Shown: one piece after another, positions 1-64,000 of the stretch
How positions within the stretch are numbered: position 1 is the stretch's first letter
Layout of the letters: each line of letters starts with the position of its first letter
DNA from: Marivirga harenae
Lineage (GTDB): Bacteria > Bacteroidota > Bacteroidia > Cytophagales > Cyclobacteriaceae
Length of the DNA: 64,000 bases
Assembly (NCBI RefSeq): GCF_030534335.1
Contig: NZ_CP130565.1
Coordinates: 1,633,501 to 1,697,500, forward strand
Direction: 5' to 3'
Program-made: the position numbers and the translations under genes
Notes under the pieces: generated by a model
Told to the model about the DNA's origin: nothing
Database searches by the model: none
Seen by the model: the letters and a program-made list of their open reading frames with translations, nothing else

Positions 1-1
1 T

Positions 2-328
2 TCATGTCCCGCATTTGAATTGTCTCTATATGGAGATAAAACCTTGATATTTATAGGGGAAGAAAACACAGCATTGAATGGAAGACATAAACAAACCCTT
101 ACTGATGAGCAATTTGAAGCATTACTTGGAATTATTGAAACTGCTGACTGGGCAACTTTGAATGATAATTATCAATCTAAAGTGCAAAACCTACCAACAC
201 AAAAATTTACATATAATCGCAATGGTATCAATAAAAGAGTATCAAGGTTTGGAGGAGGTCCTGAATCGATTTCAAATCTTTCCGATGCAATCCTGAAATT
301 TGTTGAAGTGCAGGTGTTTAATAAGTAA
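2..328 (+). CDS. DUF6438 domain protein, 3' part only (cut by window edge)
   Basis: The reading frame is already open at the left edge and reads S-C-P-A-F-E-L-S-L-Y-G-D before the first in-frame TTG at position 20, so the true start lies outside the window. The CP...L.LYGDKTL beginning and the G..H...L start of the next segment resemble the DUF6438 fold, a small domain of unknown function common in Bacteroidota, often in secreted or lipoprotein form. About 108 residues are visible. The stop codon abuts the stop of the convergent gene at 329 with no base between them. Function is unknown. Confidence 0.7.
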   Translation, partial: SCPAFELSLYGDKTLIFIGEENTALNGRHKQTLTDEQFEALLGIIETADWATLNDNYQSKVQNLPTQKFTYNRNGINKRVSRFGGGPESISNLSDAILKFVEVQVFNK

Positions 329-850
329 TCAGTTCTTTTTTAAGTACTTTTTCGGAAGTTTTTTATCAGCAGATTCATTGCTCCAAAAGACCGACATTAT
401 GTACCATCTGTCCTCTCCTTTCAATAATTGAATACTATTAATCCCTCTTCTCTCAATTGGGCCATCTTCTGAGGTGCGTACTGCATAGGTGCTAAAACAG
501 TGTGCAATATTACCGAAAGATTCAGTGATTCTGAAAAGTTCCTGTTCATAGAAAGCTGTTCCACCCCTGTTCGTTTGGTACATTTTAACATACTCCTCTG
601 GAGTCCAATAATTGTAGCTGACTTCGCCAGTTTCTGATTTTTGAGTTGGGATTAATTTCGCATCAGCAGAAAACAGATATTTAAATCTTTCCCAATCTCT
701 TTCTTCCTCAGCAGGTCCAGAAATCACGGCTGTTAAAGCAGACATTATAGCATCAACAGATTGAACATCCTGATCGTAATTTTGTGCAAATGTCAAATTG
801 CAAGAGAAAAATAATGGTAGTAGGAATGCGATTTTTGTTAAATTATTCAT
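329..850 (-). CDS. Secreted NTF2/SnoaL-like protein
   Basis: This 173-residue protein begins with a signal peptide (charged start, hydrophobic residues 6-16, likely cleavage after the A-Q near residue 23). The remainder, with D-W-E-R-F-K-Y-L-F, a Y-W-T-P-E-E-Y segment and a C-terminal R-W-Y-I-M-S-V-F-W strand, has the look of the nuclear-transport-factor-2 / SnoaL cone fold. That fold is shared by small enzymes, binding proteins and immunity-type proteins, so no reaction can be assigned. Its start overlaps the end of the upstream XRE regulator by 8 bp, so the two are probably co-transcribed and translationally coupled. Confidence 0.7.
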   Translation of the reverse strand: MNNLTKIAFLLPLFFSCNLTFAQNYDQDVQSVDAIMSALTAVISGPAEEERDWERFKYLFSADAKLIPTQKSETGEVSYNYWTPEEYVKMYQTNRGGTAFYEQELFRITESFGNIAHCFSTYAVRTSEDGPIERRGINSIQLLKGEDRWYIMSVFWSNESADKKLPKKYLKKN

Positions 851-1379
851 GGTTTTTGTCTAGAATTTTAATTAAATCAGTGTTGCTTCTTAATACAGTC
901 AACAGAATATCTAATAAGTTCTCATAGTCACCTGACAACTTTTTATTCAACTCTTCAGCATCAGTACTAGATTCCACCCTCATCTTATGAAATGCCCTAA
1001 ACCCTTCAACCACTTTGTGGATATCCTTGTTTTGATCTTTCAGTTTTTTGATTTTTTCATCTGGATTATGATTCCCTTTAAGAGCATTCACTCTGTCTTT
1101 TAATCCTTGTATAGGAAACCTTTCTTCAAAAATTTTAAATGGACTTTTTTCGGACGGGATTTTTTTAGGAGAAAATTGTAAATCTTCATTTACGATCTGG
1201 TGGATATCTATTCCAAAGAAATCTGCAATTTTGACCAAGTTTTCTATACTTGGCTGTGCAAGTTCTTTTTCATACGAAGCAATATTACCTCTTTTCAGTC
1301 CAACAGCCTCAGCCATTGCTGTTTGACTCAAGCCCTTTTGGGTCCTGAGATATTTTATATTGTTTGCTATTTTTGTCAT
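843..1379 (-). CDS. XRE-family helix-turn-helix transcriptional regulator
   Basis: Residues about 6-58 form a classic Cro/CI-type HTH (I-K-Y-L-R-T-Q-K-G-L-S-Q ... R-G-N-I-A-S-Y-E-K ... P-S-I-E-N-L-V-K-I-A-D-F-F). The remaining 120 residues are charged and probably helical, with no recognised ligand domain. The gene leads a two-gene unit with the NTF2-like gene (8-bp overlap). A pair of similar 20-bp sequences lies immediately upstream of its start codon and continues into the divergent intergenic region, which is what an autoregulatory operator would look like. It is not phage-associated in this window. Confidence 0.85.
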   Translation of the reverse strand: MTKIANNIKYLRTQKGLSQTAMAEAVGLKRGNIASYEKELAQPSIENLVKIADFFGIDIHQIVNEDLQFSPKKIPSEKSPFKIFEERFPIQGLKDRVNALKGNHNPDEKIKKLKDQNKDIHKVVEGFRAFHKMRVESSTDAEELNKKLSGDYENLLDILLTVLRSNTDLIKILDKNHE

Positions 1380-1380
1380 T

Positions 1381-1432
1381 TGTCAACAATATTAACATTT
1401 ATCGAGGAAAAATGTCAATATATGTAACATTT
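1381..1432. promoter_or_regulatory. Candidate XRE operator: two direct repeats 32 bp apart
   Basis: Two 20-bp sequences start at 1381 and 1413. They share the ends TGTCAA and TAACATTT and match at 15 of 20 positions. Each also has weak dyad symmetry (TGT...ACA). The 32-bp offset is about three helical turns, which would place two dimers on the same face. The first copy touches the XRE start codon, and the pair lies in the divergent region shared with the YtxH gene. The operator role is inferred. Confidence 0.45.
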
Positions 1433-1492
1433 TTTTGATCTGCAGGTTAATATAGATAGAAATTAATCAATAAACATAAAATTATAATCGCT

Positions 1493-1750
1493 ATGAATAA
1501 CGGAGTAAAAATTTTGACAGGATTTAGTTTAGGATTGTTAACAGGAGCAGTAGCAGGTCTTCTTTATGCGCCAGAAAAAGGTGATAAAACCAGAAAGAAA
1601 TTAAAAAAGAATGTCGATAAATCATATAAAGATTCAATGAAAAAAATTGATGAACTGAAATCGACATTAAATAAGGAGATTGATAGTGTTTCATCTAAAG
1701 GAAAAGAAACTATCGATCAATTGAAGGAGTCAGTCAATTATAAAAATTGA
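1493..1750 (+). CDS. YtxH domain-containing protein
   Basis: This 85-residue protein has one N-terminal hydrophobic segment rich in glycine (residues about 5-25, G-F-S-L-G-L-L-T-G-A-V-A-G-L-L-Y-A-P) followed by a lysine-rich, heptad-like helix. That is the standard YtxH layout: a small membrane-anchored protein with a cytoplasmic amphipathic tail. YtxH genes are general-stress genes in Bacillus, and the neighbour here is dps, which suggests a shared stress role. The dps start is 59 bp downstream on the same strand, so the two may be co-transcribed. Confidence 0.85.
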   Translation: MNNGVKILTGFSLGLLTGAVAGLLYAPEKGDKTRKKLKKNVDKSYKDSMKKIDELKSTLNKEIDSVSSKGKETIDQLKESVNYKN

Positions 1751-1809
1751 TAACTGGTTTGATATTAAAATGTTAACCACGTTTAATACAAGTTAAAAAA
1801 ATAATTTTT

Positions 1810-2301
1810 ATGAGTACAACAGTTGATAAAAGATATAGAAAATTAGGTTTCGACAAGTCAGAAACTGACAAATTGGTAGAAGTGATGAATGCATTGCTTG
1901 CAAATTATCACATGCATTATCAAAAATTACGAAACTTTCATTGGAATGTGAAAGGCGCGGATTTCTTTGATTTGCATGAACAATTTGAGGAAAGGTATGA
2001 TATAGCCAAAGAAAGTATTGATGAAATAGCAGAGAGAATTAGGGTGTTTGGACATACGCCTCTCAGTAACTTAAGTGATTACATAGAGCATTCAAATATT
2101 AAAGAGTCTCCATCCGATTTACCTGCGGAGGAAATGGTTCAAGAAATTTTAAATGACTATCAGATATTATTATCCTTTTTAACAGATGCAATGAATGCAG
2201 CTATTGATATAGGAGATGTAGGTACTGAAGATATGTTAAACACTTTTATCCAAGATATGGAAAAGCATCACTGGATGTTAAGTTCATTTTTGGGTAAATA
2301 A
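1810..2301 (+). CDS. dps: Dps family DNA-starvation / mini-ferritin protein
   Basis: At 163 residues it has the usual Dps length. The ferroxidase signature is visible: N-F-H-W-N-V-K-G-A-D-F-F-D-L-H-E-Q-F-E near residues 42-60, giving the His, Asp and Glu ligands of the intersubunit iron site. Dps dodecamers oxidise Fe(II) with peroxide, store iron and protect DNA in starved or oxidatively stressed cells. The gene follows the YtxH gene and is closed by a strong hairpin terminator, consistent with a two-gene stress unit. Confidence 0.93.
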   Translation: MSTTVDKRYRKLGFDKSETDKLVEVMNALLANYHMHYQKLRNFHWNVKGADFFDLHEQFEERYDIAKESIDEIAERIRVFGHTPLSNLSDYIEHSNIKESPSDLPAEEMVQEILNDYQILLSFLTDAMNAAIDIGDVGTEDMLNTFIQDMEKHHWMLSSFLGK

Positions 2302-2317
2302 GGTTTTTTCCATCATG

Positions 2318-2353
2318 AAAAAAAAGCTGGGTTTTTAAAGCTCAGCTTTTTTT
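2318..2353 (+). terminator. Rho-independent terminator after dps
   Basis: AAAAAGCTG pairs with CAGCTTTTT around a short loop, and the 3' arm runs into a T-tract. It lies 17 bp after the dps stop. Confidence 0.8.
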
Positions 2354-2441
2354 GTTTCTGGCCATGTGTTGGTTCTTTGGTTCATTTTAAAAGATTTTAT
2401 TGTTAAATGAAAAATATAGTTAGGATTTAGTATGCTTTTTT

Positions 2442-2449
2442 TAGCTTTG
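2442..2449 (+). promoter_or_regulatory. Sigma-A -7 element (TAGCTTTG) of lpxH
   Basis: This is an exact match to the Bacteroidota -7 consensus TAnnTTTG. Only nine bases separate it from the lpxH ATG, so the transcript leader is predicted to be absent or a few bases long. A -33 element is not obvious. Confidence 0.6.
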
Positions 2450-2458
2450 TAGCCGATC

Positions 2459-3235
2459 ATGAAAACCCTAAAACTGGACATACCGGCCTCTAAAAAAATA
2501 TACTTTGCGTCAGACTTTCATTTGGGTGCCCCTAATTCAGAAGAGAGCCATAAACGAGAACAAAGAATAGTGCGGTGGATGAATCATATACAAAAAGATG
2601 CATCAGCTTTATTTTTAGTTGGAGATATATTTGATTTTTGGCATGAATATAAAACAGTTGTTCCCAAAGGATTTGTTCGCTTTCAAGGAAAACTAGCTGA
2701 ATTGGCAGATGGTGGATTACCGATCTATTTTTTTACCGGAAATCACGATATGTGGATGTTTGGTTATTTTAAAGAAGAATTAGGTATTGATTTATTTAGA
2801 GAACCCTTAACATTATTGGCTAATGATAAGAAGTTTTTAATTGGGCATGGAGATGGATTAGGGCCAGGTGATAGGCAATATAAATTTCTCAAAAAAGTAT
2901 TTGCTAATAAATTATGTCAATGGCTTTTTAGACAAATTCATCCAGATTTGGGAATCAGAATTGCTAATAGTTGGTCAGCAAGTAGCAGAATAAGTAGTAG
3001 TACTGTTGAGACAGAAAAGTTTTTAGGTGAAGGGGAGTGGCTCTGGACTTACGCAAAAGAGATTGAAAAGCATACTCATTACGATTATTTTGTCTTCGGG
3101 CATAGGCATTTACCGCTCGATTTAGAAGTAGCAGAAAATTCTCGTTACATAAATTTAGGGGAATGGGTGAATTATAATACTTTTGCATCTTTTAATGGCA
3201 AAGATTTTGTGTTAGAAAAATTTGAGGATGATTAA
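2459..3235 (+). CDS. lpxH: UDP-2,3-diacylglucosamine diphosphatase
   Basis: This calcineurin-like phosphoesterase of 258 residues carries the metal-binding set in order: S-D-F-H-L-G (D19, H21), G-D-I-F-D-F-W (D56), G-N-H-D (N95, H96), G-H-G-D-G (H130) and G-H-R-H (H215, H217). LpxH removes UMP from UDP-2,3-diacylglucosamine to give lipid X in lipid A synthesis at the inner-membrane face. Length and the WHEY segment fit Bacteroidota LpxH. It is followed 17 bp later by a secreted protein gene on the same strand. The alternative call is a generic metallophosphatase, which is less likely given the full motif set. Confidence 0.85.
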   Translation: MKTLKLDIPASKKIYFASDFHLGAPNSEESHKREQRIVRWMNHIQKDASALFLVGDIFDFWHEYKTVVPKGFVRFQGKLAELADGGLPIYFFTGNHDMWMFGYFKEELGIDLFREPLTLLANDKKFLIGHGDGLGPGDRQYKFLKKVFANKLCQWLFRQIHPDLGIRIANSWSASSRISSSTVETEKFLGEGEWLWTYAKEIEKHTHYDYFVFGHRHLPLDLEVAENSRYINLGEWVNYNTFASFNGKDFVLEKFEDD

Positions 3236-3252
3236 TTACTGCCCAAAATAAT

Positions 3253-3645
3253 ATGATAAGAGTTTTACTATTACTTACATTTTTATGTCTTTCGCTCTCT
3301 GCTTCCCTTGCTCAAAACAAATCGAGGGATAGCGTAGAAGTTGAAAGTATTGAAAAAGATGGGAGAGTTAGTTATCCAAAAAAATTATTGGTTAATCCTG
3401 AGTTTGATTTTAAATTAAAGAAGACAGAAACTGGGAAATTCACAATCAGTTTTTATAAAGAAGATGATAAAGCCGTGAAAATCAAGATTTATGATTTGAT
3501 TGGCAATTTGATAAAACAGGAAACCATTTCTAAATCTGGTTTATATACAAAGGAATACGATTTGTCTTATTATAATCCAAAGTTTTTCATTGTGGAGGCA
3601 GGTAGTTCTCAATACAATAAAACGAAGTCTATTATCGTAGAATAA
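3253..3645 (+). CDS. Small secreted protein consisting mainly of a T9SS-tail-like domain
   Basis: This 130-residue protein has a signal peptide (hydrophobic residues 4-19, cut near L-A-Q). The C-terminal half (K-I-K-I-Y-D-L-I-G-N-L-I-K-Q-E ... S-G-L-Y-T-K-E-Y-D-L ... F-I-V-E-A-G) has the strand pattern of the Por-secretion-system C-terminal sorting domain. There is no cargo domain in front of it. Whether it is truly exported by T9SS or only shares the beta-sandwich fold cannot be decided from sequence. It lies 17 bp behind lpxH and ends at a strong bidirectional terminator. Confidence 0.6.
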   Translation: MIRVLLLLTFLCLSLSASLAQNKSRDSVEVESIEKDGRVSYPKKLLVNPEFDFKLKKTETGKFTISFYKEDDKAVKIKIYDLIGNLIKQETISKSGLYTKEYDLSYYNPKFFIVEAGSSQYNKTKSIIVE

Positions 3646-3672
3646 ACCTTACTACTAAAGAGTTTTTAATCA

Positions 3673-3708
3673 AAAAACCCTCTCAGCATTCAATCTGAGA
3701 GGGTTTTT
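3673..3708. terminator. Bidirectional terminator between a secreted-protein gene and gcvP
   Basis: A perfect 14-bp stem (AAAAACCCTCTCAG / CTGAGAGGGTTTTT) with an 8-base loop. A-tract and T-tract flanks allow termination from both convergent genes. Confidence 0.9.
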
Positions 3709-3731
3709 ATTTGAAATTTTAATACCGGAGC

Positions 3732-6644
3732 TTAAGCTAATGCTTCTTCTGGTTTTTCCTCATATTCTGAAACCGGAATACAGCTACACATTAAGTTTCT
3801 ATCTCCATATGCACTATCAATTCTACTGACGCTAGGCCAGAATTTATTGTGGCGAATAGATTCTAACGGGAATACAGCTTTTTCTCTGGTATATGGAAGC
3901 TCCCACTTTTCTGCTAATGCTACAGACATAGTATGTGGTGCATTCTTTAGGACATTTTCATTTTTATCGGCTTTTCCATCGGCAACTTCCTGAATTTCCT
4001 TTCTAATAGAAATCATGGCTGTGCAAAATTTATCTAGTTCCATTTTGCTTTCACTTTCTGTAGGCTCTATCATCATAGTTCCAGGAACAGGGAATGATAA
4101 AGTTGGAGAGTGATAACCATAGTCCATTAATCGTTTAGAAATATCTTCCGCTTCAATGCCAAAATCTTTAAAGCCTCTGCAATCAATTATCATTTCATGA
4201 GCAGCCCTACCTTTTTGGTTAGTGTAAAGGACTGGATAATGATCAGCTAGCCTTTCTTTAATGTAATTTGCATTTAAAATGGCAATTTGAGTTGCTGCTT
4301 TGAGTCCTTTAGCACCCATCATGCAAATATAAGCGTAACTAATAGCTAATATACTTGCACTTCCCCAAGGGGCTGCAGAGATTGCTGAAATAGCCTGATT
4401 GCCTCCGGTTGGAATTAATGGGTTACCTGGTAAGAAATCCTGCAAATGTTCAGCAACGCAGATTGGCCCCATACCTGGTCCACCTCCACCGTGAGGAATA
4501 CAGAATGTTTTGTGAAGATTTAAATGGCAAACATCAGCACCGATGTTTGCTGGAGAAGTTAAACCTACTTGAGCATTCATATTGGCACCATCCATGTAAA
4601 CCTGCCCACCATTGTCATGAATTACCTGACAGATTTCCTGAATACTTTCTTCAAATACACCATGTGTAGAAGGATAGGTTACCATTAGGGCAGCTAAATT
4701 ATTTTTGTATTCTTCTGCCTTAGCTTTTAGATCATCTAAATCAATATTTCCTTTGTCATCGCATTTCGTGATTACGACTTTCATTCCTGCCATTACTGCA
4801 CTAGCAGGGTTTGTTCCATGAGCTGAGGAAGGAACGATAGTCACGTTCCTGTGATCTTCCCCTCTGCTTTGATGAAAAGCTCTTATTACCATTAAACCTG
4901 CATATTCACCTTGAGCTCCTGAGTTGGGTTGTAAAGATGTTGCCGCAAAACCTGTAATTTCAGTTAGCATGTTTTCTAGCTTAATAAACATTTCTCTATA
5001 ACCCAAAGCCTGTTCCTTTGGTGCATAAGGGTGGATATGAGCTAACTTTGGCCAAGAAACAGGAATCATTTCTGCTGTGGCATTTAATTTCATTGTGCAT
5101 GATCCTAATGAAATCATGGAATGAACGAGCGAAAGATCTTTATTTTCTAATCTTTTGATGTAGCGAAGCATTTCATGCTCGGCATGGAATTGATTGAATA
5201 CAGGATGCTCCATGAAATTGCTTTCACGAATCAATTGCTTAGGCCAATCTAAATCTAATTGATCAACTTTATCATCAACATTATATTTATTGGCATCTTC
5301 ATCAACCACAAGTGCGAATATTTCCAACAATTCTTTTACGTCATGAATTCTAGTTGTCTCATTCAAAGCGATTGAAACTGTATGAGTTCCGCTAAGATTT
5401 AAATTGATTTTCCGCTCGTACAATAACGAATGGAGTTTTTCTCTTAGTTTTTCTGATTCTAGTTGGATTGTGATTGTATCAAAGAAATTCTTATTATCAA
5501 TCTCATAACCAAGGGTTGTTAATCCATTAGCTAATAATTTTGCTAGTGAATGAGTTCGTATAGCAATTTTCTTCAATCCCATAGGGCCATGATAAACCGC
5601 ATACATTCCAGACATGATAGCTAATAGTACTTGCGCTGTGCAAATATTTGAAGTAGCTTTTTCCTTCTTGATATGCTGCTCTCTAGTTTGCAGTGCCATA
5701 CGGTAGGCCTTATTGCCGTGTTTATCTATGGAAACACCAATAATTCTCCCTGGTATTTGTCTTTTATATTTGTCTCTGGTTGCAAAATATGCTGCATGAG
5801 GGCCCCCATAGCCTAATGGAATGCCAAATCTTTGAGAAGTTCCTACCACGCAGTCAGCACCCATTTCACCAGGAGGTGTTAATAATGCTAAGGATAATAA
5901 GTCTGCCGCTATTGTTGAAAATACATTATTTTCTAAAGCCGCTTCAATATAAGGTTTAAGATCTAATACTTCTCCCTTGACATTGATCTGCTGAGCGTAG
6001 AAACCGAATATTTCTGGGTCATTCACATCTAACTGCGTGAGATCAGCAAATCGTAATTCTATACCAAGCGGATTGGCCCTTGTTTTAAGCAAGTCGATAG
6101 TTTGAGGGAACGTATTTTCGTCTACAAAGAAAACTTTTGCGTCTTTCTTTTTACCTTTCCTTAATCCGAAAAACATACTCATCGCTTCTGCTGCTGCTGT
6201 ACCTTCATCTAACAACGAAGCATTTGCGATTTCCATACCGGTTAGATCGATGACCATTGTTTGGAAGTTAACCAATGCCTCTAATCTTCCTTGCGCGATT
6301 TCTGCTTGATAAGGAGTGTAAGCAGTGTACCAACCTGGATTCTCCAAGATGTTTCTTTGAATCACACCGGGTGTATGAGTATTATAATAACCTAATCCTA
6401 TGTAAGATCTGAAAATCTGATTTTTATCAGCTACATCTCTAAAAGATTCTAAGAATTCAAATTCGGTTTGCGCCTCAGGGAGGTTCAAATCCTTCTTCAA
6501 TTGGATCGCTTTAGGAATGGTTTCATCAATGAGATGTTCTAAAGAATCGGCTTTTACCGTTTTCAGCATCTCCGATATTTGCTGATTATCCGGTGCATTA
6601 TGCCTTACATCAAATCTTTCTTGGTACAGAGGGTTTAATTTCAT
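3732..6644 (-). CDS. gcvP: Glycine dehydrogenase (decarboxylating), P-protein
   Basis: This single-chain P-protein of 970 residues has the usual full length for the fused form. The pyridoxal-phosphate lysine lies in [17 protein letters not shown] (K712). The N-terminal half is a catalytically degenerate homologous domain, as in the family. The enzyme decarboxylates glycine and transfers the aminomethyl group to lipoyl-GcvH in the glycine cleavage system. No gcvT or gcvH is adjacent, as is common in Bacteroidota. The start is supported by a TACTTTTG promoter element about 57 bp upstream and by conservation from M-K-L-N-P onward (Y-Q-E-R-F-D-V-R-H). Confidence 0.97.
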
Positions 6645-6700
6645 AATATTTGAAAGTATCTTTAATAAATATTTTAGATATTACGGACTGTTTCGTGCCA

Positions 6701-6708
6701 CAAAAGTA
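6701..6708 (-). promoter_or_regulatory. Sigma-A -7 element (TACTTTTG) of gcvP
   Basis: An exact TAnnTTTG match on the minus strand, giving a leader of roughly 50 bases before the gcvP start. Confidence 0.6.
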
Positions 6709-6780
6709 CAATATATTATTTAGGAATTTTGTTCACATAACAGTAAAAATTTTAAATAAATTTACCTTAAACCCTTAATT

Positions 6781-8241
6781 ATGAAGACTTTTTTTTCAAC
6801 TCTAACCATGAGTTTATTGGCAGTTACTTTACTGTCAGCCCAAGTAATGGAAAAGCAAGCAAAAAAATATGCTAAAACCATTACAGATGAAGATTTAACA
6901 AGACACTTAACCCTATTGGCCTCAGATTCGCTTGAAGGCAGAGAAACAGGGAAAAAAGGGCAAAAGATAGCTGCTGAATATATAAAAAATCATTTTGAAT
7001 CATTAGGCCTAAAAGCCCCTGTCGATGGTTCTTATTTTCAAAAATTCAATTTATACCAAACCTATAGAGGTGAAGCGGAGATGGTGGTGAATGATAAAAC
7101 CATTAAAAACCTTGATCAAATGGTTTATTGGGCAAATACGCCAGTCGAAAACCAAGAAATTGAAATAGTATTCGTTAATAAGGCTACTGAAGAGGATTTA
7201 GAGGGTGTTGAAGCAGAAGGAAAATTTCTGGCTTTTCAAGCAGAAGGACAATTTACTCCAACCTTAAAGACAATTGAAGAATTAGGAGCAAAAGGGGCAT
7301 TGGTTTTTGCTGAAGATAGTAGCAGAATGAATATGGTGTTAAGGTATGGAAGATATTATGCTACACACGGTTCTTTATCCAGAGAGAAACCTTCTAAGGA
7401 AGGATTAGCTAGTGTTGTCGTTTATAATGAATTAGCAGAAGAGTTTTTCGGTAAACCACTTTCTGAATTAAAAATTGGTGATAGAGCATCTGCTAAGCTT
7501 TTTGCAGAAATCAATACTGAAATCATGGAGACGGAAAATGTATTAGGTTATTTGGAAGGAACTGAAAAGCCGGAAGAGTTAATTATTTTAACTGCACATT
7601 ACGACCACGTTGGGGTTCAAGATGGAAAAGTCTATAATGGTGCAGACGATGATGCCTCTGGAACTACTGCAGTATTAGAAATAGCTGAAGCTTTTGTAAA
7701 AGCCAAAAAAGCAGGTCATGGCCCAAAAAGAAGTGTTTTGTTCATGCCCGTTACAGGTGAAGAGAAAGGTTTATTAGGCTCGGCCCATTATGCTGAAAAC
7801 CCTGTATTCCCTTTAGAAAATACGGTTACAAACCTTAATATTGATATGATTGGCAGAGTAGATTCTGCGCATATGGATAATCGGGAGTTTGTGTATTTGA
7901 TTGGATCGAACAGAATTTCTACAGAGCTACATGAAATTAGTGAAGCAATGAACGAAAATTATACAAAATTGGAACTGGATTATACTTACAATGCAGAAGA
8001 CCATCCTGATAGAATTTACTATCGATCAGATCACTGGAATTTTGCAAAAAATGGTGTTCCAATTATTTTCTACTTTAATGGTACTCATCCTGATTATCAT
8101 CAGCATACGGACACAGTAGATAAGATTGAATTTGATGTATTGAAAAAGAGAACCGATTTAGTTTTTTATACTGCTTGGGAAATAGCCAATAGAGAAAATC
8201 GTTTGACTATAGATGAAGTAGAAGAAGAAACTACAGAATAG
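6781..8241 (+). CDS. Secreted M28 family zinc peptidase with inserted PA-like domain
   Basis: A 486-residue protein with a signal peptide (hydrophobic to about residue 20, ending S-A-Q). The M28 zinc ligands and catalytic residues appear in order: A-H-Y-D-H-V-G (H273), N-G-A-D-D-D-A-S-G (D290), T-G-E-E-K-G (E327/E328), N-I-D-M-I-G (D355) and H-P-D-Y-H-Q-H-T-D-T (H442). Residues about 130-245 form the protease-associated-type insert typical of M28 aminopeptidases. It probably trims peptides in the periplasm or outside the cell. A small lipoprotein gene follows after 7 bp. A second, shorter M28 peptidase occurs at 61.9 kb. Confidence 0.9.
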   Translation: MKTFFSTLTMSLLAVTLLSAQVMEKQAKKYAKTITDEDLTRHLTLLASDSLEGRETGKKGQKIAAEYIKNHFESLGLKAPVDGSYFQKFNLYQTYRGEAEMVVNDKTIKNLDQMVYWANTPVENQEIEIVFVNKATEEDLEGVEAEGKFLAFQAEGQFTPTLKTIEELGAKGALVFAEDSSRMNMVLRYGRYYATHGSLSREKPSKEGLASVVVYNELAEEFFGKPLSELKIGDRASAKLFAEINTEIMETENVLGYLEGTEKPEELIILTAHYDHVGVQDGKVYNGADDDASGTTAVLEIAEAFVKAKKAGHGPKRSVLFMPVTGEEKGLLGSAHYAENPVFPLENTVTNLNIDMIGRVDSAHMDNREFVYLIGSNRISTELHEISEAMNENYTKLELDYTYNAEDHPDRIYYRSDHWNFAKNGVPIIFYFNGTHPDYHQHTDTVDKIEFDVLKKRTDLVFYTAWEIANRENRLTIDEVEEETTE

Positions 8242-8248
8242 AGTAATT

Positions 8249-8449
8249 ATGAAAAAGCTGGCAACCCTTATTTTGATTTTGATGATTTCCGCCTGTGGGC
8301 TAGTGGAAGTTTGTGTGGTTTGTACCGAAGCCAATACTGGCGTTGAAGAGGATTATTGCGGTTCACCTGACGAAGTGCAAGAATTTGAAGATGAGCTAGA
8401 GACGACAGGAAATCAATACGGTCAAGATTGGAACTGCAGTGGTGCTTAA
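8249..8449 (+). CDS. Small cysteine-containing lipoprotein
   Basis: This 66-residue protein has a signal peptide with lipobox M-I-S-A-C (C16). The mature part is only about 50 residues, acidic, with a V-C-V-V-C pair (C22, C25) plus C37 and C63, suggesting either disulphides or a small metal or redox site. I do not recognise a family. The 7-bp gap to the M28 peptidase gene and the terminator behind it mean the two are one transcription unit. Confidence 0.6.
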   Translation: MKKLATLILILMISACGLVEVCVVCTEANTGVEEDYCGSPDEVQEFEDELETTGNQYGQDWNCSGA

Positions 8450-8476
8450 AAAAATTAGATAGGAAATCTCACTAAG

Positions 8477-8510
8477 AAAGCTAAGTTGAATTTTTTCAGC
8501 TTAGCTTTTT
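8477..8510 (+). terminator. Rho-independent terminator after the M28/lipoprotein unit
   Basis: A 14-bp stem (AAAGCTAAGTTGAA / TTCAGCTTAGCTTT, one G-T pair) with a 4-base loop, followed by T residues. Confidence 0.85.
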
Positions 8511-8704
8511 ATTTGGATTTTGATGCAATTTTAGCATTCTTCCTAGTACTTTTGTTTCCTCCGATCAGTGCATTAGCTTCTGATTTTGAGACTAGAGGAT
8601 GTTTATTATTTGAAAATCAATAGCTTTCAACAGCTTTAATGCGGAGATTATAAAAGTGTCTTGAGCTATTTGTCAAGATGTTAGTTAAATGGTATTAATG
8701 AATT

Positions 8705-9502
8705 ATGTCATCAGTAAAGAGAATTTTTAAGAAGAATACGCATAATAGATTATTTAAGGCGCTTGCAGGCTTCGGTAGGGCTTTAAACAGATTATATGAA
8801 AACAGGAACCATGATCTGCATTCTAATGGAGAGTATACTATCCTAAAAAAGATATCAAAACTAAACCCCGCAGTGATTATCGATGGGGGAGCCAATATAG
8901 GCAAATACTCATTAGTTTGTAAAGAGTTGATGCCCAATACCTTAATATATTCACTTGAGCCTGTGAAAGATACTTTCAAGCTTTTATCACAAAATGTAAG
9001 AGCTCATACCAATATGGTGCCTGTTCAAAAAGGACTTTACAAAACCAATACCAGCAAAGAAATTAATATTTTTAATTCCAATACTCATTCTTCATTGGTT
9101 GACATACAGGGTCTATCTTACGAATCGACTCAAAAGCAGACAATTGAATTGATTAAAGGAGACGACTTTATGAGAAACCAAAACATTAATGAAGTTGACC
9201 TTTTAAAAATTGATGTGGAAGGCGCTGAATTTGATGCCTTGGTAGGTTTCGATGAACATATTTCGAATGGAAAAATAAGGATGATTCAGTTCGAATATGG
9301 ATATATCAATATTACCACTAAAAAATTGCTGATTGATTTTTACAACTATTTCGAGAGTAAAGGCTACTTACTAGGAAAAATTTTCCCGAAAACGGTTGAG
9401 TTTAGAAAATACGAGTTTAAATACGAAGACTTTCTAGGGCCAAATTTTATTGCCGTTAAGAAAACTGAAACTGATTTGATAAATCTTTTGAAGAACAGGT
9501 AG
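8705..9502 (+). CDS. FkbM family SAM-dependent methyltransferase
   Basis: A 265-residue protein with a SAM motif I at V-I-I-D-G-G-A-N-I-G-K-Y-S-L (about residues 57-70) and the FkbM-typical L-L-K-I-D-V-E-G-A-E-F-D-A-L block. The family O-methylates sugars, polyketides or lipids. No glycosyltransferase or polysaccharide gene is adjacent, so the acceptor is unknown. It is isolated, with about 250 bp of gene-free sequence before it and 560 bp after. An isolated surface-modification gene of this kind is often horizontally acquired, but no mobile element is visible. Confidence 0.88.
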   Translation: MSSVKRIFKKNTHNRLFKALAGFGRALNRLYENRNHDLHSNGEYTILKKISKLNPAVIIDGGANIGKYSLVCKELMPNTLIYSLEPVKDTFKLLSQNVRAHTNMVPVQKGLYKTNTSKEINIFNSNTHSSLVDIQGLSYESTQKQTIELIKGDDFMRNQNINEVDLLKIDVEGAEFDALVGFDEHISNGKIRMIQFEYGYINITTKKLLIDFYNYFESKGYLLGKIFPKTVEFRKYEFKYEDFLGPNFIAVKKTETDLINLLKNR

Positions 9503-10066
9503 GGTGCTCTTGAAAAATGAAAAGTCCCTCTAAAATAGACTAAAGTAGAAATTAGAACATCTTTTTTGAGATTTAATCATGTGTAAAAAATGAAAATTGG
9601 TGTTTTTGGGTCAAATCTGAGGTTTAAGTAATATGGGATAGATTTTTTTTTCAAATTGAAGTTTGTGCATATATACCTTTTTTTGCTTCTATATAACTAG
9701 ACTAAAAACCAGCTAAAGCTGGAAATTTAACCACAATAGAAGCTAAAGAAAACAATAGAGCAGCCAAAGACTGTTTAGCTCACGATGATATCAGCTAGCA
9801 TGGGAATATTTTGTTATCTCTCTTGAGGTTCAGTTGCCAGACTGCGATGGCTTGGTCAAAAGGAAATTGGCCAGAGACTGACCAGCCTTTGGCTGGGAAA
9901 GAATCAAGACAATGATATGCTGCGCCCATATCCCTTGACTGGCCCGCATTTTTGTCCTCCCACCCGGATCTCTCAGATCTAGATTATATTTGGCTTGAAG
10001 GTTTTGTGGTATTTATCAAGAGTTCTATACGTTGAGCTAATTTTTTATATTGCAAGCCTATTCAAA
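9503..10066. other. Gene-free 564-bp stretch
   Basis: No convincing ORF, tRNA or terminator is visible. The part from about 9700 to 10000 looks richer in G and C than its surroundings and contains short inverted repeats (for example CAGCTAAAGCTG near 9711, and two TGGCC/GGCTGG-type segments near 9868-9898). It could be a decayed insertion or a non-coding RNA. I cannot tell which. Confidence 0.35.
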
Positions 10067-10576
10067 CTATCTTTTCGATAAATTCTCAACCTTTATCCCT
10101 TTTTGAACAGCGATATCTTCAATAGCTCTTTTGATCTTGATAGAGATTTCTTTTCGCGTAGAATAGCGAAAGTATTGTAGCCCTGTTTTACTTTTGATCC
10201 CAATTAAGTAGTAGCCTAGCTCTATTTTCTTAACTTCATCCCAGTTAATAAATTCAGAATTTTTGAAAACTCCTGTTTTGATTTTTAGTCGACTTTCGGA
10301 AATCAAGAAATGGGGGGCATACTTAGAGGTGGTGGATAATTCAACGTGGGCTTTGAACAAAAACATACTCGCAGTCAAGAAAAATAATACACCTGAAATG
10401 ATTTTGTAATTAGAATCAGCTCCTTCATATATAAAGCTGATGAAATAGTATAATGAAGATATCATCATCAGTCCACCTGCTACATAGTTTAATTTTCTGG
10501 CAGTGTTTTCAGACATACTAATATCACCTGATCCCAAAGTAAATCGTTGACTCTGTTCTATTGACTCTGTTTTCAT
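10067..10576 (-). CDS. Membrane protein with PH-like domain, paralogue B
   Basis: This 169-residue protein has two predicted membrane helices (about residues 28-50 and 59-76). A soluble beta-rich C-terminal half (H-F-L-I-S-E-S-R-L-K-I-K-T ... W-D-E-V-K-K-I-E-L-G) resembles bacterial PH-like (YdbT/DUF304-type) domains. It is clearly homologous to the next upstream gene, sharing the S-I-E-Q-S-Q-R start and the T-T-S-K-Y-A-P-H-F core. The two are 32 bp apart and form the distal end of the rsmI operon. Function is unknown. Confidence 0.65.
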   Translation of the reverse strand: MKTESIEQSQRFTLGSGDISMSENTARKLNYVAGGLMMISSLYYFISFIYEGADSNYKIISGVLFFLTASMFLFKAHVELSTTSKYAPHFLISESRLKIKTGVFKNSEFINWDEVKKIELGYYLIGIKSKTGLQYFRYSTRKEISIKIKRAIEDIAVQKGIKVENLSKR

Positions 10577-10608
10577 GGCTAAAATTTGATCAAGCTGGGG
10601 TTTAGAGA

Positions 10609-11109
10609 CTATTTCTTTAATAGATTTTCAACTTCTACCCCTTTTTGAGCTGCAATAGCTTCAATTGATCTTTTTAATTCAATAGAAGTTTCTTTTCTAG
10701 TTTTGTATGGGAAATACAGAAAGCCCGTTCTGTCTCTAATCCCGATTTTGTAATTTCCTAGTTCTATTTCTTTGATACTGTCCCAGCTGATGAATTCTGA
10801 CTTTTTAAACACAGCTGTTTTAATTTTAAGTCCTTGTTCAGATACAATGAAATGCGGAGCATATTTTGAGGTAGTAGAAAATTCAAATTGTGCTTTTAAC
10901 ATATACAGAGAGGCTGCTAATAAATATAAAGGACCCATACCCAATCGTGTGAAGTTTCTGGCATCTTCATTTAAAATAAGGCTGAGGCCCATATAGAAGA
11001 ATAACAACGCTAAAAAGTAAGATAGTTTTCTATTAGCTTTATTTGAGAATTTTAAATTCCCTGATCCTAAATTAATCCTTTGACTTTGTTCTATTGATTG
11101 TGTTTCCAT
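10609..11109 (-). CDS. Membrane protein with PH-like domain, paralogue A
   Basis: A 166-residue tandem paralogue of the gene at 10067, with the same architecture: short soluble N-terminus, two membrane helices (about 28-66), then a PH-like beta domain with S-T-T-S-K-Y-A-P-H-F and W-D-S-I-K-E-I-E-L-G. Its ATG lies inside the 3' end of the inositol-monophosphatase-family gene (19-bp overlap), so translation is probably coupled. No function can be assigned. Confidence 0.65.
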   Translation of the reverse strand: METQSIEQSQRINLGSGNLKFSNKANRKLSYFLALLFFYMGLSLILNEDARNFTRLGMGPLYLLAASLYMLKAQFEFSTTSKYAPHFIVSEQGLKIKTAVFKKSEFISWDSIKEIELGNYKIGIRDRTGFLYFPYKTRKETSIELKRSIEAIAAQKGVEVENLLKK

Positions 11110-11891
11110 TGGTTCTGGAGGATGATTAATAGTTCTTCATATACTTCTGCAGAGCAAGATAATATTTCCCTACCAAAAATGAAATCGTTATCCCCATTAA
11201 ATCGGCTCACTTTGCCTCCAGCTTGTTGCACAATGAAGGCTCCAGCTGCGACATCCCAAGCATTCAAATTATATTCGAAATAGCCTTCGTATCTGCCGCA
11301 GGCAACATAGGCTAAATCTACTGCTGCGCTGCCTAGCCTTCTCAAGCCATGGGTGTTTTGCATCAAATGTTTTAGGATTGATAAATAGTCATCCATTTTA
11401 TCAAAATCATTGTACGGAAAACCCGTAGCAATTAAACTTTGAGAGAGATCAATATGTTTAGAAACGGAGATAGGCTTTCCATTTAACTTCGACACTTCAC
11501 CTTGTACTGCCTCAAAACACTCATTTCGGTTAATTTCCAATACTATTCCGGAAACTATTTCATCATTTTCTTGCAATGCTACACTGATTGAAAATACAGG
11601 CAAACCATGAACGAAATTAGTGGTTCCGTCCAAAGGATCAATAATCCAATTGTAGGTGTCTCCTTTCTTTTCTGAAGTACCTTCCTCTGCAATAAATCCT
11701 GATTCGGGAAGGATTTCACCTAAGCCTTCTACTAATCTTATCTCCGCTTCTTTATCTACATAACTCACCAAATCATTAAAGCCCTTATGCTCTACCGTAT
11801 CGGTATTGACGTTCTGAGATTCTGCACTGATGAATTTTCCTACTTCCTTTACTAATTTGATCGCTTCTTTGTGGATTGCGTTTAAATTCAT
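11091..11891 (-). CDS. Inositol monophosphatase family protein
   Basis: A 266-residue protein with the complete IMPase signature: A-E-E-G (metal ligand Glu), W-I-I-D-P-L-D-G-T-T-N-F (the DPLDGT metal site) and the C-terminal W-D-V-A-A-G-A. The family hydrolyses phosphate monoesters such as inositol phosphate with Mg2+. In bacteria it also includes SuhB and CysQ, so the physiological substrate is open. It is joined to the DUF4105 gene by a 1-bp overlap (TGATG) and to the following membrane gene by a 19-bp overlap. Confidence 0.88.
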   Translation of the reverse strand: MNLNAIHKEAIKLVKEVGKFISAESQNVNTDTVEHKGFNDLVSYVDKEAEIRLVEGLGEILPESGFIAEEGTSEKKGDTYNWIIDPLDGTTNFVHGLPVFSISVALQENDEIVSGIVLEINRNECFEAVQGEVSKLNGKPISVSKHIDLSQSLIATGFPYNDFDKMDDYLSILKHLMQNTHGLRRLGSAAVDLAYVACGRYEGYFEYNLNAWDVAAGAFIVQQAGGKVSRFNGDNDFIFGREILSCSAEVYEELLIILQNQWKHNQ

Positions 11892-13054
11892 CAGACATTC
11901 ATTTTTTTGGTTCTATATAGTAAGTTAAAGGATTTAAAGGCGAAATATAATACGATGGGCAATACTGCAGTGTGCATAGCTTGAGGCAATGTATAGTAAA
12001 ATCCTAAGACCATAAATTGAACGATACCAAACACAGCATAAAAAGCAGTATGCCATTTCTTGGCTGGTTTTTTGAACAGTAAAAAGGCTAGGACAACATT
12101 TAAGGGGAATGCCCAAATCATATTCCAGTTATTCACCGTAGCCACATGATCGGATAGAAACCATAGAAAGAAGATAAGACAACCAACTAGCCCTGTAATT
12201 ACAAATAATAACCTATTGAACCAAACATCACTTAATTTTGATTTATGGTGTCTTACGCTTAAGAAAATCCCAAATAGGCAAAGGAACCAGGTGATGTACT
12301 CAGGAAGTATTTGAAAGCCAATAGCGGCTTCCTCTTCATCCGCTTCGTAAATAATGATTTTATCCTTTACAATTGGTTTTCCATTATAAGTAGCTTCGTC
12401 AAAATGGAACATCAAAAGATCAGGCAAGAACATCTCATTTCTTTTGTCTGCAATTTGGTCTGTAGGTTGTCCCAGGACCAAATCGATACCGAAATCTTGC
12501 CAAGGTTTATCAGCTAAATAGATATCTAAATACTCTCTAAAAGTAAGTCCTTCAGCTTCTCTTTCCCAAACTAATCCTTCTCCTAAAACATCTTCCAATA
12601 AATCTCTAAATCTGGTAGAGCAATTGTCAAAGAAAAAATCATATTGATAAAATCGATTTTCTGGTCTGATGTTTTCTATCAGAAAGCTATAAATTTCATT
12701 TTTCTGTGCATTACTTAGATTAAGCTTCTGCTGGATAACGCTTCTTTTTTCGGCTTTTGCCGAATTGATCAGATAGGATATTCGACCAGCAGAAAGCATG
12801 TAGTTAAGTTTGCCACGTACAAATTTCATATAGAAGCCAGGCGTTTCAAAGTCAAAGGTGCCATAATTGAATACCACGCTTAAGCCTTTGCTTTCATCTT
12901 CTACCCATAGTGCAGAATGACCAAAACCTGAATAGAGTTCATTACCAGGAGCCACCGTTATTAAACTGATTTCAGCCTTATCTGACAGTGAATTTTGAGC
13001 TGTTGCTGATAATGCAGTAAAAGTCAATAATCCAATTAGCAGTTTTTTAATCAT
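11891..13054 (-). CDS. DUF4105 protein, candidate lipoprotein N-acyltransferase Lnb
   Basis: A 387-residue protein with a signal peptide (cut after A-T-A-Q near residue 20), a periplasmic DUF4105 domain and four or five membrane helices at the C-terminus (about residues 245-380). The conserved His in G-F-G-H-S-A-L-W (H46) and Cys in F-F-D-N-C-S-T-R-F (C145) are the expected catalytic pair. The Pfam domain has been linked to lipoprotein N-acylation (Lnb) in Bacteroides, which lack a standard Lnt. Assigning that role here is an inference from the family. It overlaps rsmI by 4 bp (ATGA) and the IMPase gene by 1 bp. Confidence 0.72.
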   Translation of the reverse strand: MIKKLLIGLLTFTALSATAQNSLSDKAEISLITVAPGNELYSGFGHSALWVEDESKGLSVVFNYGTFDFETPGFYMKFVRGKLNYMLSAGRISYLINSAKAEKRSVIQQKLNLSNAQKNEIYSFLIENIRPENRFYQYDFFFDNCSTRFRDLLEDVLGEGLVWEREAEGLTFREYLDIYLADKPWQDFGIDLVLGQPTDQIADKRNEMFLPDLLMFHFDEATYNGKPIVKDKIIIYEADEEEAAIGFQILPEYITWFLCLFGIFLSVRHHKSKLSDVWFNRLLFVITGLVGCLIFFLWFLSDHVATVNNWNMIWAFPLNVVLAFLLFKKPAKKWHTAFYAVFGIVQFMVLGFYYTLPQAMHTAVLPIVLYFAFKSFNLLYRTKKMNV

Positions 13055-13734
13055 GATTTAGCATTTAATACCAGTACAATTTCTCCTTTAGGTGCAGTTT
13101 GCTCAAAATGTTCAATCAGCCCCGCTAAGGTATCGGTAATTGTTTCTTCAAATAATTTTGTGAGTTCTCTGGAAACAGAAGCCAAACGGTCTTCTCCCAT
13201 AGCTTCTGCCAATTGCTTCAATGTTTTGAGCAACCGATGTGGGGATTCATAAAAAATGATGGTTCGATCTTCCGCAACTAAGTTCTCTATTCGTGTTTTT
13301 CGACCTTTCTTGTGAGGTAAAAAGCCTTCGAAAACAAATCGGTCGTTTGGAAAACCAGATTTAATAAGAGCGGGAATCAGAGCTGTAGCACCAGGAAGAG
13401 ATTCCAGTTTGATGTCGTTTTTCAAGGCTTCTCTTGCCAATAAAAAACCCGGATCTGAGATTCCAGGTGTTCCGGCATCTGAAATCAATGCCATGATTTT
13501 TCCTGCTTTTAGTCCGTCAATTACCTGCTCCACTTTCTTATGCTCATTATGGATATGAAAACTTTGCAGTGGTTTTTTGATATCATAATGCTTGAGCAAT
13601 TTACCAGAGGTTCTAGTGTCTTCGGCTAGAATAACATCCACGCTATTGAGGATGTTAACAGCGCGGTATGTCATATCTTCAAGGTTGCCAATGGGGGTGG
13701 GCACCAAGTAAAGTTGTGTTTTTGATTCCTCCAT
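13051..13734 (-). CDS. rsmI: 16S rRNA (cytidine-1402-2'-O)-methyltransferase
   Basis: The RsmI family is shown by Y-L-V-P-T-P-I-G-N-L-E-D-M-T-Y-R-A at the N-terminus, A-E-D-T-R, S-D-A-G-T-P-G-I-S-D-P-G and the F-E-G-F-L-P segment. It methylates C1402 in the decoding centre of 16S rRNA. An in-frame TTG exists two codons earlier, but a TAATTTTG promoter element overlaps that codon. I therefore take the ATG at 13734 (227 residues). It heads the operon continuing through DUF4105, the IMPase gene and the two PH-like paralogues. Confidence 0.93.
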   Translation of the reverse strand: MEESKTQLYLVPTPIGNLEDMTYRAVNILNSVDVILAEDTRTSGKLLKHYDIKKPLQSFHIHNEHKKVEQVIDGLKAGKIMALISDAGTPGISDPGFLLAREALKNDIKLESLPGATALIPALIKSGFPNDRFVFEGFLPHKKGRKTRIENLVAEDRTIIFYESPHRLLKTLKQLAEAMGEDRLASVSRELTKLFEETITDTLAGLIEHFEQTAPKGEIVLVLNAKS

Positions 13735-13737
13735 CCC

Positions 13738-13745
13738 CAAAATTA
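13738..13745 (-). promoter_or_regulatory. Sigma-A -7 element (TAATTTTG) of rsmI, decides its start
   Basis: An exact TAnnTTTG match ending three bases before the rsmI ATG. It overlaps the upstream TTG, which therefore cannot be the start codon on this transcript. The mRNA is predicted to be leaderless or nearly so. Confidence 0.6.
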
Positions 13746-13754
13746 AAGATTTTA

Positions 13755-13985
13755 TTAAACTAATTTATCAATTTCCTCAGCTAGCTTTCTATCTTTCTCA
13801 GTTATGGTATTGCCCTCATCGTGAGTGGTCAATTCAAAGCTTACTTTATTGTAAACATTTGACCAATTCGGATGATGACCCATTTTCTCAGCTATAATGG
13901 CCACTTGAGCCATGAAACCGAAAGCTTCTGTAAAATCTTTAAATTCAAATGTTCTTTTAAGCGTATTATTTTCTTCTTTCCACAT
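13755..13985 (-). CDS. Pterin-4a-carbinolamine dehydratase family protein
   Basis: The PCD signature [16 protein letters not shown] contains the paired catalytic histidines. The family dehydrates 4a-hydroxytetrahydrobiopterin or acts as a dimerisation cofactor. In bacteria it often accompanies aromatic amino-acid hydroxylases or molybdopterin enzymes, neither of which is seen here. The frame is open up to an ATG at 14054, inside the DUF493 gene, but the 76-residue form starting M-W-K-E-E-N at 13985 fits the usual PCD length. It follows DUF493 on the same strand. Confidence 0.85.
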
Positions 13986-14043
13986 AGTTTCTTCTTTTAG
14001 TATATCTAACCACTCTAAAATTGATTTGTTACACTGTGGAAGT

Positions 14044-14310
14044 CTATAGTGCAATAACCCCTTTTACCTTATTGGTTTCAAGATACTTTTCAATAATCTG
14101 CTCAGCAGAATTGGCTAACATTTTTATAGTTAAGCTGACATATTTCCCTTTACTTGAAGGTTTTACCACCACTTCATGGTTTTCAAATATGTCTTTTATT
14201 TCATCCTGCTGTTCTGCAGGAACAATAAATTTGAACATATAGAGACTAGGCCATTCGCTAACAGCTTCTAGTTTTTCTTTAAATGATGCGATTTCTTTTT
14301 CAGTACTCAT
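14044..14310 (-). CDS. DUF493 (YbeD-like) family protein
   Basis: A small ferredoxin-like ACT-type fold of 88 residues starting [10 protein letters not shown]. The pattern [12 protein letters not shown] ... [13 protein letters not shown] marks DUF493/YbeD. YbeD acts near lipoate metabolism in E. coli, but the function in Bacteroidota is unknown. An in-frame ATG eight codons earlier (14334) falls inside the terminator of the ppiD-like gene, so the later ATG is preferred. The pterin dehydratase follows directly. Confidence 0.8.
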
Positions 14311-14331
14311 TACTTTATTTTTCTTTTTCCA

Positions 14332-14362
14332 CAAAAAAAGGGGCTAAAAAAGCCCCTTTAAA
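14332..14362 (-). terminator. Rho-independent terminator after the ppiD-like gene
   Basis: On the minus strand a 9-bp stem (AAAGGGGCT / AGCCCCTTT) runs into seven T residues, just before the DUF493 gene. Confidence 0.85.
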
Positions 14363-14380
14363 TATTAAGTGTTTAATGAT

Positions 14381-16492
14381 TTAAAAGAACTTATATCTTT
14401 CATCTACAATATCAGCTTTTTCTTCAATTGCTGCTTTAATTTCAAAAGATACATTATTTCTTCTGCTTTGGGCTATTTGGTTTTTGTATGTATTGTAGTC
14501 TGCAATTTCTGGTGCAGGCGTTCTATTCAATACATTTACGATTACTATACCATTATTAGCTTCTAAAGGTTGCGATTGAGTATTCAATTGAAGTCCAAAG
14601 ATAGCACCAACTACCTCAGGCGCTTGACCAACATTTGGAAGAGAATTTGAAGAGATTTTTAAATCTGTTGTAGAATAAACATTTGCATCGGTACCATAGG
14701 CTTCTGCTTTTTCATTTAAGCTACCTGATAAACCAGCTAAGTTTTCCTTAATGATTTCAGCTTTCATTTGTTCTTTCAATTCTCTGGTAACAAATGCTTT
14801 TGAATCATTAAAGTTAGCCTCGCCTTTTTCCGTTTCATTTGTTAAAACGGCCACAACGAAATGAGTGTCAGTTTCAAAAACCTCAGATACTTTGCCTTGA
14901 GAGGCTTCTGTAAAGGCCCATCTCACAATAGGTCTTGAGGCACCCAAATTTCCAATAGTCCTTTGATTAGGAGACATTTTCCCAGAACTTCTTACACCAT
15001 AATTATTTTCTTCAGCTGCAGCAGTGAATTCTGCATAACTTCCATTTGTGGCGGCAAATAAATCTGCTTTTCGGTATAAGTCATCTCTTGTGCCTTCAGA
15101 AGGTAATATATCTCTGTGGATCGTAGCGATCTTATATGTTTTGGCCGTTTTTTCTTCCGTTACTTTTATAACATGATAGCCATATTGCGTTTTGATTAAT
15201 TTATTGATTACTCCAGTTCCTGAATAATTGAATACAGCTTCATTGAATTCATCTACCATTTGACCTTCTTTAAACCAGCCTAGATCACCACCTCTTGTTG
15301 CAGAAGGACCATCACTATTGTCTTTTGCTAGTTCTGCAAAGTCTTGACCGCTTCTCGCTTTTTGCAATACTTCCTGTGCTTCTCTTTTAGCATTTGCATC
15401 AGCCACATCACTATCATCCTCTGCTTCAATTAATATATGACTTGCTTTTACTGAAGAAACTGTATCGTCATAAATCTTAGAAGTTTTGTATAAGATGTAA
15501 GCACCATCTTCGATATATGGACCTATCACATCACCTTCTTTCAAAATATTAGTATTAGAAGCTAGTATTTTTGGCAGCTGAGCTATAGGATAAGTTCTAA
15601 AGGAATTACTTCTATCAGAATTCATTCTTGCATAAGCTGAATCATCTTCAACTTTTTGAAATTCTTTTTTAAGTTCTTCAACTTCTTCCTTTATGTATGT
15701 AGAATCTTTTCCAGACGGCAACAATTCGAAGCTCACGTAACTAATGGTTCTTGAAGCATCAGTTTCGTACTTTTCTTTGTTCTCATTGAAATAACTTTTC
15801 AATTCAGCCTCTGAAGGAGATACTAAGGAATCATTTACAGAGTAAAAAGGTACGTATAAGTATTCAACCTCTGCGGATTCATTTTCTTTTTGATAAGCTT
15901 TTTGAGCTTCTGCAGTGGTGATATAATTTGTATTCCCTAAAAGTGCATCGTACTTAGTTCTTGCCCTAGCTGGAACCAGTGATGATTCAAAAGAGTACCA
16001 CTGAGCTTGCTGTTCTGCAGGTGCTTGAGCAATATTTCTGATAATATTTACCACTTGTTCTTTATTGAATTCACCAGTTTCAGGATTTGTAAAGTTTTGC
16101 CTTACAATTGGGCTGATGTTATTTCCTTGGACCATGTCCACTAATTCTTCATTAGTAACTTCAAGTCCCAATTCATCATATTCATTTTGAAAAGCTTTCT
16201 CGATTATAAGGAAATCCCAAGCTTGCTGACGGATTGAATTCATTTCTTGCTCGCTAGGAGTTCTACCATTCCCAGCTCTGAAGTTGTTCTTAAACTCTTC
16301 AATTTTTCGTTGATATTCTGGTAAATTGACAGTTTCTCCAGCAATTTCACCCACATCATTAGATCTTCCGCCACCTAACAGCATTGAGTCTGGCCCAAGT
16401 AAGTCGGTTAGCAAGAAGGCTAGAATGGATAATCCTATTAGGGCGATCAATACCGACCCCATTTTTACTCTTAATGTATTAAATACTCCCAT
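14381..16492 (-). CDS. PpiD-like periplasmic peptidyl-prolyl isomerase / foldase
   Basis: A 703-residue protein with one N-terminal membrane anchor (about residues 12-33), a SurA-N-like chaperone region (about 50-230), and a parvulin domain around residues 345-445. The parvulin signature is K-A-S-H-I-L-I-E, F-A-E-L-A-K-D-N-S-D-G-P-S-A-T-R-G-G-D-L-G-W-F and Q-Y-G-Y-H-V-I-K-V. This is the PpiD layout. The protein faces the periplasm and helps fold outer-membrane and secreted proteins leaving the Sec channel. It sits in the envelope block with CNNM, lptC and the OMP gene. Confidence 0.88.
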   Translation of the reverse strand: MGVFNTLRVKMGSVLIALIGLSILAFLLTDLLGPDSMLLGGGRSNDVGEIAGETVNLPEYQRKIEEFKNNFRAGNGRTPSEQEMNSIRQQAWDFLIIEKAFQNEYDELGLEVTNEELVDMVQGNNISPIVRQNFTNPETGEFNKEQVVNIIRNIAQAPAEQQAQWYSFESSLVPARARTKYDALLGNTNYITTAEAQKAYQKENESAEVEYLYVPFYSVNDSLVSPSEAELKSYFNENKEKYETDASRTISYVSFELLPSGKDSTYIKEEVEELKKEFQKVEDDSAYARMNSDRSNSFRTYPIAQLPKILASNTNILKEGDVIGPYIEDGAYILYKTSKIYDDTVSSVKASHILIEAEDDSDVADANAKREAQEVLQKARSGQDFAELAKDNSDGPSATRGGDLGWFKEGQMVDEFNEAVFNYSGTGVINKLIKTQYGYHVIKVTEEKTAKTYKIATIHRDILPSEGTRDDLYRKADLFAATNGSYAEFTAAAEENNYGVRSSGKMSPNQRTIGNLGASRPIVRWAFTEASQGKVSEVFETDTHFVVAVLTNETEKGEANFNDSKAFVTRELKEQMKAEIIKENLAGLSGSLNEKAEAYGTDANVYSTTDLKISSNSLPNVGQAPEVVGAIFGLQLNTQSQPLEANNGIVIVNVLNRTPAPEIADYNTYKNQIAQSRRNNVSFEIKAAIEEKADIVDERYKFF

Positions 16493-16569
16493 GTTTGTTT
16501 ATTTCAAAGATTCGCAAAATAATAGTATAAATGATTAATATCAAAGTGATTCCATTTATTACTTTTAGC

Positions 16570-17844
16570 TTAATTTGGGTTTGTGATAATTAATTTTACC
16601 AGATTGATTCTGTTTTCTTCCATACTTTCTATCACAAAGCGGAAAGGAGGACTACTTACTTCATCTTTCAGTTGCGGAAAATTTTCTGTGATTGATAATA
16701 TAAAACCTCCCAAAGTGTCATAGTCGCCTTCAGGGAGATTTAATAAGTACTTATCGTTAATATAATCTATTTCTAAGCGGGCGCTAAAAATGAATGTGTT
16801 GGCTGAAACTTGTTCTTCTACTAAATCCTCATCATCATGTTCGTCTTGAATTTCACCGAAAATTTCCTCAATGATATCTTCTAAACTCACTATTCCGGAT
16901 GTTCCTCCGAACTCATCCACCACCAATGCCAAACTTTTGTGCTCTTGAATGAATTGGATCATTAGCTCATTGGCTGGCATCGTTTCAGGCACAATAATGA
17001 TAGGAGTCAATATTTCTTTAATTGAGGATGGTTTTTTAAATAAGGCAAGCGAGTGACAATAGCCAATGACATCATCAATAGTATCTTTGTAAATCAGTAC
17101 TTTAGAGTGCCCACTTTCACTGAATGCATCTTTAAGTTCTTCTGTTGAGTCTTCAATATCCACTGCCACCACTTCTGTTCTGGGGATCATGCACTCCCGT
17201 ACCTTTATGGTTTTAAATTCTAGCGCATTATTGAATATTTTTTTATCCAATTCCACCTTACTTTCCTGATGGTCAAGTTGTACCGTGTTTTTTACAAAAT
17301 GATCCAGATCCGTTAATCCAAAAACAGGCTTGTCTTCCTCGTAATTCAGCCTTAAAACGTATTTGATGAATGTTTTAGATAAGCTGACGATGAAAAAAAC
17401 AATAGGATAAGTAATATAATAAATGAGCCAAAGTGGAATAGCAAAGAATGATAATAGTCCATTTGGATTAAGTAAGAAGATACTTTTAGGAGTAAACTCT
17501 GCAACAAAGAGTACAAATATAGTAGCAATAAAGGTTTGCGCTAGTAGAATAAAGATATCGTTTTGAAAGAACAGGGGTAGATTTGCAATTAAAACAGGTT
17601 CAACCATTTTAGCCATGTAAATACCATATACTACTAAGGAAATTGTATTACCAATTAAAGTGGTTCCGATGAAGGAAGATGGTTTTTCTAAAAATTTTGA
17701 AAGTATTTTACCGGAAATAATCCCTTGCTGGCTTTGCAATTCAATATGCAATTTATTGGAGGAAATGAAAGCAATCTCTATCCCTGAAAAGAATGCAGAA
17801 AAGAGTAATGAAATGATAATATAAATAAAATAACTGCTTTCCAT
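16570..17844 (-). CDS. CNNM/CBS (HlyC/CorC) family membrane protein
   Basis: A 424-residue protein with an N-terminal DUF21/CNNM domain of four hydrophobic segments (residues about 1-155), then two CBS motifs (about 205-320, including V-V-D-E-F-G-G-T-S-G-I-V-S-L-E-D) and a C-terminal CorC_HlyC domain ending with L-P-E-G-D-Y-D-T-L-G-G-F-I-L. Relatives are Mg2+/Co2+ efflux-associated proteins, and the gliding protein GldE belongs to the same superfamily. Sequence alone does not decide between a transporter and a GldE-like role. It starts 3 bp after the small membrane-protein gene ends. Confidence 0.85.
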   Translation of the reverse strand: MESSYFIYIIISLLFSAFFSGIEIAFISSNKLHIELQSQQGIISGKILSKFLEKPSSFIGTTLIGNTISLVVYGIYMAKMVEPVLIANLPLFFQNDIFILLAQTFIATIFVLFVAEFTPKSIFLLNPNGLLSFFAIPLWLIYYITYPIVFFIVSLSKTFIKYVLRLNYEEDKPVFGLTDLDHFVKNTVQLDHQESKVELDKKIFNNALEFKTIKVRECMIPRTEVVAVDIEDSTEELKDAFSESGHSKVLIYKDTIDDVIGYCHSLALFKKPSSIKEILTPIIIVPETMPANELMIQFIQEHKSLALVVDEFGGTSGIVSLEDIIEEIFGEIQDEHDDEDLVEEQVSANTFIFSARLEIDYINDKYLLNLPEGDYDTLGGFILSITENFPQLKDEVSSPPFRFVIESMEENRINLVKLIITNPN

Positions 17845-17847
17845 TTT

Positions 17848-18075
17848 CTATTTAGAACGGTCTTGTGTTCTGTTTTTTTGTTTGATGTATCTATGTAAAA
17901 GTAACAGACTTATAGACAACATAAAAATCCAATAGGAATATTCAAAGCCAACTGTAATTGATTGGTGAATCCCAATCACAAAGAAAGCGAAAGCTAAACC
18001 TATTATGATGAAATTAGGTCTAGGACTATGCTTTTCAGAATTCTTATCTTTCTTTAGTTTCTTTTTTTGGCTCAT
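17848..18075 (-). CDS. Small two-helix membrane protein overlapping lptC
   Basis: About 75 residues from the ATG at 18075 (an earlier ATG at 18129 would add 18 residues and deepen the overlap). A lysine-rich N-terminus is followed by two hydrophobic segments (F-I-I-I-G-L-A-F-A-F-F-V-I-G-I and Y-W-I-F-M-L-S-I-S-L-L-L-L). Its first 32 bp lie inside the 3' end of lptC in another frame, and it ends 3 bp before the CNNM gene. The tight packing supports it as real. No family recognised. Confidence 0.6.
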   Translation of the reverse strand: MSQKKKLKKDKNSEKHSPRPNFIIIGLAFAFFVIGIHQSITVGFEYSYWIFMLSISLLLLHRYIKQKNRTQDRSK

Positions 18076-18712
18076 CGGCTCTTTTAATGATTTTTTTGGT
18101 CGGCAACTTTTTAGAGCTGTCGCCTTCAATCTGTTTTGTTTTTCTTGGAGTACCTCTCGTTTGATTCTCTTCTTTTGAAGTAGAATCTGGCTCCTCTAAG
18201 TAGATGGTTCCACTTGGGTTAAGGATTCTGTAGCTTGAAAAATCTTGTTTTGCTCGCAATCCTGTACCTGTTGATATTTGGTCTTCCGATTGGATTCTCA
18301 CAAAGGTTTCCGTGTAAATCTCTTCTTTCTCAGGTTCCCAATATAATTCTTCTGAATTAAGCTTCCGAGGTTCTATATACCCAATGACTTCTACATCACC
18401 CTCCGCTTTATAAATCTCAGTTTCCTTGGTGTAGTATGCTGAATTTGCTTCTAATGTGGATGACATAGTCCCATCCGGCTCAAAAAACTCTATATAAATA
18501 TCATTAGGGAATTCTCTGTCACCATTTTCAAATTCATACTGCTTAGTGGCATTTACGATCACTCTCACTTTTGCTGAATCGGAGTAGATAATTTCAATAG
18601 TGTCTGCCTCCATGATGGGGCCAGAATACTCTTCAAATTTTTGTTTAGATTCCAGACCAGAAGAGCATGACTGGCCAAGTAGAAGCAGTAATAAAAAATG
18701 AAAATGTTTCAT
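18044..18712 (-). CDS. lptC: LPS export protein LptC (lipoprotein form)
   Basis: A 222-residue protein with a lipoprotein signal (L-L-L-G-Q-S-C, lipobox Cys about residue 16) in place of the membrane helix of enterobacterial LptC. The LptC/OstA-like jellyroll is visible around residues 33-175 (S-D-S-A-K-V-R-V-I-V-N-A-T ... A-Y-Y-T-K-E-T-E-I-Y-K-A-E-G-D-V-E-V-I-G). It would bridge LPS from LptFGB to LptA. The C-terminal 45 residues are basic, polar and low-complexity, and the end overlaps the next gene. A promoter element abuts the start codon. Confidence 0.85.
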   Translation of the reverse strand: MKHFHFLLLLLLGQSCSSGLESKQKFEEYSGPIMEADTIEIIYSDSAKVRVIVNATKQYEFENGDREFPNDIYIEFFEPDGTMSSTLEANSAYYTKETEIYKAEGDVEVIGYIEPRKLNSEELYWEPEKEEIYTETFVRIQSEDQISTGTGLRAKQDFSSYRILNPSGTIYLEEPDSTSKEENQTRGTPRKTKQIEGDSSKKLPTKKIIKRADEPKKETKER

Positions 18713-18716
18713 ATCG

Positions 18717-18724
18717 CAAAAATA
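18717..18724 (-). promoter_or_regulatory. Sigma-A -7 element (TATTTTTG) of lptC
   Basis: An exact TAnnTTTG match four bases before the lptC ATG. It is embedded in the T-tract of the terminator of the upstream TPR gene, so termination and re-initiation occur within the same 40 bp. Confidence 0.55.
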
Positions 18725-18761
18725 AAAAAAGCGGTCAAGATAATGAACTCTAGACCGCTTT
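18723..18761 (-). terminator. Rho-independent terminator after the TPR gene
   Basis: On the minus strand AAAGCGGTC pairs with GACCGCTTT across a 16-base loop and runs into a long T-rich tract. It overlaps the lptC promoter. Confidence 0.8.
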
Positions 18762-18780
18762 AGTATAATATATTGAGAGA

Positions 18781-20085
18781 TTAATCTCTTATTTTAACAT
18801 TAACAGTTTCGCCAATCCAACATCCAACTTTTACTTCGTCACCGATTTCGTAATCATAGTTAAAGATGTCTTCATTTGAAGGGAATTGTTCCTTGGCAAC
18901 GCTCATTCTTGTAGCATCCCCTCCTCTTTGGTACATTTCATATGCGGCAATATAGACTGCTCTGTCCTTCACCACATCATTACCACCTTTACATTCAAGA
19001 TAGCTATTCAAATATAAATCACCAATTAGTGAGTATGCTTCTTTTCTTGATGGGTCTTCATTCAAGGCATCATAAGCATAACTTCTAGCTTGTGATTTAT
19101 TCCCCATTTTTGAAGCAATGTCTGCCAATTCGATCTGGACATCTGCTTTTTTAATATTATCTTCTGTCAAGGTTAACGCTTGTTCGAAATATTTCTTGGC
19201 CTCGCTCAAGTTTTCATTTGCTTTAGACCTTAGAGCAATGATTCTTGATAAGCCAAATTCGGGTGCATTTTTATTTACCACTTTAGCTGCTCCAAGAAAT
19301 GAATCCGAGCCAGTACATCCTCCAGCAAGCGAAAATTTAACGATCTTTTCAGCATCTCCCAGCGTTTTACCATCTTCAATAAATTTAGGGTACAATTTTT
19401 CATCTATTATTGCACAGTCTATTGTAACAGATGCATTGAATAATTTTTCTACATAATCCCGGGCTCTTTGAATGTTTTGTTCATTCTCTCCATTGGCCAG
19501 CATTTCGTCTAATAGGTCTTGAATTTGATCATAGATTTCAATTACATCTACATCAGTTAATGGACCACCAGTTAATTTGTAGCGTCTTACAGCATCCATA
19601 TAATGGAAAGTGTTAGAGACAAATCCATTTGCCCCCACCATTTCAATAGCCTCTTTGTGGATTTCATATAAATCTTTATATCTATCTTTTCTTTCTTTCC
19701 ACATATCGTAAGCTCCAGAAGCCTTTCTGTTGGTTACATTTTCTACATCATTGAAATATTCCATTCTCAAATCATATAGTAAAACTACAGAGTCTTGTAG
19801 ATTTTCCTGCTCCTTCCCAGTGGTAGTTTGAGCTAAATTTTCATATATTTTCACTCCTTGGATATAAATAGAGGGATTAAGATCAGGAGTCTCTTTTAAT
19901 AACCATTCCAGTGGTGGCTTTGCCGCTTCATATTTTTCTGCTGTAAGCATATCAGAGTACAGCGCATTCTTTTCAACGGCTTTTGCTTTTTTATCTGGAT
20001 CTTCTGGCCAGTTCCAGCCACTTTGTCCAAGCATTGAAGCTTGAACACCTATTAATACTGCTAATGTTAATAGAATCTTTTTCAT
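18781..20085 (-). CDS. Secreted tetratricopeptide-repeat protein
   Basis: A 434-residue protein with a signal peptide (cut after M-L-G-Q near residue 21). Helical TPR-type repeats are best seen near residues 288-365 (A-K-K-Y-F-E-Q-A-L-T-L ... S-Q-A-R-S-Y-A-Y-D-A-L-N-E-D-P-S-R-K-E-A-Y-S-L-I-G-D-L-Y). Such proteins scaffold envelope complexes. It sits 12 bp after an outer-membrane protein gene and before lptC, so a role in outer-membrane biogenesis is a reasonable guess only. Confidence 0.75.
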   Translation of the reverse strand: MKKILLTLAVLIGVQASMLGQSGWNWPEDPDKKAKAVEKNALYSDMLTAEKYEAAKPPLEWLLKETPDLNPSIYIQGVKIYENLAQTTTGKEQENLQDSVVLLYDLRMEYFNDVENVTNRKASGAYDMWKERKDRYKDLYEIHKEAIEMVGANGFVSNTFHYMDAVRRYKLTGGPLTDVDVIEIYDQIQDLLDEMLANGENEQNIQRARDYVEKLFNASVTIDCAIIDEKLYPKFIEDGKTLGDAEKIVKFSLAGGCTGSDSFLGAAKVVNKNAPEFGLSRIIALRSKANENLSEAKKYFEQALTLTEDNIKKADVQIELADIASKMGNKSQARSYAYDALNEDPSRKEAYSLIGDLYLNSYLECKGGNDVVKDRAVYIAAYEMYQRGGDATRMSVAKEQFPSNEDIFNYDYEIGDEVKVGCWIGETVNVKIRD

Positions 20086-20097
20086 CTTTCTTAAAAT

Positions 20098-21393
20098 TTA
20101 ATCAAACTGTCTTCGTAAAAACCATCTATCGTTAAAAGTAAAACTCAAATTAAAATTTAAATAATTTTCTTGTACCAAATTATTTAAAAGTGTTCCCCTT
20201 TGGCCTACTTCAAACGCTAAATTTACGTTTGATATGTTACTTATAGGTAGGGTAGAACCAAAAGTTATGCCAAATGAATTTATTGAGTTGTTATTTATAA
20301 CCAATGGGCCATTGGAAATGTTAAGTCCTGCTCGGTAAGTAATTCTCTCATAGTACTTTGTGCCAGATTGAGCATCTGGAGTGAATTCCCCTCCAAAATT
20401 TAGTTTCATAAGCTCTCCAAAATTATTGTCTGAAACGCCAAAGCTGCTATATTCTGACCAGTCTTGATATGATACATCCGCTAGAATTGCCCATGCATTT
20501 AGTTTCAAATAGCTTAATCCAACGCTTATTTTTTGTGGGACTACTGTGGTACCTTCTCTATCTGCCTCTAAAAATGCATTATCTGTATTTTCAGCCCTTA
20601 AAGGCGTTTCAGCAAGGCTAAGGAGCTGTAAGAACGAATTTCTGTTTGTTGCTAAATTAGCTTGTACATCATAGGTAGCGCCAAGAGATAAGTAATTATT
20701 ACCTAGCTTTTTCCTGAAGTTAGTGCCTAGCACAAAGGAAAAATCAGAAAAGTTGTCAGTGTACTCTGCTGAAACTAAATAAGGGATATTTATGGTATCA
20801 CCTTCATTGATAATATTTTCGTAAATTGTTCTGTCGGTAATATTGCCAAAATTGTAATTAGCTTCTGCCCCAATCGCTATGTTTTCGGTTATATTCCAAC
20901 CATTTGCTAAGCTAAATTGAGAAATTGCCCCCTCTCCTTCGAATCTAGAAATTGCAGCTTGAGGGTCGCTTATTTGGTCTGAACTTGACCGTTCGATATT
21001 ATAATTTTTTGAAGATAGTGGCCTCAAAGAAACAGAAAGAGCATATTTTCCTGGTACTATGGGAAATGCTATTGTCGCATATTTTAATCCGCCATTGACT
21101 TGAATAAATCTACTGGTTTCATCATTAATATTGTTTTGAGATATGCTAAGCCCAGCTTCAAATGACGTAAAGCGTTGTCCGCCCAATAAGGCTGGGTTCA
21201 ATACTGGAATAAACCAGGGACTTTGATAAGCAATACCTGCATTACCCATTCCATTATTGGAAACATAAGCTTTTTCTGACATCATGCCGATCCCATATGC
21301 GGAGTATGGTGAAGACATCTCCTGAGAATATGATGATGAAATAAAAATTATGGAAAAAATACTGGCAACTAAGCCGGTCTTAAATTGACACAT
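20098..21393 (-). CDS. Outer-membrane beta-barrel protein (FadL/OmpP1-like)
   Basis: A 431-residue protein with a signal peptide and the N-terminal S-P-Y-S-A-Y-G-I-G motif common to Bacteroidota FadL/OmpP1-type barrels. Many alternating amphipathic strands follow, and the chain ends with aromatic strands (F-N-L-S-F-T-F-N-D-R-W-F). FadL-type proteins admit hydrophobic molecules, but the substrate here is unknown. The gene begins 14 bp inside the end of coaX and is followed by the TPR gene, forming one unit. Confidence 0.75.
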   Translation of the reverse strand: MCQFKTGLVASIFSIIFISSSYSQEMSSPYSAYGIGMMSEKAYVSNNGMGNAGIAYQSPWFIPVLNPALLGGQRFTSFEAGLSISQNNINDETSRFIQVNGGLKYATIAFPIVPGKYALSVSLRPLSSKNYNIERSSSDQISDPQAAISRFEGEGAISQFSLANGWNITENIAIGAEANYNFGNITDRTIYENIINEGDTINIPYLVSAEYTDNFSDFSFVLGTNFRKKLGNNYLSLGATYDVQANLATNRNSFLQLLSLAETPLRAENTDNAFLEADREGTTVVPQKISVGLSYLKLNAWAILADVSYQDWSEYSSFGVSDNNFGELMKLNFGGEFTPDAQSGTKYYERITYRAGLNISNGPLVINNNSINSFGITFGSTLPISNISNVNLAFEVGQRGTLLNNLVQENYLNFNLSFTFNDRWFLRRQFD

Positions 21394-22096
21394 TATATCT
21401 TAAAATTGCATTTAAACCCATTAAAACTAATTCAGGGATTGCAAAGATGGAAGCTTTTATTTTAGATTCAAAGAATTTTGCATCTCCTCCCGTAATTATT
21501 GTCGTGAGCGGTGAATATTTGCTTTTAACTTCTTGAATGTAAGCGTCTATCTCTGCCTGAATTCCGAATGCAACTCCACTTTGCATAGCACCTATAGTGT
21601 TGTCAGCTATGTAAGCAGCAATTGGTTCAGGGTCTATCAACGGCAAACGGGCTGTAAAATTATGCATACTTTTAAATCTCATATGCAAACCAGGCGAAAT
21701 AGCACCACCATGATAAATATTTCCGTTTTCAAGTACCTCGTAAGTAATGCAAGTACCAAGGTCAATGGTCAAGCTGCTGTCGTTCGGGTGCAGGCTTTGG
21801 GCTCCAGCAACTGCAGCTAAACGGTCTAGCCCAATAGTTTCAGATTTATAGTGGTTTTCAAATGGTAGTGGAGTTTTCGTATTTAAGAAGATCGGATTAT
21901 TAAGATTCTTCAATTCTTTCAAAACATTTTGATAGGAAATATTTACGCTGGAAATAATTGCAGAATCAATTTGATAAGAATCTAAAGAATTATTTAGCTC
22001 ATACAAAGATTCAAAAGTTTCGGTAGATTCTAAGTGGTCTTCCTTAAAAAGACCTATTTTCGTTTTAGTATTGCCTATATCTATGGCTAAGTTCAT
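21380..22096 (-). CDS. coaX: Type III pantothenate kinase
   Basis: A 238-residue protein with the ASKHA-fold CoaX motifs: N-terminal A-I-D-I-G-N-T-K-T-K-I-G-L-F (phosphate-1), L-D-R-L-A-A-V-A-G-A, and I-D-L-G-T-C-I-T-Y-E with the G-G-A-I-S-P-G loop. It phosphorylates pantothenate with ATP as the first step of coenzyme A synthesis. It heads the minus-strand unit coaX, OMP and TPR, a pairing of a CoA gene with envelope genes. The divergent neighbour anmK starts 36 bp away. Confidence 0.93.
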   Translation of the reverse strand: MNLAIDIGNTKTKIGLFKEDHLESTETFESLYELNNSLDSYQIDSAIISSVNISYQNVLKELKNLNNPIFLNTKTPLPFENHYKSETIGLDRLAAVAGAQSLHPNDSSLTIDLGTCITYEVLENGNIYHGGAISPGLHMRFKSMHNFTARLPLIDPEPIAAYIADNTIGAMQSGVAFGIQAEIDAYIQEVKSKYSPLTTIITGGDAKFFESKIKASIFAIPELVLMGLNAILRYNVSI

Positions 22097-22132
22097 ATTG
22101 CCCTTATTAAAAACCTAAAAGTAAATAAATTT

Positions 22133-23215
22133 ATGGAAAAGCTCGTCTATACTGCAATCGGTCTAATGTCTGGGACTTCTCTAGATGGCTTGGATATTGC
22201 ACTCTGCCATTTTGAAAAGTCACCAAATAATCACTGGAAATGGGAGATATTGGAGGCTGAAACGAAAAGCTATCCCGACAGAATCAAAACAAATTTAAAG
22301 GATGCGATTAGGTTGAGCAGTCTAGATTTACATTTACTAGATGTTGAATTGGGAAAATGGATGGGAAAGGCTGTTGCACAATTTATTGAGCAGCATGATG
22401 TGAGTATTGATTTTATTGCATCACATGGACACACTGTTTTTCATTTACCCGAAAAGCAAATGACCTTACAGATAGGAAATCCACATTTTATTCACGCGAA
22501 TACTCATCTCCCTGTAATTTCTGATTTTAGGAGCTTAGATTTGGCTAAAGGTGGCCAAGGGGCTCCGCTAGTTCCTATTGGGGATGAGTTATTATTTAGT
22601 CAATATGATATTTGCGTTAATTTAGGAGGTATTGCTAATTTGTCATTTAAAGATGAAATGAATAAAAGAGTTGCCTATGATGTATGCGTGTGCAATATCT
22701 TACTCAATACATTAGCAAATTATAAAGATGTGGAATATGATGACAAAGGATTGATGGCTAAATCAGGAGATTTAATCCCGCAGCTTTTAAATGAATGGGA
22801 CAATTTTTCATTTTTGAAAAGGGACTTTCCTAAAAGTCTTGGGATCGAGTCAATTGAACCTGAAATTCTTGATAAAATTAATTTTTCTCAATTCAAAGTT
22901 GAAGATATGCTGTCCACCGCAGTAGAACATATTGCCACTCATATAAGTAATGCTTTAATTACAGCTAAAAATAGAGGATTGGTTTTGTTAACAGGTGGAG
23001 GAGCTTTTAATGACTTCTTGATTGAAACAGTAGAAAGTAAATTGCATCAAGATTTAAAGCTTGAGGTAGCAGATCAGAAATTGGTGAATTATAAAGAAGC
23101 ATTGATTTTTGCATTTTTAGGAGTTTTAAATGTGAGAAACGAATTTAATACATTGTCTTCAGTAACCGGTGCTCATTCCGACAGTGTATCTGGTCAAAAG
23201 CTTGGCAATATTTGA
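22133..23215 (+). CDS. anmK: Anhydro-N-acetylmuramic acid kinase
   Basis: A 360-residue protein with the AnmK opening I-G-L-M-S-G-T-S-L-D-G-L-D, the S-H-G-H-T-V-F-H block, F-R-S-L-D-L-A-K-G-G-Q-G-A-P-L-V-P and the C-terminal L-L-T-G-G-G-A-F-N-D-F nucleotide-binding loop. It converts 1,6-anhydro-MurNAc to MurNAc-6-phosphate in peptidoglycan recycling. It is transcribed divergently from coaX. The promoter of the following dehydrogenase gene begins just after its stop. Confidence 0.95.
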   Translation: MEKLVYTAIGLMSGTSLDGLDIALCHFEKSPNNHWKWEILEAETKSYPDRIKTNLKDAIRLSSLDLHLLDVELGKWMGKAVAQFIEQHDVSIDFIASHGHTVFHLPEKQMTLQIGNPHFIHANTHLPVISDFRSLDLAKGGQGAPLVPIGDELLFSQYDICVNLGGIANLSFKDEMNKRVAYDVCVCNILLNTLANYKDVEYDDKGLMAKSGDLIPQLLNEWDNFSFLKRDFPKSLGIESIEPEILDKINFSQFKVEDMLSTAVEHIATHISNALITAKNRGLVLLTGGGAFNDFLIETVESKLHQDLKLEVADQKLVNYKEALIFAFLGVLNVRNEFNTLSSVTGAHSDSVSGQKLGNI

Positions 23216-23219
23216 AATA

Positions 23220-23235
23220 TATTTTTGTAGTTTTG
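23220..23235 (+). promoter_or_regulatory. Two adjacent -7 elements (TATTTTTG, TAGTTTTG) of the dehydrogenase gene
   Basis: Two consecutive exact TAnnTTTG matches lie just after the anmK stop. Either would give a leader of roughly 60-70 bases to the ATG at 23301. They also lie inside the upstream extension of the open frame, so starts before 23235 are unlikely. Confidence 0.5.
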
Positions 23236-23300
23236 GCGTTTTGGAAACTTCGATGAATGGATTCATCAAAATTTTTTGTAAAACGACTAACGCTTGGAAT

Positions 23301-24527
23301 ATGAAAGAACTCTTAGAGAAATTTGAGAATAAACGACCTGAAGTAGTATTTGAATGGAATGATCCTGAAACGGAAGCAGAAGGATGGGTAGTTATCAATT
23401 CACTGAGAGGTGGTGCTGCAGGAGGTGGAACCCGCATGAGACCAGGACTTGATAAAAGAGAGGTAGAATCTTTAGCCAAAACAATGGAGGTGAAATTTAC
23501 CGTTTCAGGTCCCGAAATTGGCGGTGCAAAATCTGGAATTAATTTTGACCCCAATGACCCAAGAAAAAAGGGCGTATTGGAAAGATGGTATAAAGCGGTA
23601 TTTCCATTATTGAAAAATTATTACGGAACAGGAGGAGATCTAAATGTGGACGAAATCCACGAGGTTATTCCTATCACTGAAGAATATGGCCTCTGGCATC
23701 CGCAAGAAGGAGTGGTAAATGGACACTATAATGCTACTGAGCCTGAAAAAATAAAAAAATTGGGACAGCTGAGACAGGGCGTCATTAAAGTAATTGAAGC
23801 ACCCAACTACAGCCCAGATATAAGGAGGAAATATACTGTAGCAGATATGGTTACAGGTTTTGGAGTTTCAAAATCAGTGGAGCACTACTACCATATTTGG
23901 GGCGGTAAATTACATAAGAAGCGAGCCATTATCCAGGGATGGGGAAATGTTGGTGCATCAGCAGCCTTCTTCTTGGCACAAGCAGGAGTTAATGTAGTAG
24001 GAATAATTGATAGGAATGGAGGGTTAATCAATGAAAATGGATTTTCGTTGGAAGAGATTACACATTTATTCTTGACCAGAAAAGGGAATGAATTGACTGC
24101 TGATAACCTAATTCCTTTTGAAGAAATTAACAAAAAGATATGGTCATTAGAGGCAGAGATATTTATACCAGCCGCGGCATCGAGACTTATTACCAAAGAT
24201 CATGTGGAGGAAATGATTGCCTCGAAATTAGAGGTCATTTCCGCTGGTGCTAACGTCCCTTTTGCCGATAAAGAAATATTTTTTGGGCCGATAGCGGATT
24301 TTACTGATAATAAAGTGGCTGTAATTCCTGATTTTATAGCTAATTGTGGCATGGCCAGAGTTTTTGCTTATTTGATGACAACAGATGCCGAAATTACTGA
24401 TGAAGCTATTTTCGAGGATACTTCAAGAACAATTGAAAGGGCGCTCCGTAAAACATTTGAGGCAAGCAATTCAAATGTGAATATTTCAAAGACTTCTTTT
24501 GAAATCGCATTAAGTCAATTAATTTAA
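23301..24527 (+). CDS. Glu/Leu/Phe/Val dehydrogenase family protein
   Basis: About 408 residues from the ATG at 23301. The frame is open further upstream, but that stretch overlaps anmK and two promoter elements. The family is shown by G-G-A-A-G-G-G-T-R-M-R-P, K-F-T-V-S-G-P-E-I-G-G-A-K-S-G-I-N-F (substrate Lys region), G-T-G-G-D-L-N-V-D-E and the Rossmann G-W-G-N-V-G-A-S-A-A-F. It deaminates an amino acid with NAD(P). Which amino acid is unresolved, and Glu and Leu are both possible. Confidence 0.88.
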   Translation: MKELLEKFENKRPEVVFEWNDPETEAEGWVVINSLRGGAAGGGTRMRPGLDKREVESLAKTMEVKFTVSGPEIGGAKSGINFDPNDPRKKGVLERWYKAVFPLLKNYYGTGGDLNVDEIHEVIPITEEYGLWHPQEGVVNGHYNATEPEKIKKLGQLRQGVIKVIEAPNYSPDIRRKYTVADMVTGFGVSKSVEHYYHIWGGKLHKKRAIIQGWGNVGASAAFFLAQAGVNVVGIIDRNGGLINENGFSLEEITHLFLTRKGNELTADNLIPFEEINKKIWSLEAEIFIPAAASRLITKDHVEEMIASKLEVISAGANVPFADKEIFFGPIADFTDNKVAVIPDFIANCGMARVFAYLMTTDAEITDEAIFEDTSRTIERALRKTFEASNSNVNISKTSFEIALSQLI

Positions 24528-24603
24528 CATTTAATTAATCAATTCCCCATAAGTATATTAGAAGGAAACTTCCTAAATTGGGGATTCTTGAAAAATCATT
24601 TGC

Positions 24604-26094
24604 ATGAGAACATCGATATTTTCTATTTCAGCAATAATTTTGACCTTTTTATTTTCTGTATTCTACACTCCCAAGGTATTTTCCGAGGAAGGAAGAGTAA
24701 ATACTGAAATTGTAGATGAAGGCAATCAAGACGAGCATGCTAATGAAGTAGAAAATGAAGAAGAAGGACATCATTCTGCGCCTGCGTGGACTGTGATTCC
24801 TTTCGTCCTGCTATTATTAATGATAGCAACAGGGCCGTTATTTTATGAGCATTTTTGGCATAAAAACTATCCGAAAATTGCAGTTATTTTAGCAGTTCTG
24901 GTGGTGAGTTACTATTTATTTGTAATCCATAATGTACACAGTCCTGTACATGCAGGCTTTGAATACATACAATTTATATCACTTTTAGCTTCTCTCTATA
25001 TTGCTTCTGGTGGGATTGTAATTAAGGTCAATAAGAAATCAACCCCGATTGTTAATATTGTGATGTTGCTTATCGGAAGCCGCAGTTTCCAATTTGATCG
25101 GAACTACAGGAGCTTCTATGTTATTAATCAGGCCTTTTATTCGTTTAAATAAGAACAGAATAAAAGCTTATCATATTATATTTTTCATTTTCATGGTCAG
25201 TAATATTGGAGGGTCCTTAACCCCAATCGGTGACCCACCACTTTTCTTAGGGTTCTTAAAAGGGGTTCCTTTTTCTGGACTTTGGAGCACAACTGGCCCG
25301 CATGGATCTTTGCCTTGATTATTTTGTCAGTGGTCTTTTATTTTCTTGATAAAAGAAATAAGTCTGGTGCCGAAGAAGATGAAAAAGAGGTTTTTGATAA
25401 TAAAATTACCATTAATGGGAAAAGAAACTTTCTCTGGTTGACGGTGATCATAATATCTGTTTTTATTGATCCAAACGTATTCTCTTGGGTGCCAGGAATT
25501 ACCTACGATGGGCAAGAATTTTCCTACATAAGAGAAGTTATCATGCTAAGTGTGACTTATCTGTCTTATAAATTTGCTAAAGAGAAAGTGCATGAGCTTA
25601 ATGAATTTAGTTTCGAACCCATCAGGGAAGTAGCTTTTATTTTCATAGGAATTTTTGGTACAATGATGCCAGCCTTAGATTTAGTGGGAGATTTTGCTAA
25701 ATCAGAAACTGGAGCTGCACTAATTACTCACAATACGCTTTATTGGGGAACTGGTCTTTTATCTGGTTTCTTAGATAATGCACCTACATATTTAAATTTC
25801 TTGGCAGCTGCCATGGCATCACAGGGTGGAAGTATTTCTGTCTTATCGGAAGTAACGCAATTTGCTAACGGAGGAGTGTATTATGATTCGGTGGCAGACC
25901 TGACGGCCATTTCCATTGCAGCTGTATTTTTTGGTGCGATGACCTATATTGGCAATGGACCTAATTTCATGGTGAAATCAATTGCTGAGCAAGTTGGTAT
26001 TAAGATGCCTTCCTTCTTCGGGTATATTATAAGATACTCTATACCATTTTTACTTCCACTATTACTATTGGTGTGGTTTTTATTCATCAGGTAA
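24604..26094 (+). pseudogene. Sodium:proton antiporter gene with two compensating frameshifts
   Basis: The full span would encode about 496 residues of an ion-transporter-superfamily Na+/H+ antiporter (NhaD/ArsB/citrate type): signal-like N-terminus, acidic and His-rich loop, then about twelve helices with G-G-S-L-T-P-I-G-D-P-P-L-F and a mirrored L-D-N-A-P-T-Y motif. The frame breaks twice. One extra A at 25077-25078 (read A-A-V-S-N-L-I-G-T-T-G after correction) shifts to frame 2. One missing T in the T-run at 25270-25274 (expected P-F-F-W-T-L-E) shifts back. Without correction the first product ends at 25152. Both indels could be sequence errors, since the rest shows no decay. Confidence 0.85.
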
Positions 26095-26130
26095 AGAAAA
26101 GGGCAGGTTTAAATCCTGCCCTTTTCTCTG
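26094..26130. terminator. Bidirectional terminator between the antiporter gene and hemE
   Basis: The stem AGAAAAGGGCAGG / CCTGCCCTTTTCT around a 7-base loop, between two convergent genes. Confidence 0.85.
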
Positions 26131-26151
26131 TCATAAAAATACAACTAGGAT

Positions 26152-27183
26152 TTATTTTTGGCTATATTCCTTTACAGTTTCAATAAACCATTTTACATGA
26201 TCAGGATTGATGTCTGGGTAAACCCCATGACCTAGATTGGCAATATGCCGCCCACTACCAAATTCTTCCAACATCTTTTTGGTATGTTGCTGAATTGTGG
26301 TTTTATCACCATAAAGGACGCACGGGTCTAGATTACCTTGCAGCGTTTTATTTTCACCAACAATACTTCTCACTTCTTTTGGGTTCATGGTCCAGTCCAA
26401 ACCTATTGTATGGTAATCAAGCGAACTTAAATCTGCAAAGGCGGCATGTGCATCCTTTGCAAAAACCGTTTTAGGTACGTCCTGAATGGCGTCAGCAATT
26501 TTCTTTAGATATGGAATAGAGAATTGCTTGTATTGTTCATGCGACAAGATACCAGCCCAACTGTCAAACACCTGTACTAAATCAGCCCCAGCTGAGATTT
26601 GCGCTTTTAAATAAGCAATGGTACTGTCTGTGATTTTTTGTAACAGTTGGTGTGATAATTCTGGATCGGTATAAAGCATTGCTTTTGCTTTTGAGAAAGT
26701 TTTACTGCCTGAGCCTTCCACCATATAAGCGAAAATAGTCCAAGGAGCACCTGCGAAACCAATTAAAGGTACCCGGCCATTTAATTCCTTTTTAGTGATT
26801 TCTATTGCCTTAGTAACATAGGAAAGACTTTCTTCCACATTAGCCACCTTTAATTTTTCAACATCTGCTTTAGATTGAATAGTTTCAGGGAATTTTGGTC
26901 CTTTTTTTTCAATCATTTCATAAGGTAATCCCATAGCTTCAGGAATAACCAGGATGTCAGAGAAAATAATGGCAGCATCTACATCCAAAATATCTACCGG
27001 TTGAATGGTCACTTCAGCAGCTAATTCAGGAGTTTGAGCCAACTCAATAAAACCACTAACACTCGCTCTCACCTTTCTATATTCAGGTAATATTCTACCC
27101 GCCTGTCTCATCAACCAAACAGGAGTTCTTTCTACTTTTTCACCTTTCGCTGCTCTCAACAGCAGATCATTTTTAAATTCCAT
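26152..27183 (-). CDS. hemE: Uroporphyrinogen decarboxylase
   Basis: About 343 residues starting M-E-F-K-N-D. The HemE signature [16 protein letters not shown] lies near the N-terminus, followed by [14 protein letters not shown] and G-F-A-G-A-P-W-T. It decarboxylates uroporphyrinogen III to coproporphyrinogen III in haem synthesis. An ATG 15 bp upstream (27198) is in frame but lies beyond a TATATTTG promoter element at 27188-27195, so the ATG at 27183 is the start. No other haem gene is adjacent. Confidence 0.96.
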
Positions 27184-27187
27184 GCTG

Positions 27188-27195
27188 CAAATATA
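27188..27195 (-). promoter_or_regulatory. Sigma-A -7 element (TATATTTG) of hemE, decides its start
   Basis: An exact TAnnTTTG match four bases before the hemE ATG. It excludes the earlier in-frame ATG and predicts a leaderless or near-leaderless transcript. Confidence 0.6.
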
Positions 27196-27281
27196 CATTC
27201 ATATTATGCTTCTGAATTATAATAATGCTAAACTTTTCTGTTTCTTTGCCGATTAATGCATTAGGCTAAATATATACTGCT

Positions 27282-28190
27282 ATGTCAATACTTTTTAGTG
27301 ATTTTAAGGAATGGAAAGAATACTGTGAGAAAAAGAATGTTAAGCTTTTTGAGCCAGTATTGGAATACGAAAAAGATCAAAAGGATAAAGATGCTGATTT
27401 TGTCTGGGAAAATTTGCAGAAAGCCTACGATGTTATGCGAGATGCGGTTAAGACTGGCCTTGAAGAGGATATGCAGTCACGCTCTGGAATGATAAATAAT
27501 GGAGCAAAGAAAGTTTACCAAAATCCGTTAACTGTATTAGATCCAAATTTCCAGAAACTAATTGCACGGGCGCTAGCAGCAAAAGAAGTAAATTCCTGTA
27601 TGGGGAGAGTTGTGGCTGCCCCAACTGCTGGAGCAAGTGGTATTTTGCCTGGCACTATGTTTACCTTGCAAGAAATTCATGGATTGGAAGACAGAAAGAT
27701 TCTAGAAGGGTTGTTGGTTGGTGCCGGAATAGCTTTAATCATCGAACAGAAGGCATCCTTAGCTGGTGCTGTTGGTGGATGTCAGGCAGAAACAGGAAGT
27801 GCTGCAGCAATGGCATCAGGAGCTATTGTTTATTGTTTAGGTGGTGATACTGATCAGGTTTTTAACGCAGTTGCTATAACCATTCAATGTATGTTAGGCT
27901 TGGTATGTGACCCGGTTGCAGGTTTAGTTGAGGTTCCATGCGTGGTAAGAAATGCCAGTGCTGCTGCGATAGCTAATTCTTCCGCGCAAATTGCTTTGTC
28001 AAATGTAAGTGGCGTTATTCCCGTAGATGAGTGCGTGGACGCTTTGGGAGAAGTAGGACAGAGCATGGAAACTAAATATAAAGAGACAGCGATGGGAGGT
28101 TTAGCCATGACATTGACCGGGCAAAACATTTCTAAAAAAGTTTTGATTCAGGATATTGAAATGCTTCCGGATGAAGATGAAAATGATTGA
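27282..28190 (+). CDS. sdaAA: L-serine ammonia-lyase, iron-sulfur dependent, alpha subunit
   Basis: A 302-residue protein with the SDH-alpha core: A-A-P-T-A-G-A-S-G-I-L-P-G, G-A-V-G-G-C-Q-A-E-T-G-S-A-A-A-M, and G-L-V-C-D-P-V-A-G-L-V-E-V-P-C. The three cysteines shown are the likely ligands of the [4Fe-4S] cluster that activates serine. It deaminates L-serine to pyruvate. A separate beta-subunit gene is expected elsewhere, and none is seen here. It converges on the Ca2+/Na+ exchanger gene, with 5 bp between the stops. Confidence 0.9.
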   Translation: MSILFSDFKEWKEYCEKKNVKLFEPVLEYEKDQKDKDADFVWENLQKAYDVMRDAVKTGLEEDMQSRSGMINNGAKKVYQNPLTVLDPNFQKLIARALAAKEVNSCMGRVVAAPTAGASGILPGTMFTLQEIHGLEDRKILEGLLVGAGIALIIEQKASLAGAVGGCQAETGSAAAMASGAIVYCLGGDTDQVFNAVAITIQCMLGLVCDPVAGLVEVPCVVRNASAAAIANSSAQIALSNVSGVIPVDECVDALGEVGQSMETKYKETAMGGLAMTLTGQNISKKVLIQDIEMLPDEDEND

Positions 28191-28195
28191 CAGCC

Positions 28196-29152
28196 TTAGG
28201 TGATTACATTAATTGTATAGTAAACATATATTCCCAATAGAATTAGGCCTTCATAGCGATCGACTATTTTATTGAGCGCCATAAACGGGAGTATCAGTAA
28301 GGTGATGCCCATCATCCATATCATATCGGAATTAATTATTACGTCACTTACTTCAATTTCAGCTATTAAACTAGTGATACCTAAAATTGACAGGATATTG
28401 AAGATGTTGGAGCCCATTAAGTTACCTAGGGCCATATCGGTTTCCTTTTTAAAAGCTGCTACTACTGAAGTTACCAATTCTGGTAAACTAGTACCCAATG
28501 CCACTACCGTTATTCCCACTATTCGCTCACTAATCCCCATGTAAATCGCTAAATCCTTGGCGCTGTTAACGAACCAATCAGAACCAAAATAAAGTCCTGC
28601 TCCTCCAATAAGGATCAAGGATACATCTTTAAGCATGTTTTTTGTTGAGCCAGCAGTAGGCGCTTCAACTTCAATTCCTAAATCTTCCGGACTGATGTGT
28701 TTTTTCCTTGACCTACGAATAATAAAGATAACATACAAGGCTAGAAGCAAAATGAATCCTAGACCCTCGTGGTCATTAACAAATCCTTCCTGAACTAGGA
28801 AGTAAAGTAGTATTGTGCAGCCCATCGTCATAGGCCAATCAATTTTGATTGAATCAGAATTAACGGGAATAGGTGCAATAAGAGCGGTTACTCCTAGTAC
28901 TAATGCAAGATTGCAGATGTTTGAGCCTATCACATTGCCCATGGTGATATCTGGACTCCCAGCTAGTGCTGCTTGAATACTAATTAATAATTCGGGTGAA
29001 GATGTTCCAAATGCCACAATAGTAACACCAACAACCAAGGGGGACATTTTGAGCCTCAAAGCAATTCTTGAGGCCCCGCGGACTAATAATTCTCCACCGA
29101 GAATTAAAACAGCTAAGCCGACAAAAAGCAATATGGTATTTGACAATGGCAT
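28196..29152 (-). CDS. Calcium/sodium antiporter (CaCA family, YrbG type)
   Basis: A 318-residue membrane protein with about ten helices and the two inverted alpha repeats of the family: G-T-S-S-P-E-L with G-S-N-I-C-N (first), and G-T-S-L-P-E-L with G-S-N-I-F-N (second). The acidic residues of these motifs bind Ca2+ or Na+. It exchanges cations across the inner membrane. It starts 3 bp after the upp stop, so the two are one unit. Confidence 0.92.
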   Translation of the reverse strand: MPLSNTILLFVGLAVLILGGELLVRGASRIALRLKMSPLVVGVTIVAFGTSSPELLISIQAALAGSPDITMGNVIGSNICNLALVLGVTALIAPIPVNSDSIKIDWPMTMGCTILLYFLVQEGFVNDHEGLGFILLLALYVIFIIRRSRKKHISPEDLGIEVEAPTAGSTKNMLKDVSLILIGGAGLYFGSDWFVNSAKDLAIYMGISERIVGITVVALGTSLPELVTSVVAAFKKETDMALGNLMGSNIFNILSILGITSLIAEIEVSDVIINSDMIWMMGITLLILPFMALNKIVDRYEGLILLGIYVYYTINVIT

Positions 29153-29155
29153 TTA

Positions 29156-29806
29156 CTATTGTGTATGTTTTTGACCAAAACTTAAATCTCCCGCATCTCC
29201 TAAACCCGGTAAAATATAGGCTTTTTCATTGAGTTCTCGATCTAATGAGCCTAAATAAATATCATATTCACCTCTAATATTTTCACTGATGAATTTCACT
29301 CCTTCTGGCGTTCCAATGGCGGCCGCGATAATAATTCTTTCTGGTCTTGCTAATTTTGTAATGTGCTCTATCGCTGTAATTAGAGATTTTCCTGTAGCAA
29401 GCATCGGGTCGGCTAATATTAAAGTCCTGTCATTTAATGGAGGTAGGGCCTCATATCCCATTTCAATTGTGAAATTGTTGCTGTCAGAGTGTTTTCTATA
29501 TGCTCCTATGAATCCGGAGTCAGAGTGGTCAAAAATATTGAGGAAGCCCTGATGAAAAGGTAATCCTGCTCTCAATACGCTCACTATTACTGGGAAATCG
29601 TGCATGAGAGCCACTTGGGTTTCCTCTAAGGGGGTTTGTATTGGCTTTTGCTGAAAGTATAAGGATTTTGATATTTCATATGCTAACAATTCAGCCACTC
29701 TTTCAAGGTTTCTTCTGAATCTATAGCGGTCTTTCTGAATATCGACTTCTCTCAACTCAGCTAAAAAATGGTTCGCAATGCTATTTTCTTTGTCTAAAAT
29801 GTACAT
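29156..29806 (-). CDS. upp: Uracil phosphoribosyltransferase
   Basis: A 216-residue protein with the PRTase PRPP loop L-A-D-P-M-L-A-T-G-K-S and the substrate region V-S-V-L-R-A-G-L-P-F-H-Q-G. The C-terminus has P-G-L-G-D-A-G-D-L-S-F-G, which binds uracil in this family. It converts uracil and PRPP to UMP (pyrimidine salvage). It is the first gene of a two-gene unit with the Ca2+/Na+ exchanger. Confidence 0.93.
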   Translation of the reverse strand: MYILDKENSIANHFLAELREVDIQKDRYRFRRNLERVAELLAYEISKSLYFQQKPIQTPLEETQVALMHDFPVIVSVLRAGLPFHQGFLNIFDHSDSGFIGAYRKHSDSNNFTIEMGYEALPPLNDRTLILADPMLATGKSLITAIEHITKLARPERIIIAAAIGTPEGVKFISENIRGEYDIYLGSLDRELNEKAYILPGLGDAGDLSFGQKHTQ

Positions 29807-29926
29807 TTGTGCAATTAGGTTGACAATAATTTAAGCAAAAACTAAATATAATTTTATTTTTTAAGAAAAAAATTAAAAAATGGAAATATCCCTTACACTA
29901 ATTTCTTTTCTGCTCTTAAAAGATTT

Positions 29927-29934
29927 TAACTTTG
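29927..29934 (+). promoter_or_regulatory. Sigma-A -7 element (TAACTTTG) of the M42 peptidase gene
   Basis: An exact TAnnTTTG match five bases before the ATG at 29940. A transcript from it would start at or next to the start codon. Confidence 0.6.
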
Positions 29935-29939
29935 CGTGA

Positions 29940-30860
29940 ATGACAGATTATAGACTACTTCAGCAATTGTGTAGTATTCACGCTCCGTCTGGAGAAGAAT
30001 ACATGATAAAGAACTTTTTACTTCAATATATCAAGAAAAACCAAACTGATTGGAAGGTAAAACCGAAAATCTATCAGGGGGAAGATTTCCAAGATTGTTT
30101 AGTCTTGGTTTTTGGAGAACCTAGAGCTGCGGTTTTTGCACATATGGATTCTGTTGGTTTTTCTGTAAGGTATGAAAATCAATTAGTTCCTATTGGAGGC
30201 CCGGAGGCCAAAAATGGGTATAAACTGAAAGGTGAGGATTCACTCGGACCTATTGCGTGTGAAATAGAGATCAATAAAGAAAACCAAACTTTTTACAAAT
30301 TTGGAAGAGGGATTGATAGAGGGGCAAGTTTGACTTTTGAATGCGATTTTAGAGAAACTGAAGATTATGTTCAATCTTGTTATTTAGATAATAGATTGGG
30401 TATTTTCAACTGTCTGAAATTGGCAGAGACTTTAGAAAATGGTATGATCGTATTTTCTGCGTATGAAGAACATGGTGGAGGAACAGTACCTTTTTTAGCC
30501 AAGTTTATGGTGGAAAAATATGGTGTTCACCAAGCGCTGATCTCGGACATCACATGGGTAACTGAAGGTGTAAAACACGGAGAAGGAGTTGCTATTTCGA
30601 TGCGAGATCGCAATGTGCCAAGGCAATCCTTTGTTCAAATGATCATCAACATGGCTGAAAATTCAGATATTCCTTTTCAACTAGAAGTAGAAGCAAGTGG
30701 AGGGAGTGATGGCCGCGAGCTCCAAGAATCTCCGTATCCAATCGATTGGTGTTTCATAGGGGCGCCAGAGGATAATGTGCATTCTCCAGATGAAAAAGTC
30801 CACAAAAATGACATTCAGTCAATGTTGTCTATGTATCAATTTCTAATGAGTGAATTATAA
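29940..30860 (+). CDS. M42 family metallo-aminopeptidase
   Basis: A 306-residue protein of the M42 (glutamyl aminopeptidase / endoglucanase M) family: S-I-H-A-P-S-G-E-E-Y near the N-terminus, A-H-M-D-S-V-G-F (metal His and Asp), S-C-Y-L-D-N-R-L-G (bridging Asp), A-Y-E-E-H-G-G (catalytic and metal Glu), and a C-terminal N-V-H-S-P-D-E-K metal His. It is cytoplasmic, with no signal. It is slightly shorter than the usual 340-360 residues. hpt follows within 1 bp. Confidence 0.88.
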   Translation: MTDYRLLQQLCSIHAPSGEEYMIKNFLLQYIKKNQTDWKVKPKIYQGEDFQDCLVLVFGEPRAAVFAHMDSVGFSVRYENQLVPIGGPEAKNGYKLKGEDSLGPIACEIEINKENQTFYKFGRGIDRGASLTFECDFRETEDYVQSCYLDNRLGIFNCLKLAETLENGMIVFSAYEEHGGGTVPFLAKFMVEKYGVHQALISDITWVTEGVKHGEGVAISMRDRNVPRQSFVQMIINMAENSDIPFQLEVEASGGSDGRELQESPYPIDWCFIGAPEDNVHSPDEKVHKNDIQSMLSMYQFLMSEL

Positions 30861-30861
30861 C

Positions 30862-31389
30862 ATGCTTAAAATTTTAGATAAGGAATTCGTGCCATACATA
30901 TCTGCTGAGGATATCCAAAGCAGGATTAAAGAAATGGGTGCTAAAATTAGTACAAGTTATAAGGGCACAAAGCCACTATTGATTAGCGTTTTAAATGGCT
31001 CCTTTATTTTTACAGCTGATTTGATTAGAACTATTGACACTCCAATTGAAGTCACTTTTATTCGCGTGGCTTCCTACGAGGCATTGAAAACGACAGGAAA
31101 AGTCAGGGAAATATTGGGATTGACCGAAAACGTTTTTGGTAGAGATATATTGATTTTGGAAGACATTGTTGATACTGGTACAACCTTGCAGCATCTTTCA
31201 GAAGCTTTTCAAGACCTGGGTACGAAATCTATAAAGGTAGCTACTTTATTACATAAACCTGATGCTCAGGAAAAAGCATCAAAGCCCGATTTTGTAGGTT
31301 TCGAAATTCCCAATAAATTCGTCATTGGTTTTGGCTTGGATTATGAAGGAATGGGTCGAGAGTTAAAAGAAATTTATCAGTTGGCATAA
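30862..31389 (+). CDS. hpt: Hypoxanthine phosphoribosyltransferase
   Basis: About 175 residues from the ATG at 30862 (an in-frame ATG at 30850 would overlap the M42 gene). The PRPP-binding loop is L-I-L-E-D-I-V-D-T-G-T-T, and the N-terminal L-L-I-S-V-L-N-G-S-F-I-F is typical of HPRT. It salvages hypoxanthine and guanine to IMP and GMP. It is followed by a 275-bp spacer and then adk and obgE. Confidence 0.93.
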   Translation: MLKILDKEFVPYISAEDIQSRIKEMGAKISTSYKGTKPLLISVLNGSFIFTADLIRTIDTPIEVTFIRVASYEALKTTGKVREILGLTENVFGRDILILEDIVDTGTTLQHLSEAFQDLGTKSIKVATLLHKPDAQEKASKPDFVGFEIPNKFVIGFGLDYEGMGRELKEIYQLA

Positions 31390-31535
31390 GACCTAAAATG
31401 AATGAATTTTACCAAAACCAAGGTTTAATATTCGAGAATCAAATTTCTAATATAGAAATAAAAATATCAGTGGCCTCTTTCTGAGAATTTGAGTGAGATC
31501 AAAGACAAATTTGGCAATTTTAATCATAAATCTTT

Positions 31536-31543
31536 TATATTTG
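31536..31543 (+). promoter_or_regulatory. Sigma-A promoter (TATATTTG) of adk
   Basis: An exact TAnnTTTG match with a TTG about 22 bp upstream (31511) as a possible -33 element. It predicts a leader of about 115 bases before adk, unusually long for this window. No riboswitch fold is obvious in it. Confidence 0.5.
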
Positions 31544-31664
31544 ATTTTCTATAATGTGAAAACTAATACTTTTTTTCACAGAAAATTATGATTTAGTACT
31601 GAGTATAAAGAAGTTACAGTTTTACTAAGATAAAGGCCTAATAGGCTCTATTTAAAATACAATC

Positions 31665-32243
31665 ATGTTAAATATTATATTGTTTGGCCCTCCCGGAGCA
31701 GGGAAAGGTACACAAAGTGAAAAAATTATCGATAAATACAAATTAACCCATATTGCAACAGGAGATTTATTTCGTAAGCATTTGGGAGAAGGAACCGATT
31801 TAGGAAAACTAGCCCAGAAATATATGGATGAAGGCAATTTGGTTCCTGATGAAGTGGTGATCGGTATGGTGGATGAAAAAATTAAAGATACTCAAGCGAG
31901 TAGTAGTGGGTATATCTTTGATGGCTTCCCAAGGACAGTTCCACAAGCAAAGGCATTAGATACTTTGTTAGAAGAAAAAGGCGAGAAGATTGCCGGAATG
32001 ATTGCTTTAGATGTTCCCGAAGAAGAATTGAAGAAGAGAATTAAGGAGAGAGGTAAAACTTCAGGGAGAGCGGATGATCAGGAAGAAGCTAAAATTGAAA
32101 ACCGTATAAAAGTTTATAAAGATGAGACTTTACCTGTTGCCAATTATTATGATGGTGAAGGAAAGTATGCGAAAATCCATGGGGTAGGGACTATAGATGA
32201 GATTTTTAATAAAATATCAAGTGAAATTGACCGATTAAAATAA
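31665..32243 (+). CDS. adk: Adenylate kinase
   Basis: A 192-residue protein with the P-loop G-P-P-G-A-G-K-G-T (residues 8-16), H-I-A-T-G-D-L-F-R, G-Y-I-F-D-G-F-P-R-T and the short lid variant (G-K-T-S-G-R-A-D-D). The short-lid form is common in Bacteroidota. It converts ATP and AMP to 2 ADP. A terminator separates it from obgE. Confidence 0.97.
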   Translation: MLNIILFGPPGAGKGTQSEKIIDKYKLTHIATGDLFRKHLGEGTDLGKLAQKYMDEGNLVPDEVVIGMVDEKIKDTQASSSGYIFDGFPRTVPQAKALDTLLEEKGEKIAGMIALDVPEEELKKRIKERGKTSGRADDQEEAKIENRIKVYKDETLPVANYYDGEGKYAKIHGVGTIDEIFNKISSEIDRLK

Positions 32244-32261
32244 TTTAAATTTCATTTTTAA

Positions 32262-32297
32262 GGGAGCCGGCTAATTCATAATTGGTCGGCTTTTTTA
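32262..32297 (+). terminator. Rho-independent terminator after adk
   Basis: The stem AGCCGGCTAATT / AATTGGTCGGCT (with G-T pairs) around a 3-base loop, followed by six T residues. Confidence 0.8.
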
Positions 32298-32316
32298 TTT
32301 CCTGCCTAAATTAAAC

Positions 32317-32324
32317 TAAATTTG
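32317..32324 (+). promoter_or_regulatory. Sigma-A -7 element (TAAATTTG) of obgE
   Basis: An exact TAnnTTTG match 19 bp before the obgE ATG and just after the adk terminator, so obgE is transcribed separately. Confidence 0.55.
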
Positions 32325-32343
32325 CGCCTTAAAATTTAGTCCC

Positions 32344-33336
32344 ATGGCCAATCCCAATTTTATTGATTACGTTAAATTTTGCTCTCGTTCCGGAAAGGGG
32401 GGTGCAGGTGCTGTTTCCATGCGAAGAGAAAAGCATGTTCCCAAGGGCGGGCCAGATGGAGGAAATGGTGGTCGCGGTGGTAGTATTATTTTACGCGGTA
32501 GTTCACAATTATGGACGCTGCTTCACTTAAAGTACAAAAAGCACGTAATAGCCGATGCTGGAGCCCCAGGTGGAGGTGCAAGAAGTTCAGGTGCTGATGG
32601 AGCTGACGTTATTTTAGAAGTACCTTTGGGAACTGTTGCAAGGGAAGCCGAGTCTGGTGTGGTGAGATTTGAAATCACCGAAGAGGGAGAAGAAAAAATA
32701 TTAACCGAAGGCGGAAGAGGTGGTCTGGGGAATGCCAATTTTAAAACAGCTACTAATCAAACGCCTCGATATGCACAGCCAGGAGAAGACGGACAAGAAG
32801 AGTGGATCATTCTTGAGCTAAAGTTGTTGGCTGATGTTGGATTAGTTGGTTTTCCTAATGCTGGTAAAAGTACTTTACTATCTGTTGTTTCTGCTGCAAA
32901 GCCAGAAATAGCAGATTATGCGTTTACGACACTTACACCAAATCTAGGGGTGATTCCGTATCGTGATCATAAATCTTTTGTAATGGCAGATATTCCAGGA
33001 ATCATTGAAGGCGCGGCAGCAGGAAAAGGATTGGGAACTCGATTTTTGAGACATATCGAAAGAAACTCCATTCTACTTTTTATGATTCCTGCTGATAGCA
33101 AGGACGTCAAGAAGGAATACCAGATTTTGATTAACGAATTGAAAGAGTATAATCCGGAATTGTTGGATAAAAACAGGCTATTGGCAATCACAAAGTCAGA
33201 TTTATTGGATGACGAGCTTATGGGAGAATTAAAGCAAGAGTTGCCCAAAGACTTACCTTTTATTTTCATTTCTTCATTAACTCAATTTAACGTGAGTGAG
33301 CTTAAAGATATGATTTGGAAGGCTTTAAACGCATAA
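32344..33336 (+). CDS. obgE: GTPase ObgE/CgtA
   Basis: A 330-residue protein with the glycine-rich Obg fold (residues 2-158: F-I-D-Y-V-K-F ... [12 protein letters not shown]), then the G domain with G1 G-F-P-N-A-G-K-S-T (near residue 168), G3 D-I-P-G-I-I-E-G-A and G4 T-K-S-D. It lacks the extended C-terminal domain, as usual in Bacteroidota. It helps 50S ribosome assembly and stringent control. Confidence 0.97.
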
Positions 33337-33378
33337 TGTCATCTTGTCAGTGAACTGTCATTTGGCAAACTCCTTGTT
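33337..33378 (+). promoter_or_regulatory. Candidate sigma-54-like promoter with TGTCA repeats before grpE
   Basis: Three TGTCA copies (33337, 33345, 33356) precede TGGCA (33363-33367) and, after exactly six bases, TTGTT (33374-33378). The spacing matches the -24/-12 RpoN pattern TGGCA-N6-TTGCW, with T in place of the -12 C. No TAnnTTTG element is present before grpE. Inference only. Confidence 0.35.
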
Positions 33379-33418
33379 CCTTAATGCTGAAAATTAGATA
33401 GAATAACATAATATAGTT

Positions 33419-34030
33419 ATGGCTAAAGAAGAATTAGACGAAAAAGAGTTAAATAAAGAAGCAGAAACTGCGGAAGATATAAAAGACGAGCAAAATGCTG
33501 AGGACGAAACTCAGGATAATAGGTCTGAAGAAGAAAAATCGGCAGAGGCAGAAGCTCAGGCGAAAGATGAAGAATTGTCAGATTTCGAGAAATTAGAAAT
33601 AGAACTGGCAGAGTCTAAGGATAAATTCTTAAGGCTATACTCCGAGTTTGAAAACTTTAGAAGAAGAAATGCCAAAGAAAGATTAGAGTTGGTTAAAAAT
33701 GCTTCGGAAGAGTTAATTTCAGACTTATTGCCAATCATGGATGATTTTGAAAGAGCAGAAAAATCTTTCGAGGATCAGTCAGAGAATGAGGCCGTGAAAG
33801 AAGGCTTTACGTTAATTAAGAATAAATTCGAGAAGACGCTAATCAACAAAGGCTTAAAGGCTATGGATAGTGACGCAGGGATAGAATTTGATCCTGAAAT
33901 TCATGAAGCTATAACCAAAATACCAGCTCCTGATGAAAAGTTGAAAGGTAAAGTGGTAGATGTAGTGGAAAAGGGATATCTATTGAACGATAAGGTAATT
34001 CGTTTTGCAAAAGTTGTAATAGGAGAATAA
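33419..34030 (+). CDS. grpE: Nucleotide exchange factor GrpE
   Basis: A 203-residue protein with an acidic, disordered N-terminus (residues 1-60, Glu/Asp rich), a long coiled-coil helix (about 60-105, F-L-R-L-Y-S-E-F-E-N-F-R-R-R) and the C-terminal beta-wing ending K-G-Y-L-L-N-D-K-V-I-R-F-A-K-V. It releases ADP from DnaK. It is directly upstream of dnaJ, while dnaK is not in the window. Its upstream region carries a sigma-54-like element rather than the usual -7 box. Confidence 0.95.
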   Translation: MAKEELDEKELNKEAETAEDIKDEQNAEDETQDNRSEEEKSAEAEAQAKDEELSDFEKLEIELAESKDKFLRLYSEFENFRRRNAKERLELVKNASEELISDLLPIMDDFERAEKSFEDQSENEAVKEGFTLIKNKFEKTLINKGLKAMDSDAGIEFDPEIHEAITKIPAPDEKLKGKVVDVVEKGYLLNDKVIRFAKVVIGE

Positions 34031-34134
34031 TTCAAGCCCGTGAGGCAATATATTGACCCGGAAACTAATGGGGGGTTGAGACTCAACAACAAATAAAAAA
34101 GATTTGTGGATTTAATATTTAGATTATAGATAAG

Positions 34135-35265
34135 ATGGCTAAAAGAGATTATTACGATATACTGGGTGTTAGCAAAGGAGCTTCGGATGCAGAGATAAAG
34201 AAGGCTTACCGGAAAGTAGCCATCAAATATCATCCTGATAAGAATCCTGATAACCCAGAAGCAGAAGATAAATTCAAGGAAGCGGCAGAAGCATATGAAG
34301 TTTTACGTGATCCGCAGAAGCGTCAGCGTTATGACCAGTTTGGTCATGAAGGTATGAAAGGCGGAGCAGGTGGCTTTGGTGGAGGAGGTATGAATATGGA
34401 AGATATTTTCTCTCAATTTGGTGACATCTTCGGTGGTGGCGGAGGTGGCGGCTTCGAAAGCTTTTTTGGTGGAGGCGGTGGTGGCCGCAGAAGTCGAGGT
34501 AGAAGAGGTTCCAATCTTCGCATCAAACTAAAATTAGATTTAAAAGAAATAGCTCATGGAGCTGAAAAGAAAATCAAGGTTAATCGTTTGGTATCAGCGG
34601 ATGGGGTTACTTATAAGAATTGTGATACCTGCGGGGGTTCAGGTCAAGTAAGAAGAGTAACCAATACCATGTTGGGGCAAATGGTTTCGGCTAGTACATG
34701 TCCAACTTGTCACGGTTCTGGTAAATTTATTGATAAAAAACCACCTCATGTGGATAATACAGGCCTTCAATCCAAAGAAGAGGTTATTTCTGTGAAAATC
34801 CCGGCCGGAGTTACTGATGGCATGCAATTATCCATGTCAGGAAAAGGTAATGAAGCACCAATGGGTGGAGCTGCAGGTGATCTGGTAATTTTGATTGAGG
34901 AAATAGAGCATGATGTATTGAAACGTGATGGTAACAATATCATCTACGATCTTTATGTCAATTTTGTGGATGCAGTATTGGGAACAACAGTTGAAGTCCC
35001 AACCATCGATGGCAAAGTAAAAATTAAGATCGAGACTGGTACCCAATCTGGAAAAATTTTAAGACTAAGAGGAAAAGGTGTGGGTGATGTAAATGGATAC
35101 GGAAGAGGTGACCAACTAATTCATGTGAACGTTTGGACGCCTAAGAAGGTATCGGATAATGAAAAAGAGATGCTAGAAAGCATGAGGGCTTCTGATAATT
35201 TCAGGCCTAATCCTACAAAAGCGGATAAAGGCTTTTTCGATAGAGTGAAGGAGTTTTTTAATTAA
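34135..35265 (+). CDS. dnaJ: Chaperone DnaJ (two zinc-motif variant)
   Basis: A 376-residue protein: J domain (residues 4-70, HPD at 33-35), long Gly/Phe region (about 75-122), then the central region and C-terminal substrate domains. Only two C-x-x-C-x-G-x-G motifs remain, C-D-T-C-G-G-S-G (C163, C166) and C-P-T-C-H-G-S-G (C189, C192). The usual first and fourth motifs are absent. This keeps zinc centre II and loses zinc centre I. It works with DnaK and the GrpE encoded 104 bp upstream. Confidence 0.95.
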
Positions 35266-35411
35266 TTTCTCAATTTTTTTACTGCTTTTTTAATAAGACG
35301 GGACTACGGAGTATTTTCTAACCAAAATGCCCATAAAGCTGTTCTTATAGATATATCTTACCTTAAAGTGAAAGCTTCTCTGCTGTAAGAATCTGTATAA
35401 AAGTAGACATT

Positions 35412-35446
35412 AAGCCACTATTTCGCCAAGAGTAGTGGCTTTTTTG
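35412..35446 (+). terminator. Rho-independent terminator downstream of dnaJ
   Basis: The stem AAGCCACTA / TAGTGGCTT with a 12-base loop and a T-tract. It lies about 150 bp after the dnaJ stop, leaving room for a long 3' UTR or a small RNA between 35266 and 35411. Confidence 0.8.
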
Positions 35447-35492
35447 ATTTTACCAACAACTTATTGGTTAAAGAAGACGTAATAATCCCATT

Positions 35493-36398
35493 ATGAATAG
35501 GGTTCTTCGTTTTTCAGTATCATTTCTGGTCATACCTTTTTTAGCTTGCTCGGTTTTCGGGCAAGAACTTCACAAGCATTTTGAAATTACAGAATCAAAG
35601 GGCATAGATAAAATTGAATTGAAAGTTTCTACTAAGGCAGGAAATTCGTTTTTGAATGCAGTTAATAAAGATGAGCCAATCGTAATTTTGGGAGCCAGTG
35701 AAAATGACATTGCTGCCAGCTCTTTTAAGATATTAAAGAATAATAATACGCAAAAGGTAGATGCCCAATTGACTTGCAAAAGCCATATGGGATTGAACTT
35801 CACCGAATCCGTAGCGAATAGTTTCTTTTCATCTTCGGAGCAGCCTCACGATATTTGGCAAATTAATTTATCGGAACATCAAACGTTTGATTTGGATTTA
35901 AATTATTTAATGGGAGATGCAAATATTGATCTTAGTAGATTAGCCGTTGAACGTTTGAAAATTAATTCCGGAAGTGCTGACGTGAAGGTGAATTTCACAG
36001 AAAAGAAAATGAATAGTGTTGCCATGGATACTTTTTTTGTAAAAGTAAATTTTGGTAGTATTGAAGTTCATGATTTGAACTACACCATGGCAAGGGACAT
36101 TATTGCGGAAGTTGGCTTCGGTTCTATTTCAATAGATTGTGGAAATGATTGGAGAATAAACAGCAGAGTAAATGCTTCTGTTGGAGCTGGAAACTTGAAT
36201 ATTATTTTGCCCCCTGATGATGTTCCTATTATTATTAGAATACATAATTCCCCATTATGCAACATTAAGATGGCTCCAAATTTTGAGAAAATTGGTCATA
36301 ATGCCTTTGGCAATAAAGCTTATGCTAAAAATCCTGATGACAGTATGGAATTTATTTTGGATGTTGGTATGGGTAGTATCGTTTTTAAGAACAGATAA
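35493..36398 (+). CDS. Secreted toastrack-type (DUF4097/LiaF-like) protein
   Basis: A 301-residue protein with a signal peptide (cut near F-G-Q, residue 24). The C-terminal half consists of repeated beta strands of the form D-L-N-Y-L-M-G-D-A-N-I-D-L-S, K-I-N-S-G-S-A-D-V-K-V-N-F and V-G-A-G-N-L-N-I-I-L-P, characteristic of the toastrack beta-solenoid seen in LiaF and DUF4097 proteins. These often sense or adhere at the envelope. No partner sensor kinase is adjacent. Function is unknown. Confidence 0.65.
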   Translation: MNRVLRFSVSFLVIPFLACSVFGQELHKHFEITESKGIDKIELKVSTKAGNSFLNAVNKDEPIVILGASENDIAASSFKILKNNNTQKVDAQLTCKSHMGLNFTESVANSFFSSSEQPHDIWQINLSEHQTFDLDLNYLMGDANIDLSRLAVERLKINSGSADVKVNFTEKKMNSVAMDTFFVKVNFGSIEVHDLNYTMARDIIAEVGFGSISIDCGNDWRINSRVNASVGAGNLNIILPPDDVPIIIRIHNSPLCNIKMAPNFEKIGHNAFGNKAYAKNPDDSMEFILDVGMGSIVFKNR

Positions 36399-36942
36399 AA
36401 CAGGAATATCTGCTCCTACTACTTTTTGGTTATAGATGTGCTCCACTTACCATTGGTGCTGAAATAAAATTGCTCCTCCTATTCTTGATGTCCATTTCTA
36501 TAAAGAAGATGGTTGGGGGTTTTGACAAACGGAAAGACAAAGTCTCATTCTGTTTACAGCGATGGAGAGGTTTTCATTGAGCGAGAAAATGGACTATTAA
36601 ACTTAGTTCCAACAACAGACTTCCAATCTTTTAATTTGAATTCACTTAACTTTCAAATTGAGAAGTGTACTTACTACACTGTAGAATTTAGAAACTCAAA
36701 ATAGCATTTACCACTAAGCCTTTAACTAGATTAAAACGAAGATTGCCTAAGTGGGTAATTCCTCTAGCGGCCTCTTTCCTAGCACTTATTTCCCTGTTTC
36801 CAATGCATCGCAGAGCATTTTTGCAATACAATTTATTTTGTAAATTGATATTTAATTAAAGTTGAACAGTGCGTAAGGTTACTGATCAAACTATATTGAG
36901 CAGATAATAGGATTTAATTCATCTATTACAAAAAGAAATTTA
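36399..36942. other. Gene-poor stretch with a possible decayed ORF
   Basis: Between two plus-strand genes there are 544 bp with no convincing gene. From about 36513 to 36704 one frame reads 63 residues from a TTG codon, with a protein-like pattern (S-D-G-E-V-F-I-E-R-E-N-G-L ... C-T-Y-Y-T-V-E-F-R). A neighbouring frame upstream reads I-L-D-V-H-F-Y-K-E-D-G-W-G-F before a stop. This is compatible with a broken gene. I do not recognise its family. Confidence 0.3.
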
Positions 36943-37704
36943 GTGTCCAGAGAAAAACCCAGACTTGCAAGATTAACAGCAATCTTAACTCAATTACAAT
37001 CAAAGCGGATTGTAACTGCAACTGATATTGCTGTAAAGCATCACGTGAGTATTCGAACGGTCTACAGGGATATTCGAACATTAGAGCAATCGGGAATTCC
37101 TATTGTAACGGAGGAAGGGAAAGGTTATTCCCTGATAGATGGCTACAGGCTTCCCCCAGTGATGTTTACTGAAGAGGAAGCCAATGCACTCATTATGGCC
37201 GAACATTTGATTTTGAGAAATAAAGACCAATCCTTAGTTGAGCAGTATCAAAATGCGATTTCAAAAATCAAGTCAGTTTTAAAACGCCCTCAAAAAGCCA
37301 AAACAGAAGTTCTAACCGAACGTATCCAGATAAGAAATAACAGAACCAATGAAAAAACTAGCAACTTCCTCATTCAACTGCAGTCTAATATTATCAACTA
37401 TGAGATAGTTCAGTTGCACTATATATCTTTAAATAATCAACAGACACAAAGAAAAATAGAGCCTTTTGCGTTATACACAACCAAAAATAATTGGGTTCTA
37501 ATTGCCTTTTGTCATATTCGTAATGACTTTCGGGCCTTTCGATTAGATCGAATTCAGCAGTTAACAAAAACTCAGGCACATTTTGAGCCTCACAAAATTA
37601 CCTTGGATCAATACTTTGATAACTGCAGAAAAAAATGTGAAAGCACCCCTGACATACCCTTGTCACAAACTCAATCTACCTTTGCTTCAAATCAAAAAGA
37701 ATAA
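36943..37704 (+). CDS. YafY-type WYL-domain transcriptional regulator
   Basis: About 253 residues: an N-terminal HTH_11 domain (R-L-A-R-L-T-A-I-L-T-Q-L-Q-S ... V-S-I-R-T-V-Y-R-D-I-R-T-L-E-Q-S-G-I-P-I), then a WYL-type ligand domain with N-N-W-V-L-I-A-F-C-H-I-R-N-D-F-R-A-F-R-L-D-R-I. The start is an apparent GTG, and no earlier ATG is available. It leads a tightly packed operon (3-bp gaps) with an effector-binding GyrI-like protein and a DUF1801 protein. YafY/GyrI-like pairs are recurrent in Bacteroidota. Confidence 0.88.
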   Translation: MSREKPRLARLTAILTQLQSKRIVTATDIAVKHHVSIRTVYRDIRTLEQSGIPIVTEEGKGYSLIDGYRLPPVMFTEEEANALIMAEHLILRNKDQSLVEQYQNAISKIKSVLKRPQKAKTEVLTERIQIRNNRTNEKTSNFLIQLQSNIINYEIVQLHYISLNNQQTQRKIEPFALYTTKNNWVLIAFCHIRNDFRAFRLDRIQQLTKTQAHFEPHKITLDQYFDNCRKKCESTPDIPLSQTQSTFASNQKE

Positions 37705-37707
37705 GTT

Positions 37708-38169
37708 ATGCAAAAGGTAAAAATTGAACCATTTAAGTTGATTGGCATTGCCATCAAGACTACTAATGAAGGGAACAAAGCTAATCAGGAAATTGCTGAA
37801 TTGTGGCAAGGATTTCTGAGTGAGAACTTATTGGAGAAAATCCCCAATAAAGTGGATTATACGATTTATTCATTGTACACCGAATATGAGGGAGATCACA
37901 CCAAGCCTTACACGGCCATTCTTGGTTGCAAAGTGAAAAATTTTGAAGCAGTTCCTGCAGGAATGACAGCGATGTCTTTCGATGGTGGGACTTACATTAA
38001 GAGTACTGCTAGTGGCGATTTAATGAATGGACTTATTGTAAACCATTGGGCAAAAATTTGGGATATGGATCTGAATCGAAGCTATACTGCTGATTTTGAA
38101 GTATTTGGAGAGAAATCGCAAAATCCTTCTGCTGCTGAAGTGGATTTTTATATTGCAATTAATGAATAA
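37708..38169 (+). CDS. GyrI-like effector-binding domain protein
   Basis: A 153-residue stand-alone AraC_E_bind/GyrI-like domain (K-I-E-P-F-K-L-I-G-I-A-I-K-T ... Y-T-I-Y-S-L-Y-T-E-Y-E-G-D ... Y-T-A-D-F-E-V-F-G ... V-D-F-Y-I-A-I). Such domains bind hydrophobic cations or drugs and may act as sponges or co-sensors. It follows the WYL regulator by 3 bp and precedes DUF1801 by 3 bp, so it probably works with that regulator. Confidence 0.82.
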   Translation: MQKVKIEPFKLIGIAIKTTNEGNKANQEIAELWQGFLSENLLEKIPNKVDYTIYSLYTEYEGDHTKPYTAILGCKVKNFEAVPAGMTAMSFDGGTYIKSTASGDLMNGLIVNHWAKIWDMDLNRSYTADFEVFGEKSQNPSAAEVDFYIAINE

Positions 38170-38172
38170 AAG

Positions 38173-38601
38173 ATGACGAAACTCGTGCTTAAAACGAATC
38201 CAGCTGTTGATGAAAAATTTGCGAATTACCCAGACAAATTAAGGGGTAAGATGCGGTATTTGAGGAGGTTGGTAATAGAAACAGCGGAAGAAACGGAGGG
38301 AGTTGATGAATTGGAGGAGACGTTAAAATGGGGTGAGCCAAGTTTTGTAACTAAAAATGGAAGTACATTACGGATGGATTGGAAAGAAAGATCTCCCGAT
38401 CAATTTGCAATGTACTTTCAATGTTCAAGTCGTCTGGTGAGCACCTTCAGAATTGTGTTTGAGGATGTGTTCAAATTTGAAGGTAACCGTGCCATAGTTT
38501 TTCAACTAGAGGAGAAAGTCCCTGAATTGGAATTGAAAGAATGTATTAAAGCATCTTTAATCTACCACAAAGTAAAACACCTAATGACATTAGGAATTTG
38601 A
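38173..38601 (+). CDS. DUF1801 domain-containing protein
   Basis: A 142-residue protein with the DUF1801 core: L-R-R-L-V-I-E-T-A-E-E ... E-E-T-L-K-W-G-E-P-S-F-V-T-K-N-G-S-T-L-R-M ... F-A-M-Y-F-Q-C-S. The family (YdhG-like) has a frataxin-like fold and no firm function. It is the last gene of the WYL operon. Confidence 0.85.
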   Translation: MTKLVLKTNPAVDEKFANYPDKLRGKMRYLRRLVIETAEETEGVDELEETLKWGEPSFVTKNGSTLRMDWKERSPDQFAMYFQCSSRLVSTFRIVFEDVFKFEGNRAIVFQLEEKVPELELKECIKASLIYHKVKHLMTLGI

Positions 38602-38688
38602 GAATAGAATATTTCTTTCTGTATTATGTATATTTATATCATACCGATTGGATATCTAGATTATTTAATCACCGAAAAACAAGTATAA

Positions 38689-39810
38689 ATGAGGAAGCAA
38701 AGATTATCTTCAATTTTGACAATAGTCTTCATGATCGTTGCGCTTTCTTGCACTAAGGAAGACAATAATCCCATATCTGATTGCGAAAATGAAGACTTTT
38801 TCTGTCAGTTCAGTTCACGGGATTTCAAGATGGGTTTCAGTACATGGCCGTATGCTCCAACAGCTGAAGCTGTCGAAGGTAGTTATAATTTCATTGATGA
38901 AAATGCAGATATTTATTCAGAGCATATTGATTCCAATATTCCCTGGAATGCCTGGTTCAATGATTCGACTTTGCCAACTGAATTTATCAATGAAATTGAA
39001 TCAAGAGCCTCACGGAAACTGCCAAACGCTCAACTCACTGTCTCCGTAAGTTTGTTGAACAGTTCAAGGGATGAATTAGCTTTCGATTATGATGGCGGTA
39101 TTCCTGATTATGCGGAATTAAATGATCAGAAAATTGAAGACGCATATTTCAAACATTTAAAATATATCGCAAATCAATTAAATCCAGATTATTTAATCAT
39201 AGCTATTGAGGTAAATGAATTATTAAAAAATGCCCCTGAGAAGTGGGATGGGTATAAATTATTGATGGCTAATGTCAGATCAAGAATTGCAGAGGAATTC
39301 CCGTCTCTGAATATTTCAGAATCAATTACTTTACATAATTTTTACCAGCCGGATGTTACGAATAGTGAAGATTTTATAGAGGAAATAGCAAATTACGCAA
39401 ATGCAATGGATTTAGTGAGTATTAGCTTTTATCCATTCTTTAAAGGCTTAAAAACTGATGAAGATTTTAAAGAGGTATTTGATTTCTTACACGAACAGAT
39501 TGAGAAACCTATTTCATTTGCCGAAACAAGCCACCTTTCGGAGGATTTGACTGTAGAATCATTTAATCTATCCATCTCTGGTGATCAAGGGCAGCAAAAT
39601 GAATACTTGAAAGTTCTGCTTGCTCAAGCTCAAATTCAGGATTATGAGTATATTATTTGGTGGGCTCATAGGGATTATGATCTTCTTTGGGAAACATTTC
39701 CTGATGAAGTCAAAGATTTAGGGAAATTGTGGATTAGTACAGGTTTGATTAATGAGGATGGAATTGAAAAGGAAGCGTATTCTACCTGGGAAGAGGTTCT
39801 GAACAAATAG
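38689..39810 (+). CDS. Lipoprotein with clan GH-A-like TIM-barrel domain
   Basis: A 373-residue protein with a lipoprotein signal (I-V-A-L-S-C near residue 21). The rest looks like a TIM barrel of clan GH-A: a strand ending E-V-N-E (E177 as likely acid/base, preceded by N176) and a later strand ending F-A-E-T-S-H (E279 as likely nucleophile), with S-I-S-F-Y-P-F and I-I-W-W-A-H between or after. The overall shape resembles GH53-type galactanases, but the subfamily is not certain. It is alone, with no SusCD pair nearby. Confidence 0.6.
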   Translation: MRKQRLSSILTIVFMIVALSCTKEDNNPISDCENEDFFCQFSSRDFKMGFSTWPYAPTAEAVEGSYNFIDENADIYSEHIDSNIPWNAWFNDSTLPTEFINEIESRASRKLPNAQLTVSVSLLNSSRDELAFDYDGGIPDYAELNDQKIEDAYFKHLKYIANQLNPDYLIIAIEVNELLKNAPEKWDGYKLLMANVRSRIAEEFPSLNISESITLHNFYQPDVTNSEDFIEEIANYANAMDLVSISFYPFFKGLKTDEDFKEVFDFLHEQIEKPISFAETSHLSEDLTVESFNLSISGDQGQQNEYLKVLLAQAQIQDYEYIIWWAHRDYDLLWETFPDEVKDLGKLWISTGLINEDGIEKEAYSTWEEVLNK

Positions 39811-39880
39811 ATGTTGCTACTAATTCAACTCCGGGAAACCGCCAAGATTTTTCACATAATAAAATTTGTATTAGTTATCA

Positions 39881-40399
39881 ATGAAAAGCCTATCATTAAG
39901 AAAAGTCAATCTGAACGATAAAATTGCCCTGCAAAAAATTAGTAAGCAGACCTTTTTGGAGACTTATTCCGCAGGCAACACCGAAGATGATATGAGTCGG
40001 TATCTGGAAGAAGAGTTTTCACTTGAAAAGTTAGTATCTCAATTGAGTAATCAGAATTCTGAATTCTATTTTGCCTGCTTGGGATCTGTAATCGTGGGTT
40101 ACTTGAAAATTAATGTTGCTGAAGCTCAAACTGAAATGAAGAATGAGAACACTCTGGAAATACAGCGGATTTATGTTTTAGCTGATTATCAGGGAAAGCG
40201 AATTGGAAAATTGCTTTATAAAAAGGCCATAGAAATAGCTCAGCAGAAGGAAGTAGATTTTCTCTGGTTGGGAGTATGGGAAAAAAATCCCAAAGCCATT
40301 CGGTTTTACGAGCAGTTAGGCTTTAAAGCTTTCGATAAACATACTTTTATCGTAGGAGAGGACGTGCAAACTGACATCATGATGAAGAAGTATTTTTAG
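39881..40399 (+). CDS. GNAT family N-acetyltransferase
   Basis: A 172-residue protein with the acetyl-CoA loop L-A-D-Y-Q-G-K-R-I-G-K-L-L-Y and the C-terminal L-G-V-W-E-K-N-P-K-A-I-R-F-Y-E-Q-L-G-F. It resembles the PaiA/spermidine-acetyltransferase-like subgroup. The substrate is not identifiable. Confidence 0.88.
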   Translation: MKSLSLRKVNLNDKIALQKISKQTFLETYSAGNTEDDMSRYLEEEFSLEKLVSQLSNQNSEFYFACLGSVIVGYLKINVAEAQTEMKNENTLEIQRIYVLADYQGKRIGKLLYKKAIEIAQQKEVDFLWLGVWEKNPKAIRFYEQLGFKAFDKHTFIVGEDVQTDIMMKKYF

Positions 40400-40461
40400 C
40401 TAATTTGACTACCGGCTTAACATCCAATTTTATATCTTAATGGAAATATTTTCTTTGCAGA

Positions 40462-40881
40462 ATGATGGATAGAATTTTAAAGAATCCTACTAAAGTTTTT
40501 CTTATTGACGCTGTAGGAGCATTTTTAACAGCAATAACTTTAGGAATTGTCTTCACAAGTGTTCAGGAATTCATAGGTATGCCAAAAGAGTTATTAATTA
40601 GTCTAGCCATTGTTGCTTCACTCTTTTTTATTTATTCGGCCAGTTGTTTTTTTAAGCCCCAAAAGAATTGGAGAACTTTTCTTGGCGTAATTGCCACTGC
40701 TAATTTAATGTACTGCCTACTTACATCATTTCTAATTATTACCTATTTCGATCAACTCACAATTGTGGGTATTCTATATTTCGTGGGGGAAATTACACTG
40801 ATTGTATTACTGGTTTACTTTGAAGTTTTTATTATTAGGAAAGAAGACCAACATAAAAAGTCTCAACTTGAAAACAATTGA
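40462..40881 (+). CDS. Four-helix membrane protein
   Basis: A 139-residue protein with about four hydrophobic helices (residues 10-32, 42-62, 70-95, 103-128) and a charged C-terminus. No family recognised. A small membrane-protein gene with two frameshifts begins one base after its stop. Confidence 0.6.
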   Translation: MMDRILKNPTKVFLIDAVGAFLTAITLGIVFTSVQEFIGMPKELLISLAIVASLFFIYSASCFFKPQKNWRTFLGVIATANLMYCLLTSFLIITYFDQLTIVGILYFVGEITLIVLLVYFEVFIIRKEDQHKKSQLENN

Positions 40882-40882
40882 T

Positions 40883-41159
40883 ATGAGTGGTTTTGGAATG
40901 ATGGATTTTATGAATAAGTCTTTGGCAAACAATAGGGCAATTCTAAAAAGACAATCACTTTTTGAAATGAGAAGAGAGTTCAAGAATATAGTAGATCCGA
41001 AAGAAAGTATACCTACAAATCTTGTACTAAAGAAGATTTGATTAAGATCAGGAATGAGATGATAAAAGAGAGAAGACAAAATATCCTTAAGCTAACCCTC
41101 TCTTTTTGCTTTCAGTAGTTGTAATCGTAACAAACATCTTTCTTCTGCAGCAAATCTAG
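40883..41159 (+). pseudogene. Small membrane-protein gene broken by two frameshifts
   Basis: The ATG at 40883 gives M-S-G-F-G-M-M-D-F-M-N-K-S-L-A-N-N-R-A-I-L, a start seen on small Bacteroidota proteins with an N-terminal N-N-R motif and a C-terminal helix. The frame stops at 41041. From about 41014 the next frame continues S-C-T-K-E-D-L-I-K-I-R-N-E-M-I-K-E-R-R-Q-N-I-L-K, and from about 41090 the third frame gives the hydrophobic helix F-L-L-S-V-V-V-I-V-T-N-I-F-L-L-Q-Q-I and a stop at 41159. Two one-base deletions explain this. Confidence 0.65.
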
Positions 41160-41212
41160 TCTATGCGAGATCTGAGGCTGAGCTTTAAACGGGGGAAAGT
41201 GCCCATGGAAAA

Positions 41213-42382
41213 TTAGCCTTCATAAACAAACTCCCCATGCTCACTCTTAACAGTAACCTGCTTTTGAGCAGAACTTTCAACTCTTCCAATGATTTGAGTC
41301 TCAATATTAAAAGAATTTGAGATATCAATGATGGCTTGTGCATCCGCTTCATCAACATAAAGTTCCATTCTATGCCCCATATTGAATACTTTGTACATCT
41401 CTTTCCAATCCGTTTTGGATTCTTCTTGTATCATTTTGAAAAGTGGAGGGGTTGGGAATAAATTGTCTTTGATAATATGCAACCCTTCCACAAAATGAAG
41501 TACTTTGGTTTGAGCTCCGCCACTGCAATGCACCATTCCTGCTACTTTATCCGGTAATTCTTCCAATATTTTCTTGATAACTGGCGCATAAGTTCGAGTA
41601 GGGGATAATACTAATTTACCTGCATCCAATTCAACTCCTTCTACTGAATCAGTCAATTTTTTTGAACCTGTATACACCAAGTTACTAGGAACGGAGGGAT
41701 CAAAACTTTCAGCATATTTTGCCATCAACTCCTTACTGAATACATCATGACGAGCAGAGGTTAATCCGTTGCTCCCCATTCCGCCATTGTATTCATTTTC
41801 ATAAGTAGCCTGTCCATAAGAAGCCAAGCCTACAACCACATGACCTGCTTTTATGTTGTCATTGGAAATAACATCTGATCTTTTCATTCGGGCCGTAACG
41901 GTACTATCTACAATAATAGTCCTCACTAAATCCCCAACATCCGCAGTTTCACCACCTGTACTTATAATATTTACACCATTATCTCTCAGCATCTGCAAAA
42001 CTTCCTCAGTGCCATTTATAATAGCCGATATGACTTCACCTGGAATTAAGTTTTTATTCCTCCCAATAGTAGAGGAGAGTAATATTTTATCGGTACATCC
42101 CACACATAGTAAATCATCAATATTCATGATGATGGCATCTTGTGCAATTCCTTTCCAAACGGAAATATCACCCGTTTCTTTCCAATACATATAAGCCAAG
42201 GAAGATTTAGTGCCAGCCCCATCCGCATGCATAATGGTGCAGTACTCCTCATCACCCGTAAGGTGATCGGGCACAATTTTGCAAAAAGCTTGTGGAAAAA
42301 GTCCTTTATCAAGGTTTTTGATGGCATTATGAACATCTTCTTTGGAGGCCGAAACCCCGCGTTGATTATATCTATCGGACAT
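41213..42382 (-). CDS. purM: Phosphoribosylformylglycinamidine cyclo-ligase
   Basis: A 389-residue protein, the longer PurM form common in Bacteroidota. The N-terminus M-S-D-R-Y-N-Q-R-G-V-S-A-S-K-E-D-V-H is followed by H-A-D-G-A-G-T-K-S, N-I-D-D-L-L-C-V-G and G-G-E-T-A-D-V-G-D. It closes the imidazole ring to make AIR in purine synthesis. The first 18 codons and the 25 bases upstream are duplicated perfectly at 46054-46132. The gene is otherwise intact. Confidence 0.95.
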   Translation of the reverse strand: MSDRYNQRGVSASKEDVHNAIKNLDKGLFPQAFCKIVPDHLTGDEEYCTIMHADGAGTKSSLAYMYWKETGDISVWKGIAQDAIIMNIDDLLCVGCTDKILLSSTIGRNKNLIPGEVISAIINGTEEVLQMLRDNGVNIISTGGETADVGDLVRTIIVDSTVTARMKRSDVISNDNIKAGHVVVGLASYGQATYENEYNGGMGSNGLTSARHDVFSKELMAKYAESFDPSVPSNLVYTGSKKLTDSVEGVELDAGKLVLSPTRTYAPVIKKILEELPDKVAGMVHCSGGAQTKVLHFVEGLHIIKDNLFPTPPLFKMIQEESKTDWKEMYKVFNMGHRMELYVDEADAQAIIDISNSFNIETQIIGRVESSAQKQVTVKSEHGEFVYEG

Positions 42383-42407
42383 GATTCTAAATTTTGTTCA
42401 AAATTAA
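42329..42407. repeat. 79-bp direct repeat, copy 1 (purM start and -7 box)
   Basis: Identical over 79 bases to 46054-46132, in the same orientation, offset 3725 bp. It covers codons 1-18 of purM, the ATG and 25 bases upstream including the -7 element, and ends one base beyond that element. Confidence 0.95.
42399..42406 (-). promoter_or_regulatory. Sigma-A -7 element (TAATTTTG) of purM
   Basis: An exact TAnnTTTG match 16 bases before the purM start. The same element is carried by the second repeat copy at 46124-46131. Confidence 0.55.
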
Positions 42408-42496
42408 GGGGATTGAGGAAAGTAAACTAATTGAAAGGTGTATTTTTTGTACTTAAATAAAAGCTCTTCAAATTATATTAAACTTTATAAAATTAT

Positions 42497-42784
42497 CATG
42501 GATTTTTGATTGCTTCAGGATTCTATTATTTTCTTTTAAGAAAATTTGCCGGAGGATTAATAATTATAGCGGTAAAGCAAATTGTTATGAAGCCTATATG
42601 GTTTGGTGCTCTTAATATCTTAGCCGTTCCTAGTGTTTTCCTTTTGCCGATAAACCAGTTGCTTTTCTTTATAGATTGATATGCAATAGAAGGCAATGAT
42701 ACTCATCATTTTAAAAAAACATTAAAAAAGCATTTAATGCAAGCCCCTTATTATCCATTTTATATGGTCATATTAATTATTTAA
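42497..42784 (+). pseudogene. Remnant of a membrane-protein gene
   Basis: One frame reads H-G-F-L-I-A-S-G-F-Y-Y-F-L-L-R-K-F-A-G-G-L, then a hydrophobic stretch, one in-frame TGA after F-F-I-D (near 42679), and continues to a stop at 42784. There is no start codon. The pattern looks like the C-terminal part of an inner-membrane protein of unknown family. It lies inside the segment bounded by the 79-bp repeats. Confidence 0.35.
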
Positions 42785-42831
42785 ACTAAGTTAGTCTTTT
42801 CAAATAAGAATCACTTTATAAATAGTTTTAT

Positions 42832-45800
42832 ATGAAATTTTCTTTTGCTTTTTCTATTCTTTTCTTTTTTTCTTTATCGGTTTTAAGTCAAGAATTAATT
42901 GATTTAGGAGAAAATCAACCCGGACTGAAGGGTCAAGCACGTGTGAGGCATGCACTTTTAGATAATGATAAATTATATGTAGGAGGCAACATTAATTTTG
43001 TCAACGATAAAATCACTCCTCCGATTGTTAGGTTAAATGCAGATGGTTCCCTTGATGAATCATTTCATTTTGAGGGGAATTACTCTCGGAATTTTGGAAA
43101 CGCAATAGCCTTTAGCCCGTCAACTATACTAAATGGTTCCCTTTATATAGTTGCTGAGAACGGCATTATTAAAATAAAAGATAACGGAACAATTGACCAG
43201 TCATTCGCGGTCGGCAGTCCCTATATCAAATCCATGATAACTTATAGAGACTCATTATTAGTCTTGGAAAGTGGTGGAAACTTTAGGCTTTATGCAGAAG
43301 ATGGAAATTACCGTGCAATTGATGTCAGTAAAGAAGGATATTTGCTGCAATCCGTTGAAAAACTATCTGATAATGCATTATTGATGGAATATGTGTCTGA
43401 AGACTATAGCACTCGTAAGTATTATCAGTTTACTGATTCCATTGTTGAAAATAGTTCATTTAGCCCCATTACTTCTACTCGTGGCGAAATACATAATATT
43501 GAGATGCTCTCATCCGGTCAATTATTTATAGCAGGAAATAATAATCTGAATGTAAATAACATTTCAGGAAATGGTCTTTTTATTATCAACGAGTTGGGTG
43601 CCATCGATGAGGCTTCCATTCATAATGCTGATTTATCTTTTGCAGATGCATACGGTAATGGGATAGCATATGCAATTCCATTAAGTAGTGGTAAATTTTT
43701 TATTATTGGACAGAATGATAGTTCGAATCCATCCAATCGATCTTTATTTCGTTTATTGAGTAATGGGTTAAGAGATGATTCCTTTGTGACTAAACATTTC
43801 ACAGTGGAATATTATGGAAATTATCATATGGTTAGAAATGCTGACGATGAAATTTATTTACTCGCAGATCAAAGAACTTACGATGGCAAGGAGTCAAGAA
43901 GTATAAATAAGATAAATACAAATGGTGAAAATATCGATGCATTTAACTCAAATTTATATGGCAATGCACGGGTGGATCAAATGATAAATTATAATTCTGA
44001 AAAGTTTTTAATTACTGGATCTTTTATTGAGTCCAGCATGTCAAAAAGTGCACTTATCACGGGGTTTTCTTTAAAATCTGAGGCTAAATTTCCCCAGTTG
44101 GATTCCATTAATTTATCTGCTGATGATTATTTGGGATCAGCTAAAATTTTATCTAACGGAGATTTATTTTTAGGCGTTTATGATAGGGATCAAAATGGAA
44201 TATTTAAAGTGTACGATCCGAATGGAAATAGCGTTAGTTTAGGGTCCTCCCAAGGAAGTCCGGTTTACGTTGAAGAACCTGTTTACAACATTCATGAGTC
44301 TGAGCTTTATATTTACGCTACAGGTATATTTTCATATAATGGAGCGGGTCAACAAATGCATAACGTGATTAAAATGAATAAAGATTACAGTATTGTTTCT
44401 GGTTACACTCCTAGTCCGGATATTTTACCAACGGATATTGTCAAATTCTCTTATTTAGGGAAGGATGATAAGCTTACAGTTCAGTATTTTAGAAATTCAG
44501 CAAATCCTAGTGGAAAGGTAATTCGACTCATGCCAAATGGTAATAAGGACACTTCTTTTAATGATATTATTTTCGATAAATTGTCATATGGTAATGCTCA
44601 GGTTTTTGCTGTTTCTGATTCATTACTTATGATTTACGAACCGGACGCTAATAACACGCAAACTCTAAAGAAATATGATGTAAATGGGAATCTTCTTGAT
44701 AGTGATTTTATTTCTTTTAACTCAGACACGGATATTGCTGATATCAATTCTCTAAGTGATACTACAATTTTGGTTTCGGGCTCTTTTTCTTCATTAAATG
44801 GCATTTCTAAAGACGCAATTGCTGCAGTAAATCTAAATGGTGCTTTATATGATGATCTTGCGCTAGATGTTGAAGGTGAAATTGATGAAATTGAGATACA
44901 CAATGATACTTTGTTCATATTGGGTCCTGGAGCGATAAATGGTTTTAACGGAGGCGGATTTTATGCACTCTCTTTAAGTACAAATGCATTGAATATTGAA
45001 AATATATCCAATACAGAAACTGGTGGGATAAATATTACTTGGCAGCAGGATTACTCAATTCGATCTATAGAGGTTTATCGCAAAGGACCAGATGGTAATG
45101 AAGAACTTCTTTCAACACTTGAAAAGGGTTCTATTTCATTTACAGATGATAATCCTGATTTAAATGTTCTTTATACTTATAGTTTAGTGTCAAAAAATAT
45201 TTTTGGTGAAAACTCTACGGAAACTACATTTACCTTAATTAAGCCAAGAAAAGCAGAAAATTTTACTGCACAATACGTAGATGGGAGCAATGAATTGACC
45301 TGGAATGACAATTCAGACCATGAAACAGGGTTTAGAATATTACGAGGGATAGATGACGAGGAATATGATGTAATCGGTGATGTAGGATCGGATACGGAAA
45401 GCTTTACTGACGTGGATGTAGAAATTGATCATAAATATTCTTATTTTGTTCTGGCAGTGAACGATAATATGGTCTCAGATACCTCAAATATCGTAAGTTT
45501 AGATATTTTCCGTCCTAAACCTCCACAAAATTTAACTTATGATTATAATGAAGAACTTGCAGAAATTACGCTCGAATGGACCAATTCTGACGATTTAACA
45601 GATAGTTTTATTATATATGAATCTCTTGATCTTGCAGAATTTGTGCCAATAGATACTGTTACCTCCGAAGTCTCTTATTTCCAAGTAATTATAAATGATA
45701 TAGAAATTTCTCACCAATATTACCTCATCGCCAAGAATGAAATAGGCCACTCTGATCCCTCAGATACTTTAATGTTGCGAAAAGGTATTTTGGGGTTGGA

Positions 45801-46038
45801 GAGTAAAAATTATGTGTCAAAAATTTACCCAAACCCCAATAACGGTACATTTACAATTTTGCTAAACCAAGGAATTGATTTTATTACAATTTTAGATGCG
45901 CAAGGACGAGTCTTTAAAAAGCTTCATGTCAGTAACAAAAAAGTTGTCGAAGTGGGCAATTTACCATTGGGATTATACTTTATAGCATTCATTTCTGATA
46001 ACCAATTTATAGGCAATCAAAAAATTCTTGTTAGATAG
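42832..46038 (+). CDS. Large secreted T9SS cargo: beta-propeller plus FN3-like domains
   Basis: A 1068-residue protein with a signal peptide (cut near L-S-Q, residue 20). Residues about 25-710 carry beta-propeller repeats of the delta-60 type (I-V-R-L-N-A-D-G-S-L-D-E-S-F; R-L-L-S-N-G-L-R-D-D-S-F; R-L-M-P-N-G-N-K-D-T-S-F). Two or three fibronectin-III-like modules follow (about 720-990, L-T-W-N-D-N-S-D-H-E-T-G-F). The C-terminus is a type A T9SS sorting domain (K-I-Y-P-N-P-N-N-G-T-F-T ... L-P-L-G-L-Y-F-I). It is probably displayed on the cell surface. It lies between the two purM repeat copies. Confidence 0.85.
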   Translation: MKFSFAFSILFFFSLSVLSQELIDLGENQPGLKGQARVRHALLDNDKLYVGGNINFVNDKITPPIVRLNADGSLDESFHFEGNYSRNFGNAIAFSPSTILNGSLYIVAENGIIKIKDNGTIDQSFAVGSPYIKSMITYRDSLLVLESGGNFRLYAEDGNYRAIDVSKEGYLLQSVEKLSDNALLMEYVSEDYSTRKYYQFTDSIVENSSFSPITSTRGEIHNIEMLSSGQLFIAGNNNLNVNNISGNGLFIINELGAIDEASIHNADLSFADAYGNGIAYAIPLSSGKFFIIGQNDSSNPSNRSLFRLLSNGLRDDSFVTKHFTVEYYGNYHMVRNADDEIYLLADQRTYDGKESRSINKINTNGENIDAFNSNLYGNARVDQMINYNSEKFLITGSFIESSMSKSALITGFSLKSEAKFPQLDSINLSADDYLGSAKILSNGDLFLGVYDRDQNGIFKVYDPNGNSVSLGSSQGSPVYVEEPVYNIHESELYIYATGIFSYNGAGQQMHNVIKMNKDYSIVSGYTPSPDILPTDIVKFSYLGKDDKLTVQYFRNSANPSGKVIRLMPNGNKDTSFNDIIFDKLSYGNAQVFAVSDSLLMIYEPDANNTQTLKKYDVNGNLLDSDFISFNSDTDIADINSLSDTTILVSGSFSSLNGISKDAIAAVNLNGALYDDLALDVEGEIDEIEIHNDTLFILGPGAINGFNGGGFYALSLSTNALNIENISNTETGGINITWQQDYSIRSIEVYRKGPDGNEELLSTLEKGSISFTDDNPDLNVLYTYSLVSKNIFGENSTETTFTLIKPRKAENFTAQYVDGSNELTWNDNSDHETGFRILRGIDDEEYDVIGDVGSDTESFTDVDVEIDHKYSYFVLAVNDNMVSDTSNIVSLDIFRPKPPQNLTYDYNEELAEITLEWTNSDDLTDSFIIYESLDLAEFVPIDTVTSEVSYFQVIINDIEISHQYYLIAKNEIGHSDPSDTLMLRKGILGLESKNYVSKIYPNPNNGTFTILLNQGIDFITILDAQGRVFKKLHVSNKKVVEVGNLPLGLYFIAFISDNQFIGNQKILVR

Positions 46039-46053
46039 AGCAGGCTAAAAATA

Positions 46054-46132
46054 ATGAACATCTTCTTTGGAGGCCGAAACCCCGCGTTGATTATATCTAT
46101 CGGACATGATTCTAAATTTTGTTCAAAATTAA
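46054..46132. repeat. 79-bp direct repeat, copy 2 (truncated purM start)
   Basis: A perfect copy of 42329-42407. On the minus strand it carries a -7 element, the purM ATG and 18 purM codons. It then reads two more codons into unrelated sequence and stops, giving a 20-residue product at most. Confidence 0.95.
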
Positions 46133-46206
46133 AGTTAATGCTTAAAGGAAACCCATGCTTGGCAACTTTTTTATACTAAAAAGCGATCATAAATGTAATC
46201 TATAGA

Positions 46207-46230
46207 TTGTCTAGACAAAATAATGTCTAG
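46207..46230. promoter_or_regulatory. Palindrome TTGTCTAGACAA with extra half-site
   Basis: A perfect 12-bp palindrome at 46207-46218 followed by TGTCTAG at 46224-46230. It is about 55-75 bp before the ATG of the propeller pseudogene. An operator role is only a guess. Confidence 0.3.
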
Positions 46231-46283
46231 GTCATCTAAAAAATATTTATGTTGAGGAGTGTTTTAGAATAAAATCTACTACT

Positions 46284-46976
46284 ATGAAAAAGAGTTTAAT
46301 ACGATTAATTCTATGTTGAATTATAGGCGTAATAGGCCAGTCCAATCCAAAATGGATGCGATATGCTAAAATATGCCCTGATGGAGAAAAGATTGCCTTT
46401 GGCTACAAAGGAAATTTTTATTACGTTGAGAAAGAACAAAGTCTTGCAATACCGGTAACTATTGGAGACCGTTACGAATACGAAATTGTTTGATTGCAGG
46501 ATGGTAAACACATTGCCTTTGCTTTAGATCGGCATGGAAACTATGGTGTATTTTTATACAATATAGAAGATGGACCCACTTCCCAACTAAGTTTTCACTC
46601 AGCCCATGATATTCCATAAAGATTTACTGTGGACGGGAAATCGATATTATTTACATCTGGTCGCAAGATGAATGCTGAAAATTCACAATTCGCTTATAGT
46701 AGGTTTTCATAACTTTACAGCGCTTCAATTGAAGGGAATATGCCTCAAGTGGAAACTCCATTACCATTAGATGATGTAAATGTCAATAAAGACGGTAGCC
46801 ATTGGTTATACATGGATTTAAAAGGCTATGAAGAATATTGGAGAAAACACCATACTTCCGCTATTACACGTGATGTATGGGTTTATTATATTTCATATGA
46901 AAGTCATAAACAGCTAACTGATTTCGAAGGTGAAGATAGATATCCGATCTGGTCACATGATCAAGAGAGTCTCTAA
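46284..46976 (+). pseudogene. N-terminal fragment of a PD40 propeller protease with four in-frame stops
   Basis: A single frame from ATG to the final TAA reads a signal-like start, then P-K-W-M-R-Y-A-K-I-C-P-D-G-E-K-I-A-F-G-Y-K-G-N-F-Y, H-I-A-F-A-L-D-R-H-G-N-Y-G-V-F and E-Y-W-R-K-H-H-T-S-A-I-T-R-D-V-W-V. This matches the tricorn-like beta-propeller front of S41-type proteases. In-frame stops occur as TGA (signal region), TGA (expected Trp), TAA (expected Tyr) and TAA (expected Gln). No frameshift is needed over 231 codons. It ends after D-Q-E-S-L, so the protease part is lost. Confidence 0.85.
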
Positions 46977-47015
46977 TTTTTCATTAAATTGATATATAAA
47001 TTAATTTGAAAAGCC

Positions 47016-47381
47016 ATGAAAGCCACACCCGAACACAATGAAAGAATAGCAAAAATGACCTTTGCCTCAGTGTATCCGCATTATGTTACTAAGGTGGAAA
47101 AGAAAGGAAGAGCAAAATCGGAATTGCATCAGGTTATTGAATGGTTGACTGGTTTTGATGACAAAAAGCAACAGGAGTTGATCTCAGCTAAAGTCACTTT
47201 CTCAGAGTTCTTCCAGCAGGCTAATTTAAATCCCAATGCTGAGTTAATCAAAGGAGTAATCTGTGGCTACAGAGTGGAGGAAATTGAAAATGAATTAACT
47301 CGAAAAGTTCGATATTTGGATAAGGTGGTAGATGAATTAGCGAAGGGCAAAAAGATGGAAAAGATTCTAAGAAGAGCTTAG
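47016..47381 (+). CDS. DUF2200 domain-containing protein
   Basis: A 121-residue protein with the DUF2200 opening [22 protein letters not shown] and the central V-I-E-W-L-T-G-F-D. It is a small soluble family without a known function. It is alone between the propeller pseudogene and the YfcC-type transporter. Confidence 0.88.
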
Positions 47382-47433
47382 CTGGTGAAAATCGAATACT
47401 AGATACAAAGGTTTAGTTTATTCGGAATCCTCT

Positions 47434-47441
47434 TATCTTTG
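47434..47441 (+). promoter_or_regulatory. Sigma-A -7 element (TATCTTTG) of the YfcC-type gene
   Basis: An exact TAnnTTTG match 25 bp before the ATG at 47467. Confidence 0.55.
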
Positions 47442-47466
47442 TTTCTACACTAACAGAATTGACTAA

Positions 47467-48951
47467 ATGAAATTTCCAGCAGCACAAAGTATTCTTTTGA
47501 TCATTGCAGCTTTAGTGACTTTTTTAACTTGGTTGATTCCGGCCGGGAGTTACCACTCATTGAGTTATCAATCCACTTCTGACCAATTTCAAATTGAAAG
47601 TCAAGATTCTACTTATTATTTAAAAGCCTCTCAAGAGAATTTGGAAGATTTAAATGTTAAGATTCCCTTAGATAAATTTACAAGTGGTGCTATCTATAAG
47701 CCGATTAGCATTCCAGATACTTATCAGCAATTACCATCACAGCCACAAGGATTTGTAGCCTTTTTGTCTGCACCTATAAAAGGGATAATTGAAGCGGCTG
47801 ATATTATCTTCCTTGTATTGATTATTGGCGGTATGATTGGTATCATGAACGTAACCGGAGCTTTCAATGCGGGTATGGGTTGGCTTTCCAAAGCTTTAAA
47901 AGGCAAAGAGTTTTTGCTGATTATTTTCACTACTTTACTGATTTCTTTAGGAGGTACTACATTCGGTTTAGCCGAAGAAACCTTGGCTTTCTATCCTATC
48001 TTAATTCCTATTTTCATTGCTGCAGGTTATGATTCCATGGTCGGATTGGCCAGTATTTTTTTAGGTTCTGCAATTGGGGTAATGTGCAGCACTGTAAATC
48101 CCTTTGCTACTATTATTGCTTCTGATGCTGCCGGGATAAGCTGGACAAGTGGATTAGATGGAAGAATGTTGATTTATGTTGTGTGCATGACCGTCACTAT
48201 TCTTTATATATTAATTTATGCCAAAAAAGTGAAAAGAAATCCTGAAAAATCTTTAGTGGATGCCAGTGCGATAAAATCATTATCTTATATAAAAGAAGCA
48301 AGTGAAGGTAATATTGTAGCGCTTACCATAAGATTAAGACTTATCCTGCTCATTTTCACTGCTTGTTTTGTTGTCATGATTATGGGAGTTTCACAATGGG
48401 ATTGGTGGTTTGTGGAAATGACCACAGTCTTTTTTGCTGGCGCTATAGTAATTGGGTTTATAGCAAAGATGAAGGAAAATGAATTTATTAATTCCTTTCT
48501 ACAAGGAGCAGGAGATTTGCTTGGAGTAGCTTTCATCATAGGCCTGGCAAGAGGGATTACCATTTTAATGAATGATGGTTTGATTAGTGACAGCATACTT
48601 TTTTATGCCAGTGAATTAACCACAGGAATGAATAAAGGCCTATTCGTGAATGTACTTTTCTTTATTTATCAAGGATTAACTTTTTTTATTCCTTCCAGTT
48701 CGGGTATGGCGGTTTTGACCATGCCAATATTATCACCCTTGGCCGATAATGTCAATATTGGCAGGGAAGTAATAGTAAATGCATACCAATTAGGAAATGG
48801 TTTGTTTAATAGCATAAACCCAACTGGTTTGGTATTAGCATCGTTAGGCTTAGTAAAAATTGGTTACGAGAAATTTTTAAAGTTTATGTTACCTCTTTAT
48901 GCAATTTTAGCATTGATTGGAGTGATATTTTTGACGTTGCTGAGTTATTGA
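47467..48951 (+). CDS. YfcC family (DcuC-like) integral membrane transporter
   Basis: A 494-residue protein with about twelve helices. The YfcC family appears in the N-terminal helix ending W-L-I-P-A-G-S-Y, the long periplasmic loop, G-G-M-I-G-I-M-N-V-T-G-A-F, F-G-L-A-E-E-T-L-A-F-Y and the C-terminal F-I-P-S-S-S-G-M-A-V-L-T-M-P. Relatives move C4-dicarboxylates or exchange basic amino acids. The substrate is not clear. It is followed by a terminator. Confidence 0.85.
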   Translation: MKFPAAQSILLIIAALVTFLTWLIPAGSYHSLSYQSTSDQFQIESQDSTYYLKASQENLEDLNVKIPLDKFTSGAIYKPISIPDTYQQLPSQPQGFVAFLSAPIKGIIEAADIIFLVLIIGGMIGIMNVTGAFNAGMGWLSKALKGKEFLLIIFTTLLISLGGTTFGLAEETLAFYPILIPIFIAAGYDSMVGLASIFLGSAIGVMCSTVNPFATIIASDAAGISWTSGLDGRMLIYVVCMTVTILYILIYAKKVKRNPEKSLVDASAIKSLSYIKEASEGNIVALTIRLRLILLIFTACFVVMIMGVSQWDWWFVEMTTVFFAGAIVIGFIAKMKENEFINSFLQGAGDLLGVAFIIGLARGITILMNDGLISDSILFYASELTTGMNKGLFVNVLFFIYQGLTFFIPSSSGMAVLTMPILSPLADNVNIGREVIVNAYQLGNGLFNSINPTGLVLASLGLVKIGYEKFLKFMLPLYAILALIGVIFLTLLSY

Positions 48952-48988
48952 ATGGTAAGAAAAATGTGATGCAAATATATAATTCAAT

Positions 48989-49026
48989 AAAAAAAGCCGA
49001 ATCAGATTACTCCAATTCGGCTTTTC
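48989..49026. terminator. Terminator between the YfcC-type gene and secDF
   Basis: The stem AAAAAGCCGAAT / ATTCGGCTTTT with a roughly 12-base loop, lying between convergent genes. Confidence 0.8.
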
Positions 49027-49045
49027 AATTTTAACTTATTTCTGA

Positions 49046-52033
49046 TTATGCTTCTACAGCTTTTTTCTTTCTCTTCGCTAAATCCAACACAACTGGAGTT
49101 GCAATGAAGATAGATGAGTAAGTACCTACTAAAATACCTATTAATAATGCAAAAGAGAACCCTCTCAATACTTCACCACCGAAAATAAACAAGATTAAGA
49201 TTACCACTAAAGTAGTAATGGAAGTCATTAATGTTCTACTGATGGTATTATTGATTGCAGTATTAAAAGTCTCCACATTGGATGCTTTTGATTTTATGCC
49301 CAAGGTTTCTCTGATTCTATCAAATACAACCACCGTATCGTTAATGGAATAACCAATTACGGTTAGAATTGCCGCAATAAATACTTGGTCAATTTCAAAA
49401 GAGAATCCAAGTAATTTTGCAATGGCAAATGCTGATAGTACAAACAATGTATCATGGAACAAGGCCACAACAGCTCCCAGACCAAATTGCCATCTTCTAA
49501 ATCTGATTAAGATATAGATAAAGATTGCAATCAAGGCAAAGATCACTGATTCCTGTGATGAATTTCGGATGTCATCCGCAATAGTGGCACCTACTTTGGA
49601 TGATCCGCTAATCGTGAAATTTGATTCATCAACTGCGGTTTCATCCTCTACATATTGCATACCGGTTGCTTCTGCAATACCGCTAATAATTTTAGTTTTT
49701 ACTTCATTATCAGCTTCTGTTGATTCTTCATTGACTAAGTATGAAGTCGTTACTTTCAATATGTTATTTGCACCATAAGTCTTTACCTCGGTGCCGGCAT
49801 CCTCTAATTTACCATCTAGCGCTACTTTCAAACTTGTAGTTTCTACTTGCTCAGCAAATCTTACAACATAAGAACGACCACCTGTGAAATCAACGCCTAA
49901 GGTTAAACCTTTAGTGACCATTAAAACAACACCAATTACAATCACAATTCCGGATCCGATATAAGCCATTTTTCTTTTGCTCATAAAGTTGAAATTGATG
50001 TTGCTAAATAGGTTTTTAGAGAATGGCGTAGCAAATGAGATTTTGCTTTGATCACCTTTCTTGCTCATCCAGCTCACAATTACTCTTGTGATGAAAACCG
50101 CTGAGAAGAATGAACAAGCAATACCAATCATTAAGGTAATGGCAAAGCCTTTCACAGGGCCTTGACCTAACCAATACAAAATGGCTCCCGTTAAGAATGT
50201 AGTTACATTGGCATCCACAATAGAGCTGTATGCTTTTTCATATCCTGATGTTATAGCTTTCAATAATGGAGAGCCCGCTCGCATTTCTTCTCTAATACGC
50301 TCAAAGATTAGTACGTTGGCATCAATGGACATACCGATAGTTAACACAATACCTGCTATACCTGGTAAGGTAAGTGCTGCGTTCAATTGCGCTAAAATCC
50401 CTAAAATAAAGAAGATGTTGAATACCAATGCAATATTAGCTACTAAACCACCTTTTGAATAGTAGGCCACCATAAATACCAATACCATCGCCAAACCAGC
50501 CACAATGGAAATGATACCTTGAGCTCTAGCTTCTTTACCCAAAGTTGGACCAATAATGGCCTCTTCTACGATTCTTGTAGGTGCCGGTAATGAACCTGCT
50601 TTCAAGATATTGGCTAAATCTTTAGCCTCTTCCATAGTGAAATTACCTTCTATGATAGAATTACCATTAGGTATTTCTTGGTTCACCCTTGGAGCTGAAT
50701 AAACGTAGTTATCTAAAACAATTGCTATTCTGTTATTGATATTTTCACGAGTAATTTTCGCCCATTTTCTAGCTCCTGTTGGATCCATACTCATATCAAC
50801 AGCCGGTTGCCCTACTTGATCAAATGTTTGTCTGGCATCATTTACTACTTCACCAGTTAAAAGCGCTTCATTACCTCTTTGTGTTCTTACCACATAAAGC
50901 TCCAGTAAATCAGTACCATTATCCAATTTTCTTGGCTTAACATCCCACAATAGTCTTGTGTTTCTTGGGAATAGAGTTTGAATGTCTTCTCTTTGAATTA
51001 TATCATTGATCTTTGCTGTATCTGTAACATCGTACACTAAACCTTGACCCTTGATTAAACTAAATAGTGGCGATACGTTTTGAGCATTTTCCAATGAATC
51101 AAGAGTTGTATCTGCTGAATCTGTTTCTTGTCCTTCTGTAGAAGTAGAGTCATCATCTTGTAATAAATCTGCTAAGTTACCACTCTCTTCTTCTGAAACT
51201 TCAGATGAATCTTCTGAACCCAATTCATTTTTCTGATTAGCTTTTTGCTCTGCTACTAAGATTTCATTTGCTGCTGTAAGGGCATCTGAAACCTCATTGA
51301 TTTCTACTACTTGCAAAAACTCTAATTTAGCAACGCCTTGTAATAATTTTTTTACTCTCTCAGGATTATCAACTCCAGGTAACTCAATTTGGATCCGGCC
51401 AGTATTTTCTAATTTTTGAATATTAGGCTGAGAAGTACCAAATCTATCTATCCTGGTTCTTAGGATATTAAAAGATCGGTCAATTGCATCATCAACTTCT
51501 GAACGAATAATCCTTAAGACCTCAGAGTCTTCAGTTTGAAAGCTGATTCTATCTCTATTGGCCGAAGTAGCGAAGAATTCACTTAATTTTTTATCGGGAT
51601 ATTCTTCTTGGTAAGCTTGGTAAAAAAGATTGACAAAAGTCTCTTGACTCGTTTTTTGTCTTGTCCTAGCAGTTTCTAGAGCATTGGTTAAGCCTTCATC
51701 TTCATTATTACCACTTAAACCTTTGATTATATCAACTGGAGATACCTCTAGAGTCACGTGCATACCGCCCTGTAAATCTAGGCCTAAGTTTAACTCCATA
51801 TCCTGAACTTCCTTATAGGTAAATTCTACACCTAAAAGGTTATAAACAGGAACATTGTAAACAGAATCTAAATAATTCTGTCTCTTTCCATAGTCAATAT
51901 TTCCAGCCTCATCTGTGGCTTGTTCAGTGGCATCTTCTTTTATGCCGTTTGACACGAACGTGAATGACAAGTAATAGACACATAATAATGTGACTATAGT
52001 AGTCATAAACACGATAAATCCTCTGTTTTTCAT
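49046..52033 (-). CDS. secDF: Fused protein translocase subunit SecDF
   Basis: A 995-residue natural fusion. The SecD part begins with a single helix, then L-G-L-D-L-Q-G-G-M-H-V-T-L-E-V and the long periplasmic P1 region (with an acidic, low-complexity insert near 265-310). Its C-terminal membrane block contains G-M-S-I-D-A-N-V-L-I-F-E-R-I-R-E-E. The SecF part has L-G-V-D-F-T-G-G-R-S-Y and Y-S-I-N-D-T-V-V-V-F-D-R-I-R-E. It uses the proton gradient to pull proteins through SecYEG. The fusion is usual in Bacteroidota. Confidence 0.96.
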   Translation of the reverse strand: MKNRGFIVFMTTIVTLLCVYYLSFTFVSNGIKEDATEQATDEAGNIDYGKRQNYLDSVYNVPVYNLLGVEFTYKEVQDMELNLGLDLQGGMHVTLEVSPVDIIKGLSGNNEDEGLTNALETARTRQKTSQETFVNLFYQAYQEEYPDKKLSEFFATSANRDRISFQTEDSEVLRIIRSEVDDAIDRSFNILRTRIDRFGTSQPNIQKLENTGRIQIELPGVDNPERVKKLLQGVAKLEFLQVVEINEVSDALTAANEILVAEQKANQKNELGSEDSSEVSEEESGNLADLLQDDDSTSTEGQETDSADTTLDSLENAQNVSPLFSLIKGQGLVYDVTDTAKINDIIQREDIQTLFPRNTRLLWDVKPRKLDNGTDLLELYVVRTQRGNEALLTGEVVNDARQTFDQVGQPAVDMSMDPTGARKWAKITRENINNRIAIVLDNYVYSAPRVNQEIPNGNSIIEGNFTMEEAKDLANILKAGSLPAPTRIVEEAIIGPTLGKEARAQGIISIVAGLAMVLVFMVAYYSKGGLVANIALVFNIFFILGILAQLNAALTLPGIAGIVLTIGMSIDANVLIFERIREEMRAGSPLLKAITSGYEKAYSSIVDANVTTFLTGAILYWLGQGPVKGFAITLMIGIACSFFSAVFITRVIVSWMSKKGDQSKISFATPFSKNLFSNINFNFMSKRKMAYIGSGIVIVIGVVLMVTKGLTLGVDFTGGRSYVVRFAEQVETTSLKVALDGKLEDAGTEVKTYGANNILKVTTSYLVNEESTEADNEVKTKIISGIAEATGMQYVEDETAVDESNFTISGSSKVGATIADDIRNSSQESVIFALIAIFIYILIRFRRWQFGLGAVVALFHDTLFVLSAFAIAKLLGFSFEIDQVFIAAILTVIGYSINDTVVVFDRIRETLGIKSKASNVETFNTAINNTISRTLMTSITTLVVILILFIFGGEVLRGFSFALLIGILVGTYSSIFIATPVVLDLAKRKKKAVEA

Positions 52034-52172
52034 CTGTATTTATTATTTAATTAAATTGATTTTATAAATCGCAATTGAAATAGATGCGACTTAAATTGTT
52101 ACTAGGTTTAAAAAATTTGGGTGGTTCTTGATATTATATATTCAAGAGTTTGATTTGAGAACTCAATAATTA

Positions 52173-52523
52173 TTAAGGTGCATTAGGGGAGATGATGAGC
52201 CTAAATAATGTATGAAAAAAATTATGGTAAGCTTTTTCTACATATTCCAATAAAGTAAAATCTTCTTTATCGGGGTTTGGGATTTCTAATATTAGATCAA
52301 ATGAGTGGAATAAATTGAATTGCATTACCGGCAAAAGCACATCATAGGACATTACCTGAAATTCTGCTGCAGGCTCTTTTTGCTCTTTTTGCTCGGTTTG
52401 ATTTAACTCGTCCTGATTTTCTATTGAATAAGGTTGTTGGAAAAACAATAAGATAGCCAAAGCCAGCCCAAATATTAGACTGCCTGTTTGTTTCATTGAC
52501 GATATGTTATTCCTTCTTTTCAT
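52173..52523 (-). CDS. Small protein with one membrane or signal helix
   Basis: About 107-116 residues depending on the start (ATG at 52523 or at 52496, the latter giving M-K-Q-T-G-S-L-I-F-G-L-A-L-A-I-L-L-F-F). One N-terminal hydrophobic helix is followed by a Glu/Gln-rich stretch and a weakly hydrophobic C-terminal part (F-N-L-F-H-S-F-D-L-I-L-E-I). No family recognised. It lies between secDF and the histidine kinase on the same strand. Confidence 0.5.
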   Translation of the reverse strand: MKRRNNISSMKQTGSLIFGLALAILLFFQQPYSIENQDELNQTEQKEQKEPAAEFQVMSYDVLLPVMQFNLFHSFDLILEIPNPDKEDFTLLEYVEKAYHNFFHTLFRLIISPNAP

Positions 52524-52652
52524 TCTTAGGGATGCAAATGTAATTAAAATTCAGGAAATTCAATATAATTATCTAAAATCAAGCCGATTAAAATAGGGCG
52601 ATGGCTTCATAATCCTAAGGGAAAAATCTGATTTGGATAGCCAATCTCTTGT

Positions 52653-53876
52653 TTACCTTTTCAAAATTATTCTAAAGGTGGTGCCTTTGTTGACTATTGA
52701 CTCTTTTACTGAGATTTTACCGTTGTGATAATTTTCAATGATTCGCTTGGCCAACGTAAGGCCCAGTCCCCAGCCTCTTTTCTTAGTTGAGAAGCCTGGT
52801 TGGAAAATCTCTTTTATTTTGCTGGAAGGTATTCCTTTTCCCGTATCGCTAATATCGATCAATGCATCCCCATATTTCCCCTCTTTTAAAGTGATAGTAA
52901 TTTCCCCCTCACCACTCATGGCGTCAATAGCATTCTTGCACAAATTTTCAATTACCCAGTCAAAAAGTGGCTTGTTGATATCTGCTGTTACTAAGTCATC
53001 TTTGGATACAAAATTGATGAATACTTTCTTGGAGGTTCTTTTTTGTAAATAACTAACAGTTGATTGGATCAATTTTGAAATGTTTTCGTCTTTCAAAACA
53101 GGAACAGAGCCAATGCTGGAAAATCTCGAAGTGATTAACTCCAATTTACTGATGTCCTTCTCTAGCTCCTTAGTAACCTCTTTATCTTTTAGGTCATCAT
53201 CGATTTTCATGATTTCAAGCCAAGCCATTAAAGAGGATAGTGGTGTACCCAGCTGATGGGCAGTTTCTTTTGCTAAGCCTACCCATACCTGGTTCTGCTC
53301 AGCTTTTCGAGAATAAGAAAATGAAACGTACCCAAAAAACACAAACGCGGCAATGACTGAAAGCTGGATATAAGGATAGTATTTCAATCGGTAGATTAAA
53401 TCAGAATTTCTATAGTAGATATATTGGTTATCGCTAGAGTCAGTTGATTCTGTTCCGCTAATTAATATAGGCTCATACTCTTGCTCCATAATTGCCAACT
53501 CATTTTTGAGTATCTCCTGCATTGCTGCTTCATCATTTTTACTACTATCTATTTTAATATTTCGAAAAATGCTTGGGTTACCATTTGCATCGGTTACAAT
53601 GACTGGGATAGAATTGTTTGGAGTAACGATCTCTTGAAAAATAAAGATTAGATTTTCACTGTTATCAGGGTCACTAGTATATTCTAAAGTTTTTGCCCAA
53701 AGTTCAATAGAGCGTTCTTCTCTTTCTTTCAATTCTTCCACTATGCTATTGGTATAAAGAACTGATGCAATACCAATGATTAATGAAAACGCTAAGGCTA
53801 TCCATTTTAAAGCAGCTTTGCTTTGATAAAAGGTTGAGGCATTGCCCATGAAAGGATTTTCCGACTGGTTTACCAT
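52653..53876 (-). CDS. Sensor histidine kinase (orphan)
   Basis: A 407-residue protein with two membrane helices (about 24-42 and 170-187) enclosing a periplasmic sensor of about 125 residues. The H-box is K-E-T-A-H-Q-L-G-T-P-L-S-S-L (H207). The ATPase domain has N-L-C-K-N-A-I-D-A-M, D-T-G-K-G-I-P and G-W-G-L-G-L-T-L-A-K-R-I-I-E. No response regulator is adjacent on either side. The A-H-Q-L-G-T-P-L type H-box is the one common in Bacteroidota kinases. Confidence 0.93.
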   Translation of the reverse strand: MVNQSENPFMGNASTFYQSKAALKWIALAFSLIIGIASVLYTNSIVEELKEREERSIELWAKTLEYTSDPDNSENLIFIFQEIVTPNNSIPVIVTDANGNPSIFRNIKIDSSKNDEAAMQEILKNELAIMEQEYEPILISGTESTDSSDNQYIYYRNSDLIYRLKYYPYIQLSVIAAFVFFGYVSFSYSRKAEQNQVWVGLAKETAHQLGTPLSSLMAWLEIMKIDDDLKDKEVTKELEKDISKLELITSRFSSIGSVPVLKDENISKLIQSTVSYLQKRTSKKVFINFVSKDDLVTADINKPLFDWVIENLCKNAIDAMSGEGEITITLKEGKYGDALIDISDTGKGIPSSKIKEIFQPGFSTKKRGWGLGLTLAKRIIENYHNGKISVKESIVNKGTTFRIILKR

Positions 53877-54022
53877 TGATATTGTAGGAGCAAATTATAA
53901 AGTTAAGCGAATAACGTAAAACTTTCACATTATTACTTCATGCTAAAACGGAATTTGTTCGTTAAAATATTGGGCTCTTCCACTGAAAGTAACCCTTAAG
54001 AATCTTTTTCGATAAATAATGT

Positions 54023-54709
54023 ATGGAAAATATAGTGCAAATTGAATTATTCGGGCTTCGAATTGACGAACCGATTGTAACTCTCACCGATCTTTTAGTA
54101 AGTGTTTTGTGTTTTTTGTATTTCTACAAAATGTCCAAATCAAATGATAATCGAAAAGTTTTTATGTATTTCAAGTACTATTTCCTAGTAATGGGTCTGG
54201 CCACTACTTTTGGCGGAATCATTGGACATGCTTTTTACTATGAATTCACTAAAGTTTGGAAATTAGTCGGTTGGATCATTAGTATGTTTGCGATCATGCT
54301 TATAGAAAGAGGAGCTATTGAGCATACTAGAATTGTTTTGAACAAGAAATACGTGAAGATTTTGGGGGTCGTCAACATTATTGAGTTTGTAGTCTTTTTA
54401 GGATTAGTCTTGTTTACATTGGATTTCTTTTACGTTCAACTTCATTCGGGCTACGGATTGATGTTTGTCGTATTTACTATTGAATTTCTTTTGTTTTTAA
54501 AAACCAAGAACAAAGCAACTCAATATGTAATGGCAGGAATTGGTTTTGCCGCGCTTTCGGCCTTGGTGTTTGCAGCTGAATTCAGTATTCATAGGTGGTT
54601 CAATTATTTATCATTGAGTCATGTCATGATGGCTTTTGCTACTGTATTTATTTATGGCGGAGTAAAAAGAATTAAATTAAAAGAAAATCAGCCAAAAGAA
54701 TACGTATAG
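54023..54709 (+). CDS. Seven-helix membrane protein (DUF6962-like)
   Basis: A 228-residue protein with about seven hydrophobic segments spread from residue 18 to 216. A conserved-looking H-A-F-Y-Y-E lies in helix 3 and an H-R-W-F-N-Y-L-S-L-S-H-V-M-M-A motif before the last helix. The arrangement resembles a DUF6962-type family of unknown function. It is not a rhodopsin, because no Schiff-base lysine sits in the last helix. Confidence 0.6.
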   Translation: MENIVQIELFGLRIDEPIVTLTDLLVSVLCFLYFYKMSKSNDNRKVFMYFKYYFLVMGLATTFGGIIGHAFYYEFTKVWKLVGWIISMFAIMLIERGAIEHTRIVLNKKYVKILGVVNIIEFVVFLGLVLFTLDFFYVQLHSGYGLMFVVFTIEFLLFLKTKNKATQYVMAGIGFAALSALVFAAEFSIHRWFNYLSLSHVMMAFATVFIYGGVKRIKLKENQPKEYV

Positions 54710-54777
54710 TATGTTTCAACTAAAATCATTTTAGCTTACTCTTTTTGACATGATTCGAGCGTTTGTTAAAATGAGAC

Positions 54778-54812
54778 ATAAAAAAAGCCCGCCATCCTCC
54801 GATGGCGAGCCC
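54778..54812 (-). terminator. Rho-independent terminator after the gene at 54842
   Basis: On the minus strand GCTCGCCATC pairs with GATGGCGGGC around GGAG, then a T-tract. Confidence 0.8.
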
Positions 54813-54841
54813 TACTATGGAAACGACTAATTGAATACTAT

Positions 54842-55456
54842 TTAGAGGGTGATGTTGTGTTTAAAGTTCCTATCACCACTTTGAACTATGAATTGATAAT
54901 TTCCTTTTCCTAAAGAAGAGATGTCATATCTTTTTTCAAGATCTGAACTCTTTCCTAAGTCTTCTTTGTAAACGACATGACCTTTTTCATTGACAATCGT
55001 CACTGTGGTTGATTTGGCATTTAAATTCAAGAAATTGAAGTCCACATTGCCATTTTCCCTTAATTTAAAGAATGGTTTGTGAACCGTAGTAAATTGATCA
55101 TGAGCAACCATTACAGAATCCCATGTGATTGTAATAGGCAACACTTCAATATTAAAAGCATTTTCAAGCTCTATTTTATAGTGACCTGATTCCAGATTTT
55201 TTAGATCAAAGTTTTTCAGAATACCATTTACATTTTCTACAGTTTCGCTGTAAATCACTTGTCCGAACTGGTTTTTAATTTTTATATTAGTCATATCAGA
55301 CTGAGCAGAACCCACTCTTAAAGTGATCATCTTGTTTTCCTTGCTGGTCAATTTCACAAATGGGAATCCATCTGCAAAGCTCATTAAAGGTAGCGCGATC
55401 AATGCGAAGGCAAATACCGTTTTTTGAATGTTTGAATTTTTCATAAGCTTTCTCAT
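54842..55456 (-). CDS. Secreted protein made of two T9SS-tail-like beta domains
   Basis: A 204-residue protein with a signal peptide (cut near S-F-A-D, residue 29). Two tandem beta domains follow, each with the pattern I-K-N-Q-F-G-Q-V-I-Y-S-E ... F-D-L-K-N-L-E-S-G-H-Y-K-I (first) and I-V-N-E-K-G-H-V-V-Y-K-E ... Y-D-I-S-S-L-G-K-G-N-Y-Q-F (second). This is the fold and rhythm of the Por-secretion tail, but neither repeat has a cargo. Its role is unknown. The gene has its own terminator. Confidence 0.6.
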   Translation of the reverse strand: MRKLMKNSNIQKTVFAFALIALPLMSFADGFPFVKLTSKENKMITLRVGSAQSDMTNIKIKNQFGQVIYSETVENVNGILKNFDLKNLESGHYKIELENAFNIEVLPITITWDSVMVAHDQFTTVHKPFFKLRENGNVDFNFLNLNAKSTTVTIVNEKGHVVYKEDLGKSSDLEKRYDISSLGKGNYQFIVQSGDRNFKHNITL

Positions 55457-55610
55457 TTAAGTACATTACAAATGTATGGCGCTTTTTTGCAATGAACTAT
55501 GTGAAGATTTTCCAATATTAGTACTATATTAACCTTTTGATGTTATCTTAATGTTATTGAGAGGTAAAATGCAATAACAATATTTTATTTTCAGCGTTAA
55601 AAGTGAAAAT

Positions 55611-56483
55611 ATGCAATTTTATAAACCAACACTCGAACAAATTGAGCCGTCCTTTGGTAGTTCTGTTCTAATCAAGAAATTTGAGAAATCTAAGCCCAAT
55701 AAGGATCCGTTTTGGCATTTCCATCCAGAAATCGAACTAGTGTTTGTAAAAGGAGGTAATGGGAAGCGACATATTGGAAATCATATTTCTTATTATCAAG
55801 ATGGTGATCTAATGTTGATTGGTTCTAATTTACCTCATTATGGTTTTACTGATAGCCTGACTGGAAACGAATCCGAAACCATCGTTCAAATGAAAGAGGA
55901 TTTCCCTGGACCTGTGTTTCTAAACCTTCCCGAGATCCAGCCTATCAAACAACTAATTGAAAATGCTAAGTTAGGGATTGTATTTACAGGGGATACCAAG
56001 AAGCGTATAGGGAATAAAATAGAAGAATTGGTTGGTAAACCAGCATTTGACAGATTAATAGGGCTGATTCAGATATTGAAAGAGCTTTCTGAAATCAAAG
56101 ATTATTATTTGTTAAACTCTGAAGCAGTTTCTATTGAGGCAAAGGCTGTGGATCAGCAAAGGGTTAATCTCATTTACGATTTTGTGAAAGATAATTATAA
56201 AAGGAACATTCCACTAGAAGAGATTGCAGCAGAGGCAGCCATGACCGTCCCAGCATTTTGTCGGTATTTTAAAAAAATATCAAATAAGACATTCACCTTT
56301 TTTGTTAACGAGCACAGGGTGGTGCATGCTTCAAAATTACTGTCAGAAGGAAATTTGAATATTACTGATATTTGCTACGCTTGTGGTTTCAATAATATTT
56401 CTCATTTCAATAGACAATTCAAAGAAATTACAGGCAAAAGTCCATCTGATTATAGAAAAGAAATTAGACGAGTGGTAAAATAA
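55611..56483 (+). CDS. AraC family transcriptional regulator with cupin domain
   Basis: A 290-residue protein: an N-terminal cupin (W-H-F-H-P-E-I-E-L-V-F-V-K-G-G-N-G ... Y-Y-Q-D-G-D-L-M-L-I-G-S-N-L-P-H-Y) and a C-terminal AraC HTH pair (about residues 190-288: I-P-L-E-E-I-A-A-E-A-A-M ... I-T-D-I-C-Y-A-C-G-F-N-N-I-S-H-F-N-R-Q-F-K). It probably responds to a small sugar-like or organic ligand. The target is unknown. Confidence 0.92.
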   Translation: MQFYKPTLEQIEPSFGSSVLIKKFEKSKPNKDPFWHFHPEIELVFVKGGNGKRHIGNHISYYQDGDLMLIGSNLPHYGFTDSLTGNESETIVQMKEDFPGPVFLNLPEIQPIKQLIENAKLGIVFTGDTKKRIGNKIEELVGKPAFDRLIGLIQILKELSEIKDYYLLNSEAVSIEAKAVDQQRVNLIYDFVKDNYKRNIPLEEIAAEAAMTVPAFCRYFKKISNKTFTFFVNEHRVVHASKLLSEGNLNITDICYACGFNNISHFNRQFKEITGKSPSDYRKEIRRVVK

Positions 56484-56637
56484 CAAATTGACTTAAAATT
56501 TGCATTTCGATTAGAAAAAGTATTGCTTTTAAGGATGTTTTTTAGGGTTTTGTCGATAAATAGTCTCATTCTATTAATTTTCTTAAACATTGAAAGTGAA
56601 CAAAGCATCTTATCCTTGTTCACAATGTTTAATACTC

Positions 56638-56841
56638 ATGCCAAAATTCACAGTAATATTCAAAAATAATTCCTCGAAGATACTTGAAGCTGCAAGCAAA
56701 GATATTTTAATCCGTGATTTTAGTATGGCGGATGCTACTGCTTTTCAAGAAGATGTAAAAGAAATCCGTTGGGAGGAGGAAAACTGTCTCTGCGTTGAAA
56801 GTATTGCAAGTGGAAAAATTAGTAGAATCGAATCAAAATAA
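56638..56841 (+). CDS. Small protein of unknown function
   Basis: A 67-residue protein from the ATG at 56638 (M-P-K-F-T-V-I-F-K-N-N-S-S). The open frame extends upstream to a TTG at 56590, but that segment does not look coding. No family recognised. It is acidic in the middle and contains a C-L-C pair near its C-terminal end. Confidence 0.5.
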   Translation: MPKFTVIFKNNSSKILEAASKDILIRDFSMADATAFQEDVKEIRWEEENCLCVESIASGKISRIESK

Positions 56842-56861
56842 AAACATTCAAAAATAGTATT

Positions 56862-58070
56862 TTATTCTCCATCTACAAATCTCTGTAAATAGCTAAACCT
56901 TTCAGTCAGTTCACCATTTTCAGCAATTGTAGCATTTTTGATAACTTCATCTTTATCATCTCCTAAAAGATGGGGTAAGACGTTCTCTATCATCTCAAGA
57001 CCGAAACTTTCGGAGGCGTCTCTCGGGAGCTCGCAGGGTAGATTATCTACTGCCATCACAGTTATGTTACTTTCCTCACTAAATTCTGGTTGAATACTGT
57101 CTGTAGTTGGATCGTAATCATAAACAGGTTCGTCAACTGTTGCTGGTTTTTTCGTACTTGGAATTGAGCCTTCTATATCACACGTGATATCCCCAATTAT
57201 TCTAATTTTAAACTCAGGACGTATAGCATCTTCTTTTGTGAAAAGAACTGGAGCGCGTGGATCCCAAAATGCACCGGCTATTAAGACATCTGCGACTTCA
57301 GTATATTTTAGAAAATCCCCTTCGTAAAGCCCTGGGTTTTCATAGAATTCATCTCTCTTAAATGGGGTGCCATCTTTTTTAGTATGGTAAGCATGGCTGC
57401 TTAATTGGGTAAAAACAGGTCTGTCAAATCTTTCATTCAGAAATTCATGAGGCGATACCTGAAGAATATCCATTCCATACATCACCTCCATTGCACCTTT
57501 GGCAACTCTGCCACCACCAGTAATGGCAATTTTGATGGCTGGTAATTCTACCTTATCAAATTCAGTTCTCATATCAACCAAATCATAACATTCATGTGCT
57601 CTTCTAATATTGAATAAGTTATATCTTTGGCCAAATGTCCAAATGGTATTATAAGCGCCTACTATACCTGCAAATCTACCAAAAGCAACAATTCTTTGAT
57701 TTGTTTTAGAATCTAATAAGCATTCGTAGTCCACTAGCTTTATTTTTTTCTTCAGGATAGTCTGAAGTAGCTCACGATTGTATTCCTGCTCTTTAATAGT
57801 ATGAGAAAAGAAAAAATAGGTTTTTTCAGGAATTAGCTTCTCCATAGGTACTTCCTTAACTCCTAGTAGAATATCACTGTCACTGATGTCATCCACCATT
57901 TCAATTCCATGTTGTGAGTATTCTTCAGGACGGAAAATCCTAATTTCACTTTTTTGGACGCTCACATCAACACCAAATTGATTTGCAACCATTTGGCACT
58001 GAGCCGGAGTCATTGGTGAACGCTTATCTACAGGAATTTTATCCTCTCTAATGATACCTATTTTCAACAT
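56862..58070 (-). CDS. Alanine dehydrogenase/PNT-fold enzyme, saccharopine-dehydrogenase-like
   Basis: A 402-residue protein of the AlaDh/PNT N-terminal type: G-I-I-R-E-D-K-I-P-V-D-K-R-S-P-M-T-P near the start, the F-F-F-S-H-T-I-K-E-Q segment, and the Rossmann loop I-A-I-T-G-G-G-R-V-A-K-G-A-M-E. The overall length and R-S-P-M-T-P start fit the lysine-forming saccharopine dehydrogenase / LOR group. The precise substrate is not certain. Confidence 0.75.
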   Translation of the reverse strand: MLKIGIIREDKIPVDKRSPMTPAQCQMVANQFGVDVSVQKSEIRIFRPEEYSQHGIEMVDDISDSDILLGVKEVPMEKLIPEKTYFFFSHTIKEQEYNRELLQTILKKKIKLVDYECLLDSKTNQRIVAFGRFAGIVGAYNTIWTFGQRYNLFNIRRAHECYDLVDMRTEFDKVELPAIKIAITGGGRVAKGAMEVMYGMDILQVSPHEFLNERFDRPVFTQLSSHAYHTKKDGTPFKRDEFYENPGLYEGDFLKYTEVADVLIAGAFWDPRAPVLFTKEDAIRPEFKIRIIGDITCDIEGSIPSTKKPATVDEPVYDYDPTTDSIQPEFSEESNITVMAVDNLPCELPRDASESFGLEMIENVLPHLLGDDKDEVIKNATIAENGELTERFSYLQRFVDGE

Positions 58071-58145
58071 AAAAAATACAATGAGTTACTATTAAAATAT
58101 TTCCTAAAGTTATTAAAAATAGTGGAGGCTACATGAAGTTTTTGC

Positions 58146-58793
58146 TTATTGATGAGAAAAGAGCCCGTGCACCTCGGTATCTATTTTACTAACGATTAAA
58201 GCGAAATCTTCAACATTATTTAAATAGTCTAGTTGATTTACATCTATTATGATGAGTTTACCAATTTCATATTGTTTTACCCATGCTTCATAATGCTTAT
58301 TGAGGTTTTTTAAATAATCAATTCGGATTGTCTCTTCGTAGTCTCTTCCTCTTTTCTCTATTTGGCCTACTAATTTTGGAATATCAGCTCTTAAATAAAT
58401 GAGCAAATCTGGTGGAGTTATGACAGGAGACATAGAATCAAATAGCTCTAAATAGTTTTGGTAGTCACGATCTGACATATTACCTGATTCATGAAGGTTT
58501 TTTGCAAACACATAGCAATCTTCATATATAGATCGATCTTGAACCACAGTATGATCACTTTCTCGAATTCTCTTAACTTGCTTCAGTCGACTGTTTAAAA
58601 AATAAACTTGTAGATGGAAGGCCCATTGTTTCATATCACTATAAAAATCGACTAAATAAGGATTATCCTCTACTGCTTCAAATTCAGTTTTCCATCCGTA
58701 ATGGTGCGATAATTTGTTTGCTAAAGTTGTTTTTCCAGCACCGATATTGCCAGCTATAGCTATATGTTTTAATTGATCAATTCTCTTTTCCAT
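58146..58793 (-). CDS. Deoxynucleoside kinase
   Basis: A 215-residue protein with the P-loop A-G-N-I-G-A-G-K-T-T (residues 14-23), the D-R-S-I-Y-E-D motif and the R-G-R-D-Y-E lid with two arginines. It phosphorylates deoxynucleosides for salvage. The subgroup (dGK/dAK type) is not resolved. A TACTTTTG element sits seven bases before the ATG. Confidence 0.88.
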   Translation of the reverse strand: MEKRIDQLKHIAIAGNIGAGKTTLANKLSHHYGWKTEFEAVEDNPYLVDFYSDMKQWAFHLQVYFLNSRLKQVKRIRESDHTVVQDRSIYEDCYVFAKNLHESGNMSDRDYQNYLELFDSMSPVITPPDLLIYLRADIPKLVGQIEKRGRDYEETIRIDYLKNLNKHYEAWVKQYEIGKLIIIDVNQLDYLNNVEDFALIVSKIDTEVHGLFSHQ

Positions 58794-58800
58794 CTGAGCA

Positions 58801-58808
58801 CAAAAGTA
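58801..58808 (-). promoter_or_regulatory. Sigma-A -7 element (TACTTTTG) of the deoxynucleoside kinase gene
   Basis: An exact TAnnTTTG match seven bases before the ATG, predicting a leaderless or very short-leader mRNA. Confidence 0.6.
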
Positions 58809-58988
58809 AAAAATATAAGGTTTTAACAGTCACTAATTCAGATATAATCTCTAAGAAATTTTTATGAAGTTAATCGTTCAATTCACAGAACGATTGGTTA
58901 ATGATTGATGATAATAAAGTATTGATGTTAAATAAAATGGAGTAAAACATAAACAAAATTATTTTTTAAAAACAATTATATTAAAGTT

Positions 58989-59020
58989 GTGTTTAAACTT
59001 TATAACTAATAATTAAACAC
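58989..59020. promoter_or_regulatory. Inverted repeat upstream of proteorhodopsin
   Basis: GTGTTTAA (58989-58996) and TTAAACAC (59013-59020) form a perfect 8-bp inverted repeat with a 16-bp spacer, 18 bp before the rhodopsin ATG. A TAATTTTT element (7/8 of the -7 consensus) at about 59024 lies between the repeat and the ATG. A repressor or activator site is one reading. Confidence 0.4.
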
Positions 59021-59037
59021 TATTAATTTTTAACACT

Positions 59038-59796
59038 ATGGACTTATTATTCTTAGCAGATGTCATTGACATCAAATCGGATGATCCGGTAGCATTTACC
59101 TTCTTTACAGGGTATATGGCAATGTTCGCAGCTTCAGTCTTTTTCTTCTTTGAAAGACAACAAGTTGATGGAAAGTGGAAAACTTCACTTTTAGTGTCTG
59201 GTTTAATTACCATGATCGCGGCAGTTCATTATTATTATATGCGTGATTACTACGCAGCCACGGGTATGAACCCAACAGTTCTTCGTTATATTGACTGGAC
59301 TTTAACAGTTCCATTGATGTGTGTGGAGTTTTACCTATTGTTAAGACCTGCAGGTGCAAAACAAAGCTTTATGTGGAAACTAATCGCAGCTTCAGTAGTG
59401 ATGCTAGTTGCAGGATACATTGGCGAAGCCTTTACTGATGGAACAATGTTCCACTCTGTGCTATGGGGTGTTATATCTACATTAGGGTACATTTATATCT
59501 TGTATTCAGCATGGGCAGGAGAAGCAGCTCAATTGGCGAAAGCTAGCGGAAACGAAGCGGTACAAAAAGGTATTAAAGCACTAGCGTGGTTTGTATTAGT
59601 AGGTTGGGCAATTTACCCAATCGGTTACATGGCTATGCCAGGCGGATGGTTAGGTCAAGATGGCTTAGGGTTATTGCAACCTTCTAGCATGGATTTAATT
59701 TACAATATTGGTGATGCTATTAACAAAATCGGATTCGGTTTAGTAGTATATGGAATTGCCATGAGCGAAACTAAAAGGGCTAAAGCAACAGCTTAA
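59038..59796 (+). CDS. Green-absorbing proteorhodopsin, light-driven proton pump
   Basis: A 252-residue protein with seven helices. The proton-pump motif D-T-E is present: acceptor D86, T90 and donor E97 in R-Y-I-D-W-T-L-T-V-P-L-M-C-V-E. H64 partners the acceptor, R83 and D226 complete the complex, and K230 (A-I-N-K-I-G-F-G) binds retinal. The spectral-tuning residue is M94, which predicts green absorption. G144 in helix E (L-W-G-V-I-S-T) aligns with the xanthorhodopsin antenna glycine. No carotene dioxygenase (blh) or crt gene is adjacent, so retinal must come from elsewhere. Confidence 0.95.
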   Translation: MDLLFLADVIDIKSDDPVAFTFFTGYMAMFAASVFFFFERQQVDGKWKTSLLVSGLITMIAAVHYYYMRDYYAATGMNPTVLRYIDWTLTVPLMCVEFYLLLRPAGAKQSFMWKLIAASVVMLVAGYIGEAFTDGTMFHSVLWGVISTLGYIYILYSAWAGEAAQLAKASGNEAVQKGIKALAWFVLVGWAIYPIGYMAMPGGWLGQDGLGLLQPSSMDLIYNIGDAINKIGFGLVVYGIAMSETKRAKATA

Positions 59797-59849
59797 TCAT
59801 TTTTTAGTTGAAAATTAGTTATGAAAGGGGTCATTTATGATCCCTTTTT

Positions 59850-60521
59850 TTATTCAATATTTTCAATTGCTAATCGTAAAAACTTATTAATACGAAAGGC
59901 TTTCTCAAATTTATCTGAACAGAATTCAACTAAATCATCCGATGCAATTTTGCTTGCAGGATATTGTTTCATAAAGTAAAACTGCTTTTGATACAATATT
60001 GGAATTTCTTTTCCATATTCTTTAAAAGGAGCTTTAAGAATTTTGTTCTTCTTCCCTTGAAGATCTCCAAATTCTTCTTTAAAGCCTTGTGCATTCAAGG
60101 CTTCCTTTAAATTATTCTCATTGTACAGAATTTCCTGTCTTACTTTATAAATGTTTTCAGTGGATAAATCATAAAGTCCACCACCTAACCAGATACCTTC
60201 TGCATCTAAGTGCACATAATAACCGGGAAATTGTTCTTTTTTTGAAATCTTGGAGATGTAAGCAGCCACATTATTTTTATAGGGCTGCTTGTTTTTAGAA
60301 AAGCGAATATCTCTATTTATCCTAAAAATGGCATCTTTTGGTTTGATTAGGATTTCGGGGTCAAATTTTTGGATTGCGATAATTAAATCACCAACGAAGG
60401 ATTTGAAAGGCTCCTTAATCTCTTTTTCATACCTTTTTCTATTTTCATCAAACCATTCTTTATGATTGTTTCTTTCTAGTTCGTTGAAAAACCGAATAAA
60501 ATCTTCGCTGAAATAAGCCAT
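59850..60521 (-). CDS. DUF2461 (TIGR02453) family protein
   Basis: A 223-residue protein with the family opening F-F-N-E-L-E-R-N-N-H-K-E-W-F-D-E-N-R-K-R-Y-E, then F-R-I-N-R-D-I-R-F-S-K-N-K-Q-P-Y-K and W-L-G-G-G-L-Y. It is a conserved soluble family without a known activity. It converges with the rhodopsin gene. Confidence 0.9.
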   Translation of the reverse strand: MAYFSEDFIRFFNELERNNHKEWFDENRKRYEKEIKEPFKSFVGDLIIAIQKFDPEILIKPKDAIFRINRDIRFSKNKQPYKNNVAAYISKISKKEQFPGYYVHLDAEGIWLGGGLYDLSTENIYKVRQEILYNENNLKEALNAQGFKEEFGDLQGKKNKILKAPFKEYGKEIPILYQKQFYFMKQYPASKIASDDLVEFCSDKFEKAFRINKFLRLAIENIE

Positions 60522-60564
60522 AGTTTATAAATTTAAAGGAACTAAATTAGCAATAAATAATTGT

Positions 60565-60572
60565 TATTTTTG
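60565..60572 (+). promoter_or_regulatory. Sigma-A -7 element (TATTTTTG) of the J-domain gene
   Basis: An exact TAnnTTTG match 30 bp before the ATG at 60603. Confidence 0.5.
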
Positions 60573-60602
60573 TTTAAGGATTGTTCAATTATTTTCTTCT
60601 GA

Positions 60603-61799
60603 ATGGAAAATTACTATCAATTATTAGGAGTGAGTGAAATGGCTACTTTGTTAGAAATAAAGGCAGCTTATAAAAGATTGGCGAAAGCTTATCATCCTGA
60701 CATAAATCCTTCAGTGGAAGCAGAGGAAAAGTTTAAATTGATTTCGACTGCATATACGGTTCTAAGTAACCAAGAATTGAGGCAAACTTACGATTTAAGG
60801 CTAGCACAGGCACGTCTAAATGCAAAACGGGCGAGTATTAGAGCTCAAGAACAGAGGCAAAGTGCATATAAAAAGCCATATCAAAATTACACTTATAGGC
60901 CTCCTATTTATAGACCCTCAACAGATAAGAATTCGGAAAGGAAAGCAACCTATTATGCCTTAGCTATTGTTGCGTCAGTTGCCATTTTGCTGTATGTTGG
61001 TGTTTCTATTTTTGACTTCATTCAGGAAAGGAAGCTCCAGAATAAAATCAGCTTATTTGATGAGCAAGTTAAACATGCCGATAGCCTTTATTATTCTGGT
61101 AAAGTTCAAGCGGCCTTAAGTTTTATTGATAAAATTAAATCTTCTAATCATGATTTTCAAGCTATAAAAAGGCACGAAATAGATTATTTAACTTTCAGAA
61201 GAGAGCAAGCCAATATAGACTATAATAATGGAGCTTTTCAAGATGCCCTTTGGGGTTATCTTTTTTTTATGGAATACAGCCAAAGTCAAAACCCTGATCT
61301 CCAATTCAGATTAGCTGTTTGCTATAGAAATCTAAGAGAACCGAACAAAGCCATTTTCATTCTAAATGAACTTATGAATAGTAGCTATAAAAGAATGCGT
61401 ATGATTGCACTGATTGGAGAAATCTACAAAGAAGAACTGAATGACCACGAAGTGGCCATGCAATATTATCAAATAGGATTAAGCAGTATTTTAGCAGAAT
61501 TTAAAAGTGTATATGGTAATGCATACAGATTGTTGGTTTCTGCGGAAAGAACTCCGGAAAGTTATAAATCTATTTATTACAATGCTGCAGAAATTCTTTA
61601 CCAACAGAAGGAATACACCGAAGCTTCAAAATTATTAGAGTGGGTTATATTCTTTCAACCCAAGAATGAAATGGCTTATAACTATTTAATCCACTGCTAC
61701 TATGAGCTTAATAATAAAAAGGAAGCTTGCAATATTTTCAATAAAGCAGAAAAGATTGATATTCACCCTCAAATAAAAGTCGAATTAAAATGTGACTGA
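60603..61799 (+). CDS. Membrane-anchored J-domain protein with C-terminal TPRs
   Basis: A 398-residue protein. The J domain lies at residues 3-68 with H-P-D at 31-33 and the Y-K-R-L-A-K-A-Y helix II. A basic linker (70-113) leads to one membrane helix (about 115-140). The rest (150-398) forms TPR-like helices (I-L-Y-Q-Q-K-E-Y-T-E-A-S-K-L-L-E-W-V). If the J domain is cytosolic, the TPR part is periplasmic. A reversed topology would put the J domain where no DnaK is known. It is not in the dnaJ operon. Confidence 0.85.
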   Translation: MENYYQLLGVSEMATLLEIKAAYKRLAKAYHPDINPSVEAEEKFKLISTAYTVLSNQELRQTYDLRLAQARLNAKRASIRAQEQRQSAYKKPYQNYTYRPPIYRPSTDKNSERKATYYALAIVASVAILLYVGVSIFDFIQERKLQNKISLFDEQVKHADSLYYSGKVQAALSFIDKIKSSNHDFQAIKRHEIDYLTFRREQANIDYNNGAFQDALWGYLFFMEYSQSQNPDLQFRLAVCYRNLREPNKAIFILNELMNSSYKRMRMIALIGEIYKEELNDHEVAMQYYQIGLSSILAEFKSVYGNAYRLLVSAERTPESYKSIYYNAAEILYQQKEYTEASKLLEWVIFFQPKNEMAYNYLIHCYYELNNKKEACNIFNKAEKIDIHPQIKVELKCD

Positions 61800-61878
61800 T
61801 TTCTGGCCCTAAAGTAATGCCTATATTTATGTGTTAGAAGACAGTACTTGGCCTTTTTAAATTCAAGAATCCTGATAA

Positions 61879-63108
61879 ATGCGTTACCTTTTTACTTTAT
61901 TACTTCTATTAAAGCTGTCCCTAGGCCTCGGCCAAAGTAGTTTAGCTCGAGAGCATCTGCGAGTCTTAACTTCAGATTCTTTGGCGGGAAGAGGTTTTAC
62001 ATCAAATGGACAGCAGAAAGCCGCAGATTTTATTGTGGAAGAGTTAAAATCATGTAATGTAAAGGCTGGAGTAGAGGATGCTTTTAGACAAGAATTATCG
62101 TATCCGGTAAATACTTTCCCAGGGACTGTGCAGTATTCAGTGGTAAGTAGTACCACAGTTAAAATTTATGCAATAGGTAAAGATTTCCTTTTCCACTCTG
62201 CATCGGCACCGATGGAGCTGGAGGGTGAAATCAAAGCTATTTCTACGGAAGCTGAAATAGATAGAAAGGTTAAAAATCAAATTTTCTATATTGAAAAGAA
62301 TGTAGATAATGCTAAGGAGGTGACTGAGTTAACACAGCGATTTCTATTTAAAAATAGCGCAAAAGGTAATTTACTCATTATTCAAGACAGTTCTAAATGG
62401 AGTTGGTTTCCATCTTCAGAATCATCTGAAAATGCTGTGCTCTACGTAAAGGATAAACTACCAAAGCATTCAAAAGTAAGCGTGATAAATGAGTCCAAGT
62501 TTATTTCAAATTTCAGATCATCCAATGTGGTTGGGAAAATAAAAGGACAAAGAAGTGACTCTGTCATGATGCTTTCTGCTCATTATGATCATTTAGGAGA
62601 GCAGGGAAATGCAGTATTCAAAGGAGCAAATGATAATGCCTCAGGCGTGGTGATGTTGCTTGCTTTGGCAAAATATTTTGCAGAAAATCAACCCAAGTTT
62701 GACACCTATTTTCTATTTACGACAGCTGAGGAAATTGGACTTTTGGGAAGTTATTATTTCATTGAAAATTCTCCTTTTGATTTAAGGAAAATCAATATGC
62801 TTATTAATTTGGATATGGTTGGGACGGGTGATGAAGGTATTATGGTAGTAAATGCCAAAAAACAAAACCAGTATTTCAACTTACTTAAACAGCTAAATAA
62901 AGATAGAATATTTGAAATCAAAGCCAGGGGAGAAGCATGCAATAGCGACCATTGCCTGTTTGATAGAGTGGGTGTTCCAGCCGTGTTTATTTATACGTTA
63001 GGGGGCAAGCAAGCATATCATGATATTTACGACAATGGGGAAGAATTAAGTTTGGAGGCCTTTGATGATTTGCATGATTTATTGATTGAGAGCTTAGAAA
63101 AATATTGA
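61879..63108 (+). CDS. Secreted M28 family zinc peptidase (short form)
   Basis: A 409-residue protein with a signal peptide (cut near G-L-G-Q, residue 19). The zinc and catalytic residues are A-H-Y-D-H-L-G (H235), G-A-N-D-N-A-S-G (D252), T-A-E-E-I-G (E284/E285), N-L-D-M-V-G (D312) and A-Y-H-D-I-Y-D (H381). Compared with the M28 protein at 6.8 kb it has a different, shorter insert (about 80-215). It probably acts on peptides outside the cytoplasm. Confidence 0.9.
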   Translation: MRYLFTLLLLLKLSLGLGQSSLAREHLRVLTSDSLAGRGFTSNGQQKAADFIVEELKSCNVKAGVEDAFRQELSYPVNTFPGTVQYSVVSSTTVKIYAIGKDFLFHSASAPMELEGEIKAISTEAEIDRKVKNQIFYIEKNVDNAKEVTELTQRFLFKNSAKGNLLIIQDSSKWSWFPSSESSENAVLYVKDKLPKHSKVSVINESKFISNFRSSNVVGKIKGQRSDSVMMLSAHYDHLGEQGNAVFKGANDNASGVVMLLALAKYFAENQPKFDTYFLFTTAEEIGLLGSYYFIENSPFDLRKINMLINLDMVGTGDEGIMVVNAKKQNQYFNLLKQLNKDRIFEIKARGEACNSDHCLFDRVGVPAVFIYTLGGKQAYHDIYDNGEELSLEAFDDLHDLLIESLEKY

Positions 63109-63125
63109 GTGGCTCGGAAGATGGA

Positions 63126-64000
63126 TTAAGCACTCAAACTAAAAATAGAACGGATTTCAGCTTCATGCTGGTAGTTTTTGCCTTCAATAGCTTGAACAAA
63201 ATGATTACTTAATTCTATGCGACTAAAAAATTGTTCAGCAGTGTCTCTTGAAGCTTGTTGGTATTTGCTTAAAAGCTCTGGTGAATCAATAAAGGGCTTT
63301 ATTTTCTCGCCAAATTCCGCTGGAAAATCCGAATCAGCAAAAAATCCAATATGGCGTTTTTCTACTAAACCCCTGATCCATCCTTGAATATTGGTAATGA
63401 TTAATTTGCCTGAGGCGATGGCGTCAAAAAATTTATTAGGTGAGTTAGTTCTTAAAACAGGTTTGTGTAAAAAAGATACATAGCAAGCATCCGTGACGTT
63501 CATGACATCTCGTACATCTTCTTTAGTACCATAAGGAATAAAGAAAACATTCTTTAGTTGATTTCTGGCAACGTAGTCTTTTACATCCAAAAGACTTGAT
63601 CCCTCACCCATTATTAAAAAACGTATTGGTAAATGAGCTGAAAGTTCAGCGCATTTTATCAAACTCATGAGGTCGTTTACGGGGCCAACGGCTCCAAAGT
63701 AACTTACCACGAACTTATTTTTCACTCCAAATTGCAAAACCAAATCCTCATCTTTCTCCTCTACCCGTTGAAAGAAATCACAATCTGCAACATTTGGGAT
63801 TAGTTCTACTTTTACTTCTGGCGCCCTTCTTTCAATATGATTTCGCATGCCAGGAGACAAAGCTATTACTCTTTCTGCATTTTGATAAAAGTTTAGCTCT
63901 TGCTTTTCAAGCCACAATTTTAGCAGTGGGTTTTTAATTACGCCCATCTGAATTGGGGCCTCGGGCCACAAATCTCGAACTTCAAAAATGTAAGGGATAT
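63126..64000 (-). CDS. Family 4 glycosyltransferase, 5' end beyond the window
   Basis: The frame is open to the right edge, reading I-P-Y-I-F-E-V-R-D-L-W-P-E-A-P-I-Q-M-G, so the true start is outside. E-V-R-D-L-W-P-E and the later G-E-G-S-S-L-L-D-V-K-D and N-S-P-N-K-F-F-D-A-I-A-S-G-K (acidic donor-binding loop) are the GT4 signature. It transfers a sugar from a nucleotide donor, probably to a surface glycan. It converges with the M28 gene with 17 bp between the stops. Confidence 0.88.
   Translation of the reverse strand, partial: IPYIFEVRDLWPEAPIQMGVIKNPLLKLWLEKQELNFYQNAERVIALSPGMRNHIERRAPEVKVELIPNVADCDFFQRVEEKDEDLVLQFGVKNKFVVSYFGAVGPVNDLMSLIKCAELSAHLPIRFLIMGEGSSLLDVKDYVARNQLKNVFFIPYGTKEDVRDVMNVTDACYVSFLHKPVLRTNSPNKFFDAIASGKLIITNIQGWIRGLVEKRHIGFFADSDFPAEFGEKIKPFIDSPELLSKYQQASRDTAEQFFSRIELSNHFVQAIEGKNYQHEAEIRSIFSLSA

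Follow-up and report, generated by a model that had tools for sequence, protein, structure and literature searches.

Carotenoid sites in microbial rhodopsins are described by a small number of residues. According to the accessible text of PMC12308411, glycine is the primary criterion for such a site and tyrosine an additional one. The same text compares two positions of TM6 (208 and 209 in Kin4B8 numbering), which are polar in proteins that bind 3-hydroxy carotenoids (Ser-Tyr in Kin4B8, Thr-Asp in KR1 and Thr-Glu in EinA29G6) and apolar in users of ketocarotenoids (Met-Ala in xanthorhodopsin, XR, and Met-Leu in Gloeobacter rhodopsin, GR). In Kin4B8, the S208A substitution brought zeaxanthin binding down to 2% of the wild-type level, and in the Y209F mutant energy transfer was about 18% instead of about 40%. 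For GR, the accessible part of PMC9151804 lists the double mutant T179G/T182G, but not S181G, among the mutants with strongly reduced binding. In the title of Fujiwara et al. (2025), the term "photocycle-accelerating pigments" is applied to the carotenoids of rhodopsins from marine Bacteroidota.

The window analysed here is a whole stretch of 64,000 nucleotides from Marivirga harenae (contig NZ_CP130565.1, positions 1,633,501 to 1,697,500) and carries a proteorhodopsin gene (Table 1). The best explanation of the data, to which we assign a probability of roughly 0.6, is that the product, a member of the Bacteroidota proteorhodopsin group, absorbs green light to drive outward proton pumping, and that a carotenoid of the host most likely occupies the groove at Gly144, as in NM-R1. 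A search of the open-licence literature, from which absence cannot be proven, returned no paper on this protein and no spectrum or binding assay of it.

The proteorhodopsin gene and its relatives

The reading frame, its coordinates and its strand proved to be exactly those of the initial annotation, and D86, T90, M94 and E97 are all where it had placed them. The protein is the sole match to PF01036 (Bac_rhodopsin) at E ≤ 0.001 in the genome of 4,373,458 bases; this match, Lys230 and fold matches to proteorhodopsins provide it with both the Schiff-base lysine and the fold of the family.

Table 1. Features of the proteorhodopsin gene in window coordinates
Feature	Position	Strand	Basis
Proteorhodopsin CDS, 252 aa	59038..59796	+	complete ORF; PF01036 E 1.2e-44; AlphaFold mean pLDDT 88.1
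D86, T90, E97 proton-pump motif with M94 (green-type position)	59293..59328	+	aligned with NM-R1, GPR, BPR and XR
Gly144 codon, fenestration position (XR Gly156; Kin4B8 Gly153 per the accessible text of PMC12308411)	59467..59469	+	alignment
Thr148 codon (Gly+4; Thr also in XR; Kin4B8 Thr157 and GR Thr182 by spacing alone)	59479..59481	+	
Tyr197 codon (XR Tyr207, Kin4B8 Tyr204), second published criterion	59626..59628	+	alignment
Pro201-Gly202 codons, where Kin4B8 has the polar TM6 pair Ser208/Tyr209	59638..59643	+	alignment
Lys230 codon, retinal Schiff-base lysine	59725..59727	+	aligned to a Lys in each of the four reference chains
Terminator-like hairpin and T tail, directly 3' of the proteorhodopsin gene	59823..59848	+	

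The gene looks monocistronic, since its two nearest neighbours are both on the minus strand and a terminator-like hairpin lies downstream. Two terminator-like sites were counted around it against a mean of 0.5 in shuffled sequences, the second of them inside the coding sequence, and promoter-like sites nearby were at the chance level (5 against a mean of 5.2). The flanking genes are unrelated: on one side lie those for a deoxynucleoside kinase and a protein of the AlaDH/PNT type, on the other those for DUF2461 and DnaJ-TPR proteins.

The joint alignment places D86, T90, E97 and K230 in the same columns as their counterparts in all four reference chains (NM-R1, GPR, BPR and XR), and position 94 is occupied by M in NM-R1, by L in both GPR and XR, and by Q in BPR. 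It also agrees with the initial annotation in setting G144, within L-W-G-V-I-S-T, at the position of XR Gly156, where glycine replaces the Phe or Trp of the green and blue proteobacterial proteorhodopsins; this column holds Gly in 3ddl and NM-R1, Phe in GPR (8cqc) and Trp in BPR (4jq6). We take BR Trp138 and GPR Phe152 to be the numbers of this position in those two proteins. The XR residues L154-W155-G156 and Y207 were counted from residue 117 in the alignment of 3ddl with a third rhodopsin, L052. The motif, M94 and the alignment thereby support the earlier prediction of a DTE proton pump of the green type that carries a small residue at its fenestration.

The protein thus has the glycine of fenestrated rhodopsins at XR 156/Kin4B8 153 and the tyrosine at XR 207/Kin4B8 204. 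The latter is weak evidence and a poor discriminator, because GPR and BPR carry this tyrosine too. At Kin4B8 208/209, where polar residues characterize the 3-hydroxy-xanthophyll type, Pro201-Gly202 is found. Ser147, Thr148 and Pro194-Ile195 occur at the spacing of GR Ser181, Thr182 and Pro226-Ile227, with GR compared by spacing alone (accessible part of PMC9151804), whereas the counterpart of GR Thr179, residue 145, is Val here.

The top PDB sequence matches were 9jov and 9jou (E about 7e-79), the latter being, by its entry title, the zeaxanthin-bound light-driven proton pumping rhodopsin NM-R1, the sole zeaxanthin-bound proteorhodopsin structure among the matches. NM-R1 was compared through the 9jov chain, whose aligned stretch is identical to that of 9jou. 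It is identical at 133 of 237 aligned residues (56–57%) and has DTE, M, Gly and Tyr in common with our protein, but differs in having Thr-Pro in place of Pro-Gly at the TM6 pair, with Thr at its first position, and Gly in place of Thr at Gly+4.

A Foldseek search with the AlphaFold model (27 sequences) also gave 9jou as the top match (E 4.6e-17). In VIA-align, 9jou came third, with a Z of 30.1 and an rmsd of 1.6 across 230 residues, after two entries of PsFAR, a flotillin-associated rhodopsin (Z 31.1 and 30.7), which are just 37% identical; since these slightly outscore NM-R1, the fold alone shows no function. Zeaxanthin-bound Kin4B8 (8i2z) reached Z 25.9 and xanthorhodopsin Z 25.4.

Kin4B8 resembles the M. 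harenae protein in its fold, in the glycine and tyrosine, and in Thr at Gly+4, but its polar pair Ser208/Tyr209 is absent here. Xanthorhodopsin of Salinibacter (3ddl) shares L-W-G with Gly156, the Ser-Thr of helix E, Tyr207 and an apolar TM6 pair; it differs in its low identity (28% in the structural alignment), in its place outside the proteorhodopsin clade, and in its use of a 4-ketocarotenoid (accessible text of PMC12308411). KR1 of Dokdonia eikasta and EinA29G6, compared by the table published in the same source, are alike in belonging to the proteorhodopsin family, in the conserved Tyr and, for KR1, in Met at the 205 position, but differ in the polar TM6 pairs given above. The proteobacterial proteins 8cqc and 4jq6 share the family, the DTE motif and the TM6 Tyr, and are set apart by the bulky residue at the Gly144 position.

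In the tree, the protein falls into a clade with NM-R1 (support 0.957), which GPR and BPR join at 0.92, and 3ddl lies outside. An identity as a xanthorhodopsin is ruled out by this separation of the proteorhodopsin clade from 3ddl.

Carotenoid pathway genes

The initial annotation had raised the possibility of an added blue antenna, for which crt genes elsewhere in the genome are relevant; a carotenoid pathway, including a crtZ candidate, is indeed present. A match to blh (retinal) lies above its cut-off. The crt cluster contains a MerR-B12 regulator, an ORF of the ECF sigma type (recognised by eye), crtI, crtB, lytB/ispH and the crtZ candidate. The crtI gene scores above the NCBIfam cut-off for the bifunctional desaturase, and crtB is assigned by its PF00494 match and its place beside crtI, its NCBIfam matches being below the cut-off.

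The crtZ candidate has 159 residues with histidine boxes, as judged by eye. It gave no match in Pfam, even at a loose E-value, or in NCBIfam, and the PDB sequence search returned one unrelated match alone (E 0.29). With tblastn, it matched 109 plasmid records, none of which reached 60% identity; the homologue listed first (46.5%) is located in a crt cluster of Paracoccus, next to crtY and to the genes of phytoene synthase and desaturase.

A lycopene cyclase is indicated by PF05834 (E 4.3e-41) with scores below the NCBIfam cut-offs, and the search found no CarR-type cyclase. About 16 kb before the window, crtD and cruF adjoin at 1,615,142–1,617,282 (L141:7143–9283); crtD is above its NCBIfam cut-off, and cruF is assigned by PF04240 with NCBIfam matches below the cut-off.

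Judged from the genes alone, this set fits a 3-hydroxy carotenoid of the saproxanthin type. Saproxanthin would be expected as the product if crtA-OH is lacking. Lutein would be an unlikely native ligand, since the set suits a carotenoid that is monocyclic and 3-hydroxylated. Supplemented with crtA-OH and crtE, the same genes lead to myxol in Nonlabens spongiae (accessible part of PMC11855829).

Some further features of these loci should be mentioned. The crtD-cruF pair, of the type for a psi-end carotenoid, adjoins an ORF that encodes TPRs together with a kinase domain. The MerR-B12-binding regulator and the ECF-type sigma ORF (by eye) are situated directly upstream of crtI (L035:6126–7910). 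This regulator presumably resembles the light sensors CarH/LitR, which suggests that carotenoid synthesis is light-controlled. With regard to a possible use of 4-ketocarotenoids, a PF00487 profile search of the genome gave five matches, in ORFs of 358, 380, 361, 245 and 334 aa; we assume that this family includes the ketolase CrtW, and the ORF of 245 aa looks by eye like an acyl-CoA desaturase. A ketolase among the five is conceivable.

The glycine and the TM6 pair in Bacteroidota

Three sets of sequences were compared. The first came from 118 genomes, 44 of which had a rhodopsin match, and used 49 of 52 places, excluding a gene that a stop breaks into two pieces (G021) and one fragment of 69 positions (G052). 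The second consisted of the best 80 of at least 561 confirmed relatives and leans to close relatives. The third was a phylum sample of 395 genomes, 61 with a rhodopsin, in which 69 of 70 places were used, with five that recur from the first set, and one fragment below the cut-off (G374:C2) was dropped. The collected total is 193 sequences, or 183 after ten identical cores were merged; the trees keep the copies.

Glycine at the G144 position and tyrosine at the 197 position occur together in all 129 sequences made up of the 49 genome rhodopsins and the best 80 of at least 561 relatives. In the phylum sample, both residues are present in all 43 DTE sequences (24 M-type and 19 L-type), in all 17 NDQ sequences, and in one DTK and one DTQ; the L-type label is given by motif (xanthorhodopsin-like by motif) to sequences that are not monophyletic before rerooting and that split off at several nodes in the tree with the reference chains. 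In the other seven of this sample (four DTY, one DTA and two TSA), the fenestration residue is Phe, Trp or Tyr and TM6 has Trp.

Over all sets, the best 80 of at least 561 relatives included, Gly-Tyr is found in 186 of 193 sequences against seven with a bulky residue and Trp (176 of 183 against seven after core merging). The glycine is conserved far beyond chance. The rarity that the initial annotation had implied for it is therefore wrong, glycine being the rule among relatives, and the same counts rule out Gly144 as a distinctive feature of this protein. We are dealing with an ordinary proteorhodopsin of marine Bacteroidota whose glycine is shared by close relatives and has already been published; in one subtree of a 2026 paper, every Bacteroidota proteorhodopsin is reported to have this glycine.

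The seven sequences with a bulky fenestration residue are L143, L146, L176, L201, L205, L206 and L209. Glycine and the TM6 tyrosine also occur in all 24 of the NDQ (sodium-pump-type) rhodopsins collected (L003–L009, L142, L144, L145, L148, L149, L151, L152, L156–L160, L168, L177, L181, L185 and L188), and the usual carotenoid criterion would take in every one of them.

The picture at the TM6 pair is more varied. Pro-Gly is present in 96 of the 141 M-type DTE sequences (86 of 131 after core merging), and all 96 fall into one clade comprising 121 of the 141 M-type DTE tips (support 0.985–0.99); these counts include the best 80 of at least 561 relatives. Because the Pro-Gly sequences group together in this way in a supported clade, the pair looks like a derived and inherited state. 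The other 25 tips of the clade have Glu-Gly, Asp-Gly and Glu-Thr (seven each), Lys-Gly (two), and Ser-Gly and Pro-Thr (one each). NM-R1 is located outside, among the Thr types, and KR1 and EinA29G6 are unlikely to belong inside, since both have Thr. The open-licence literature yielded no tested carotenoid binder within the Pro-Gly clade.

Possible roles of the Gly144 groove

Pumping through residues of the Lys230/Asp86/Glu97 type is the established mechanism of the family. In the M. harenae protein, light would isomerise the retinal on Lys230, Asp86 would take the proton, Glu97 would reprotonate the Schiff base, and protons would exit the cell. Gly144 would leave open a lipid-facing groove beside the retinal ring, in which a host carotenoid with a 3-hydroxy-beta ring, of the saproxanthin or zeaxanthin type, would most likely be held as zeaxanthin is in NM-R1. 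Such a carotenoid would tune or speed the photocycle and stabilise the protein, and it may pass on some blue light. The observations on which this scheme builds are the pump motif, the Gly/Tyr residues, the modelled fold and the carotenoid genes; proton pumping and the identity, binding and effect of the carotenoid are what it proposes. Carotenoid binding as such is plausible, chiefly from the kinship with zeaxanthin-bound NM-R1 and further from Tyr197 and the pathway genes. Glycine together with tyrosine is no proof of a carotenoid role, because all 24 NDQ rhodopsins carry both. The Pro201-Gly202 pair also speaks against the scheme, given the effect of S208A on Kin4B8 and the Thr that NM-R1 retains at the first of these positions.

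A stronger claim is that the bound 3-hydroxy carotenoid passes blue light efficiently to the retinal and makes the protein an antenna pump, as zeaxanthin does for Kin4B8. Gly144, Tyr197 and the candidate hydroxylase in the genome are consistent with it, and in Kin4B8 3-hydroxylated xanthophylls are both bound and active in energy transfer, with similar observations on the flavobacterial proteorhodopsin KR1 (accessible text of PMC12308411). However, the Ser208/Tyr209 pair that is tied to both binding and energy transfer in Kin4B8 is Pro-Gly here, and the title of Fujiwara et al. (2025) speaks of photocycle acceleration. The antenna claim is weaker than that of carotenoid binding, and we consider it rather unlikely. 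The same Pro201-Gly202 pair, which gives no side-chain hydrogen bond, would also suit a plain proteorhodopsin with an inherited, lipid-filled groove and no carotenoid bound in the Pro-Gly subclade. The glycine is kept even in all 24 NDQ rhodopsins and may therefore persist without a ligand. On the other hand, none of the 131 distinct M-type DTE sequences (the best 80 of at least 561 relatives included) departs from Gly and Tyr, which hints at continued use, and apolar residues occupy both TM6 positions in XR and GR, which bind ketocarotenoids (accessible text of PMC12308411); an empty groove thus appears to us possible but doubtful.

It is also conceivable that the Pro-Gly subclade binds another carotenoid or binds it otherwise, for example a monocyclic pigment of the saproxanthin type through contacts beyond the polar TM6 pair. 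The well-supported subclade itself, with 96 Pro-Gly sequences among its 121 tips (again with the best 80 of at least 561 relatives), is in line with this, as are the genes crtD and cruF, which would provide a psi end group, and an apolar pair closer to that of XR and GR than to that of Kin4B8 and KR1 (accessible text of PMC12308411). Yet the saproxanthin-type product is deduced from the genes of this one genome, and we regard this explanation as unlikely. In an extended form, the Pro-Gly subclade would keep the Gly/Tyr gate open and may represent a third class of carotenoid site, fitting monocyclic xanthophylls such as saproxanthin via contacts unseen in Kin4B8, KR1 and NM-R1 and serving photocycle tuning more than light harvesting; this proposal is speculative and, in our estimation, improbable. 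The reading that we prefer is still a green-absorbing proton pump with a host carotenoid in the Gly144 groove.

As a single gene, this proteorhodopsin adds little, the glycine being widespread in the phylum and already described. It should be noted that, by the usual rule of glycine plus tyrosine, 186 of the 193 rhodopsins (the best 80 of at least 561 relatives included) would be expected to have a carotenoid, the NDQ sodium-pump types among them, and that the Pro-Gly members do not conform to the residue rule published for 3-hydroxy carotenoids. Which rule holds bears on how common carotenoid-assisted rhodopsin phototrophy is.

In one genome of the same family, the rhodopsin gene is interrupted by an internal TAA stop and falls into two pieces (G021:C1:4003442–4004157), which is likely due to a recent loss or a sequencing error.
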